Shown: positions 1-50,413 of the stretch, piece by piece | Numbering within the stretch: position 1 is the first letter of the stretch | Layout of the letters: every line of letters starts with the position of its first letter | Assembly: GCF_014359565.1 (NCBI RefSeq) | Contig: NZ_JACIZD010000017.1 | Coordinates: 1 to 50,413, forward strand | DNA length: 50,413 nucleotides | Source: Immundisolibacter sp. | GTDB taxonomy: Bacteria > Pseudomonadota > Gammaproteobacteria > Immundisolibacterales > Immundisolibacteraceae | Direction of reading: 5' to 3' | Made by a program: the position numbers and the translations under genes | The notes under the pieces: model-generated | Told to the model about the DNA's origin: nothing | Databases searched by the model: none | The model's input: only the letters and a program-made list of their open reading frames with translations

Positions 1-339
1 CTGGCCATCGTGGACGGTCTGACGGATGCCGTGACGCAGCCCAAGCCGCCGTGGCGTGAGCGCAAGGAAACGTACATCGAACACCTGCGCACGGCCCCGC
101 TGCCGGTGCTGCGCGTCTGCGCGGCCGACAAGCTGCACAACCTGCGCTGCATCAGGGCCGACTACCGCGTCCACGGCCCTGCGCTGTGGCGCCGCTTCAA
201 CGCCGGCCCGGCGGACACCTGCTGGTACTACAGCGCAGTCACCGACACGCTGGCTGCCGCCGGGGCGCCCGATGGCCTGGTGAATGAACTGCGTGACGTG
301 CTGGCTGCCTGTGCGGCGGCGGGGGTCTTCGAGGGTTAA
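1..339 (+). CDS. HD-domain phosphohydrolase-like protein, C-terminal part
   Basis: The reading frame is open from base 1, so the start lies outside the window; about 112 residues are visible. The sequence contains the stretch WRERKETYIEHL followed by AADKLHNLR and an ALWRRFNAG segment. That layout is typical of the small RelA/SpoT-like HD family of putative metal-dependent (pyro)phosphohydrolases. The HD and early His residues would be upstream and cannot be checked. The gene converges on the pfkB-family gene at 577-1509. The substrate is unknown. The family assignment is fairly safe, the function is not. Confidence 0.7.
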   Translation: MAIVDGLTDAVTQPKPPWRERKETYIEHLRTAPLPVLRVCAADKLHNLRCIRADYRVHGPALWRRFNAGPADTCWYYSAVTDTLAAAGAPDGLVNELRDVLAACAAAGVFEG

Positions 340-504
340 GCCGGCGCCAGTCGGGCGGGGGATGCCCCCTAGTTCGGGCGGGATAGGCCGGTGTCAGCGC
401 CCGATGCCGCTCGCCAGGCCCGACTGGGCCTTCAGGGCTTCCAGTCGCCCGAGATGCGCGCGGCGCCCGCCGGGATGGCCTGCACCCGGCGCGGTTCGTC
501 AGTC

Positions 505-530
505 CCCGGACGCAGTGTGCAGTGTCCGGG
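505..530. terminator. Hairpin between convergent genes
   Basis: A 7-bp perfect stem (CCCGGAC at 505-511, GTCCGGG at 524-530) with a 12-base loop is followed on the plus side by ATTTGT. It lies between the ends of two convergent genes and may stop transcription. There is no real T tract, so this is weak. Confidence 0.3.
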
Positions 531-576
531 ATTTGTCGGCGTCCAGGCCCGCCGACCCACCCTGATGGTGGCCGGC

Positions 577-1509
577 CTAGAAGCCGTGGCCGAACTCGGC
601 CATGAAACGGCGCTCGAAGTCCTCGCGCGTGAAGTGGTGGTTTTGCGTGCCGTGGTGCTCGATCTTGAGCGCGCCCAGCAGCGCGGCGATGCGCCCGGTG
701 GTTGGCCAGTCCAGTTCGTGCAGCAGGCCGTATAGCAGGCCGGCGCGGTAGGCATCCCCGCAGCCGGTGGGATCGTTCACCGCAGCCGGCGTCACGGCCG
801 GAATGTCGATGCGGTGGCCGCCGGTATAGATGCTGGAGCCCTTGCCGCCGCGGGTGACGATCAGCGCCTCGACGCGCTTGGCGATGTCGCCGGCCGACAA
901 CTCGGTACGTGTCTGCAGCAGTTCGATTTCGTAATCGTTGACGGTGATCCAGGTCGCCTGGTCGATGAAGCCGAGCAGGTCGGCCTTGTCGAACAGCGGC
1001 AGCCCCTGGCCGGGATCGAAGATGAACGGCACGCCGGCCTCGGCGAATTCCCGTGCGTGCAGCAGCATGCCCTCGCGGCCGTCCGGGGCGACGATGCCGA
1101 TGTCCACGTCCTGCACGTCGGCCAGCGAGTTGCGATGCGACTCGTTCATGGCGCCGGGGTGAAAGGCGGTGATCTGGTTGTCGTCGAGGTCGGTGGTGAT
1201 GAAGGCCTGGCCGGTGTAGCTGCCGGGCACCTGCGTCACGTGCCGGCGGTCGATGCCATTTTTGTCCAGCCAGTCGAAGTAGGGGCCGAAGTCCTCGCCG
1301 ACGGTGGCCATCGGCAGCGGATCGCCACCCAGCAACTTCAGGTTGTAGGCGATGTTGCCGGCGCAGCCGCCGAACTCGCGGCGCATCTGCGGCACCAGGA
1401 ACGACACGTTCAGGATGTGTACCTGGTCCGGCAGGATGTGGTTCTTGAAGCGGTCCTGGAACACCATGATGGTGTCGTAGGCCATCGAGCCGCAGATCAG
1501 TGCCCGCAA
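577..1509 (-). CDS. PfkB-family sugar/nucleoside kinase (adenosine kinase-like)
   Basis: This 310-residue protein belongs to the ribokinase/PfkB superfamily of ATP-dependent sugar or nucleoside kinases. The N-terminal substrate region carries GGCAGNIAYN (about 47-56), and the PfkB signature DPTGCGDAYR sits at 246-255, with Asp252 as the expected catalytic base. Relatives in beta- and gammaproteobacteria are often labelled adenosine kinase, but the substrate cannot be read from sequence. The start is TTG, supported by GGAGAG six bases upstream. It lies 32 bases downstream of gcvPB on the same strand, so the two are probably co-transcribed. Confidence 0.85.
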   Translation of the reverse strand: MRALICGSMAYDTIMVFQDRFKNHILPDQVHILNVSFLVPQMRREFGGCAGNIAYNLKLLGGDPLPMATVGEDFGPYFDWLDKNGIDRRHVTQVPGSYTGQAFITTDLDDNQITAFHPGAMNESHRNSLADVQDVDIGIVAPDGREGMLLHAREFAEAGVPFIFDPGQGLPLFDKADLLGFIDQATWITVNDYEIELLQTRTELSAGDIAKRVEALIVTRGGKGSSIYTGGHRIDIPAVTPAAVNDPTGCGDAYRAGLLYGLLHELDWPTTGRIAALLGALKIEHHGTQNHHFTREDFERRFMAEFGHGF

Positions 1510-1541
1510 TGCAGTCTCTCCGATGAGTGAATGGCCGCCGC

Positions 1542-2987
1542 TCAGGCCGGACGCCAGGCCAGGTCCGGCTGGCGCGCGGCGCGCACCTCGTCCAGCCGCC
1601 GCACCGGCAGCGTGTGCGGGGCGCCGTGCAGCAGGTCGGGTTGTTCGCGTGCTTCCCGGGCAATCTGGATCAGCGCCTCGACGAAGCCGTCCAGCATGTC
1701 ACGGGTCTCGGTCTCGGTCGGCTCGATCAACAGGCATTCGGGCACCAGCAGCGGGAAATACACGGTCGGCGCGTGGTAGCCGTAGTCGAGCAGGCGCTTG
1801 GCGACATCCAGCGCACTGACGCCCAGCTCCTGTTTGGAACGACGCAGGGTGACGATGAACTCGTGGCTGGCGCGCCGGTTGGGGAAGGCCAGCTCAAAGC
1901 CGGCCTCGCGCAATCTGGCCTGCAGGTAGGCCGCGTTCAGGGTGGCGAATTCGGCCACGCGGCGCATGCCCTCGCGGCCCAGCAGGCGGATGTAGACCCA
2001 GGCGCGCAGCAGGATGCCGGCGTTGCCGGCAAAGGCCGACAGGCGGCCGATGCTCTGCGGCCGGTCGGCCTCGGTCAGCCAGCGGTAGCGATCACCCTCG
2101 CGCGCCACCATCGGCACCGGCAGGAACGGCAGCAGACGCTCACTGACGCCGACCGGGCCTGCGCCCGGCCCACCGCCGCCGTGCGGCGTGGCGAAGGTCT
2201 TGTGCAGGTTAAGGTGCACCACGTCGAAGCCCATGTCGCCCGGGCGCGCGTGACCCAGGATGGCGTTCAGGTTGGCGCCGTCGTAGTACAGCAGGCCGCC
2301 GGCTTCGTGTACCACGCGCTGAATGTCCGAAATCTGGCGTTCGAACACGCCCAGCGTCGACGGGTTGGTCAGCATCAGGCCGGCCGTGTGCGGGCCGACG
2401 GCGGCGCGCAGGGCGGCCAGGTCCACGTCGCCCTGCGCGTCAGTCGGGATTTCGCGCACCTGATAGCCACACATCACGGCCGTGGCGGGGTTCGTCCCGT
2501 GCGCCGCGTCCGGCACCAGGATTTCGCGCCGCGCGCTGTCGCCGCGGCTGCGGTGATAGGCCTCGATCATGGCGATGCCGGCCAGCTCGCCCTGGGCGCC
2601 GGCCAGCGGCGTCAGCGACACGCCGGCCATGCCGGTGACGCGCGCCAGGATGTCCTGCAATTCCCACAGGCAGGCCAGAAAGCCTTGTCCGGTGGCGGCG
2701 GGCGCCAGCGGGTGGCGGTCGCGCAGCACCGGCCGCAGGGCCAGCTCGTTGGCCGCCCGCGGGTTGTACTTCATGGTGCAGGAGCCCAGCGGATAGAAAT
2801 GCGTGTCGATCGAGAAGTTCTTCTGCGACAGGCGCGTGTAGTGGCGCACCGCCTGCAGTTCGGATACTTCCGGCAGCGGCGGCGGACTGGTGCGCAGCAA
2901 ACCGGCAGGCAGATCGTCGGGGGGCGGGGCCGGGGCGACCTGGGCGCCATTGGCCCGGCCGGCGATGGATTGGTCGAAGATCAGCAT
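1542..2987 (-). CDS. gcvPB: Glycine dehydrogenase (decarboxylating) subunit 2 (P-protein, C-terminal half)
   Basis: This is the PLP-binding subunit of the two-part glycine decarboxylase P-protein. With subunit 1 it decarboxylates glycine and passes the aminomethyl group to lipoyl-GcvH in the cytoplasm. The 481-residue length is normal. The conserved [11 protein letters not shown] stretch (about 66-76) and the PLP-lysine motif [16 protein letters not shown] (Lys263) are present. ATG start at 2987. The other gcv genes are not downstream of it and would be expected before it, but tRNA-Arg intervenes, so gcvPA/T/H must lie elsewhere. It probably leads a two-gene unit with the PfkB kinase. Confidence 0.95.
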
Positions 2988-3092
2988 GGGAACAGCGACA
3001 TGCGGGCACCGGCCGGGGATTCAGGCACGCGCCGGGTCGGTCGAGGCAGGCCTTGCGCCGCCCACGCCACGACCGCCGACACACGAGGGGAC

Positions 3093-3169
3093 TGGCGCGC
3101 CCTAGAGGATTCGAACCTCTGACCTTTGGCTTCGGAGGCCAACACTCTATCCAGCTGAGCTAAGGGCGC
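3093..3169 (-). tRNA. tRNA-Arg (anticodon CCG)
   Basis: Read on the minus strand, this 77-base gene folds as a complete cloverleaf. It has a 7-bp acceptor stem (GCGCCCT with AGGGCGC), a D arm with AGCTCAGCTGGATAGAG, an anticodon stem TTGGC/GCCAA with loop CTCCGAA giving anticodon CCG, and a T arm AGAGG-TTCGAAT-CCTCT. The discriminator is G and the CCA end is encoded (3093-3095). It reads the CGG arginine codon, frequent in a high-GC genome. I see no integrase or repeat pointing to use as an attachment site. Confidence 0.97.
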
Positions 3170-3338
3170 GGGGAGGCGCAGTTTAGCAGGATGTCCGGGG
3201 CCGGCGGCGCGCGGTGGCCAGGCTTGACGGCACGCAAGACACCCCACGCTTGTGATCGTGGCTGGCCGGTGGCCGTTATACTTGCGCGGCTGCCCGTGCA
3301 GTTGCCCCCGTGATCCCCCGTTCCAGCAAGGAGTCTTT

Positions 3339-3839
3339 GTGAACGCCCATTCCGCCCCGGCTGGCGACAATTCCGCCAGCGCCTTCACCGTTGTTCTGCT
3401 GTCCCTGGTTGCCCTCACGTTCCTGATTGCCGGCATCGCCGTGTTCGCGGTCGGCGCCATGCGCCCGTCCAAGGTGGATCCGAGCGTCGCCGCCCTGGCC
3501 AACGAGCGCATCAAGCCGGTCGGTGAAGTGCAGATCGGCGGTCCCGGCGCGCCGGCTGGTGGCATGGCCGCCACCGCAGCGGCCGATGCCGGACCGGTCG
3601 ATGGCGCCGCCGTGTATCAGCAGGCCTGCTTCTCCTGCCACGCTTCCGGTGTCGCCGGCGCGCCCAAGCTCGGCAGCGCCGAAGACTGGACGCCGCGCAT
3701 CGCGCAGGGTATCGAGGTGCTGCACCAGCACTCGCTGCAGGGCATCCGTGCCATGCCGCCCAAGGGCGGTTTCATGAACCTGAGCGACGCCCAGGTTCAG
3801 GCCGCGGTCGATTACATGGTGGCGCAGGTCAAGAAATAA
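3339..3839 (+). CDS. Membrane-anchored cytochrome c5-type protein
   Basis: This 166-residue c-type cytochrome has an N-terminal membrane anchor (about 15-40), an Ala/Pro/Gly-rich linker, and one haem-binding CFSCH motif (97-101). A later AMPPKGG gives the likely axial Met139. It should face the periplasm and carry electrons in respiration. The start is GTG at 3339, chosen because AAGGAG lies five bases upstream; a longer in-frame start at 3252 lacks a ribosome site. A TATACT hexamer at 3277-3282 is a plausible -10. A strong terminator follows the gene. Confidence 0.88.
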   Translation: MNAHSAPAGDNSASAFTVVLLSLVALTFLIAGIAVFAVGAMRPSKVDPSVAALANERIKPVGEVQIGGPGAPAGGMAATAAADAGPVDGAAVYQQACFSCHASGVAGAPKLGSAEDWTPRIAQGIEVLHQHSLQGIRAMPPKGGFMNLSDAQVQAAVDYMVAQVKK

Positions 3840-3866
3840 GCCGCGCCGCGGTTATCGCGGCCAAAA

Positions 3867-3901
3867 AAAGGCGGGGTCGGCATTGCCGGCCCCGCCTTTT
3901 T
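3867..3901. terminator. Bidirectional intrinsic terminator
   Basis: A 12-bp GC-rich stem (3870-3881 with 3885-3896, one G-T pair, ATTG loop region) is flanked by an A run at 3863-3869 and by TTTTT at 3897-3901. It can therefore terminate the cytochrome gene on the plus strand and fabB on the minus strand. The two genes converge here. Confidence 0.92.
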
Positions 3902-3927
3902 CATGTGGCCGCTTTCGGGCTGGGGCT

Positions 3928-5148
3928 TCAGCCGTTGTAGCGGCGCAGCACCAGGGTGGCGTTGGTGCCACCGAAGCCGAAGCTGTTCGACATCACCGTA
4001 TCCAACCGCACACCGTCGCGCAATTTGCGCACCAGCGGGAGGCCTTCGGCCGCCGGATCGAGGCGCTCGATGTGTGCGGACGGGGTGATGAAGCCGCCGC
4101 GCATCATCAGCAGGCAGTAGATGGCCTCGTGCACGCCGGCGGCGCCCAGCGAATGGCCGGTCAGCGACTTCGTGGAACTGAATGCCGGAACCTGTTCTCC
4201 GAACACCTCGCGCACGGCCTCCAGTTCGCGGCTGTCGCCGACCGGCGTGCTGGTGCCGTGGGTGTTCAGATAATCGATGTCCGTGAGCGGAATGTCGCCC
4301 AGCGCCTGACGCATGCAGCGCACCGCGCCCTCGCCGGACGGCTGCACCATGTCGAAGCCGTCCGAGGTGGCGCCATAGCCGATCAGCTCGCCATAAATCT
4401 TGGCGCCGCGGGCCAGCGCGTGATCAAGGGCCTCCACCACAACGATGCCGCCGCCGCCGGAGATGACGAAGCCGTCGCGATCGGCATCGTAGGCACGGGA
4501 GGCGACCGCGGCGCGGTCGTTATAGGCGGAAGACAGTGCGCCCATGCCGTCGAACAGCACCGATTCGGTCCAGTGCAGTTCCTCGCCACCGCCGGCGAAT
4601 ACCACGTCCTGCTTGCCGGCCTGGATCAGTTCAGCGGCGTTGCCGATGCAGTGGGCGGAGGTGGCGCAGGCCGACGAGATGGAATAGCCCACGCCCTTGA
4701 TCTTGAAGGCGGTGCCCAGGCAGGCGGCGACCGTGCTCGACATGGTGCGCGGCACCATGTACGGCCCAACGCGACGGGCGCCTTTCTCGCGCAGGGTGTC
4801 TGCTGCCAGCACGGTGTTGGCGGTCGAGGCGCCGCCGGATCCGGCAACCAGGCCGGTGCGCGGATTCGAAACCTCGGCTTCGGTCAGTCCGGCGTCGACG
4901 ATGGCCTCGACCATTGCGATGTGCGCGTAGGCGGCGGCATCACCCATGAAGCGCAGCAGCTTGCGGTCGATGTGTTCCTCGGGCGAGATGCGCAGCGGCC
5001 CGTGCACCTGGCTTCGAAAGCCCAGTTCGCGGTATTCCTCGCTGAACTCGATGCCGGAACGGACTTCGCGCAGCGAGTCTGCGACCTGTGCCTGGGTGGT
5101 GCCGATGCTGGACACGATGCCCAGCCCGGTGATGACGACGCGTCTCAC
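3928..5148 (-). CDS. fabB: 3-oxoacyl-ACP synthase I
   Basis: This 406-residue condensing enzyme elongates acyl-ACP with malonyl-ACP. In the FabA-FabB pathway it is needed for unsaturated fatty acids. The catalytic triad is visible: nucleophile Cys161 in [12 protein letters not shown], the [12 protein letters not shown] His, and the [14 protein letters not shown] His. The GTG start overlaps the fabA stop by four bases (GTGA), and no longer start is needed because the protein begins with the family-typical RRVVITGLG. It is translationally coupled to fabA, as in many gammaproteobacteria. Terminated by the hairpin at 3867-3901. Confidence 0.96.
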
Positions 5149-5720
5149 GGTGTGCTCTCGAAGGAATTGGTGAACAGTCCTACTCGCAGGCCACTGGCGG
5201 TATAGATGGGGTTGCCATCGACCGCCACGGTGGCATCGGCGATGCCCATGAACAGCTTGCGCTGGATCACGCGCTTCATGTGGATGTGGTAGCTGACCAG
5301 GCGCGCGGCCGGCGTGACTTCGCCGCCGAACTTCACTTCGTCGGCGCCCAGCGCTCGCCCGCGACCCGGGCCGCCGATCCAGCCCAGATAAAAGCCGACC
5401 AGCTGCCACATGGCGTCCAGCCCCAGGCAGCCGGGCATGACCGGATCGCCCTGGAAATGACAGCCGAAAAACCACAGGTCCGGCCGTACGTCCAGTTCGG
5501 CGCGAATCTCGCCGCGGCCGAACTGGCCGCCGTGGTCGCTGATGTACGTGATGCGGTCGAACATCAGCATGGGCGGCAGCGGTAGCTGCGCGTTGCCAGG
5601 GCCGAACAGCTCGCCGCGCGCGCAGCGCAGCAGCTGGTCATGGCTGAAGGAGTCCACGCGCTGCGCGACGGCGGATGTTTCGGTCACAGTGTCTTCCGTG
5701 GCAAGGGGCTGTAGAGACAT
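5145..5720 (-). CDS. fabA: 3-hydroxydecanoyl-ACP dehydratase/isomerase
   Basis: FabA dehydrates 3-hydroxyacyl-ACP and isomerises trans-2- to cis-3-decenoyl-ACP, the branch point for unsaturated fatty acids. The active-site region [21 protein letters not shown] contains His88 and Asp102. The 191 residues are about 20 longer than usual because of an N-terminal extension from the ATG at 5720; a shorter start at the in-frame GTG (about residue 12) is possible. It is the first gene of the fabA-fabB pair and has a TATAAT-like element at 5757-5762. Confidence 0.96.
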
Positions 5721-5756
5721 TCACAGCCAGGCGTGGTTGCGGCAAAAAACGGCATG

Positions 5757-5762
5757 ATTATA
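5757..5762 (-). promoter_or_regulatory. Probable -10 element of fabA-fabB
   Basis: A perfect TATAAT on the minus strand lies 37 bases upstream of the fabA ATG. No good -35 is seen 16-18 bases further up, so an activator or an extended element may be needed. No FabR-like palindrome was recognised. Confidence 0.45.
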
Positions 5763-5854
5763 CGCACCCGCCGATGGCGGGCCGGGCCGCCAGCGGTTGC
5801 AAACCCCTGACGGCCTTGCCGGTCGGTGGCCCGGCTGGCCGCCCGGCGCCGGAT

Positions 5855-7315
5855 TTACAGTCCCAGCTGCCCCCACAGCTCGTCCACCCGCGCCTTGACC
5901 GCCGCGTCCATCCGAATCGGCCGGCCCCACTCGCGCGTGGTCTCGCCGGGCCATTTGTTGGTGGCATCCAGGCCCATCTTGGAGCCCAGGCCCGGCTGCG
6001 GCGAGGCGAAATCGAGCGTGTCGATCGGTGTGCGCTCGGCCAGCAGGATGTCGCGGGCCGGGTCGACGCGGGTGCTGATGGCCCATACCACGTCCTGCCA
6101 GCTGCGCACGTCGATGTCCTCGTCCACCACTACGACGAACTTGGTGTACAGGAACTGGCGCAGCACCGACCAGACGCCGAACATCACCCGCGCCGCGTGC
6201 CCCGGGTACTGCTTGCGGATCGACACCAGCGCCACCCGGTACGAGCAGCCCTCCGGCGGCAGGTAGAAGTCCACCACTTCCGGGAATTGCCGGCGCAGCA
6301 GCGGCACGAACAGCTCGTTCAGCGCCGCCCCGAGCATGGCCGGCTCATCGGGCGGGCGGCCGGTGTAGGTGCTGTGGTAGATGGCGTCGCGGCGGCGGGA
6401 CAGGCGCTGCACGGTCAGCACCGGGTAGCGTTCGGTTTCGTTGTAGTAGCCGGTGTGATCGCCAAACGGGCCCTCGTCGGCCAGCTCGCCGGGCCGGATC
6501 ACGCCCTCGAGCACGATCTCGGCATGCGCCGGGACGGCAAGGTCGCTGTCGGCGCAGGTCAGCAGCTCGGTGCGCTCGCCGCGCAGCAGGCCGGCGAACT
6601 GGTACTCGGACAGGCCGTCGGGAATCGGCATCACCGCCGCCAGCAGCGTGGCCGGGTCGGCACCGATCACCACCGCCACCGGAAACGGCTCGCCGGGCCG
6701 CGCCGCCTGCCAGGCCTGGTAGTCGAGCGCGCCGCCGCGGTGCGCCAGCCAGCGCATGATCAGCCGGTTGCGGCCGAGCAGTTGCTGGCGGTAGACGCCG
6801 AGGTTGTGCCGCCCGCCGTGCGGCCCGCGCGTGACCACCAGGCCCCAGCTCAGCAGCGGCGCGGCATCGTCCGGCCAGCAGGTCTGGATGGGCAGGCTGC
6901 CCAGGTCGACTGCTTCGCCCTCGAACACCTGTTCCTGAACGGGTCCGCTGCCGACGCGCCGCGGACGCATGGCCAGCGCCTGCCGGTAGATGGGCAACTG
7001 TCGCCAGGCCTCGCGCAGGCCGCCGGGCGGTTGTGGTTCGCGCAGCATGGCCAGTTGCTCGCCAAGTTCCCGCAGGTCGGCGACCGTCTCGCGCCCCAGG
7101 CCAAGTGCTACGCGCCGCACGCTGCCGAACAGATTGGCCAGCAGCGGCATGGCGTGGCCGACCGGGCGCTCGAACAGCAGCGCCGGGCCGCCGGCCCGCA
7201 GCACGCGGTCGCAGATTTCGGTGACTTCCAGGCGCGGGTCGACCGGCACGGCGATGCGCTTGAGCTCCCCCAGCGCCTCCAGGCGGGCGATGAAGGCGCG
7301 CAGATCGCGGCTCAC
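5855..7315 (-). CDS. ubiD: UbiD 4-hydroxy-3-polyprenylbenzoate decarboxylase
   Basis: UbiD removes the carboxyl group of 4-hydroxy-3-polyprenylbenzoate in ubiquinone synthesis, using prenylated FMN supplied by UbiX (not in this window). The 486-residue length is right for the family. The segment with [13 protein letters not shown] carries the conserved acidic residues near the cofactor, and [12 protein letters not shown] and [10 protein letters not shown] near the C-terminus are also typical. The GTG start overlaps the ubiA stop by four bases (GTGA). It is the last gene of the spoT-ridA-recG-ubiA-ubiD run. Confidence 0.94.
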
Positions 7316-8190
7316 GGATTCATCCCGTAGTGGGCGGCAATGCCGGCGAACACCGCGGCACCGAACCAGTTGTTGGCTACGAAGGCCCTGAAGCAGGCGG
7401 CCGGATCGCGGTGCCGGGCGAGGTACTGGTGGTGCAGCGCGGTCAGCGCCGCCAGGCCAAGCCCGCCGTAGAACCAGGGCCCCAGGCGGGCGTTCCAGCC
7501 GACCAGTGCCAGCGTGGCCAAGGCACTTGCCTGCAGCACGCCGATGATCAGCCGGTCGTCCTCGCCAAACAGGATGGCGGTCGACTTGACGCCGACCTTG
7601 ATGTCGTCGGCGCGGTCCGCCATGGCGTAGAAGGTGTCGTAGGCGACGGTCCAGAACACGTTGGCGATCAGCAGCAGCCAGGCGATGGGCGGCACCTTGT
7701 CCTGCACCGCGGCATAGGCCATCGGGATGCCCCAGCCGAAGGCCAGCCCCAGATAGATCTGCGGCAGGTGCGTCAGGCGCTTGCCGAGTGGATAGGTCAC
7801 GGCCAGCAGGGCGCCGATCACGGCCAGTTCCTGGGTGCGCCGGTTCAGGGTGAGCACCAGCGCCAGCGATGCAATCAGCAGCAGCACGCAAATCACCAGC
7901 GCCTCGGCTGGCCGGATGGCGCCGCGCGCCAGCGGGCGGTTGCGCGTGCGTTCCACATGGCGGTCGACATCGCGGTCGAGGTAATCGTTGATGGCGCAGC
8001 CGGCCGAGCGCATGGTCAGCACGCCGGCCGTGAACACGGCCAGGATCTTCGGATCCGGCAGGCCGTTGCTGGCCAGCCACAGCGCCCACCAGGTCGGCCA
8101 CAGCAGCAGCAGGCTGCCGATCGGCCGGTGCAGGCGCGTCAGCTCGGCATAGGCTTGCAGGTGCGCGGCCAGCCACCGCCAGGCGGTCAT
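7312..8190 (-). CDS. ubiA: 4-hydroxybenzoate polyprenyltransferase
   Basis: UbiA is an inner-membrane prenyltransferase that attaches the polyprenyl tail to 4-hydroxybenzoate in ubiquinone synthesis. Both Asp-rich motifs are visible: [10 protein letters not shown] (68-77) and [13 protein letters not shown] further on. Several hydrophobic helices lie between. The 292-residue length is normal. It starts four bases after recG ends and overlaps ubiD, so transcription and translation look coupled along this run. Confidence 0.95.
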
Positions 8191-8194
8191 GGTC

Positions 8195-10282
8195 TTACAC
8201 CTCGCCGTAGGCCAGGCCGCGGCCCAACCAGCGGTCGATGAGCCTTGGCACCGCCTCGGGGGCTTCCTGTTCCAGGCGGCTCGCCAGCGCCGGCAGGCGC
8301 GTCAGCAGCGCCCGGTCTCGCTCCAGGTCAGCCACGCGCAGGTTGATGGCGCCGGTCTGGCGCGTGCCCAGCAGCTCCCCCGGGCCGCGCAGGTCAAGGT
8401 CGCGACGGGCGATCTCGAAGCCGTCGCCGGTCTCGCGCATGGCCGCCAGCCGCGCGCGCGCCTCGCCGGACAGCGGCGGCTGATAGAGCAGCACGCAGCG
8501 GCTGTGGGCGCTGCCGCGTCCCACCCGGCCGCGCAGCTGGTGCAGCTGGGCCAGGCCCAGCCGCTGGGCGTGATCGATCACCATCAGTGTGGCGTTGGGC
8601 ACGTCCACGCCGACCTCGATCACGGTGGTGGCAACCAGCAGGTCGATTTCGCGGCGCTGGAAGGCGCCCATGACGGTTTCCTTGTCGCGGCTTTTCATGC
8701 GCCCGTGCAGCAGGCCGATGCGCAGCTGCGGCAGCGCCGCCGTCAGCTCCGCGGCCGTCTCGGTGGCGGCCGACAGGGCGAGTGCTTCCGATTCCTCGAT
8801 CAGCGGGCAGACCCAGTAGGCCTGCTCGCCGCGGGCGCAGGTGGCGGCAATGGCGGCCAGCAGTTCGTCCTTGCGCCGGCGCGGCACGGCCAGGGTCTGT
8901 ACCGGCGTGCGACCGGGCGGCAGCTCGTCGATGACCGAGGTGTCGAGGTCGGCGTAGAAGGTCATGGCGAGCGAGCGCGGGATGGGGGTGGCGGTCATGA
9001 TCAGCTGGTGCGGCGCCTGCGCGCCGTCGTCGCCCTTGGCGCGCAGGGCCAGGCGCTGGTGCACGCCAAAGCGGTGCTGTTCGTCGATCACCACCAGACC
9101 TAAGCGCGCAAAGCGCACATCGTCCTGGAACAGCGCGTGCGTGCCCACCACCAGCGGCGCGCGGCCGGATTCGATGCCCTCCAGGATGCTCGCCCGCGCG
9201 CGTCCGCCATGGCGCCCGGCCAGCCACACCGGATCGATGCCCAGCGGCGGCAGCCAGCGGCAGAAGTTTCGAAAATGCTGCTCGGCCAGCAGTTCGGTCG
9301 GCGCCATGATGGCCGCCTGCCAGCCGGCCTCGACCGCCTGCAGCGCGATCGCCGCTGCCACCAGCGTCTTGCCGGAGCCCACATCCCCTTGCAGCAGACG
9401 CAGCATGGGATGGGGTTTGGCCAGGTCCGCCAGGGTCTCGTCGATGACGCGCTGCTGGGCGGCGGTGAGCGCGAACGGCAGCGATTCGAGCAAGCGCCCG
9501 CGCAGCGCGCCGCTGGCGGCAATCGGTGGCGCCCGGCGGGTCTGGCGCTGGCGCCGCCGCTGACGCAGGCTCAGGTGATGCGCCAGCAGTTCCTCGAGCG
9601 CCAGCCGGTGCAGGGCCGCCGGGCGCTGGTCGAGCGCGGCCGTGGCCGACGGCTGGTGCAGGCAGCGCAGCGCGCTTGGCAGGTCCGGCAGCTGTTGCGC
9701 CGTGCGCAGGCCAACCGGCAGCAGCTCCGGCAAAAATTGTTCGCAGCGCGCCAGCGCCGCGCCGATCAGGCGTCGCAGCGTGGCCTGCGTCAGGCCGGCG
9801 GTGGTCGGATAGACCGGCGTCAGCGTGGACTGCGGCAGCGGCTCGTCGGCGCCGTTGGGGAGCAGCCGGTACTCGGGGTGGACCATCTCCAGCCGAAATG
9901 GCCCGGACCGGACCTCGCCATAACATTCCAGCCACACGCCGGCTTGCAGCTGCTGCAACTGCGGCGGGCGGAAGTGGAAGAACCGCAGCGTGATGCCGGC
10001 CGGCGGGTCGACCAGGCTGACCAGCAGCGCACGCCTGCGCCCCTGGCTGAGTTCGGCCGCTTCGATGCGACCTCGGATCAGCGCTTGCTGGCCCTCGCGC
10101 AGACTGGCGATCGGCACCAGCTGGCTGCGGTCTTCATAACGCAGCGGCAGGTGCAGCAGCAGGTCGGCCGGCTGGGTGATGCCCAGCAGCGCCAGTCGTC
10201 CGATGAGCGCGGACCCCACCCCCGGCAGCGCGGCCAGGGCCGACGCCGCGGCAGCGGGCCGGCTGGCTGCGGCGGTAGCCAT
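8195..10282 (-). CDS. recG: ATP-dependent DNA helicase RecG
   Basis: RecG is a 695-residue double-strand DNA translocase that remodels stalled forks and Holliday junctions. Order: N-terminal helical and OB-fold wedge region (to about 250), Walker A GDVGSGKT (299-306), Walker B VIDEQHRFG, motif III MTATPIPRS, and a C-terminal helicase lobe with VGVDVPNA and QLRGRVGRG. ATG start at 10282. It follows ridA by 21 bases, in the rpoZ-spoT-ridA-recG arrangement common in gammaproteobacteria. Confidence 0.96.
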   Translation of the reverse strand: MATAAASRPAAAASALAALPGVGSALIGRLALLGITQPADLLLHLPLRYEDRSQLVPIASLREGQQALIRGRIEAAELSQGRRRALLVSLVDPPAGITLRFFHFRPPQLQQLQAGVWLECYGEVRSGPFRLEMVHPEYRLLPNGADEPLPQSTLTPVYPTTAGLTQATLRRLIGAALARCEQFLPELLPVGLRTAQQLPDLPSALRCLHQPSATAALDQRPAALHRLALEELLAHHLSLRQRRRQRQTRRAPPIAASGALRGRLLESLPFALTAAQQRVIDETLADLAKPHPMLRLLQGDVGSGKTLVAAAIALQAVEAGWQAAIMAPTELLAEQHFRNFCRWLPPLGIDPVWLAGRHGGRARASILEGIESGRAPLVVGTHALFQDDVRFARLGLVVIDEQHRFGVHQRLALRAKGDDGAQAPHQLIMTATPIPRSLAMTFYADLDTSVIDELPPGRTPVQTLAVPRRRKDELLAAIAATCARGEQAYWVCPLIEESEALALSAATETAAELTAALPQLRIGLLHGRMKSRDKETVMGAFQRREIDLLVATTVIEVGVDVPNATLMVIDHAQRLGLAQLHQLRGRVGRGSAHSRCVLLYQPPLSGEARARLAAMRETGDGFEIARRDLDLRGPGELLGTRQTGAINLRVADLERDRALLTRLPALASRLEQEAPEAVPRLIDRWLGRGLAYGEV

Positions 10283-10303
10283 TCGCGAGTCGAGCGCTGC
10301 AGG

Positions 10304-10687
10304 TCAGCCCAGCACCAGGATGGCGTCGGCCTCCACCGCCGCGCCACGCGGCAGGGCCGCCACGCCCAGCGTCGCCCGGGCCGGGTAGGGCGGCTCGAAG
10401 TAGCGCGCCATGACCGCGTTCACGGTTGCGAAATGGGACAGGTCGGTCAGGTAGATGGTGATCTTGACCGCCTGGCGCAGCGTGCCGCCGGCTGCCTCGG
10501 CGACGGCCTTCAGGTTCTCGAACACGCGCACCGCCTGCGCCTCGATGTCGCCGCCGATCAGCTCGCCGCTGACCGGATCCAGCGGAATCTGCCCGGACAG
10601 GTACACCGTGCTGCCGGCCCGGATGGCCTGCGAATAGGGGCCGATGGCAGCCGGGGCACGGTCGCTGGTGACGGCGTTCAAAGACAT
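10304..10687 (-). CDS. ridA: RidA-family enamine/imine deaminase
   Basis: This 127-residue protein of the RidA (YjgF/YER057c/UK114) family hydrolyses reactive 2-aminoacrylate-type enamines made by PLP enzymes. Typical features are the N-terminal [22 protein letters not shown], and [17 protein letters not shown], whose Arg binds the carboxylate. It lies three bases after the spoT stop and is almost certainly in the same transcript. Confidence 0.93.
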
Positions 10688-10690
10688 GGA

Positions 10691-12796
10691 TCAGCCTCGC
10701 TTGCGGGTGATGCGGCGCACGGACTTGAGCGTGCGCAGCCGTTTCATGATGCGCGCCAGGTGGACCCGATCGCGGACTTCGAGCGTGAAATCGTCCACCG
10801 CATGGATGCCGTCGCGGTTGTTCAGCTGCACGTTGGCGATGTTGCAGTCCATGTCGGCGATGGCGGCGGCCAGGGTCGCCAGCTCGCCGCGCTGGTCGAC
10901 CACCTCGACGCGAATGTCGACCGGAAAGCGGGCGTCGCCGGCCGGCTGCCATTCGACATCCAGCCACTTGTCGGGCTGCTTGGCGAACTCGGCGGTGCTC
11001 GGACAGCCATCGACGTGGATCACCACGCCGCGCCCGGCGCTGACGTAGCCACGAATCGGGTCGCCCGGGATCGGTCGGCAGCACTTGCCGTAGCTGACCA
11101 CCAGGCCCTCGGTGCCCTTGATGGCCAGCGGTGCACTGTGGCCATCCTTGCCGACCAGCCAGCGCGGCGCCACCCGCGCCAGGGCCCGGCGCAGACCGGA
11201 GCGCGGCGGGCGGCCCGTGGTCTGCGGCGTGCCGCTGACCAGGTGCGTGGCCACCACCGCCGCCAGGCGCTTGCCCAGGCCCACATCCTCCAGCAGGTCG
11301 TCCATCGCCTTGGCGCTGAACTCGCGCAGCAGGCCGGCAATGTGCGCCTCCGGGATCTGCGCCATCGGCGTACCCAGGCGTGCCAGTTCGATCTCCAGCA
11401 GGCGTCTGCCGAGCTCCACCGCCTTCTGGTGATCGATGTTCTTCAGGAAATGCCGGATGGCGGCGCGCGCCTTGCCGGTGACGACGAAGCTGAGCCAGCT
11501 CGGGTGCGGCGTGGCGGTGCGGGCGGTGATGATCTCGACCGTCTGGCCGGTTTCGAGCGCGCTGCTGAGCGGCGCCAGGCGCCGGTCGATACGCACCGCC
11601 ACGCAGTGGTTGCCGATGTCCGAATGCACCGCGTAGGCGAAATCCACCGCCGTGGCGCCGGCCGGCAGGGCCAGGATGCGGCCCTTGGGCGTGAACACGT
11701 AGACCTCGTCCGGGAACAGGTCGACCTTGACCGAGTCCAGGAAGTCCTGCGGATCACCGGCGTTGCGTTGCAGCTCCAGCAGGCTCTGCAGCCACTCGCG
11801 GGCGCGCTGCTGGGGCCGGCCGCCGCCGCTCGGGTCCTTGTAGGACCAGTGCGCGGCGACGCCCTCGTTGGCCACGCGGTCCATTTCCTCGGTACGGATC
11901 TGGATTTCGGCCGGCACGCCGTAGGGCGTGAACAGCGCCGTGTGCAGGGACTGGTAGCCGTTGGTCTTGGGAATGGCGATGTAGTCCTTGAAGCGCTGCG
12001 GCAGCGGCTTGTAGGTGTTGTGCACCACGCCGAGCACCCGGTAGCAGTCGTCGACCGTCTCGACCACGATGCGCAGCGCGTACACGTCGTACACCTCGCT
12101 GAGCGGAATGCGGTCCTCGCGCATCTTCTGGTAGACGCTGTACAGGTGTTTCTCGCGGCTGACCAGGCGGTAGCGGATGCCGGCCGCGTCCAGGCTGTGC
12201 CGCAGCGCGGTCTCGATCTTGCCGACCAGGTCGTGGCGGTTGCCACGGGCCCGGCGCAGGGCCTCGTCCAGCACCCGGCTGCGCAGCGGATACAGCGCCA
12301 CGAAGCCCAGTTCCTCCAGTTCGCTGCGCAGCTGGTGCATCCCCAGGCGATTGGCGATCGGGGCGTAGATGTCCAGGGTTTCGCGGGCGATGCGCCGCCG
12401 CTTGTCGGGCTCCAGATGGCCCAGGGTGCGCATGTTGTGCAGGCGGTCGGCCAGCTTGATCAGCATCACCCGCAGGTCGCCGGCCACCGCCAGCATCATC
12501 TTGCGAAAGTACGCCGCCTGCGCCTGCTCGCGGGTTTCGAAGCGAATCTGCGTCAACTTGGTGACGGCATCCACCAGCGCGGCCACTTCCTCGCCGAACT
12601 GCTCGGCGATCTGCGCGCGGGTGGCGGCAGTGTCCTCGATGACGTCGTGCAGCAGCGCTGCGCACAGCGTGTCGCCGTCGACGTGCAGGTCGGCCAGGAT
12701 TTCGGCCACCGCCAGCGGGTGGGCGATGTAGGGCTCGCCGGTCTTGCGCTGCTGGCCGGAATGGGCCTGGGCGCCGAAGGCGTGGGCACGCCGCAC
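10691..12796 (-). CDS. spoT: Bifunctional (p)ppGpp synthetase/hydrolase
   Basis: This RelA/SpoT-type alarmone enzyme controls (p)ppGpp. In order it has an HD hydrolase domain (LHDVIEDT, then LADRLHNMRTLG), a synthetase domain (SREKHLYSVYQKM, KDYIAIPKTNGYQSLHT, EIQIRTEEMD), a TGS domain (FPDEVYVFTPKG), and a C-terminal ACT domain. The coordinates use the first conventional start, GTG at 12796. SpoT-like sequence (IESLARRLAAYLPPDDV) continues upstream in frame to 12889 without any ATG, GTG or TTG. The only attractive start there is a CTG at 12887-12889, whose CTGA overlaps the rpoZ stop. The true protein is probably about 31 residues longer. Confidence 0.95.
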   Translation of the reverse strand: MRRAHAFGAQAHSGQQRKTGEPYIAHPLAVAEILADLHVDGDTLCAALLHDVIEDTAATRAQIAEQFGEEVAALVDAVTKLTQIRFETREQAQAAYFRKMMLAVAGDLRVMLIKLADRLHNMRTLGHLEPDKRRRIARETLDIYAPIANRLGMHQLRSELEELGFVALYPLRSRVLDEALRRARGNRHDLVGKIETALRHSLDAAGIRYRLVSREKHLYSVYQKMREDRIPLSEVYDVYALRIVVETVDDCYRVLGVVHNTYKPLPQRFKDYIAIPKTNGYQSLHTALFTPYGVPAEIQIRTEEMDRVANEGVAAHWSYKDPSGGGRPQQRAREWLQSLLELQRNAGDPQDFLDSVKVDLFPDEVYVFTPKGRILALPAGATAVDFAYAVHSDIGNHCVAVRIDRRLAPLSSALETGQTVEIITARTATPHPSWLSFVVTGKARAAIRHFLKNIDHQKAVELGRRLLEIELARLGTPMAQIPEAHIAGLLREFSAKAMDDLLEDVGLGKRLAAVVATHLVSGTPQTTGRPPRSGLRRALARVAPRWLVGKDGHSAPLAIKGTEGLVVSYGKCCRPIPGDPIRGYVSAGRGVVIHVDGCPSTAEFAKQPDKWLDVEWQPAGDARFPVDIRVEVVDQRGELATLAAAIADMDCNIANVQLNNRDGIHAVDDFTLEVRDRVHLARIMKRLRTLKSVRRITRKRG

Positions 12797-12885
12797 GGCG
12801 GCGACGTCGTCCGGCGGCAGGTAGGCAGCTAGCCTGCGGGCCAGCGACTCGATGCCGCTGGCCTGGATGGCGGGTGCCGGTGCGC

Positions 12886-13230
12886 TCAGGGCTCCTCGTC
12901 CGCCGTGGGGGCGGACCCCTCGGTGGGGGGATGGGTGAGGTCGACGTGGGCGGCGGCGTCGAGTGCCTGCTCCCAGCCGGTGGCGGCGCGCTGCGCGGCC
13001 AGCTCCTCGGCGGTCAGGAACAGGTGCAGTTCCTCGGGCTCCAGCACGCTGCGGTCGATCTTGCCGGCGGCGATTTCGCGCAGCGCGATCACCGTCGGCT
13101 TGTCGTTTTCCGCTTCCACCAGCGGCGCGCGCCCCAGCGACAGCTGGCGCGCCCGGCGTGCTGCCATCAGCACCAGATCGAAGCGGCTTTCGGCGTTGGC
13201 GAGGCAGTCTTCAACAGTGATACGGGCCAT
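12886..13230 (-). CDS. rpoZ: RNA polymerase omega subunit
   Basis: Omega assists folding of the beta-prime subunit and ppGpp sensing by RNA polymerase. The start MARITVEDC at 13230 matches the family; an in-frame ATG seven codons upstream is unlikely. Typical segments are [18 protein letters not shown] and [14 protein letters not shown]. The 114 residues include a longer C-terminal tail than usual, rich in Thr, Pro and Glu. It is immediately upstream of spoT, its usual partner in alarmone control; the gmk gene that often precedes it is absent. Confidence 0.93.
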
Positions 13231-13338
13231 GCAGGGAACCTGAAAAGACACAAAAATGACAGTCTAGTCTATCAGGTACCGTCAACTGCCTGTTCTGCGG
13301 CGCCCGGCATCCGGCAGGGCCGCCCGTCCGCACTGCGT

Positions 13339-14694
13339 TCAGGCGTCGATCTGGCATACGAAATCCTCGAACTTGCCGCCCGGCGAACGCGGTATGTCGG
13401 CAACCGCCTGCAGCACGATCTGGAACGGGTGGCCGAGCCGGCTTTGCAGCATCTGCCGCAAGGCGCTTTCTTCGGCCGGCTTCAGAGGCCGGGCGGTGAC
13501 GAGGTCCACCTCGATCCGCTCGATGGCCGTCTGACGCAGACGGAACTGACGCACCGGCGCGACGGCCAGCCAGTCATCGGCCGGAAACGATGGCCAGTGC
13601 CGGCTGCCATCCGGCAGGCGCAGCAGATTGCGCGCCCGGCCGTGAATGCGCCGCAGCACCGGCAGGCCGCGCCCGCACGGGCACGGCGGGCCTACCTCGG
13701 CAAAGTCGCCGATCGCATAGCGGATCAGCGGCATGGCGAAGTTGTGCAGCGTGGTCAGCACCACCTCGCCGGTAGCGCCCGCAGCGCACGGTTGGCCGGC
13801 GGCGTCCAGCACCTCGACCAGCAGATGCTCGGCCTGCACGTGGTAGTGCCCCTCCACCTGCGGGCATTGCAGGGCGATGTAGCCGGCTTCCTCGCAGCTG
13901 TAGACGTCGGCCAGGGGCAGGCCCCACACGTCCCGGCACAGGGCGCGCAGGTCATCCGGCAGCTGCTCGCCAAAGCTGCCGAGCCCGCGCAGGCGGGCCG
14001 GCCGCACGCCGCGATCGCGCGCCGCCAGCAGCAGGCCGCGCAGGTTGCTCGGATGCGTCAGCAGATAGTCCGGATCGTGCGCCAGCAGCCAGTCGAGCTG
14101 CTGATCGAGCGGCGTGTGGATGGGCAGCGTCACGGCCGGGCCGGTCCGGAACACCGCCTCGATGGCGCGGCCCCAGCCGGGCAGATGCGCGTCCGTCACT
14201 TGGGTACGAATGGCCGCGAAGGTGCCGGCGAAGTCGCGCCGCTGCCACAGGTGCTCGCGCAGGTTCAGCGCCCCGAAAAAGAAATGGCTGAGTTCGGTCT
14301 CGACGCCGCGCAGCGGCCGGCCGGTGGAGCCGGACGTGTGGTGCTCGATGAGCTGTCCGTGGTCGGCTGGCACGGCCCGGCTGTGCAGATCGTCACCCAG
14401 CGCCTGTACGTCTGCCCGGCGCAGCAGCGGCAGCTGCTGCCACGCGCCGGTCAGCGCCTGGGGAGCGTCCAGCGGCAGGCCGGCCAAGCGTTGGGCGTAG
14501 GCGGGGACGGTGTCGCGGGCGTGGCGCAGCAGCGCGGCGAGCTGGCGATAGCTCGCCTCGGCCAGTCGCGCGCCCGGCCACCATTCGCTTTGCGCCAGCT
14601 GGTAATGCACGGCCAGCAGGCTGGCGCCGACGCTGTCCGGCAGCGCCGGCCACTGCAGGCCGGTGACGGTCGAGCGCGGCAGCGCCTCAGTCAC
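13339..14694 (-). CDS. PaaK/CapK-like adenylate-forming protein
   Basis: This 451-residue protein resembles phenylacetate-CoA ligase/CapK proteins of the ANL adenylating superfamily. The nucleotide-binding P-loop HHTSGSTGRPLRG lies near 120, followed by LLTHPSNLRG, GSFGEQL, YSCEEAGYIALQCP and NFAMPLIRYAIGDFAE. A CPCGRGLPVLRRIHGR segment ends the catalytic part. Such proteins activate a carboxylate with ATP; the substrate is unknown. The start is GTG and overlaps the end of the preceding gene by eight bases, so it belongs to a three-gene unit with a TbpB-like barrel protein and a ferric-reductase-like membrane protein. Confidence 0.8.
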   Translation of the reverse strand: MTEALPRSTVTGLQWPALPDSVGASLLAVHYQLAQSEWWPGARLAEASYRQLAALLRHARDTVPAYAQRLAGLPLDAPQALTGAWQQLPLLRRADVQALGDDLHSRAVPADHGQLIEHHTSGSTGRPLRGVETELSHFFFGALNLREHLWQRRDFAGTFAAIRTQVTDAHLPGWGRAIEAVFRTGPAVTLPIHTPLDQQLDWLLAHDPDYLLTHPSNLRGLLLAARDRGVRPARLRGLGSFGEQLPDDLRALCRDVWGLPLADVYSCEEAGYIALQCPQVEGHYHVQAEHLLVEVLDAAGQPCAAGATGEVVLTTLHNFAMPLIRYAIGDFAEVGPPCPCGRGLPVLRRIHGRARNLLRLPDGSRHWPSFPADDWLAVAPVRQFRLRQTAIERIEVDLVTARPLKPAEESALRQMLQSRLGHPFQIVLQAVADIPRSPGGKFEDFVCQIDA

Positions 14695-15472
14695 GCCGCC
14701 AGGCGACCACGCCGTTGGCGTCCTCGGTCAGTGCCTCGATATCGATGTGATACGCAAGGCCCGCCCGCTCGCCGGCCGGCCCGGCCAGGAAGCCTTCCAG
14801 GCGCGCCGTGCAGCCGGCAAAGCACAGCACGCCCGTGACCGTCAGGCGGCTGTCGGGCGCGCTCACGAAGCGGCCATCGACGATGTGCAGGTCCTGCGCC
14901 TTCAGCTCGTAGCGACCACTGGGCACCGTGATGGCGAGTTCGAGCGTGGCCCGCGCAGCATCGAAATCGACTTCCAGCGCGCCGTTTTCGAGGAAGGTGG
15001 TCGCCGCCATGCCGCCCTCGCCGGCCGTTGGCGACACCTGTCCGCCCAGCACGGAATAACGGGCCGCGCCGGTCGGAGTCTTGGTCAGTGGCTCGCCGGC
15101 GACGTAATAGATGGCGTTGCGCACGCCCTCGCCGCCGGTAATGTCGATGCCGCCATGGCGGCCGTCGCCGCCCGTGCGACCATGCCCCCAGCGACCCCAG
15201 GCGATCAGCCCGTCGTTGCCGGAATGGCCGACCGGCAGGTCCCAGGTCACGGTGCCGCCGTCGTCCCGAAATGCCCGCAGCCAGCCCAGGCCATCCACGC
15301 GCAGCGTGGCCGGCGGGTACAGGTGCACCGGCGGGTCATCCTGGGGCAGGCGAAAATCGTGCGCGATCGCCACCTGCCACACGGGTGCACCGTGCGGGGC
15401 GGTTTCGGATGCGTGCCCGCCGCTGGCCAGCAGCGCGGCGGCGATCGGCACTAGGCATGCGGTGGGATTCAT
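14687..15472 (-). CDS. TbpB-like beta-barrel secreted protein
   Basis: This protein of about 261 residues has a signal peptide (cleavage likely after GGHAS) and a C-terminal half that resembles the barrel domains of transferrin-binding-protein-B-like proteins. The evidence is PTGAARYSVLGG, then GEGGMAATTFLENGALEVDFDAA followed by short strands and AGLAYHI at the end. Two cysteines (LCFAGC) may form a disulfide. There is no lipobox, so it is probably periplasmic or secreted. It overlaps the ferric-reductase-like gene upstream (ATGA) and the PaaK-like gene downstream. Iron or haem handling is a guess from the partner. Confidence 0.6.
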   Translation of the reverse strand: MNPTACLVPIAAALLASGGHASETAPHGAPVWQVAIAHDFRLPQDDPPVHLYPPATLRVDGLGWLRAFRDDGGTVTWDLPVGHSGNDGLIAWGRWGHGRTGGDGRHGGIDITGGEGVRNAIYYVAGEPLTKTPTGAARYSVLGGQVSPTAGEGGMAATTFLENGALEVDFDAARATLELAITVPSGRYELKAQDLHIVDGRFVSAPDSRLTVTGVLCFAGCTARLEGFLAGPAGERAGLAYHIDIEALTEDANGVVAWRRD

Positions 15473-16170
15473 TGCGCGTCTCCGGAATTGCGCGGCGCCA
15501 GCATCCGCAGCGCCAGCGCGATCACCACGGCGCTGCCCGACCACAGCGTGATCGGCGGCAAGCCGCCATACCACGCCGCCGGCGTGAGCCAACCGGGCAC
15601 GCCGTAGCTCAGGTGCAGGCCGCCCAGCAGCATGCCCAGCACGCCGATCTTCTGCAGCAACTGCCAATAACGCGCCGACATCTGCGCACGTGCGCCGGGC
15701 AGCGAGCCGGCCAGGGGCGCCAGCAGCAGGAACCAGGCCAGCGCGCCCATCGCCATCGAGAATTCCGCCAGTGGCGTCAGCTCGAAAGCCTGCCGGAAAA
15801 ACTGCCGGTAGTAGGCATAGTTCAGGATAGCCAGCGACATCACCACGTGCAGCGACGCCAGCGCAAAACCCATGATCCCGAAGTAGCGCCGTCGCCACAG
15901 GTAGCGCGCAAATCGTCCCGGTGCGAGGCGAGCCAATGGCCCCAGGGCGAGTGCGAGGGCCACCAGCCACAGCGCGCTCCAGGAAATTGCCTTGTTGAGC
16001 ACGTACAGCGGAATGTGGCCGACAGTCCATGGTCCAAACACCACGTAACGGGTGGTTGCGTAGGCAAGCGTGAGCAACAGCAGCCCCGTCGGCAGGCCCA
16101 ACAGGGCACCCAGCGCCGCGCCGTCACGGGTTTCCAGCGCGGCTTCGGACCGGCCGCTGTCGGTGTTCAT
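15469..16170 (-). CDS. Ferric-reductase-like transmembrane protein
   Basis: This 233-residue integral membrane protein has about six hydrophobic helices and a layout of the ferric-reductase-like transmembrane (MsrQ/YedZ-type) domain. Histidines that could bind haem are present in VGHIPLYVLN, ALASLHVVMSL and GGLHLSYG. It has no flavin or NAD domain, so it would need a partner for electrons. It is the first gene of a three-gene unit with a TbpB-like protein and a PaaK-like enzyme. It is transcribed divergently from the small gene at 16270. Confidence 0.7.
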   Translation of the reverse strand: MNTDSGRSEAALETRDGAALGALLGLPTGLLLLTLAYATTRYVVFGPWTVGHIPLYVLNKAISWSALWLVALALALGPLARLAPGRFARYLWRRRYFGIMGFALASLHVVMSLAILNYAYYRQFFRQAFELTPLAEFSMAMGALAWFLLLAPLAGSLPGARAQMSARYWQLLQKIGVLGMLLGGLHLSYGVPGWLTPAAWYGGLPPITLWSGSAVVIALALRMLAPRNSGDAQ

Positions 16171-16269
16171 CGGGCGCGCTCCTCCTGCGTCGCAGCCCCG
16201 TGGCTGCGCCGGGAAAGGTTAACCTACGAACATTCGCTGCGCCGTTGTCAACAAAAAGGAGACTGCATC

Positions 16270-16449
16270 ATGGGTATCGAAGTCGGCGGGCTGCTGGGCC
16301 TGCTCATCCTGATTGCCGACGTGTGGGCCGTCATCAACGTGGTCCAGAGCGGGGCCGGCACCGGCGCCAAGGTGGGCTGGGTGGTGCTGATCCTGCTATT
16401 GCCGGTGCTGGGCCTGCTGATCTGGCTGATTGCCGGACCGCGGGGGTGA
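16270..16449 (+). CDS. Small PLDc_N-domain membrane protein
   Basis: This 59-residue protein is two hydrophobic helices joined by a short polar turn and matches the phospholipase-D-nuclease N-terminal (PLDc_N) family: VWAVINVVQSGAGTGAKVGWVVLILLLP, ending in WLIAGPRG. It is found alone rather than fused to a nuclease or synthase. The ATG has a strong AAGGAG eight bases upstream. Function unknown. Its stop overlaps the next GTG start (GTGA). Confidence 0.8.
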   Translation: MGIEVGGLLGLLILIADVWAVINVVQSGAGTGAKVGWVVLILLLPVLGLLIWLIAGPRG

Positions 16450-16904
16450 GCGGCGAGCCGCCGCTGGACCTGATCCGCCGCTACTACGCCGGCTGCAACG
16501 CCGCCGACCGCGCGGCCATGCAGGCCACGTTCTGCGATGACGTGGTGCATTACTTCACCCACCACGCGCCGGTTTGCGGCGCCGCGGCGCTGGCCGAGCA
16601 CTGGGCGTGCATGCAGCCGCGCATCGGCGGCCACTGGACGGTGGATCACGGCATCGTGCAGGGTGACGAGGCGGTCATCGAATGGACGCTGCGCTGGACC
16701 CCACCCGGCGGCGCGCCGGAGCTGATGCGCGGCGCCGAGTGGTACCGCCTGCGCGACGGGCGCATCGGCGAGATCCGGGCCTATTACCTGAACCGTCATG
16801 CGCCTTATGAGCGCCGTCACTTCGAGCTGGATGGTTTCGACTACGCTGGCCGCGGCTACCCCGTACTGTCAGAGCAAGCTTTTTCAGGAGACCGCCTGTC
16901 ATGA
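16446..16904 (+). CDS. NTF2/SnoaL-like protein
   Basis: This 152-residue protein looks like a member of the NTF2-like (SnoaL) cone fold: an N-terminal helix LDLIRRYYAGCNAADRAAMQATFCDDVVHYF (shown here only by its ends, about residues 6-36), then VDHGIVQGDEAVIEWTLRW and EWYRLRDGRIGEIRAYY. Such proteins act as small hydrolases, isomerases or binding proteins, so no activity can be named. The GTG start overlaps the PLDc_N gene by four bases, and its stop overlaps the next gene by four (ATGA). Confidence 0.75.
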   Translation: MSGEPPLDLIRRYYAGCNAADRAAMQATFCDDVVHYFTHHAPVCGAAALAEHWACMQPRIGGHWTVDHGIVQGDEAVIEWTLRWTPPGGAPELMRGAEWYRLRDGRIGEIRAYYLNRHAPYERRHFELDGFDYAGRGYPVLSEQAFSGDRLS

Positions 16905-17452
16905 CTGCCCAGTGCCCCCGCTGCGCCATTGCCTTGGCGGCCACCGAATTGCAGCAGGTGCCGGTGGCGCGCTGCCCGCGCTGCCGCGGCCTGTGGTTCG
17001 AGGCGCACGCCCTGCGCGCGGCGCGCGAAGCGGCCGATCCCGATCTGGCCTTTCTGGACGTCGAACTGTGGTCGGATGCCGAGCAGTTCCGTCATGCCCC
17101 GCGCAGCGGCCGCTGCCCGACCGGCGACGGCGCCCTGCATGCGCTCGAGTACGGCCGCACCGGGGTGACCGTGGACTACTGCGACGCCTGTTTCGGCGTG
17201 TGGCTGGACGAGGCCGAGTTCGAGCGCATCGTGAGCGCCCTGGAACACGAGGTGGACACCCGCCCGGCGTCGGAGTACCTGCGCGCCGCCCTGCACGAGG
17301 CCCGCCAGCTGCTGACCGGCCCGCAGCCGGTGCTGGACGAGTGGCGATCGCTGCGCAGCGTGCTCAAGTTGCTCGAATACCGGGTGCTGTCCGAGCACCC
17401 GGGCCTGCACCAGCGCCTGCTGGCGCTGCAGGCGGGCAATCCGTTTCGCTGA
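16901..17452 (+). CDS. TFIIB-type zinc-ribbon protein
   Basis: This 183-residue protein starts with a zinc ribbon (CPRC at 5-8 and CPRCRGLWF at about 25) and has a second Cys pair in YCDACFGVWLDEAEF near residues 88-102. That pattern is typical of the zf-TFIIB family of small proteobacterial proteins. The C-terminal part is helical and has no recognised domain. The family has no established function in bacteria. It is the third gene of an overlapping set. Confidence 0.8.
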   Translation: MTAQCPRCAIALAATELQQVPVARCPRCRGLWFEAHALRAAREAADPDLAFLDVELWSDAEQFRHAPRSGRCPTGDGALHALEYGRTGVTVDYCDACFGVWLDEAEFERIVSALEHEVDTRPASEYLRAALHEARQLLTGPQPVLDEWRSLRSVLKLLEYRVLSEHPGLHQRLLALQAGNPFR

Positions 17453-17538
17453 AGCGGTGCCCATAAGGCGCTGTTATAGAATGCCGGCCGCCTCGGCCAG
17501 CCGGCTGCCGCCCACGTCTTCACTGCGCCCGACGATCC

Positions 17539-18045
17539 ATGCGCCACACCTGCGCCGCGCTTGCCCTGTTGTTGTGCCTGCTGGCTGCACCGGCCGCGGC
17601 CCGCGGCGTGTACGGCTGGGTCGAGTTCGCGGAATTGCACCTCGATGGCCAGCCGCTGAAGCTAAAGGCCAAGCTCGACACCGGCGCGCGCAGCTCCTCG
17701 CTGGATGCCACCGACATCACGCCCTTCGAGCGTGACGGCGGGCGCTGGGTGCGCTTTCGGGTCAGCCGATCGGGGCTTCAGGAAGCACCGCTCATGGAGC
17801 AGCCGGTGGTGCGTTACGTGCGCATCAAGCGCCACAGCGGTCCCTACGACCGCCGGCCGGTGATCCGCCTGCCGCTGTGCCTGGGCGACGAGCTGCGCAC
17901 GGTCGAGGTCAACCTGACCGATCGCGGGCGCTTCATCTATCCGCTGCTGCTGGGGCGCAAGGCGCTGGCACGCCTGGCGGTGGTCGATCCGGCCCGTACC
18001 TTCGTCCGCGAGCCGCGCTGCCAGGCCGGTGTCAAAGGGGAGTAG
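17539..18045 (+). CDS. Retropepsin-like periplasmic protein (Zn_protease family, RimB-like)
   Basis: This 168-residue protein has a clear signal peptide (cleavage near AAPAAARG) followed by GWVEFAELHLDGQ, the aspartic-protease-like motif LDTGARSSSLDA, and RPVIRLPLCLGDE with LLLGRKALARL near the end. This is the family once called ATP-dependent zinc protease, now seen as retropepsin-like. The gene is first in a conserved trio with an inactive-transglutaminase membrane protein and a RimK-like ATP-grasp ligase. The trio suggests action on an amino-acid-modified or peptide substrate at the envelope. A TATAGA hexamer at 17475-17480 may be its -10. Confidence 0.82.
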   Translation: MRHTCAALALLLCLLAAPAAARGVYGWVEFAELHLDGQPLKLKAKLDTGARSSSLDATDITPFERDGGRWVRFRVSRSGLQEAPLMEQPVVRYVRIKRHSGPYDRRPVIRLPLCLGDELRTVEVNLTDRGRFIYPLLLGRKALARLAVVDPARTFVREPRCQAGVKGE

Positions 18046-19570
18046 TGTCCTGCGCAACCGGCATCTGCTGATCCTGTGCCTGCTGCTGGTTGCGGCCGGC
18101 GGCAGCCTTTTTCTGTACAAGTGGCTCGATCTTGGCGTGCCGATCAAGGCCGACAACGCCATCGGGGCCTGGACCGTGGAGGCGCGCATCCGCTTCACGG
18201 CGCAGTCCGGCAAACCGGTCAAGGTGCGCTTTGCGGTGCCGCTGCGCCCGCCCGGCTTTGCCCTGCTGGACGAGACCTTCGTGTCGAGCGGTTACGGTCT
18301 GTCGACGGCCGTGCAGGATGGCGACCGCGAGGCGCTGTGGGCCATCCGCCGCGCCCGCGGCGAGCAGGAGCTGTACTACCAGGCGGTGGTCTACCCGGCC
18401 CGCGACACGGCCCAGTCCAGCGGCTCGCGCCCGCCGCCGGTGGAGCCGCCGCAGTTCAGCGACGCGCAGGCCGCTGTGGTGACCAGCCTGGTCGAGCAGA
18501 TTCGCGCCCACTCGGCGGACATCGCCACCTTCGCCGTCGAAACCCTGCAGCGGCTGGGTGCCCGCGACAACAGCGACATCAACCTGCTGCTGGCCGGTGA
18601 TAACTCCCCGGAGCGCCGCGCCGAAGTCGCCGCCGGCATTCTGGCCACGGCCAATATCGCCGCCCGTCCGGTGTACGGCTTCCAGCTCCAGAAGGAAGGT
18701 CGGCGCCTGCCGCTGCTGACGCGCCTGGAAGTCCACAACGGCGAGCGCTGGCTGTCGTTTGACCCGCTGAGCGGCGCCCAGGGCCAACCGGACGATTTCC
18801 TGGTCTGGTCGCGCGGCAAGCCGCCGCTGCGCGACAGCGACGGCGTACGCCACCTGCGGCTCGAATTCTCGGCCGCCGAGAATACCTACGAGGCCCTGGC
18901 CGTGGCTCGTCAGCGCGCCGCCGAGCGCGGCTCACTGGCGCTGCAGTTCTCGCTGCTGAGCCTGCCGGTGCAGATGCAGATGGTGTACCGGGTGGTGCTG
19001 ACCATGCCGCTGGGGGCGCTGATCATCGTGCTGCTGCGCAACGTGGTCGGCATCAAGGCCTTCGGCACCTTCGCGCCGATCCTGATCGCGCTGGCGTTTC
19101 GGGAAACCAGGCTTTTGAACGGCATCCTGCTGTTCACCGGCATCGTTGCGCTGGGTCTGGGCGCGCGCTTTTACCTGGAGCGGCTCAAGCTCCTGCTGGT
19201 GCCGCGCCTGGCCTCGGTGCTGACCGTGGTGGTGCTGATGATGGCGACCTTGAGCGTGCTGACCTACCAACTGGGCATCGGCGCCGGGCTGTCGGTGGCG
19301 CTGTTTCCGATGGTGATCCTGACCATGACCATCGAGCGCATGTCGATCGGCTGGGAAGAGGCCGGTCCGCGCGAGGCCCTGCAACAGGCCGGCGGCAGCC
19401 TGCTGGCGGCCTCGCTGGCGTACCTGGTGATGACCGAGCGGCAGGTGCAGCACCTGGTGTTCATGTTCCCGGAACTGCTGCTGATCGTGCTGGCCATCAC
19501 GCTGGCCCTGGGCCGCTACACCGGCTATCGCCTGACCGAGCTGCGACGCTTCAAGGCACTGGCCGGATGA
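18029..19570 (+). CDS. Inactive transglutaminase fused to seven transmembrane helices
   Basis: This protein of about 510 residues has an N-terminal membrane helix, a periplasmic transglutaminase-like domain lacking an obvious catalytic Cys-His pair, and a C-terminal block of about seven helices from about residue 310. This matches the paired Transglut_i_TM and 7TM_transglut families. The annotated GTG at 18029 has no ribosome site. A CTG at 18050 is preceded by AGGGGAG at ideal spacing and would begin RNRHLLILCLLL. It lies between the retropepsin-like gene and the RimK-like ligase, which it overlaps by four bases (ATGA). Function unknown. Confidence 0.85.
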   Translation: MSKGSSVLRNRHLLILCLLLVAAGGSLFLYKWLDLGVPIKADNAIGAWTVEARIRFTAQSGKPVKVRFAVPLRPPGFALLDETFVSSGYGLSTAVQDGDREALWAIRRARGEQELYYQAVVYPARDTAQSSGSRPPPVEPPQFSDAQAAVVTSLVEQIRAHSADIATFAVETLQRLGARDNSDINLLLAGDNSPERRAEVAAGILATANIAARPVYGFQLQKEGRRLPLLTRLEVHNGERWLSFDPLSGAQGQPDDFLVWSRGKPPLRDSDGVRHLRLEFSAAENTYEALAVARQRAAERGSLALQFSLLSLPVQMQMVYRVVLTMPLGALIIVLLRNVVGIKAFGTFAPILIALAFRETRLLNGILLFTGIVALGLGARFYLERLKLLLVPRLASVLTVVVLMMATLSVLTYQLGIGAGLSVALFPMVILTMTIERMSIGWEEAGPREALQQAGGSLLAASLAYLVMTERQVQHLVFMFPELLLIVLAITLALGRYTGYRLTELRRFKALAG

Positions 19571-20523
19571 TCACGTTCCCCTGGCAACGGGCTCGGGCGC
19601 TGCGCGCGCACGGCGTGCTCGGCATGAACCAGCGCAACGGGGACTTCATCGCCCGGGTCAACCCGCGCCGCCTGTATCCGCTGGTGGACGACAAGGTGCG
19701 CACCAAGACCTTGGCCCAGGCGGCCGGCATCCAGGTGCCGCAGCTGTACGGCCTGATCGCCATCCAGCACCAGGTCCTGCAGTTGCCCAAGCTGCTGGAG
19801 GGCCGCGAGGATTTTGTCGTCAAGCCGGTCAACGGCAGCGGCGGCAATGGCGTGCTGGTCATCGTCGGGCGTCGCAAGGGCCGCTACCGCAAGGCCAGCG
19901 GCGCTCAGCTGACCGAGGACGAACTCGAACACCACGTCTCGAACACCCTGTCGGGCCTGTACAGCCTCGGCGGGCAGCCGGACGCGGCGATGATCGAGTA
20001 CCGCGTCAAGGTCGACCCGGTGTTCGAGCCGATCTCGCACCAGGGCGTGCCGGACCTGCGCACGGTGGTCTACAAGGGCTATCCGGTGCTGGCCATGGTG
20101 CGCCTGCCGACCGCGCTTTCGGACGGCAAGGCCAACCTGCACCAGGGCGCCATCGGTGCCGGGATCGACATCGCCAGCGGCCTGACCGGCCGCGGCGTCT
20201 GGCGCAACGAGGTGATCGACGAACACATCGACACCGGCAACCCGATCACCGGCGTGCAGGTGCCGCAGTGGGAGACGCTGCTGGAGCTGGCCGCCCGCTG
20301 CTACGACATCAGCGGCCTGGGCTATCTGGGCGTGGACTTCGTGCTGGACCGCGATTTCGGGCCGATGATGCTGGAGATGAACGCCCGCCCGGGTCTGAAC
20401 ATTCAGATCGCCAACCAGACCGGCCTGCTGCCGCGCCTGGCCACCGTGGACGCGCACGGCCGGGAAGGCGCCAGCGTGGCCGAGCGGGTGGCGTTTGCGC
20501 GGCAGCGCTTCGGGCGTCCCTGA
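19567..20523 (+). CDS. RimK-related alpha-L-glutamate ligase-like protein
   Basis: This 318-residue ATP-grasp protein resembles RimK-type ligases that add glutamate or other amino acids to a carboxyl group. Visible parts are the ATP lysine segment DFVVKPVNGSGGNGV (about 81-95), the metal-binding VDFVLDRDFGPMMLEMNARPG, and NIQIANQTGL. It begins with the family-typical LGMNQRN. It overlaps the transglutaminase-like gene by four bases and ends the trio. The natural acceptor is not known. A strong hairpin follows at 20558-20588. Confidence 0.85.
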   Translation: MITFPWQRARALRAHGVLGMNQRNGDFIARVNPRRLYPLVDDKVRTKTLAQAAGIQVPQLYGLIAIQHQVLQLPKLLEGREDFVVKPVNGSGGNGVLVIVGRRKGRYRKASGAQLTEDELEHHVSNTLSGLYSLGGQPDAAMIEYRVKVDPVFEPISHQGVPDLRTVVYKGYPVLAMVRLPTALSDGKANLHQGAIGAGIDIASGLTGRGVWRNEVIDEHIDTGNPITGVQVPQWETLLELAARCYDISGLGYLGVDFVLDRDFGPMMLEMNARPGLNIQIANQTGLLPRLATVDAHGREGASVAERVAFARQRFGRP

Positions 20524-20557
20524 CCCGGGCCGCTGCCATGCGCCATCCGGGTGGCAG

Positions 20558-20588
20558 CGCCGCCCCGGCGCGAACGGCCGGGGCGGCG
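20558..20588. terminator. Strong hairpin between convergent genes
   Basis: A perfect 12-bp stem (20558-20569 with 20577-20588) and 7-base loop lies between the ends of the RimK-like and M15 genes. A smaller inverted pair, GCTGCC (20532-20537) and GGCAGC (20553-20558), precedes it. There is no T tract, so it may be a factor-assisted or simply structural end. Confidence 0.5.
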
Positions 20589-20599
20589 TCTGCCACGGA

Positions 20600-21589
20600 C
20601 TACCAGCGCGCCTTGACCCCGCGCGTGTCCAGGTGCAGAAACGCGCCGTGGTAGGCATTGGGCGCGTAGGCCGACAGGCCGCCGATGAAGCGCTGCCAGC
20701 CGGCCTCGCCCTGCGCCGCGTCGACGATTTCAAACAGCAGCCGGGCATCTTCCCGATCATGGCGGCGGTCGCCGTTGAGGTCGTCCATGCGCCCGTCGCC
20801 GTCCTCATCGATGAACACGTCGGCCGCATCGCCCCACTGATGGCGGCTGAAACGGGTGTCGCCCAGCTGGCGGTTGTAGTGCGGCGTGCGATAGCCGCTC
20901 ATCACGGTCAGGCCGCCGCTGGCGATGCCGGCGCGCGCAAAGCGCTCCATGGCCGCCTCCAGCGCCAGCGGCAGCCGCTCGCGCAGCGCCACGTAGCGCG
21001 GCCCGCGGGCCGCCTGCTTGCAGACGAATTGCCCGAGCTTCAGGTGCGGCGTCAGCGGCAGCTCGGCGCTGCGGGCATTGATCTCGATGAAACCTTCCGG
21101 CGGCCGGTACAGCGCCTGGCCGCCGGGGTGGTTCGGGTAATCGCCGATCAGGTAGCCGTTCAGCGCGCCGCCGCGCAGCGCCTGCCGCGGCGTGGTGACC
21201 AGCGCCGTGAAGCGCATCCGCGCCCCGTCGGCGCGTCGAACCTCCAGCGTGTAGGCGCCCGGCTTGCCGGGCGCGGTCCAGCGCCACTGGGCCGCGCCGA
21301 GGCGCTGGACCGCGCCGGCGCCGGCATCGAGCGTGAAGGTGCCGCTGTCGGGGTTCTCCACCTGCAAGGTGATGGCCTGCCCGGCGCTGGCCACCAGCGG
21401 GTTGACCGCCAGTCCAGAGCGCTCGGTGCCCCAGCGCACGCTGAAGCCGGCACCACCGGACGTGCCCGATGCCGGCGTCAACATGGCCAACTGCAGCGGC
21501 GCCGCCAGTGCCGGCATCACGCCGGCCAGGCCCAGTACGACGCAGCACAGCCAACGCGCCAGCCAGTGACCGAAACAGTGCCGGCCCAT
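20600..21589 (-). CDS. YcbK-like M15-family peptidase
   Basis: This 329-residue secreted protein has a signal peptide (cleavage near PALAAP), an all-beta middle part, and a C-terminal M15/DUF882-type zinc peptidase domain. Zinc ligands are likely in SRHQWGDAADVF (His and Asp) and FLHLDTRG (His). An Asp-rich stretch DEDGDGRMDDLNGDR, EF-hand-like, lies between and may bind calcium. The gene follows an L,D-transpeptidase by three bases, as ycbK follows ycbB in E. coli, which suggests work on peptidoglycan peptides. Confidence 0.85.
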   Translation of the reverse strand: MGRHCFGHWLARWLCCVVLGLAGVMPALAAPLQLAMLTPASGTSGGAGFSVRWGTERSGLAVNPLVASAGQAITLQVENPDSGTFTLDAGAGAVQRLGAAQWRWTAPGKPGAYTLEVRRADGARMRFTALVTTPRQALRGGALNGYLIGDYPNHPGGQALYRPPEGFIEINARSAELPLTPHLKLGQFVCKQAARGPRYVALRERLPLALEAAMERFARAGIASGGLTVMSGYRTPHYNRQLGDTRFSRHQWGDAADVFIDEDGDGRMDDLNGDRRHDREDARLLFEIVDAAQGEAGWQRFIGGLSAYAPNAYHGAFLHLDTRGVKARW

Positions 21590-21592
21590 ACG

Positions 21593-23197
21593 TCAATCTC
21601 CCTGAATCGGTGTGACAAGCGCCGCCGCCAGCGGCGCATCGCGGTCGTAGATATCGCGTCGAAACTGTACCGTCCCGTCACTGTCCACCCAGGCGGTCCA
21701 GTACAGCAGGTAGACCGGTACCGGCTCACGCAAGTTCACGGTGCGCGTCTGGCCGCTGTCGATGGCCGCGCGCAGCGCCTCGGGCGACCAGCGCGGGTCG
21801 CCCGACAGCAGCCAGTCGGCCAGCGCCAGCGGCTCCTGCAGCCGGATGCAGCCGGAACTGAAGCCGCGCTCGGCATGCTCAAACAGCGCCCGCGCCGGGG
21901 TGTCGTGCAGGTAGACGTCATGGGCGTTCGGGAACATGAACTTGATCCGCCCGAGCGCATTCCACGGCCCCGGATCCTGGCGCAAACGGTACGGCAGCGG
22001 GGTCCTGAGGTGCTGCCAGTCGATGGTGGCCGGGTCGATCTGGCGCGCGTCCTCGGCCCAGCCGCTGAGCACCCGTATATGCTCCCTGGCCAGATAATCC
22101 GGATCGCGACGGATCAGCGGCAGCTTGTCCTGCGCCGCCAGGCGCGGCGGAACTTCCCAGTAGGGGTTTAGCACCAGATAGCGGATGCGGTCCGAGAATT
22201 CCGGCGTCGGCCGGTAGGGCTGTCCTACCACTACGCGCATGCGCAGCGCCACCGCCGGACCGTCGATGGCCTCCAGCGTGAAGGCCGCCATGTTGACGCG
22301 CACCTGACGCCGCCCCGGCGCGGCGCCCAGCCAGCGTCTGCGCTCCAGGTTGGCGATGAGCTGGTCGACGCGAAAGCTCACCGGCGTGTTCAGCGCCCGG
22401 CGCGTCTGGCGACCGACGGCGCCATCGACGTCGAGCCCGTGGCGAGCCTGAAAACGGCGCACTGCGGCCTCGAGCGGCGCATCGAACAGCGCCTCGCCAT
22501 CGCCGACCGGGCCGTCCATGCCCTCGCGTGCCAGGCGCTGACGCAGCACAGCCAGCAGCGGGTCACGATCACCCGGCCGCAGGGTCGGGCCGTCGGGCAG
22601 CAGCGGCCAGCCACCCGTGGCAGCGATGGCACGGTAATGCGCCAGGGCCTGCTGCAGGCGCGGATAGCCGGCCAGGGAGGAGCCGAGCCCGGACAGGAAC
22701 GCCGCTGCGGATTCGGCCTGCTGCAGGCGCGCCGGCAGATCGGCATCCACCGCCAGCAAGCGCCGGCGTGGGGTGAGCCCGCCGACCTCGATCCTGCCGC
22801 CACGCACGTGCGAACCGAGCATCAACAGGCCGTCGCTGAGCAGCAGATCGAGCATCGCCTGCCCGGCCGCAGATCGATCTGCGCGTTGCGCATCGATGGC
22901 GGCGAGGTGGTAGTCGGCCGCGCGCAGACCGTGCGCGGCTGCGCCCGCCAGCTCGGCGCGCGCCGCATCCGCGCGCCGAGCGTCCCACAGCGGCGCGTAG
23001 CCGCGCACCGCATACAGCGGTCGCAGCAGCTCCGGGGCGTACAGCGACCGTTCGGCCGTAAGGCTCGGTGCCGCCAGCGCGGCCTGCAGCGCCTCGGCCA
23101 CCGGCTCGGAGGCTGCCGCACTCCCCCAGGCCAGAGCGGCGAGCAGCCACCCCAGCCAGGCGCCCGCCCGCAGCGGGCGGCGCACGGCGGGCAGCAA
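21593..23197 (-). CDS. L,D-transpeptidase of the YcbB/LdtD type
   Basis: This 534-residue envelope enzyme forms 3-3 cross-links in peptidoglycan. It has an N-terminal signal segment ending in GSAAASEP, a scaffold region, a peptidoglycan-binding helix set (HGLDVDGAVGRQTRRALN), and the YkuD catalytic domain with MFPNAHDVYLHDTP and the active-site SSGCIRLQEP. The first start is TTG at 23197 with no clear ribosome site, so the N-terminus is uncertain by a few codons. It forms a pair with the M15 peptidase. Confidence 0.92.
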   Translation of the reverse strand: MLPAVRRPLRAGAWLGWLLAALAWGSAAASEPVAEALQAALAAPSLTAERSLYAPELLRPLYAVRGYAPLWDARRADAARAELAGAAAHGLRAADYHLAAIDAQRADRSAAGQAMLDLLLSDGLLMLGSHVRGGRIEVGGLTPRRRLLAVDADLPARLQQAESAAAFLSGLGSSLAGYPRLQQALAHYRAIAATGGWPLLPDGPTLRPGDRDPLLAVLRQRLAREGMDGPVGDGEALFDAPLEAAVRRFQARHGLDVDGAVGRQTRRALNTPVSFRVDQLIANLERRRWLGAAPGRRQVRVNMAAFTLEAIDGPAVALRMRVVVGQPYRPTPEFSDRIRYLVLNPYWEVPPRLAAQDKLPLIRRDPDYLAREHIRVLSGWAEDARQIDPATIDWQHLRTPLPYRLRQDPGPWNALGRIKFMFPNAHDVYLHDTPARALFEHAERGFSSGCIRLQEPLALADWLLSGDPRWSPEALRAAIDSGQTRTVNLREPVPVYLLYWTAWVDSDGTVQFRRDIYDRDAPLAAALVTPIQGD

Positions 23198-23220
23198 GCG
23201 ATAGGCGGGAATCCGCTGCG

Positions 23221-23706
23221 TCAGTGGTGATGACCGCCGGGGCCGTGCACGTGGCCGTGCGCCAGCTCCTCGGCTGTCGCCGCGCGCACGCCAAGCACCT
23301 CGACTGCGAAATGCAGCGTCTGGCCGGCCAGCGGATGGTTCGCGTCCACGGTGATGCCGTCCTCGCTCACCTCGGCCACGCGTACCGACATGCGTCCGCC
23401 GTGTTCATCGCTGGCGTGAAACTGCATGCCCGGCTCGATGTCCATGTCGGCCGGAAAGCGATCGCGCGGCACCACCTGCACGCGCGCCGGGCTGTGCTCC
23501 CCGTAGGCATCGGCCGGGGCGATGGTCAGCTCCAGCTTGTCGCCGGCAGCGTGCCCGGTCAGCGCCTTTTCCAGGCCCGGAATCACCGAGTGGCGGCCGT
23601 GCACGAAGGCAAACGGATCGGCTGCGGTGGCACTGTCCAGCTCCTCGCCGGCGTCGTCGCGCAGGGTGTAAGCGAGGGTCACGACACAGTCGTCGGCTAT
23701 GCGCAT
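23221..23706 (-). CDS. slyD: SlyD-type FKBP peptidyl-prolyl isomerase
   Basis: This 161-residue cytoplasmic FKBP-type isomerase/chaperone has the FKBP domain split by an insert-in-flap chaperone domain. The sequence shows FAFVHGRHSVIPGLEKALTG, GDKLELTIAPADAYGEH, and DANHPLAGQTLHFAVEVLGVR. The C-terminal tail (HGHVHGPGGHHH) is short but His-rich, as in SlyD, which binds nickel for hydrogenase maturation. The ATG at 23706 (MRIADDCVVTLAYTL) fits the family; longer in-frame starts do not. It is divergent from bioA. Confidence 0.92.
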   Translation of the reverse strand: MRIADDCVVTLAYTLRDDAGEELDSATAADPFAFVHGRHSVIPGLEKALTGHAAGDKLELTIAPADAYGEHSPARVQVVPRDRFPADMDIEPGMQFHASDEHGGRMSVRVAEVSEDGITVDANHPLAGQTLHFAVEVLGVRAATAEELAHGHVHGPGGHHH

Positions 23707-23860
23707 GGCGCGGCTCCGGTAAAAAGCGGGTCGCCAGTTTAGCAGTTGGCGCTTGCCCACTTGCCGGCGGGCGACCGCGCGTGCGGCGCTCAAGCTGACT
23801 TGCTGGCGCCCGCACCGATGCGGCGTGGCCGCAGGCGTGGCCCGCTCCTACAATCGCGGC

Positions 23861-25210
23861 ATGAACAACGCCGATTTCGTCGCCCGCGATCTGGCCGTGC
23901 TGTGGCATCCGTGCACGCAGATGCAGGATCACGAGTGGCTGCCGCTGGTGCCGATCCGCCGCGGCGCTGGGGTATGGCTGGAGGATTTCGACGGCCGGCG
24001 CTACCTGGACGCCATCAGCTCGTGGTGGGTGAACCTGTTCGGGCACGCCAATCCGTACATTTCGGCCGCCGTCGCCCGGCAGGCGGGACAGCTCGAACAG
24101 GTCATCTTCGGCGGCTTTTCGCACGAGCCGGCACTGCTGCTGGCCGAGCGGCTGGTGGCGCTCGCGCCGCCGTCGCTGGCGCGCTGTTTTTTTGCCGACA
24201 ACGGTTCGTCCGCGGTGGAGGTCGCGCTCAAGATGAGCTACCACTACTGGCGCAACTGCGGCATCGGCGGCAAATCCCGCGTCATCAACCTGCGCGGCGC
24301 CTACCACGGTGAGACGCTGGGCGCGCTGGGAATCGGCGACGTCGGCCTGTACCGCGACGCCTACGCCGAGCTGCTGCGCGCGCCAATCACCGCGCCTTCT
24401 CCCGACGCCTACGAGCGCGAGCCCGGCGAGAGCTGGGCTGAGGTGGCGCAGCGGCGCCTGGCCGACATGCAGGCGCTGCTCGAAGCCCACGCGCACGAGG
24501 TCTGCGCGGTCATCGTCGAGCCGCTGGTGCAGTGCGCCGGCGGCATGCGCATGCACCACCCGGCCTACCTGACCGGCCTGCGGGCGCTGTGCGACCGCTA
24601 CCGGGTGCATCTGATCGCCGACGAGATCGCGGTCGGCTTCGGGCGCACCGGCACGCTGTTTGCCTGCGAGCAGGCCGGCATCGCGCCGGATTTTCTGTGC
24701 CTGTCCAAGGGCCTGACCGGCGGCTACCTGCCGCTGGCGGTAGTGCTGACCACGGATGCCGTGTACCAGGCCTTCTACGCCGACTACGCCAGCCAGCGCG
24801 CCTTTTTGCACTCGCACAGCTACAGCGGCAATCCGCTCGGCTGCGCGGCGGCGCTGGCCACGCTGGACATCTTCGCCAGCGAACCGGTGCTCGAGCGCAA
24901 CCGCGCGTTGGCGGCGGCCATGGCGCGCGAGACGGCGCATCTGGTGGACCATCCGCACGTAGCCGAAGTGCGCCAGACCGGCATGATCCTGGCCATCGAG
25001 CTGGTGCAGGACAAGGCCAGCCGCCGGCCGTATCCGTGGCAGGAACGCCGCGGCCTGCGCGTCTATCAGCATGGCCTGAGCGAGGGCGTGCTGCTGCGGC
25101 CGCTCGGCAACGTCGTCTACTTCATGCCGCCATACGTCATCACCGAGGACGAAATCGTCCTGCTGGCGCGGGTGGCCTGCGCCGGCATCGATCTTGCTGT
25201 TCGGCAGTAG
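23861..25210 (+). CDS. bioA: Adenosylmethionine-8-amino-7-oxononanoate aminotransferase
   Basis: BioA makes 7,8-diaminopelargonate in biotin synthesis with S-adenosylmethionine as amino donor and PLP. The 449-residue protein has the family-typical start WHPCTQMQDHE, ISSWWVNLFGHA, NGSSAVEVALKM, AYHGETLGA, the PLP-contacting DEIAVGFGRTG, and the lysine motif CLSKGLTGGYLPLA. ATG at 23861 has no ribosome site. TACAAT at 23849-23854 is only six bases upstream, so the mRNA may be leaderless. Other bio genes are not in the window. Confidence 0.95.
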   Translation: MNNADFVARDLAVLWHPCTQMQDHEWLPLVPIRRGAGVWLEDFDGRRYLDAISSWWVNLFGHANPYISAAVARQAGQLEQVIFGGFSHEPALLLAERLVALAPPSLARCFFADNGSSAVEVALKMSYHYWRNCGIGGKSRVINLRGAYHGETLGALGIGDVGLYRDAYAELLRAPITAPSPDAYEREPGESWAEVAQRRLADMQALLEAHAHEVCAVIVEPLVQCAGGMRMHHPAYLTGLRALCDRYRVHLIADEIAVGFGRTGTLFACEQAGIAPDFLCLSKGLTGGYLPLAVVLTTDAVYQAFYADYASQRAFLHSHSYSGNPLGCAAALATLDIFASEPVLERNRALAAAMARETAHLVDHPHVAEVRQTGMILAIELVQDKASRRPYPWQERRGLRVYQHGLSEGVLLRPLGNVVYFMPPYVITEDEIVLLARVACAGIDLAVRQ

Positions 25211-25287
25211 TCGATGGCAGGCCGCCACACGCTGGCAATCCGGCCGCGCTAAAACACCCCGCACCCAATCGTTCACCGGGATTCGCC

Positions 25288-26877
25288 ATGACACACGCCC
25301 AATTCTCATCCGCCTGGCAGACCGTTGCCGCCGCCCAAATCCGCCTGGCGGGCTGCCGCATGACCGAGCTGTTCGCCGCCGATCCGCAGCGCGTGGCGCG
25401 CTACACGCTGGGCGTGGCCGGCCTGCACGTGGATCTGTCCAAGCATCTGCTGGACGATGCTGCCCTGGCCGCGCTGCTGGCGCTGGCGGAGGCGGCCGAA
25501 TTGCCGCGCTGGCGCACGGCGCTGTTTGCCGGTGAGCCGATCAACAACAGCGAGGGCCGCCCGGCCCTGCACACGGCCCTGCGCGATGCCTCGCCGGAAC
25601 CGATTGTGGTCGACGGACAGGACATCAAGCCCGGCGTGGCCGCCATGCACCGGCAGATCGCGGATCTGGCCGACGCGGTGCGCAGCGGGCGGCGCGTCGG
25701 CGCCAGCGGCCAGCGTTTCACGCAGGTGGTGAACCTGGGTATCGGCGGCTCGTATTGGGGTCCGGCGCTGGCGCTGGAAGCCCTGCATGAACTCGCCACG
25801 CCGGACATGCGCATCGATTTCGTCTCCAACGTCGACCCGGCGCCGCTCAAGCGCGTGCTGGCGCAATGCGAGCCGGAACGCACGCTGTTTCTGGTGTCCT
25901 CCAAGAGCTTTGGCACCACCGAGACGCTCTACAACTATCAGACGGCGCGCGCCTTCATGGCCGGGCAGCTGGCCGAGGGGGTCGACCGCCATTTCATCGC
26001 CGTCACCGCCAATTCGGACAAGGCGCGGGCGTTGGGATTTGCGCAGGATGCGATCGTCACCTTTCCCGAGTGGGTCGGCGGGCGCTATTCGCTGTGGTCG
26101 GCGATCGGCCTGCCGGCGGCCATCGGCTTGGGCGCGGACCGCTTCGCGCAGCTGCTCGAAGGCGCCGCGGCCATGGACCGGCACTTCCTGACCGCCCCGC
26201 CGGCGCACAACCTGCCGCTGCTGCTGGGCCTGCTGGACGTCTGGTACGCCAGTTTCTGGGGCTTTGGCAGCCGCGCGCTGTTGCCCTATGACCAGGGGCT
26301 GCGCCTGTTGCCGACCTACGTGCAGCAGCTGGCGATGGAAAGCGACGGCAAGGGCGTGGACCGCGACGGCCAGCCGCTCGACTATCCCACCTGTCCGGTC
26401 GTCTGGGGTGGCAACGGCAACGACGGCGAGCACACCTTCTACCAGTTGCTGCACCAGGGTCCGGCCACCATTCCGGCCGAATTCGTGGTGTGCACCCGGC
26501 CCGATGCGGACCTGCCCGGCCACCGCCGGCGGCTGGTCGCACAGTGCCTGGCGCAGGCCGAAGCGCTGCTCACCGGCTTTGATGCACCTGACAAGCCGCA
26601 TGCCCGCTGCCCCGGCAACCGGCCGAGCACAATGTTCCTGCTGCCGGACATGACGCCGCAGCTGCTGGGCGCGCTGCTGGCCTGCCACGAGCACCGCACC
26701 TTCACCAGTGGAGTGCTGTGGCGGGTCAATCCGTTCGATCAGTTCGGCGTGGAGCTGGGCAAGCGCCTGGCCGGCACACTGGAGCGGGAGCTGGGCGGGC
26801 AGGGCGTGCCCGGCGCCGCGCACGATGCTTCCACCGCCGCGCTGCTGGACAGCGCCCGCGGCCGGCTCGGCAGCTAG
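25288..26877 (+). CDS. pgi: Glucose-6-phosphate isomerase
   Basis: This 529-residue enzyme interconverts glucose-6-phosphate and fructose-6-phosphate. Both family signatures are present: [12 protein letters not shown] and the C-terminal [15 protein letters not shown] containing the catalytic Lys. The sugar-phosphate loop [12 protein letters not shown] and the active-site [12 protein letters not shown] region are also clear. The ATG at 25288 gives a normal N-terminus, whereas the frame stays open far upstream through bioA. It follows bioA by 77 bases and may have its own promoter. Confidence 0.96.
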
Positions 26878-26989
26878 CCGGTTGCCGGCCGCGCTGGCGG
26901 GTTGTTGGCGCGAGGCGCCCGCCGCGGCCGCTGCTTCTGCTAAGGTAGCCGGGCCGTCGACACGCGGCGCATTCCAACCCGATTTTTCA

Positions 26990-27736
26990 ATGGCCGCGAG
27001 TCCACCGTTCCGACTCAAGGGCAGCCTGGTGACGCTGTCCATACTGAAGCCGCTGAGCACCGATTTGTCCGCAATCGACGCCGGCCTGGCCGCCAAGGTG
27101 GCGCAGGCGCCGGCGCTGTTCGACCGCGCGCCGCTGTTGCTGGACCTGGCCGATCTGGCCGAGCCGCAGGCCCTGGACCTGGCCGGTCTGCGCGCGCTGG
27201 TGGCACGGCTGGGCTTCGTGCCGGTCGCGGTGCGCGGCGGCGGCGACACGGTGGCCAGTGCCGCCGCGGCACTGGGCCTTGGCGTGCTGGGCGAAGGTCG
27301 CCTGCCGCCGGACGCCGAGCCGGCACCACCACCGGCCCAGGAAGAACCGCCGCCACCATCCGCCACCGCGAACGCTGCAGCCGGGCCGGACGCGGCAGCC
27401 CCGATCGCCCCCGCGCCGACGCGGCTCATCACCCAGACCGTGCGCTCGGGACAGCAGGTGTACTCGCGCGGTGACCTGATCGTGCTGGCCGGCGTCAGCC
27501 CCGGCGCGGAGCTGCTGGCCGACGGCCACATTCATGTTTACGGCCCGCTGCGTGGGCGGGCGCTGGCGGGGCTTCGCGGCAACACGCAGGCGCGCATCTA
27601 CTGCCGCGCGCTGGAGGCCGAGCTGATCGCCGTCGCTGGCTGTTTTCAGGTGGCCGAGGACATTGACCCGGCCCTGCGCGGGCGCCCGGCGCAGGTGTTC
27701 CTCGATGGCGAGGATCTGGTCACCGCGCCCTTGTAA
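26990..27736 (+). CDS. minC: Septum-site determining protein MinC
   Basis: MinC inhibits FtsZ ring formation away from mid-cell and is recruited by MinD. The 248-residue protein has an N-terminal MinC domain, a long Pro/Ala-rich linker (about 103-145), and the C-terminal beta-helix domain ([29 protein letters not shown] onward, about 152-180), including [13 protein letters not shown]. It starts at ATG 26990; no strong ribosome site. The structured element at 27737-27890 begins at its stop codon and separates it from minD. Confidence 0.93.
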
Positions 27737-27890
27737 GGGAAACGTTGATTTATTCAGCGTTTCCCGCAGCGCAGGGACGCGCTGCCAAGATCAGTGGCTG
27801 TAAGCTGCTGATCTTGTGAGCCATCGGAAAACCACGCTTTTCCGATGGCGGGCGCTGAGAAATCCAGGATGGATTTATTCAGCGCTTCCC
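27737..27890. repeat. 154-base element of five tandem hairpins (MITE/REP-like)
   Basis: Five stems follow each other: GGGAAACG/CGTTTCCC (27737-27765), GCAGCGC/GCGCTGC (27766-27785), CAAGATCAG/CTGATCTTG (27786-27816), an 11-bp perfect stem (27821-27831 with 27838-27848), and a 13-bp stem with a bulge (27852-27885). The outer ends are related in inverted orientation: GGGAAACGTTGATTTATTC at the left against GGGAAGCGCTGAATAAATC read inward from the right. It is lower in GC than its neighbours and codes for nothing obvious. It looks like a non-autonomous repeat inserted between minC and minD. Copy number in the genome is unknown. Confidence 0.75.
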
Positions 27891-27925
27891 AAGGGCGCAA
27901 CGCTAGGCATACAGAGGATAAAAAC

Positions 27926-28735
27926 TTGGCACGCATCATCGTCACCACCTCCGGCAAGGGAGGGGTCGGCAAGACCACCACCAGCGCCGCCTTCGGCACC
28001 GGCCTGGCCCTGCGCGGGCACAAGACCGTGGTCATCGACTTCGACGTCGGCCTGCGCAACCTGGACCTCATCATGGGCGTCGAGCGGCGCGTGGTGTATG
28101 ACTTCGTGAACGTCATCCACGGCGAGGCGCAGCTGAACCAGGCGCTGATCCGCGACAAGCGGGTCGATGGCCTGGCCATCCTGGCCGCCTCGCAGACCCG
28201 CGACAAGGACGCCCTGACCCTGGACGGCGTGCAGCGGGTGCTGGACGAGCTGGCCAAGGAGTTCGACTACATCGTCTGCGACTCGCCGGCCGGCATCGAG
28301 AAAGGCGCGCACCTGGCCATGTACTTCGCCGACGAGGCGATCGTGGTCACCAATCCGGAGGTGTCCTCGGTGCGTGACTCGGACCGCATCCTGGGCCTGC
28401 TGGCCAGCAAGACGCGGGCCGCCGAGCAGGGCGGGCGGGTGCGCGAGCACCTGGTGGTGACGCGCTACTCGCCAAAGCGCGTCGGCAAGGGCGAGATGCT
28501 CAGCCTGGACGACGTGGGCGAGATTCTGGGTATACCGCTGCTGGGCGTGATTCCGGAGTCGCCCAGCGTGCTGGCGGCGTCCAACGCCGGCACACCGGTG
28601 ATCCTGGATCAGACCAGCGACGCCGCGCAGGCGTACGCCGACACCGTGGCGCGTTTCCTGGGCGAGGAGAAACCGCTGCGCTTCATCACCGAGGAGCGCG
28701 GCCTGCTGCGGCGCCTTTTCGGAGCACGCGCGTGA
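27926..28735 (+). CDS. minD: Septum-site determining ATPase MinD
   Basis: MinD is a membrane-associated ATPase of the ParA/MinD family that recruits MinC and oscillates with MinE. The deviant Walker A motif GKGGVGKTT starts at residue 10, followed by DFDVGLRNLDLIMGVERRVVYD (about residues 38-59) and CDSPAGIEKGAHLAM. The C-terminal amphipathic membrane-targeting segment ends in RGLLRRLFGARA. The start is TTG at 27926 (LARIIVTTSGKGG), which matches the family N-terminus; an in-frame longer reading would enter the repeat element. It overlaps minE by four bases (GTGA). Confidence 0.95.
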   Translation: MARIIVTTSGKGGVGKTTTSAAFGTGLALRGHKTVVIDFDVGLRNLDLIMGVERRVVYDFVNVIHGEAQLNQALIRDKRVDGLAILAASQTRDKDALTLDGVQRVLDELAKEFDYIVCDSPAGIEKGAHLAMYFADEAIVVTNPEVSSVRDSDRILGLLASKTRAAEQGGRVREHLVVTRYSPKRVGKGEMLSLDDVGEILGIPLLGVIPESPSVLAASNAGTPVILDQTSDAAQAYADTVARFLGEEKPLRFITEERGLLRRLFGARA

Positions 28736-29007
28736 GAGTCCTCGATTTCCTGCGCAACGGGCGCAACAAGGGCAGTGCCTCGATGGCCAAGGAACGGCTG
28801 CAGATCGTGGTCGCCCACCAGCGGCGCGAAGCCGGCCGGCCGCCGTATTTCGCCAGCCTGCAGCGCGACCTGCTGGAGGTGGTGCGCCGCTATGTGACCG
28901 TCGACGACAGCGCGGTCAAGGTGGATGTGGAGCACCTGGGCGACTGCGACATCCTGGAGCTGAACATCACCCTGCCGGACCAGCCGACGGCGGGCGCGCG
29001 CGGCTGA
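28732..29007 (+). CDS. minE: Cell division topological specificity factor MinE
   Basis: MinE stimulates MinD ATPase and drives the pole-to-pole oscillation. The 91-residue protein has the MinD-binding amphipathic helix (ASMAKERLQIVVAHQRRE) and the C-terminal dimerisation domain (DLLEVVRRYV, then DILELNITLP). The GTG start overlaps the minD stop. It converges with the tesA-like gene after a 24-base gap. Confidence 0.95.
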   Translation: MRVLDFLRNGRNKGSASMAKERLQIVVAHQRREAGRPPYFASLQRDLLEVVRRYVTVDDSAVKVDVEHLGDCDILELNITLPDQPTAGARG

Positions 29008-29031
29008 GCGCGCCCATCCGGCGCGGGCGGA

Positions 29032-29694
29032 TCAGGGCGCCTTGCCGGCCGGGGTCAGATCCGGCAGGCCGAAGGCGCCCTGCAGCCATTGCGCAACATG
29101 GTCTGCGATCGGCCCCTGGGCCGCGGCGGTGGGGTGGATGCCGTCTTCCTGGAACATGGCCGGGTCGGCGGCGACCGGTTCGAGCAGGAAATCCAGCAGC
29201 GGGACATCCGCCTCGCGCGCCACTTCGTGGAACAGATCACGGAACTGGCGCGTGTAGATGGGGCCAAAGTTGGGCGGAATCTGCATGCCGATCAGGCCCA
29301 CCCGCGCGCCGGCCGCCTGCGCGACGTCGACCATGGCGCGCAGGTTGGCAGCGGTGGCGTTCAGCGGCTGACCGCGCAGGGCGTCGTTGGCGCCCAGCTC
29401 GATCAGCACCAGCACCGGGCGGTGGCTGTCCAGCAGCGCCGGCAGCCGGGCCAGCCCGCCGGCGCTGGTGTCGCCACTGATGGCGGCATTGACCAGGGTC
29501 CACGGCAGCTTTTGTTCGCGCAGCGCAGCGGCCAGCCGGGCCGGCCAGGCGGCGCCGTCCGGCAGTCCGTAGCCGGCGCTCAGGCTGTCGCCCAGCACCA
29601 GGATCGATCCGGCCGGCAGGGGCGTGGCCGCCCGCGAGCAGCCGGCCAACAACAGGAGCAAGACGCAGGTGATACGCGCCCAGGGAGTCGCCAA
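29032..29694 (-). CDS. tesA: TesA-like GDSL arylesterase/lysophospholipase
   Basis: This SGNH hydrolase of about 220 residues matches the TesA family of periplasmic thioesterase/protease I/lysophospholipase L1. Its blocks are ILVLGDSLSAGYG (Ser), NAAISGDTSAGG (Gly), ELGANDALRG (Asn) and EDGIHPTAAAQ (Asp and His). The N-terminus LLLLLAGCSRA has a lipobox, so it may be a lipoprotein. I chose the TTG at 29694 because GCGAGG lies about eight bases upstream; an ATG at 29727 is possible. It is divergent from the ABC gene and their starts overlap by 26 bases. The tesA / ybbA-ybbP arrangement is as in E. coli. Confidence 0.88.
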   Translation of the reverse strand: MATPWARITCVLLLLLAGCSRAATPLPAGSILVLGDSLSAGYGLPDGAAWPARLAAALREQKLPWTLVNAAISGDTSAGGLARLPALLDSHRPVLVLIELGANDALRGQPLNATAANLRAMVDVAQAAGARVGLIGMQIPPNFGPIYTRQFRDLFHEVAREADVPLLDFLLEPVAADPAMFQEDGIHPTAAAQGPIADHVAQWLQGAFGLPDLTPAGKAP

Positions 29695-30334
29695 GTGGGT
29701 TACCTCGCCGCAGGGGAGGCTGGACATCTTACAGCCCGTCGATCTGGCGATTGCGGACGGTGAACGCTGCGCCATCGTCGGCCCGTCCGGCAGCGGCAAG
29801 ACCACGCTGCTGGCCTTGCTGGCGGGACTGGACGTGCCCAGCGCCGGGCGCTTGTGGCTGGCCGACGCCGAACTGACGGCCCTGGACGAGGACGCCCGCG
29901 CCGCGCTGCGCCGCGAGCAGGTCGGCTTCGTGTTCCAGAACTTCCAGCTGCTGGGCAACCTCACGGCGCTCGACAACGTGGCGCTGCCGCTGGAGCTGCG
30001 CGGCCAGCGCGATGCCCGCGAGCGTGCCCGCCGGATGCTGGAGCAGGTCGGCCTGGCCCAGCGGGCGCGACACTATCCACCCACCCTGTCCGGCGGCGAG
30101 CAGCAGCGGGTGGCGCTGGCGCGGGCCTTCGTCGGCCAGCCACGGGTGCTGTTCGCCGACGAGCCGACCGGCAGCCTGGACCGTGCCAGCGCGCAAGCGG
30201 TGCTGGAACTGATGTTCGACCTGAACCGCGCCGCCGGCACCACGCTGGTGGTGGTCACGCACGACGAGGCGCTGGCCGCGCGCGTCGACCGGCGCCTGAC
30301 ACTCGACGCCGGGCGGCTGACCGAACATGACTGA
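29669..30334 (+). CDS. ybbA: ABC transporter ATPase (YbbA-like)
   Basis: This 221-residue ATPase is of the LolD/MacB type that pairs with FtsX-like permeases. Walker A GPSGSGKT, the Q-loop VFQNFQLL, signature LSGGEQQRVALARA, and Walker B VLFADEPTGSLD are all present, so it should hydrolyse ATP. The GTG at 29669 follows AGGAG by about ten bases. It overlaps the permease gene by eight bases. The natural cargo of this YbbAP-type complex, extraction of hydrophobic compounds or lipids, is not settled. Confidence 0.92.
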   Translation: MIRAQGVAKWVTSPQGRLDILQPVDLAIADGERCAIVGPSGSGKTTLLALLAGLDVPSAGRLWLADAELTALDEDARAALRREQVGFVFQNFQLLGNLTALDNVALPLELRGQRDARERARRMLEQVGLAQRARHYPPTLSGGEQQRVALARAFVGQPRVLFADEPTGSLDRASAQAVLELMFDLNRAAGTTLVVVTHDEALAARVDRRLTLDAGRLTEHD

Positions 30335-32813
30335 GCTGGGCACCGCCGGCCGCCTGCTGCGCGGCGAATTGCGCCGGCCCGATCCGCTGCTGCTGGCCAT
30401 GCTGCTGGCGGTGGCGGTGGGCGTGGCGGCGCTGACCAGCGTCAGCGGTTTTGCGCAGCGCGTGCAGGCGGCCATCGACGCGCGCGCCGCGACCCTGCTC
30501 GGCGGCTCGGTGCGGATCGCCGCCCAGCGCGATTTGCGGCCGGTCGCCGCCAGCCTGCCGTCCGCCCTGCGGCCGGCCACGACGGTGCTGGAGCTGCCCA
30601 CCATGGCGGCGGCCGGCGAGCGCCTGCGCCTGGTGGAGCTCAAGGCCGTGGACGCCGCCTACCCGCTGCTGGGCGAGCTGCTGATCGCCGGTCAGGGGGC
30701 GCGGCGCGCGCCGGCGCCCGGCACGGTGTGGGTGGAGCCGGTGTTGCTGGCGCAGCTGGGCATCGAGGTGGGTGATCGGATCGAACTCGGCTACAGCGCG
30801 TTTACGGTGGCGGGCGTCATCGCCGACGAACCGGACCGCGTGGCCGGCGCCTTCAGCATCGGTCCGCGGGTGCTGATGAACCTGGACGATCTGCCGGCTA
30901 CGCGCCTGGTGTCGCCGCAAAGCCGGGTGCGCAGCCGACTGCTCTACGACCCGCCGCCGACGAAGGCTGCTCGCCTGGTGTCGGCGCTCGAGGCCGAACT
31001 GCCGCCCCACACAAGCGTCGAAACGGCCGACGAGGGCCTCGACGAGACACGCAACATGACCCGCCAGGCAGCCGATTTTCTGCGCCTGGTGGCCCTGGCC
31101 GGCGTCGTGCTGGCGGCGGCGGCGGTGGTGCTGTCGGCGTCCAATCTCACCGAAAAACGCCTGCCGGCGGCGGCGACACTGAAAGCGCTCGGCGCCAGCC
31201 GGCGGCTGGTGCTGCTGACCTATGCCGGGCTGGTGGCCGCCGTCGCGTTGCTGGGTGGCTTGTCCGGTGCAGCGGCCGGCAGCGTTCTGGAACGGCTGCT
31301 GCCCATCCTGCTCAGCGGCCTGGTGCCCGCCGACCTGCCGCCGGCCGATGTGCGCATGCTGCCGATAGCCGTACTGCTGGCACTGCTGGTGGCGCTGGCC
31401 GTGGCCGCGCCGCCGCTGCTGCGCCTGGGCGCGACGCCGCCCGCGGCGGTGCTGCGCGCGCCTGCGCAGGGCGAGGTCGAGCGCGGCTTTGCGCGCACCG
31501 AGGGCGCCGGCCTGGTACTGGCCTTGTTGCTGTGCGGCGCCGTCTATGCGTGGCTCAGCGGCAGCGTCCAGCGCGGCCTGCTGGCCATCGGTGTGCTGCT
31601 CAGTGCCGCGCTGCTGTTCGGCGTCGGCGCGCGGGTGCTGGCGCGGGCGGCGCGGCGCCTGTCGCATCGCGGGCCGTTTGCCTGGCGCTATGCGGCGGCC
31701 GCCTTCGGACGGGCACCGGCCCATACCGTGCTGGCGGTGGCGGCGCTCGGCTTTGGCGTGCTTGCCATCCTGACCCCGGCGCTGGTGCAGACCGACCTGC
31801 TGCGCCAGTGGCAGATGCGCGTGCCGCCGGGGGCGCCCAATCGCTTCCTGATCGACGTCCAGCCGGACCAGCGGGACACGGTGGCCCAGCTGCTGGCCAC
31901 GGGCGGGGCCCGCGACGTCGACCTGCGGCCGATGGTGCGGGCGCGCCTGACCGCCATCGACGGCAAGCCCCCGCCGGCGCCGCAAAACGAACGGGCGCGG
32001 CGCTTTCTGGAGCGCGAGAACAACCTCACGTGGCGCGCCGATCCGGAGCCCGGCAATCGCTTGGTGGCCGGCGAATGGTGGAACGCGGCGGCGCCCGAAC
32101 CGCAAATCTCGCTGGAACAGGAATGGGCGGCGGCGCTGGGCGTGGCCCTGGGCGACACGCTCACGTTCGAGGTCAGCGGTCAGCAGGTGACCGGCACCGT
32201 CACCAGCCTGCGCGAGGTCAACTGGGAGAGCCTGCGCAGCAATTTCTTCGTCGTGTTCTCGCCCGGCGCGCTGGACGCCCTGCCGGCGACCTACGTCACC
32301 AGCTACCGCATCGATCCGGCCCAGGCCGACGCCCTGCTGCGCACGCTGGTGCAGCGCTTCCCGAACCTGACCGTGATCGACCTGGACGCGATGACTGCCA
32401 CCCTGCAGGGCCTGGTCGCGCAGTTGTCCCGCGCCACCGGTTTTCTGGCCGGCTTCACGCTGCTGGCGGGCCTGGCCGTGCTGCTGGCGGCGGTGCTGGC
32501 CGAGCGAACCCGATTGCTGAGCGAAGCGGCCGTGCTGCGCACGCTGGGCGCCAGCCGCCGCCAGCTGGGCGCGGTCTACAACCTGCGCTTTGCGTTACTG
32601 GGCGGCGCGGCGGCCTTGCTGGGCAGCGGCGCGGCAGTGGTGGCGGGTGCCCTGGCGTGCGCCCATTACCTTGAAGTTCCCTACCAGCCGAACGCCGGCG
32701 CACTGCTGGGCGCGCTCCTGCTGGCCACGGCGCTGGTGACATTGACCGGCCGCCTGGGCGCGCGCCGCGTGCTGGCCACGCCGCCGGCGCAAAGCCTGCG
32801 CGCCGGCCCTTGA
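30327..32813 (+). CDS. ybbP: FtsX-like ABC permease (YbbP-like)
   Basis: This 828-residue inner-membrane protein has two FtsX-type permease cores and large periplasmic domains. Helices lie near residues 17-35, 250-280, 300-370, 390-480 and 705-810, with typical LKALGASRRLVLLTYAGL and LRTLGASRRQLGAVYNLRF cytoplasmic turns. It is about the length of E. coli YbbP and is coupled to the ATPase gene by an eight-base overlap. It ends 61 bases before the convergent sigma-54 regulator gene. Confidence 0.9.
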   Translation: MTELGTAGRLLRGELRRPDPLLLAMLLAVAVGVAALTSVSGFAQRVQAAIDARAATLLGGSVRIAAQRDLRPVAASLPSALRPATTVLELPTMAAAGERLRLVELKAVDAAYPLLGELLIAGQGARRAPAPGTVWVEPVLLAQLGIEVGDRIELGYSAFTVAGVIADEPDRVAGAFSIGPRVLMNLDDLPATRLVSPQSRVRSRLLYDPPPTKAARLVSALEAELPPHTSVETADEGLDETRNMTRQAADFLRLVALAGVVLAAAAVVLSASNLTEKRLPAAATLKALGASRRLVLLTYAGLVAAVALLGGLSGAAAGSVLERLLPILLSGLVPADLPPADVRMLPIAVLLALLVALAVAAPPLLRLGATPPAAVLRAPAQGEVERGFARTEGAGLVLALLLCGAVYAWLSGSVQRGLLAIGVLLSAALLFGVGARVLARAARRLSHRGPFAWRYAAAAFGRAPAHTVLAVAALGFGVLAILTPALVQTDLLRQWQMRVPPGAPNRFLIDVQPDQRDTVAQLLATGGARDVDLRPMVRARLTAIDGKPPPAPQNERARRFLERENNLTWRADPEPGNRLVAGEWWNAAAPEPQISLEQEWAAALGVALGDTLTFEVSGQQVTGTVTSLREVNWESLRSNFFVVFSPGALDALPATYVTSYRIDPAQADALLRTLVQRFPNLTVIDLDAMTATLQGLVAQLSRATGFLAGFTLLAGLAVLLAAVLAERTRLLSEAAVLRTLGASRRQLGAVYNLRFALLGGAAALLGSGAAVVAGALACAHYLEVPYQPNAGALLGALLLATALVTLTGRLGARRVLATPPAQSLRAGP

Positions 32814-32874
32814 GGCGGGCGGCGCGGCTGAACCGGGCTGGGCAGAGTTTGCTGTGGGCCCTGGTTGGTCGCCA

Positions 32875-34016
<1,142 letters not shown>

Positions 34017-34020
<4 letters not shown>

Positions 34021-34640
34021 GACCAGACCATCCTGTCGGGCTGCCCGACGTCGTCGGTCCGTCCTGGCCGAACAGGGCCGGACCTGCGCCCGCCGGATTC
34101 CTGCAGAAGCCGGGCCGCCAATTGCTCCGCAAGCGGCCAGTGGCCAAAGCCCGCCGCCACGTTGATGTGACCTGCCGGGCCCAGATTGATGAAGGCGGCC
34201 TCCCAATGCCTCGCCAGCTCGGCGGCGCGGGCGGCGCTAAGCCACGGGTCGTTGTCGCTCCCCACCAGCAGCGCCGGCAACCCCAGCCGGCGTTCGATGA
34301 ACCAGCGGGCAATGCCGAACCGGTCCGGATCGGCCGGCGCCACCAACAAGGCGGCGTCGATGGCGGCGCCGCGGCCGATGGCGCGGACCGCTGCCAGGCA
34401 CCCGAAGCTGTGCGCAACGGCCACCAGCGGCCGCTTGCACTGCGCCGCGGTTTCCATCACGCGGCTAGCCCACGGCTCCAGATCCGGCCGTTGCCAGTCC
34501 TGCTGCTGGACCCGGCGACTGCCCGGCCAGCGGCCTTCGAACAGCGTTTGCCAGTGATCCGGCCCGCTGCCGTCCTTGCCAGGAATGACCAGTGCGCTGC
34601 CGAGCCGTGGCAGCGACCGGGCTGAAAATGCATCCGCCAT
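34017..34640 (-). CDS. RBBP9/YdeN-type alpha/beta hydrolase
   Basis: This 207-residue protein resembles the small RBBP9/YdeN serine hydrolase family. The nucleophile elbow is AHSFGCLAAV (Ser78), with an Asp in VGSDNDPW and a His in GHINVAAGFGHW. The substrate is unknown. The ATG at 34640 is preceded by GAAGGA; it is the first gene after the sigma-54 promoter at 34986 and shares ATGA with the sigma-54 regulator gene. Its place in the organosulfur locus suggests hydrolysis of an ester or thioester intermediate, which is inference. Confidence 0.82.
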
Positions 34641-34770
34641 GGAGGTGATTCCTTCAAATACAACGGTGGAACGCGGTCGTGACGGCATCGACCACACGGG
34701 CGCCCAACACCGGTCGGGTAGGTCGTCGAACCGTTCGTGATGGGCGCCCGCAGGGCGGCCGGTATGACAG

Positions 34771-34788
34771 CGCTACGTTTTCGTAGCG
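34771..34788 (-). other. Perfect leader hairpin
   Basis: CGCTACG and CGTAGCG flank a four-base loop (AAAA in the RNA) and lie five bases after the stop of the small frame at 34794-34943. There is no U run directly after it, so it is not a standard intrinsic terminator. It could regulate the leader by pairing or by pausing. Confidence 0.5.
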
Positions 34789-34793
34789 ACCGG

Positions 34794-34943
34794 CTAGAGG
34801 GCGCCTTGCGACGTACAGCAACATCGCGCCGGCGCGTTCCAGCCGGCGTGTGTGCGAATGGCGGGCGCCAGCTCCCGGGCGTCCGCCGCGCAGGCGACCT
34901 GCATGTGGTGCTGGCGAACGGTCAGGTCGAGGGCGGTGGACAT
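34794..34943 (-). CDS. Possible 49-residue leader peptide with Cys-Cys-Cys
   Basis: The ATG is about 31 bases after the predicted start site of the sigma-54 promoter at 34986, a short normal leader. The peptide ends ARCCCTSQGAL, encoded with TGT TGC TGT near the stop, and a hairpin follows. A run of Cys codons in the leader of a sulfur-locus transcript recalls Cys-responsive attenuation peptides. The ribosome site is poor (AGGA three bases from ATG), and frames this long arise by chance in high-GC DNA. A longer in-frame start exists at 34964. This is a hypothesis. Confidence 0.3.
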   Translation of the reverse strand: MSTALDLTVRQHHMQVACAADARELAPAIRTHAGWNAPARCCCTSQGAL

Positions 34944-34985
34944 GAATCCTGGAGGACTGATCATCTGCAAATGGGCTTGGTAACC

Positions 34986-35000
34986 GCATAGGTCGTGCCA
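34986..35000 (-). promoter_or_regulatory. Sigma-54 promoter P1 (hydrolase and regulator)
   Basis: On the minus strand the sequence is TGGCACGACCTATGC, matching the sigma-54 consensus TGGCACG-N4-TTGC in the GG and GC dinucleotides with ten bases between, and differing only at the first T of TTGC. Transcription should start near 34974 and run to the hydrolase (34640) and the sigma-54 activator, giving autoregulation. Confidence 0.75.
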
Positions 35001-35024
35001 GCAGGCCCGCATCGGCGCATCATC

Positions 35025-35042
35025 TTGTTGAAATGCCGGCAG
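35025..35042 (-). promoter_or_regulatory. Weak candidate activator site upstream of P1
   Basis: TTGTTG-N6-CGGCAG differs at two positions from the palindrome CTGTTG-N6-CAGCAG found upstream of the other two sigma-54 promoters. Its centre is only about 58 bases from the predicted start, close for an enhancer. Low confidence. Confidence 0.25.
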
Positions 35043-35065
35043 CCGGGTTTCAAAGCCCGAGATAA

Positions 35066-35148
35066 GGCATATTTCAAGCACAATTGCTGGAATATCCGTG
35101 AAATTTGATTTTCACAAATTCAAATGAGACGGAATATGCCGCATTTGA
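35066..35148. promoter_or_regulatory. AT-rich block with inverted repeats upstream of P1
   Basis: Three related words occur: GGCATATTTC (35066-35075), GGAATATCC (35089-35097) and GGAATATGCC (35131-35140). Two inverted pairs overlap them: GTGAAA/TTTCAC (35098-35115) and TCAAATG/CATTTGA (35120-35148). They lie 90-175 bases upstream of the predicted P1 start and could be activator or IHF sites. The block is much lower in GC than its surroundings. No known binding site was matched. Confidence 0.35.
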
Positions 35149-35191
35149 TCGACTGTGAAGGCCGCCTGCGGACACCGCCAGATACTTGCCT

Positions 35192-36277
35192 TCAGTGCGC
35201 CGCCTGTGCTGGTGGCGCTTTGGCGCCGTCTGTGATCGGCCGCGCGCCAGGCAGCGACGCATCGAGGGCGGCTTCGAGAAACCGCGGCGCGGCCCATTCG
35301 CGCACCTGAAAGCCTTTGCGGATGAGTCGCTGCGCCAAGGCAAATTCCACGCCGGCCTGCAGGTGGTCCAGAAAGGGCGGATCCAGCTGCGGGGCGAACA
35401 TCTCGCCCAGCCGCTCACCCTCGAGGTCGGTTTCCAGGATCACCCGCGGATACCCCGCCGTGGCGGAGACGAGATCCAGGTAGGCCTCGCGGTTGGCCTC
35501 GTCGGCCAGCCAGCGCACCGCCTGCTGATGGGCGCGCAGCAGGCGCACCACCAGCTCGGGATGCTGGTCCACGAAGGCGCCGGCGCCCACCAGTACGGCC
35601 TGCGTGCTGCCGGCACCCTGGATGTCACGGCTCGACAGCGGGATCTGCGCCAAGCCGCGCTCGCGCAGCGCGATCAGGTTGGACAGCCCCCAGACGGCAT
35701 CCACCTGGCGCGCCGCTAGCGCCGCGGTGGAGGCATTGAAATCGAGATTGATCACCTTGATGTCGCGCTCGCTGAGCCCCTGGCTGGCCAGCGCGGCATC
35801 AAAGGACAGCTGGTTGGCGGTGCCGCGAAACAGCGCCACGCGCCGGCCCTTGAGATCCAGGAGGGTCTTGATCCCGGAGCCCGGCACCACGCCCAGATAG
35901 CTTTTTATGCCGCGCGCGGTGGCGCACAGCAGGCGGGTGTCGAGCCCGCCTGCCTTGCCGATGATGGCCGCCAGATCGCCCAGAAAGGCGAAATCCACCT
36001 GCCCACTGGCGAGCGCCTCGTTGACCGCCGGCCCGGCGCCCTTGAAGAAGGTCCACGCGATGTGGATGCCGTCACCGGCAAATGCCTGCTCGAAGAGCTG
36101 CTGCTCGCGCAGCACGTCCACCAGCCCCCCGCCGCTGGGGCGGCTGCCGGCACCCAGATCGGGCACGGCGATGCGGATTTCCGTAACCGGGGCGGGCGCC
36201 GCCGGCAGCGGCGCATGCCAGGCGGCCAGCAACCCGAGCAGGAGCAGTCGCGGCCATGAGATCGGAAACGTGGGCAT
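35192..36277 (-). CDS. Periplasmic sulfate-ester/sulfonate-binding protein of an ABC importer (AtsR-like)
   Basis: This 361-residue SsuA/TauA/AtsR-type solute-binding protein has a signal peptide (LLLLGLLAAWHAPLPAAPA). Typical parts are EIRIAVPDLGAGSRPSGG, GQVDFAFLGDLAAIIGKAGG, LKGRRVALFRGTANQLSF and VDAVWGLSNLIALRERG. It delivers its ligand to the AtsB/AtsC transporter encoded upstream in the same operon. I chose ATG 36277, with AGGAGG nine bases upstream; a longer start at 36301 places the ribosome site inside the gene. A strong hairpin separates it from atsA, perhaps so that binding protein is made in excess. Confidence 0.88.
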   Translation of the reverse strand: MPTFPISWPRLLLLGLLAAWHAPLPAAPAPVTEIRIAVPDLGAGSRPSGGGLVDVLREQQLFEQAFAGDGIHIAWTFFKGAGPAVNEALASGQVDFAFLGDLAAIIGKAGGLDTRLLCATARGIKSYLGVVPGSGIKTLLDLKGRRVALFRGTANQLSFDAALASQGLSERDIKVINLDFNASTAALAARQVDAVWGLSNLIALRERGLAQIPLSSRDIQGAGSTQAVLVGAGAFVDQHPELVVRLLRAHQQAVRWLADEANREAYLDLVSATAGYPRVILETDLEGERLGEMFAPQLDPPFLDHLQAGVEFALAQRLIRKGFQVREWAAPRFLEAALDASLPGARPITDGAKAPPAQAAH

Positions 36278-36310
36278 TTTTTGGCGCCTCCTGGGCGTCA
36301 TTTTCTGGAC

Positions 36311-36333
36311 CCGCTCCCGCGGCGCGGGAGCGG
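36311..36333 (-). other. Intercistronic hairpin between atsA and binding-protein gene
   Basis: A perfect 10-bp stem (CCGCTCCCGC with GCGGGAGCGG) and a 3-base loop lies 11 bases after the arylsulfatase stop on the transcribed strand, with no U tract. It is more like an mRNA-stabilising or processing structure than a terminator. Confidence 0.5.
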
Positions 36334-36343
36334 CGCTTGAAGT

Positions 36344-38822
<2,479 letters not shown>

Positions 38823-38826
<4 letters not shown>

Positions 38827-40484
38827 GCGTGTCTCCAGTAGGTGCTGCGTCGCTCCAGCAGCTGTCCGAGTGCGCCCAGGGCCGCGCCGGTGAGTCCGAT
38901 CAGCAGCATGCCGCTGAGCACCAGGTCCATGCGGAACAGTTGCTGGGCACCTATCAGCAGGCTGCCGATGCCGCCACCGGACGGCATGAAGTACTCCGCA
39001 CCGACGGTGCCGAGCCAGGCATAGATGAGCCCCAGCCGCAGACCGGCGAAGATGGCCGGCAAGGCGCCAGGCAGGATCAGCAACCGCAGCCGCTGGCGCA
39101 GATTCAGGCGCAGAACGCCGGCCGCTTCGGCAAGCTGCGGGGACAGGTCGGCGACGCCGTGCTGGGTAGCCAGCAGCAGCGGGAAGAAGGCGGCAAGCGC
39201 CACGAACACCACCTTGGCCGGCTCGCCGAGCCCGAACCAGGCGGTGAGCAGCGGCACCCAGGCGAAGATGGCCACCTGGCGCACTGCGGCCAGCGCCGGA
39301 CCCAGTGCGCGCTCGGCGGGGCGCCACAGCCCCAGCGCCAGGCCGAGCAACACACCGCTGCCGCCGCCCAGCGCCAGTCCGCCCAGGGTGCGCCCCAGGC
39401 TCAGCGCCATGGCGGTCGGCAGGCTGCCGTCGAGCAGGCCGCTCGCGGTGGTGTGCAGCACCGCGAGCGGTGCGGCCAGGATGCGCGCAGCGCCGCCATG
39501 CTGGCTGGCGAGCTGCCACACCGCGAGCAGTACCAGCGGCAGTGCCCACGACTGCACGCCCCAGCCACCGGGCGCGGCGCGGCCACCGGCAAACGCAGCC
39601 ATGCCAGGCTGCGGCCAGTGCACCATGCGCTGGCTCAGGCGGTGCATGGCCCAGGCCATGACCCCGCCGGTCAGGCCGACCACCAGGATGCACACCAGGA
39701 CGATGTCCAGCATGAACAGTTGCCGGCCCCACACCATCAGGTAGCCGATTCCCTCGCTGGAGGCCAGCAGTTCCACCGCCAGCAGCGCGGCCCATCCCTG
39801 TGACAGCGCAAGCCGCAGGCCGGTGAGGACCGACGGCAGCGCCGCCGGCACGGTCAGGCGCCACAGTCGCACGCCGCGCGGCAGACGCAGCACCGCCGCT
39901 GCCTCGCGCAGGCGCGGCGGCACGTCCCGCGCGCCGACCAGCGTGTGCACGGTTACCGGCACGACGATGGCCTTGACCAGCACCACCCACTTGAGCAGTT
40001 CGCCGATGCCGAAAAACAGCATGAACAGGGGAATCCAGGCCAGCGTCGGCACCTGCGCCAGGGCGCTGAAGGTGGGGTAGATCAGCCGTTCGGCCCGCGC
40101 GCTGGCGTCCAGCACGGCCCCCAGCAGCAGTCCCGTGGACACGCCGCCCAGCAGTCCCAGCGCCAGCCGCTGGACGCTGATCCACAGTTGCCCCCCCAGT
40201 TCGCCCGAAGCCAGTTCCAGCGCAGTTTTTGCGACCACCTCGGGGGAAGGCAGTATCTGCGGCGACATCCACTGCTGCCGGCTGGCCAGGTACCACAGCA
40301 GCGCCGTCAGCGCGGGCACCAGCCATGGCACCAGCGCGGCGCCCAGACGGCGGCCGTAGCTCGGCGCGGCGCGCACCGTGCCGGGCTGGATGCCGGCACG
40401 GTGCGCGGCCGCGTCACCGGCCGACGCGCCAGATCCTGCATACAGCGTGTGCATCAGCGTTGCCACGTGCGGGTGCGCGGCCAT
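38823..40484 (-). CDS. atsB: Fused two-domain ABC permease (AtsB-like)
   Basis: This 553-residue inner-membrane permease is a tandem fusion of two SsuC/TauC-type domains, roughly 45-290 and 305-553. Each has about six helices and an EAA loop (REAAAVLRLPRGVRLWRLTVP in the first and AEAAGVLRLNLRQRLRLLILP, about 455-475, in the second). The usual sulfonate permease is a homodimer of one domain, so the fusion allows the two halves to diverge. A cytoplasmic N-terminal extension of about 45 residues is unusual. It follows exbD by one base and overlaps atsC by four. Confidence 0.9.
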
Positions 40485-40485
40485 G

Positions 40486-40887
40486 TCAGCGCGCCGTGAT
40501 TACGGCCAGACGCGTGATGCCCGCCCGCTCGATTGCGGCCATGGCCTGCGCAACCACGCCGTAGTTCACGCCGGCGTCGGCCTGCAGCTGCACCCGCAGA
40601 TCGGCGTTGCTCGCCCGGGCCGCCGCGAGATTCGCTTCCAGCAGCTCGGGCTGGATCTCGTCCTTGCCGATGAACACCTTGCCGGCGCTGTCGATGCCCA
40701 CCACCAGCGGCTCCTTCTGCTCCGGCGGCGCGACGGCGGCGGTCTTGGGCAAGTTGACCTGGATGGCGTTGGTCAGCAGCGGCGCCGTGACGATGAACAC
40801 CACCAGCAGCACCAGCATCACGTCCACCAACGGAGTGATGTTGATCTCGCTGAGGACTTCGTCCGAGTCCTGGGTCGAGAAGGCCAT
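40486..40887 (-). CDS. exbD: ExbD/TolR-family protein
   Basis: This 133-residue protein is one half of the proton channel that powers TonB. It has one N-terminal transmembrane helix after EINITPLVDVMLVLLVVFIV, with the conserved Asp in the helix, and a periplasmic domain (VVGIDSAGKVFIGKDEI to ITRLAVITAR). The order tonB-exbB-exbD is kept, followed directly by the ABC permease. A dedicated set inside the sulfate-ester locus is uncommon. Confidence 0.93.
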   Translation of the reverse strand: MAFSTQDSDEVLSEINITPLVDVMLVLLVVFIVTAPLLTNAIQVNLPKTAAVAPPEQKEPLVVGIDSAGKVFIGKDEIQPELLEANLAAARASNADLRVQLQADAGVNYGVVAQAMAAIERAGITRLAVITAR

Positions 40888-40888
40888 G

Positions 40889-41599
40889 TCAGAACGCCTC
40901 CCGCACGCGTTGCACGGCGGCAGGGCGGGGCGCCGGATGTGCAATCACCTGGAAGGAAGACTTCTGCGCCAGGCTGTAGAAGTCGTGAGCAAAGTCGTCG
41001 AGGTCGGCCGCGGTCAGCTTCAGGCGCCGCAGGAAGTAGTTGTAGACCAGCACCGCGGGCACCGCGACGGCGATACCAAAACCGGTCGCAATCAGCGCCG
41101 CGCCGATCGGGCCGGCCACCGTTTCAAGGCTGGACGAGCCGGCGGCGGCAATGCCATCGAGCGCTTTCATGATTCCCCACACGGTGCCGAACAGGCCGAT
41201 GAACGGCGCCGTGGAGCCGATGCTGGCCAGTGCCGCGAGGCCGCTTTCCAGCCCCCGCCGCTCGCGTTGCACTTGTTGACGCAGCGCCCGTTCCAGGCGG
41301 TCCTGGTGGTCGATGGCGTGGCTGAGGTCACCGGCCGGCGCTGCCGCGGTATGCAAGGCGGCAAAACCAGCCTGCGCCACGCGCGCGGCGGCGCCGGGCG
41401 CCTCGTCCACCAGCTCGGCGGCGGCCGGCAGGTTGGAGGCGCTCCAGAACCGTTTCAGAAAACGCCGGTCCTGGCGTTTCAGGCGGACGAACTGCACGCC
41501 CTTCAACAGGCCCAGCGCCCAGGTGATGGTGGAGAAGCCGGCCAGCAGCCACAGCACCGCGTGGTCTACCGACTGGATGGGGGATGCCGACAGGTTCAT
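40889..41599 (-). CDS. exbB: ExbB/TolQ-family proton channel protein
   Basis: This 236-residue protein has three transmembrane helices: one at about 15-35, and two in the conserved C-terminal half (LASIGSTAPFIGLFGTVWGIM and GAALIATGFGIAVAVPAVLVYNYF, each given by its ends at about 128-148 and 170-193). It makes the ring of the TonB energising channel with ExbD. The ATG at 41599 is preferred over a TTG five codons upstream. One base separates it from exbD. Confidence 0.93.
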   Translation of the reverse strand: MNLSASPIQSVDHAVLWLLAGFSTITWALGLLKGVQFVRLKRQDRRFLKRFWSASNLPAAAELVDEAPGAAARVAQAGFAALHTAAAPAGDLSHAIDHQDRLERALRQQVQRERRGLESGLAALASIGSTAPFIGLFGTVWGIMKALDGIAAAGSSSLETVAGPIGAALIATGFGIAVAVPAVLVYNYFLRRLKLTAADLDDFAHDFYSLAQKSSFQVIAHPAPRPAAVQRVREAF

Positions 41600-41635
41600 G
41601 GTCTTTAATTCCAAGTTGACTCGGGACAGGTTGGC

Positions 41636-42433
41636 TCAGGACAGGCTGAAGCCGATCGGTACGCTGACCCAGCCGTCCTCGGCCAGGTCGCCGCGCTTCG
41701 CCGGCACGAAGGTCCAGCGCCGGACCGCCTGTGCCGCCGCCGCATCCAGGACATCCCGGCCGCTCGACTGCTGCACCTGGATTTCGCTGGGCACGCCAGT
41801 GGCACGCACGTGGACGCGCAGCACCACGGTGCCTTCCCAGCCGCGGCGGCGGGCGAACTCCGGGTACTCCGGCGGCGGGTTGCGCAGGTAATCCGCGTTC
41901 GCCGACGGCGGCGTCGCCGCCGGTGGACGAAGCGCCGGGGGTGCCGGCACGGCGGGCGCAATTGGCGCAGGCGCGTGCATCGGAGCCGGCTCGGGCGCAG
42001 GCGCAGGCGGGGCCTTCGGCCTGGGCGGCGCTTTGCGTGGCGCCGGACGCGCGGCGAACTCATCTACCTGCGGTGGCGGCGGTGACGGCGGTGCCACCAC
42101 CGGTTGCGGAACGACCGGCTGCGGCACCACGGGCTGCGGCATGACCGGCGGCGGCGCCGGGCGGGTCAGTTCGATTTCAAGCGGCGGGACGATCGGTGCC
42201 GTCATCGGCAGCGACGGTTCCGGCTGGGCATTCCATGCGTGGAACATCGCGCCATGCAGCACCACCGCCAGTGCCGCAATCAGCACCGCTTCACGGCGAC
42301 TGAGCACGTGCCCGGGCGGGAGCGCGCCAACGAGGACTGGCGCGGCCTGTACCGCGGGGCGGTAAGCCTCGCGTACTGGAACGTTGCGCCAGTACAGCGC
42401 AGAGACGCTGTCGGCGGTCAGCGCGTTGCCCAT
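41636..42433 (-). CDS. tonB: TonB-family energy-transducing protein with N-terminal extension
   Basis: TonB couples the ExbB/ExbD proton channel to outer-membrane receptors. The 265-residue protein has one transmembrane helix at about 49-66, a long Pro-rich spacer with repeated PQPVV units (about 97-175), and a C-terminal TonB domain (PPEYPEFARRRGWEGTVVLRV, about 187-207, then AAAAQAVRRWTFVPAK). About 45 residues precede the helix, longer than in ordinary TonB. It is the first gene of the tonB-exbB-exbD-atsB-atsC-atsA-binding-protein operon. The sigma-54 promoter P2 and an intrinsic terminator lie upstream, in that order. Confidence 0.92.
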   Translation of the reverse strand: MGNALTADSVSALYWRNVPVREAYRPAVQAAPVLVGALPPGHVLSRREAVLIAALAVVLHGAMFHAWNAQPEPSLPMTAPIVPPLEIELTRPAPPPVMPQPVVPQPVVPQPVVAPPSPPPPQVDEFAARPAPRKAPPRPKAPPAPAPEPAPMHAPAPIAPAVPAPPALRPPAATPPSANADYLRNPPPEYPEFARRRGWEGTVVLRVHVRATGVPSEIQVQQSSGRDVLDAAAAQAVRRWTFVPAKRGDLAEDGWVSVPIGFSLS

Positions 42434-42470
42434 GAATGCACTCCTGCCTGAGCGAACAAAGAAACCGTAC

Positions 42471-42499
42471 AAAAAACCGGCACGGGCTGGCCCCGCCGG
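42471..42499 (-). terminator. Intrinsic terminator in the tonB leader (attenuator candidate)
   Basis: On the minus strand, CCGGCGGGG pairs with CCCGTGCCGG (eight to nine base pairs with one bulged G and a CCAG loop), followed directly by six T. It lies between the P2 start (about 42538) and the tonB ATG at 42433. An upstream CCCGC/GCCG segment near 42507-42515 can pair with CGGCGGG of the terminator arm, giving a plausible antiterminator. Confidence 0.75.
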
Positions 42500-42549
42500 C
42501 TGATGTCGGCGCGGGCCTGTCCCGGGTGTCGGCGGACGCTCTTCCCTTA

Positions 42550-42564
42550 GCAGGTCGCGTGCCA
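42550..42564 (-). promoter_or_regulatory. Sigma-54 promoter P2 (tonB operon)
   Basis: The minus-strand sequence TGGCACGCGACCTGC matches TGGCACG-N4-TTGC with one change, keeping GG and GC ten bases apart. Predicted start is near 42538, 105 bases before tonB. It should drive tonB, exbB, exbD, atsB, atsC, atsA and the binding protein. Confidence 0.8.
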
Positions 42565-42568
42565 AAAA

Positions 42569-42581
42569 TAACTTACTGATT
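42569..42581 (-). promoter_or_regulatory. IHF-like site near P2
   Basis: Minus-strand AATCAGTAAGTTA matches the IHF consensus WATCAANNNNTTR at all defined positions but one. It is centred about 37 bases upstream of the predicted start, between P2 and the palindrome at 42645-42662, where a DNA bend would help a sigma-54 activator contact polymerase. The surrounding tract is AT-rich. Confidence 0.4.
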
Positions 42582-42644
42582 TTGTGTGAATAATTTTATT
42601 AATGGCCGGGGCCATGCTGCCGCATCAACAGTGCGCTCAGCAGC

Positions 42645-42662
42645 CTGTTGCGCGTGCAGCAG
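42645..42662. promoter_or_regulatory. Palindrome CTGTTG-N6-CAGCAG upstream of P2
   Basis: CTGTTGCGCGTGCAGCAG is an imperfect palindrome, 15 of 18 bases the same as the one upstream of P3 (48048-48065). It is centred about 115 bases upstream of the predicted start, a normal enhancer distance for a sigma-54 activator. An extra half site CAGCAG is at 42638-42643. Binding by the local regulator is inference. Confidence 0.45.
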
Positions 42663-42888
42663 AAACGCCGGGGCCGGGCCGGATGGTCGGGGTGTCCCCG
42701 CTACGAGCCCGATGCTCGGGACAGAAAGGGGCTGGGTCGTCGGGCCGTTTGTCGCGCGGTGGTCTTGCACGGTCGGCCGGCGCCCGCCCCTCGGCATTGC
42801 GCCGGTTTCCTTTCCGTCGCATGCAGCACACGCCGGAGCGCCCGGCGCGCAGCGAACCGGTGGAGCGGGAGGCGGCAATACGCGGCGC

Positions 42889-42912
42889 GCCGGCGCAGGG
42901 GCCTGCGCCGGC
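42889..42912 (-). terminator. Strong hairpin after the atsK-like gene
   Basis: A perfect 11-bp inverted repeat (42889-42899 with 42902-42912) begins 20 bases after the dioxygenase stop on the transcribed strand. It has no T tract. It may mark the end of the receptor-sulfotransferase-dioxygenase unit. Confidence 0.45.
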
Positions 42913-42931
42913 CGGCACGCCGGGGTGCAGA

Positions 42932-43837
42932 TCAGGTGGGGCGCAGGGTCTGGCTGCGCGTGCCGTCCACGCCAAATGGCACATCGCCAGCCACGGTCAC
43001 GCGGCGCACGATGCGCGGCTGCGCGTCGTAGTCGTCCACGGCGTAGTGCTGCGTGGCGCGGTTGTCCCAGATGGCCACGTCACCGACCCGCCAGCGCCAG
43101 CGAACGGAGTTCTCGGGACGGGTGACGTGGCCCTGCAGCAGGTTGAACAGCTGCGTCGAATCGGCCGGCCCATAACCCTTGATGCGCTTCACGAAATGAC
43201 CGAGCAGCAGGGCGCGCTCGCCGCTGACCGGATGCACGCGCACCACCGGGTGTTCAGTCTCGTAAACGGTGGAGGTGAACACCTTGCGGTAGGTGTTCAG
43301 CTGCTCCGTGGAGATGTGTGGTTTCACAGCCGCGTAGTCGTACTCGTTGCTGTGTACCGCCCACAGGCGGTCCGCCAGGTCGCGCAGTGGCGGCGGCAGG
43401 TGGGCGTAGGCGGCGGCGGTGTTTGCCCACAGGGTGTCGCCTCCGGACCGGGGCACGACCACGGCCCGCAGCACCGCGGCCCTGGGGTAATCGGCCACGA
43501 AGGTCACGTCGGTGTGCCAACTGTTGGCACGTTGGCCCAGGGCACCGTCCAGTTCCAGCAGGAAGCGGGTACCTTCCCGTACCGGCACCGTGGGGTGCGC
43601 AACGGGGGAGCCGAGCCGGGCGGCAAAAGCCTCCTGGCCGGCGTCATCGAGGTGGGTCTGGTCGCGGAAGAACAGCACCTTGTGAGCCACCAGGGCGTGT
43701 TCTATCGCGGCCAGGGTGGTGTCATTCAGCGCCGCGGACAGTGCAATGCCGCGAATCTCGGCGCCGATGCGTCCGGCGACCGGGGCGATGTCCAGCTCCT
43801 GGGCGTGCGCTGTAGCAGCGAGTGCGGAGTGGGTCAT
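42932..43837 (-). CDS. atsK: TauD-family alkylsulfatase dioxygenase (AtsK-like)
   Basis: This 301-residue Fe(II)/2-oxoglutarate dioxygenase matches AtsK of Pseudomonas putida in length and residues. AtsK cleaves alkyl sulfate esters oxidatively, releasing sulfate and an aldehyde with succinate and CO2. The facial triad is His108 and Asp110 (SWHTDVTFV) and His264 (RATQHYAVDDY), and the 2-oxoglutarate/substrate arginines are 275 and 279. I recall the same numbering in AtsK. ATG at 43837 follows GAGGA. TauD is the related alternative, but the ats neighbours favour AtsK. Cytoplasmic. Confidence 0.88.
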   Translation of the reverse strand: MTHSALAATAHAQELDIAPVAGRIGAEIRGIALSAALNDTTLAAIEHALVAHKVLFFRDQTHLDDAGQEAFAARLGSPVAHPTVPVREGTRFLLELDGALGQRANSWHTDVTFVADYPRAAVLRAVVVPRSGGDTLWANTAAAYAHLPPPLRDLADRLWAVHSNEYDYAAVKPHISTEQLNTYRKVFTSTVYETEHPVVRVHPVSGERALLLGHFVKRIKGYGPADSTQLFNLLQGHVTRPENSVRWRWRVGDVAIWDNRATQHYAVDDYDAQPRIVRRVTVAGDVPFGVDGTRSQTLRPT

Positions 43838-43994
43838 GTCGGGGTCCTCATGGGGTTGAATCAGGGTTCGAAGAAAGCCGTCGCGCGCCACGACATCGCT
43901 CGTGCCTGAGGTGGCCGGCTGCCGGCCGGGCCGCACTATGCGGGCAGTGAATCGGTGGTCGGGCGCGACCGGTTGCGGCGTGCATCGCCGGGCG

Positions 43995-45374
43995 TCAGCG
44001 TGCCGCCGTGCGCTGCACGGGAACCTGCCCCGGCAGCGTGGGGATGACCGCTTGTTCGCTGCGCGCGGTGCCTTCGGGCGCCCAGTCGTATGGCACCGGT
44101 GTCGCGCGATAGACCCAGTTGCTCGAAGCATCCCCGTGCGGCGCCTTGCCGAAATACGGGCTGACGTACTCCCAGACGATCTCGCCCTGCGCCGTCACCT
44201 GGAAGAACCGGCCAGTCATGCCCTCGTCTATCAGCGTGTTGCCATTGGGCAGCCGCCGCGCACTGCTGATGAAGGAGCTGAAAAAGGCCCAGCCGGGCTG
44301 CCGCGAGCGCTCGGCGCTGTACTGCCAGACGATCTGCCAACTGACGGGGTCAATTTCCAGCACCCGCGAACCGGAAGTCACCTGCAACGGCGTCGGCGGG
44401 TAGCCGGCCGCGCCCTGGTTGTCGAACACCAGCAGGTTGCCGGCGCCGGGCAGGCCGGCGGGGATCAGGTGCGCGTCGTGCTGGCCGACGAACTGGTCCA
44501 CCGGCCGCGGCACGTGCTGGCCGGCCTTGGGGTCTATTGGCGGCAGCCCCGGGCCCAGGCGCCACACCACCTTGCCGCTGGCCTTGGCGATGATGGCGAT
44601 GAAGTTGGCGTTGCGCGCGTCGATCATCAGGTTGTCCGGATGAAAACGGGCATCGCCGGCGTCGAACCACCTGTTGGGCCCGAGCACGCTCAGGTTGTTG
44701 ACGTGCAGGTAATCCGGGTTTTTGGTGGCGCGCACCAGCGCCAGTTGCTCGGCGGTGAAGCCGAACTCCTCCAGGTGCTCGGAGGCCAGCCAGCGCCACG
44801 CGATCTCGCCGTTGGGCGTGATTTCGTACACCGCGTCGTCAATGACTACCGGCACGTCGAAGCCGGCCACCGGGTGCGGCTTGTTGACCAGCACCAGTGT
44901 GTTGCCGTTGGGCAGTCGGCGCAGGTCGTGATGCTGGCGGGCGGCGCCGTCTGGGGCGGCATCGCCCCAGCGCCATACCACCTTGCCGTCCCAATCCAGC
45001 TCGCCGATGGCCTGGTTGTCCAGCCCATTGCCGGGGGAGGCGAGCGGGTGCGGCTTTTCCGTGGCAGCCAGCTGCACCAGCACGCGGCCGCGGGCGCCGC
45101 CGGCCAGCGCCGGGTCCAGCAACACGGTGGGAAAGCCGGGGTAGTCCCAGCGGCGCACTTCGTTGCCGTTCATGTCGATGAGGCGGGTCTTGCGGTCCGC
45201 ACCGCTGAACACGACGTAGCCGTTCCAGGCCTTCTGTGGGTCGTAACGGGTCACGCCGGTGGGGTAGACGCTGGGCGCGCCATGCGCAGCGGCGGCCAGC
45301 ATCAGCCCGGCCATTGCGGCCAGCCAGCCGCGCCGTACCGCTACGGCGTGAAAGAACGTAGGTATGGTCGTCAT
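43995..45374 (-). CDS. Arylsulfotransferase-family beta-propeller protein
   Basis: This 459-residue periplasmic protein has a signal peptide (cleavage near AAAAHGAPS). Its blade repeats are typical of the arylsulfotransferase (Arylsulfotrans) beta-propeller family: YEITPNGEIAWRW, HHDLRRLPNGNTLVLVN, GQHDAHLIPAGLPGAGNLLVFDN, VLEIDPVSWQIVWQY, ARRLPNGNTLIDEG and GEIVWEYVSPYFG. PAPS-independent members move sulfate between phenols through a sulfo-histidine; several His residues are present, but I cannot assign the catalytic one. It lies 41 bases after the receptor gene, so it may act on sulfate esters at entry. Confidence 0.8.
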   Translation of the reverse strand: MTTIPTFFHAVAVRRGWLAAMAGLMLAAAAHGAPSVYPTGVTRYDPQKAWNGYVVFSGADRKTRLIDMNGNEVRRWDYPGFPTVLLDPALAGGARGRVLVQLAATEKPHPLASPGNGLDNQAIGELDWDGKVVWRWGDAAPDGAARQHHDLRRLPNGNTLVLVNKPHPVAGFDVPVVIDDAVYEITPNGEIAWRWLASEHLEEFGFTAEQLALVRATKNPDYLHVNNLSVLGPNRWFDAGDARFHPDNLMIDARNANFIAIIAKASGKVVWRLGPGLPPIDPKAGQHVPRPVDQFVGQHDAHLIPAGLPGAGNLLVFDNQGAAGYPPTPLQVTSGSRVLEIDPVSWQIVWQYSAERSRQPGWAFFSSFISSARRLPNGNTLIDEGMTGRFFQVTAQGEIVWEYVSPYFGKAPHGDASSNWVYRATPVPYDWAPEGTARSEQAVIPTLPGQVPVQRTAAR

Positions 45375-45415
45375 GATGTGGCTCTCCCGATGGTGACAGA
45401 TAAGGACCGGCCGGC

Positions 45416-47824
45416 TCAGAAGTCGTAACGAGCACTCACGCCCAGCGTGCGGGGCGTGCCGATCAGGCCGCCGTAGCCGCCGTTCTGTTCGTTCCAGAGG
45501 ATGGTGTAGTAGGTCTTGTCGAAGGCGTTCTTGAGCCACAGCGACAGGTCCAGCTGGCCTTTGCCCAGGTCCACGCGCACGCCGGTGGACAGGTTGACCA
45601 CCGCGTAGCTCGGGATCTGCCCGAACTTGGAATCGTCGAGCGTGCCCGGCGCGCTGGAGCGGAACGCGTAGCTGGCGGCCAAGTAGTGCTGCAAGCCGTC
45701 GCCGGCGCGCCAGCGATAGTCGCCGCTGAGGTTGGCGATCCACTTGGGGGCACCCACCACCTGCCGGCCGGTCAGGTCGCAGGACTGCGGCGCGCCTGGC
45801 TGGAAACCGATTTCCGGCGGGCAGGGCGCGTCCTTGTAGGACAGGTAGGTGGCATCGTTGTACGAGCCGTTGAAGCTCAGCGTGAGGCCGCGCAGCGGCA
45901 GCGCGGTGGCTTCGAACTCCAGGCCGCGGGTACGCACCGAGCCGGCGTTGGTCAGGTAGCGGGTGAAGGATGCGTCGTCGAAGGCCAGGGTCTGATAGCC
46001 GTTGACCTGGCTCCAGAACACATTGGTGTTGAGCAGCAGGCGGCGGTCGAAAAGGACGCTCTTGACGCCCAGTTCAGCGTCGTTGGCGCGCTCGGCGCCC
46101 ACCAGCAGGGAATCGGCGCCGGCGGTCGGCGCGGCCGACACCGACAGGTCTATGCCGCCGGACTTCTCGCCATGCGAGATCGAGGCATAACCCAGCACCT
46201 GCGGCGTGAACCGGTAGCCCAGGCTCAGCAGCCCGGACGGGCTGGAAGCGTTCAGGCCGAGGTCGCCTGAGTCGTAGGCGCCATAGCGGCCGTTGCGCGC
46301 TGCCGCCGCCGGGCCGGCTACCGGTGCGCCGCCGACCGGTGCGTCGCGGTCCACCCGTGCGTCCTTGCTTTCGTAGGTGCCGCGCGCGCCGGCGGTGAGG
46401 TCGAGGCGCTCGGTCAGGTGCCAGGTGCCCTGCGCGAACAGCGCGTAGCTGTCGATCTCGATCTGGCCGTGGCCGATGCTGGTGACGTTGGCCAGCGCGC
46501 CGGGTGGCGTGTCATTCCAGGTATCCGCAAGCGGGCCATTGAAGAAGAAGGATTCGTTGGTCAGGTCCTGGCGAAAGTAATAGGCGCCCAGCACATAGTC
46601 GAAGCGGCCGCCACTGGGTGAGGCCAGACGCAACTCCTGCGAGTACTGGTCGTCCCGTACCGACTGGCCGGCGTTGAGGCTGACCGGCACGTTCAGCCCA
46701 TCGTCGTTGCGCGGCGTGAAATTCCAGAAGCGGTATGCGCTGACGGACGTCAGCGTGAAGTCATTCGCCAGTTTCCAGTTGGCTTCCAACGAGGTGCCGC
46801 CCTGGAACACCCGCACGTTCTGCGCGCCGTCGATATTGACCTTGCCGTCGCGGCCATCCACCAGGGTGGCGCCGACCGCGGCCGCGCGCTGTTCGTAGCG
46901 GTTTATCCCGCCGATGGTCGGGCCGGTGCTGAACAGCACCCGGGTGCCGTTGCTGGAATCTTCCTCGTGGTAGTCGCCGATCCAGCGCACGTTGAGGTCC
47001 GCGCTGGGCTCGAACAGCAGTTGCCCACGCACGCCCTCGCGCTCGCCGCCGTTCAGGCGATCGCCATTGAAAACGTTCTTGATGTAGCCGTCGTCGCGCG
47101 TGCGGTACGCCCCCAGCCGGCCCGCCAGGGTGTCGGTCAGTGGCCCCGACAGCACACCCTTGCCCTGGAAATAGCCGTCCTGCCCACCGCTAGCCTCGAA
47201 GCTGCGCTCCGGCGTGAAGCTCGGCTTGCGGGTGGTGATGTTGAGCACGCCGGCGGTGGTGTTCTTGCCGAACAGCGTGCCCTGTGGGCCGCGCAGCACG
47301 TCGATCTGCTCCACGTCCAGCAGGTCGAACACCGCCATGCCGGGGCGGCCCAGAAACACGTTGTCCACGTAAATGCCGACGCTGCTTTCCAGGCCATCGC
47401 TGGCCGGGTTGTTGCCCAGACCACGTATGGAAATGCTCGACTGGCGGGCATGCATGTGTGCCACGTTGACGCTGGGCGCCAGTTGCTGGATGTCCTGCAC
47501 GCGGTAGATGCGCTGCGTCTCGAGCGTTTCGCCGCCCAGCACACTCATGGGCGTGGGCACATCCTGCGCGTCCTCCTCGCGGCGGCGCGCCGTGACGGTG
47601 ACTTTCTTGAGCGCCACCGCCGACTTGGCGGGCGTTGCCGTGACGGCAGGCTGGGTGTCGGTGTTGTCCAGCGTGGGCGCGGCATCTTCTGCCCATGCGC
47701 CATGCCTGGCGCCCATTGCCTCCAGCGTCAGCAGCAACGCCACCACCCGTTTCGACCTCTGCGTGTTGCCTGCCGTGGCGGTTCCGGCAGGCCGCGGCAT
47801 GACGTCTTTTGTTTCGAAATCCAT
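45416..47824 (-). CDS. TonB-dependent outer-membrane receptor
   Basis: This 802-residue outer-membrane receptor has a signal segment (cleavage near MGARHGAWAE), a TonB-box-like LKKVTVTARRR, a plug domain (SISIRGLGNNPASDGLESSVG to QIDVLRGPQGTLFGKNTTAGVLN, about 125-190), and a 22-strand-type barrel ending in ARYDF. It resembles the large family often called siderophore or FecA-like receptors, but its neighbours point to import of sulfate esters or related organosulfur compounds. The ATG follows AAGGAAGGGAG. It is the first gene of the unit controlled by P3. Confidence 0.93.
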   Translation of the reverse strand: MDFETKDVMPRPAGTATAGNTQRSKRVVALLLTLEAMGARHGAWAEDAAPTLDNTDTQPAVTATPAKSAVALKKVTVTARRREEDAQDVPTPMSVLGGETLETQRIYRVQDIQQLAPSVNVAHMHARQSSISIRGLGNNPASDGLESSVGIYVDNVFLGRPGMAVFDLLDVEQIDVLRGPQGTLFGKNTTAGVLNITTRKPSFTPERSFEASGGQDGYFQGKGVLSGPLTDTLAGRLGAYRTRDDGYIKNVFNGDRLNGGEREGVRGQLLFEPSADLNVRWIGDYHEEDSSNGTRVLFSTGPTIGGINRYEQRAAAVGATLVDGRDGKVNIDGAQNVRVFQGGTSLEANWKLANDFTLTSVSAYRFWNFTPRNDDGLNVPVSLNAGQSVRDDQYSQELRLASPSGGRFDYVLGAYYFRQDLTNESFFFNGPLADTWNDTPPGALANVTSIGHGQIEIDSYALFAQGTWHLTERLDLTAGARGTYESKDARVDRDAPVGGAPVAGPAAAARNGRYGAYDSGDLGLNASSPSGLLSLGYRFTPQVLGYASISHGEKSGGIDLSVSAAPTAGADSLLVGAERANDAELGVKSVLFDRRLLLNTNVFWSQVNGYQTLAFDDASFTRYLTNAGSVRTRGLEFEATALPLRGLTLSFNGSYNDATYLSYKDAPCPPEIGFQPGAPQSCDLTGRQVVGAPKWIANLSGDYRWRAGDGLQHYLAASYAFRSSAPGTLDDSKFGQIPSYAVVNLSTGVRVDLGKGQLDLSLWLKNAFDKTYYTILWNEQNGGYGGLIGTPRTLGVSARYDF

Positions 47825-47981
47825 TGCTCCCTTCCTTGAAAGTTCGTTACGTGGCGAATGGGTCGGCCAGTTTTGTGCCGCACAAGCTGCGCCGCGGGGT
47901 TGCAGACTGCCGGCGCCCCTATGCAGCGAGAAACGCTGTTTTCGCGGCGACGGGGAGCCTGTTAGTCAGGCCAGGCCTTGA

Positions 47982-47996
47982 GCAGCCCCCGTGCCA
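47982..47996 (-). promoter_or_regulatory. Sigma-54 promoter P3 (receptor unit)
   Basis: The minus-strand sequence TGGCACGGGGGCTGC matches TGGCACG-N4-TTGC with one change, the same C-for-T as P2. Predicted start is near 47971, about 146 bases before the receptor ATG. It should drive the receptor, the sulfotransferase-like protein and the AtsK-like dioxygenase. Confidence 0.8.
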
Positions 47997-48047
47997 GATC
48001 ACATGTGTTTGTTTTAATTAATGAAACATCAGGGCTTCGAGGGGCGC

Positions 48048-48065
48048 CTGTTGCCCATACAGCAG
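48048..48065. promoter_or_regulatory. Palindrome CTGTTG-N6-CAGCAG upstream of P3
   Basis: CTGTTGCCCATACAGCAG is nearly the same as the site upstream of P2 and is centred about 86 bases upstream of the predicted P3 start. An AT-rich tract (48003-48030) lies between it and the promoter. It is a candidate binding site for the sigma-54 activator at 32875-34020. Confidence 0.45.
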
Positions 48066-48389
48066 TTGCGGAAGCAGGTTGCGGGTAACTCAGCAGCGCA
48101 ACCGGCTGGTGCAGTCCGTCGGAAAGTGGGGGATGAGGCGGGATATGAAGCGGCCGGCCGGGGGATCAGCGGCGCCAAGCGTCAGAGCAGCGCGAAGGGC
48201 GGCATGAGTGAGGCAAAGGAACCCGCAGCGGCCGGCTGCGACCCGCGGATCGGGCCGCCGCCCGGGCGGCGCGGTCCGGCGGTTGGCCGGTACTGCTGAC
48301 GGGACGTGGCGCAGGCGCGGCCCTGGCGCCGCGGGCTTTCGCCTGCTTACTTACAATACCGGCCACATCCCCTGATCAGTCCAACGTGC

Positions 48390-50062
<1,673 letters not shown>

Positions 50063-50063
<1 letters not shown>

Positions 50064-50302
50064 TGTGCAGACGCTACCGTGCAATCGTCACCGACGTACG
50101 TGCTTCGCTGGCCCAGATGTTGGTTGAATTCGGTTGTCGCACGGACCTCTCCTCTAAAAACGTAAAAAAACCATGTTTGAGAGTGCTCACGCTGCATCAC
50201 GCTGAAGCCATCCTCAAACACGATATGCCGGAAGCCGTGACCGAGTTGGAAGAAGTTTTGGCGGCGGTGGTGATACCGGTGGAGGAACTGCTTAGACTCA
50301 AG
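50063..50302 (+). pseudogene. Truncated gene, possibly a BglII-like restriction enzyme N-terminus
   Basis: Downstream of glnS an open frame of lower GC encodes, near 50177-50295, LRVLTLHHAEAILKHDMPE (possible TTG start) and TELEEVLAAVVIPVEELLR. The HA-E-IL...EIEE-L spacing resembles the start of R.BglII-type enzymes, from memory. The frame then runs into what looks like the left end of an IS30-family element, so the gene appears cut at about residue 40. No methyltransferase partner is visible. The resemblance is short, and the segment could be another protein. Confidence 0.4.
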
Positions 50303-50413
50303 TTCCAAGTGCAACACCCTGCTGCAGGTAAGGTATTGCGATGGGAACGACGTACAGCCATTTGAGCAGCGAAGAGCGCGCAGTGATCATGATCGAACGG
50401 CGGCGAGGCCGCA
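50300..50413 (+). mobile_element. Left end of an IS30-family insertion sequence (partial)
   Basis: The tract around 50300-50316 (CAAGTTCCAAGTGCAACA) resembles IS30-family terminal repeats, which commonly end in a TGCAACA word. The transposase reading frame starts at 50341, about 40 bases inside, as in these elements. The right end is outside the window, so the boundary, target duplication and intactness cannot be checked. Confidence 0.65.
50341..50413 (+). CDS. IS30-family transposase, N-terminal part
   Basis: Only the first 24 residues are in the window: MGTTYSHLSSEERAVIMIER followed by RRGR. This is the start of the N-terminal helix-turn-helix of IS30-family DDE transposases, which begin with a Y-x-x-L-(S/T)-x-x-E-R pattern. 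The ATG at 50341 has GGTAAGG about six bases upstream. The catalytic core lies beyond the window. Confidence 0.85.
   Translation, partial: MGTTYSHLSSEERAVIMIERRRGR

Follow-up and report, generated by a model that had tools for sequence, protein, structure and literature searches.

The usual description of sigma-54 promoters is that initiation is all-or-none. A terminator placed directly behind such a promoter provides a second point of control, as is the case in nitrate assimilation. In Klebsiella nasF, readthrough increases from 5% to 52% with nitrate (PMC7496416), and ANTAR targets are defined by tandem A1/G4 hexaloop hairpins (PMC3369931). A leader of this kind was detected in the genome analyzed here, upstream of an nrtA-like gene (L098:1500-1691; G000:C19 near 32632). 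A sigma-54 site is followed by an ANTAR-type leader with the A1/G4 hexaloops AGCGAA, ACCGAC and AACGGA, then by a terminator (U8; d'Aubenton-Carafa-type score d about 60) whose arm overlaps the stem of the last hexaloop, and the ATG of the nrtA-like gene lies 37 nt after the first U of this terminator. Judged by its letters, the nrtA leader is a sigma-54 plus ANTAR attenuator of the nasF/NasT scheme. The genome has one ANTAR protein, NasT, which adjoins nitrate genes. At L100 (G000:C19:21839-22454 and downstream), the genes for NasT (ANTAR) and NasS are located behind a sigma-54-like site TGGCACGGCCACTGC, and the leader downstream also carries two A1/G4 hexaloops.

In the window (the whole stretch of Immundisolibacter sp. 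DNA that was analyzed, 50,413 nt), the sequence indicates a real intrinsic terminator in the leader of a sulfur-scavenging operon of seven genes, which starts with tonB and has a predicted sigma-54 promoter (Table 1). At 42499-42471, a GC-rich hairpin runs straight into a U-tract, which is the arrangement of an intrinsic (Rho-independent) terminator. Read on the minus strand, the stem of the compact hairpin consists of CCGGCG/UGCCGG plus GGG/CCC, and together with the U6 it has a score of d = +26. The distance from the end of U6 to the tonB ATG (42433) is 37-38 nt, and the first U is 43 nt ahead of the ATG. An earlier sequence-only reading had located this hairpin and U6 ahead of the tonB start, and its coordinates are correct base for base. 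It had also left no room for another promoter after the hairpin, which agrees with our search: no sigma-70-like promoter was found in 40000-45000 or in 42300-42930, and about 37 nt are left behind the hairpin. The terminator is therefore placed between the predicted promoter P2 and the first gene with no later promoter match, as in an attenuator. The operon of seven genes that the same reading had counted was confirmed as tonB, exbB, exbD, permease, ATPase, sulfatase and binding protein. Its statement that the leader has no frame with an ATG could be extended, as no ATG, GTG or TTG is present between 42538 and the hairpin, which does not fit leader-peptide attenuation.

Table 1. Features of the tonB leader and the surrounding sulfur cluster (positions in the window)
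Feature	Position	Strand	Remarks
Sigma-54 site P1	47982..47996	-	Upstream of TonB-dependent receptor gene (45416-47824)
Hairpin, 11 bp, GC, no U-tract	42889..42912	-	About 20 nt after tauD stop (42932)
Inverted repeat	42626..42650	-	CAACAG-GCTGCTGAGCGCA-CTGTTG; possible enhancer (EBP) site
IHF-like site	42569..42581	-	AATCAGTAAGTTA (WATCARNNNNTTR); just upstream of P2, AT-rich stretch
Sigma-54 promoter P2 (predicted)	42550..42564	-	TGGCACGCGACCTGC; -24 GG 42563-42562, -12 GC 42551-42550
Extended single hairpin	42476..42533	-	Minimum-energy fold of the short leader RNA, -34.9 kcal/mol; abuts U-tract
Apical hairpin	42489..42517	-	GGCCC-G-CGCCG/CGGCGGGGCC; -22 kcal/mol; alternative pairing
Compact terminator hairpin	42477..42499	-	CCGGCGGGGCCAGCCCGUGCCGG; 9 pairs, -14.2 kcal/mol, loop CCAG
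U-tract U6, predicted RNA 3' end	42471..42476	-	Read from sequence
Shine-Dalgarno AGGAG of tonB	42441..42445	-	Read from sequence
tonB (TonB_C domain), first gene of operon	41636..42433	-	ATG 42433-42431
exbB	40889..41614	-	
exbD	40486..40887	-	
Fused ABC permease, AtsB/SsuC type	38823..40484	-	Two BPD_transp_1 stretches
ABC ATPase, taurine/sulfonate-type	38005..38826	-	Below curated cut-offs
Sulfatase	36344..38008	-	
SsuA-like substrate-binding protein	35192..36301	-	Below curated cut-off
Sigma-54 site P3	34986..35000	-	Upstream of hydrolase-EBP genes
Sigma-54 activator (EBP)	32875..34020	-	No receiver domain

P2 has a -24/-12 element of the TGGCAC-N5-TTGC type with the correct GG-GC spacing, and transcription is predicted to start at about 42538, giving a leader of 105 nt to the tonB ATG. 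In the 60 nt ahead of P2, A and T make up a fraction of 0.62, and the IHF-like site was called by comparison with the IHF consensus. The 8-mers GCTGCTGA(G), GCTGCTGAG and GCAACAGGC are common to the upstream regions of P1 and P2, where they sit inside or beside inverted repeats resembling enhancer sites. The strict pattern TGGCACGN5TGC has 26 copies in the 3.09-Mb genome, most of which are chance matches because a reversed control pattern is about as frequent. On the 50-kb contig, three copies were found while 0.42 are expected, and all three are on the minus strand, upstream of genes of one sulfur cluster. P2 is therefore credible as a sigma-54 promoter on sequence grounds, since three of the 26 strict sites fall on the contig, each before sulfur-cluster genes, and since the site is kept in distant tonB-exbBD homologues. 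P1, P2 and P3 have the appearance of a small regulon with its own activator (receptor-assT-tauD, tonB operon and hydrolase-EBP, respectively), and the EBP in Table 1 is likely the regulator of the three promoters. No terminator was found in the P1 and P3 leaders.

We read the element in the P2 leader as mainly a fixed transcriptional attenuator, a judgement that we consider evenly balanced. The P2 transcript would start near 42538, fold into the GC-rich hairpin and meet the U6 at 42476-42471, where a share of the RNA polymerases, probably the majority, would stop after about 68 nt. The remaining polymerases would read through into tonB-exbB-exbD and the genes for the ABC transporter, sulfatase and binding protein. 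Premature termination is expected because the terminator lies in the leader and no second promoter was found after it. In this way, the attenuator would reduce expression of the inner-membrane operon compared with that of the receptor (P1) and activator (P3) units, both of which are terminator-free. The hairpin, the U-tract, their positions, the promoter site, the lack of another promoter match and the recurrence in relatives were observed, whereas we infer that termination occurs in vivo, how efficient it is, and that regulation is largely absent.

A short leader with two alternative folds could also have the look of a regulated attenuator. In such a case a protein, a small molecule or an RNA would select either the apical hairpin (42517-42489), allowing readthrough, or the compact terminator, and this choice would add a second sulfur-related check after sigma-54 initiation. 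We hold this reading as a tentative possibility, and the folds bear on it in both directions. The two pairings are strong and mutually exclusive, and CCCGCGCCG at 42515-42507, for which the sequence-only reading had considered an alternative pairing with the terminator arm possible, does take part in one that is more stable than the compact terminator (-22 versus -14.2 kcal/mol). However, the apical hairpin is the upper part of the extended hairpin (42533-42476; z = -2.8, 1 of 200 shuffles as good), and the lower stem of the latter, GCCG.CAC/GUG.CGGU, again ends directly at the U-tract. Structure prediction recovered both pairings, but even in the preferred, minimum-energy fold a stem abuts the U-tract. 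With a stem at the U-tract in either fold, stronger upstream pairing would extend the terminator and not cancel it, and the extended hairpin could zip up while the RNA exits the polymerase, without displacement of the first hairpin. Because the extended form ends at the same U-tract, the alternative pairing need not prevent termination. In the predicted folds it lengthens the terminator, and an antiterminator is not evident; CCCGCGCCG is accordingly not favoured in that role, its pairing being real but the top of a longer hairpin. Competition alone is no evidence of a switch either, because shuffling the 5' segment gave equally strong competition in 19% of cases, with the compact hairpin pushed below 1%.

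The regulated reading gains from the membership of the operon in a starvation regulon and from the nrtA sigma-54 plus ANTAR attenuator in the same genome, whose U-tract, 37 nt before the ATG, gives a similar geometry; the search for known switches speaks against it. No Rfam family matched the tonB leader or the leaders of the tested relatives. No CAT_RBD protein (BglG/LicT antitermination) was matched in the genome, and no second NusG-family protein (RfaH/LoaP) was found there, with one PF02357 match only. The tonB transcript lacks the pair of hexaloops that marks ANTAR targets. The sole A1/G4 hexaloop near the leader, GGA-AGAGCG-TCC (3 bp, 42545-42534), starts upstream of the predicted transcription start. 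An ANTAR reading of the tonB leader was rejected, as the motif is absent here while the nrtA control shows it. The absence of a leader peptide, and of a conserved leader among the sigma-54 homologues, also counts against regulation. The terminator may be regulated, but nothing in the sequence demonstrates this.

To the fixed attenuator, the relatives of tonB-exbBD add the following comparison. A sigma-54 element was detected just before tonB-exbBD in L017, L018, L037, L048, L049, L053 and L109; the relatives with a homologous ExbB that carry such an element include Methylomonas, Methylomicrobium and four representatives of a further family, among others. In Methylomonas, an EBP gene (59% identical) adjoins tonB-exbBD. 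No terminator was found in 12 other sigma-54-type tonB leaders from other organisms, and the combination of sigma-54 promoter and terminator at tonB appears so far to be known only from this genome. A DNA search for the leader in the genome gave one copy, and there was no detectable homologue whose covariation could show the two folds. In the same-genus genomes G001 and G002, matches were to a tonB paralogue only, and no fused permease was found in G002. Among the ExbB relatives of one family, two kinds of tonB promoter were observed, one Fur-box-like with GAGACGCATTCTCAAAA (L030, L050 and L052) and the other sigma-54 (L037, L048, L049 and L053). On a plasmid of Candidatus Methylocalor cossyra (L115), homologous tonB-exbB-exbD is located near sfnG (dimethylsulfone monooxygenase), a neighbourhood which ties this TonB module to sulfur scavenging. 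In Azotobacter, homologous tonB-exbBD adjoin a sulfonate-binding protein.

The ExbB search also reached a Pseudomonas-type genus, where 192 of the 328 genomes sampled gave a match. Terminators with d>0 were found in 12 of 98 relatives' leaders, compared with 2 of 1980 shuffled tonB leaders, and the first U lies 31-41 nt before the tonB ATG in these 12 relatives (43 nt in the window). The TonB tree revealed one supported Pseudomonas clade of 12 rows, ten of which have d>0. One of the other two rows is just below zero and one has a broken U-tract, and two other leaders with d>0 are scattered. The leaders of this clade (L102, L103, L160, L161, L163, L178, L191, L199, L206 and others) share with the window the operon start tonB-exbB-exbD (ExbB about 75% identical) and a hairpin plus U-tract (U5-U7), with the first U 31-35 nt before the ATG. 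They differ from it in their TonB, which is at most about 51% identical, and in having the promoter block TTACTTTAAGAGATAAGC and no sigma-54 site. A conserved promoter-like block TATAACTTTAAAGATTACTTTAAGAGATAAGC is situated ahead of their hairpin. In the hairpin, 95.8% of cells are paired, with one pair changed on both sides, and sliding the partner breaks the pairing; the covariation is weak and not above shuffles. In the tonB upstream regions of L101-L206, a conserved promoter block ATAACTTTAAAGATTACTTTAAGAGATAAGC is followed about 12 nt later by an element (N)ATSATT, and this block is possibly a sulfur-starvation (CysB-type) promoter. The tonB-exbBD of L117, L118, L119 and L200, also Pseudomonas, has a sigma-54-like site GGCACASTWATTGCT and lacks the block of the others.

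No significant homology between the leader in the window and the Pseudomonas leaders was obtained by nhmmer with two models, and a homology suggested by the resemblance of CCGACATCAGCC and CCGATGATTCAGCC was rejected for lack of a significant match. Because no homology between the leaders was detected, the recurrence in Pseudomonas may be coincidence or convergence, and a leader terminator at this operon has come about in two settings or more, whether convergently or by accident. The attenuator or antitermination switch proposed by the sequence-only reading is upheld as to the terminator behind a sigma-54 promoter, which the recurrence among relatives favours, but not as to the switch, for which no ANTAR, Rfam, CAT_RBD or second NusG component was found. 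We regard as doubtful the idea that the tonB-led operon carries, after sigma-54 initiation, an antitermination switch that responds to sulfur, belongs to no described type (neither ANTAR nor riboswitch nor leader peptide) and evolved more than once, the last part of which is suggested by the terminator at the same place in unrelated Pseudomonas tonB leaders.

It is improbable that the hairpin is a chance product of 70% GC sequence and terminates rarely or never in vivo. Hairpins rich in GC are frequent in this genome, and the sigma-54 homologues show no conservation of this one. The 450 kb used for terminator statistics (the 50-kb window plus 400 kb of stretches of the same genome) contains 252 runs of T5+ on the two strands, and in only 20 cases does a hairpin of -12 kcal/mol or below lie immediately ahead of the run. 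The leader terminator is the only one of the 20 that is far (430-455 nt) from the end of the preceding gene on its strand and has a gene start less than 80 nt downstream. By our estimate from the site density, a genome of this size could contain one or two leaders of this type by accident, and position alone is suggestive and no proof. Against an accident stand its score, which is comparable to those of the evident 3'-end terminators of this genome, the rarity of d>0 among the shuffled leaders, and the recurrence in relatives' tonB leaders. A strong bidirectional intrinsic terminator was also noted at 3869-3897 of the window, between convergent genes.

Nor do we give much weight to the view that the hairpin is an ordinary terminator of the receptor-assT-tauD unit, or a barrier to pervasive readthrough, with the true tonB promoter overlapping or following it. 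That unit is on the same strand and ends about 430 nt earlier, and the hairpin at 42912-42889 has no U-tract. However, the latter hairpin is tauD's own and, by its position in the sequence, is the probable 3' end of the unit. In addition, a strong sigma-54 site whose position is conserved in homologues lies upstream of the terminator, and the 37 nt left after the terminator hold no promoter match. Finally, it is hardly likely that P2 serves to make a small RNA for sulfur starvation, about 68 nt long, as the selected product while the operon lives on readthrough, since, although the RNA is compact and structured with a terminator tail and sigma-54-dependent small RNAs such as CrcZ and GlmY exist, it is not conserved, has no Rfam match, and ends in a U6 that is short for Hfq binding.

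That such terminators recur in the Pseudomonas clade, there with a different promoter, suggests that the output of dedicated sulfur TonB modules may be kept low after initiation, and this idea is testable in ordinary laboratory strains of Pseudomonas. If the terminator is regulated, it would represent a new kind of sulfur-sensing attenuator.

Compared with the NasR/NasT leaders of nitrate assimilation, the tonB leader is alike in having a sigma-54-type site, a terminator, and then a Shine-Dalgarno sequence and an ATG about 40 nt past the first U. The layout is similar in length as well (105 nt here, 100-170 nt in NasR/NasT leaders). In contrast, it has no tandem hexaloops, its terminator is weaker (d of 26 versus 60), and it belongs to a sulfur and not a nitrogen regulon. 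By analogy, the tonB leader would work like the terminator half of the NasT system, of which it is not a member. With the riboswitch-type attenuators in Rfam it shares a competing hairpin and a terminator before a transport operon, while a family match or a conserved aptamer-like core is lacking. The gene content resembles Ats/Ssu scavenging of sulfate esters and sulfonates with an SfnR-type EBP. Here likewise a fused permease, an ATPase, a binding protein and a sulfatase are present, and so are a TauD-type dioxygenase, an arylsulfotransferase, a receptor and an EBP without receiver domain. Unlike in the Ats/Ssu systems, the first genes of the transport operon encode a TonB energy module, and a terminator is present in the leader. 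The tonB leader is a new example of attenuation, a known kind of control.
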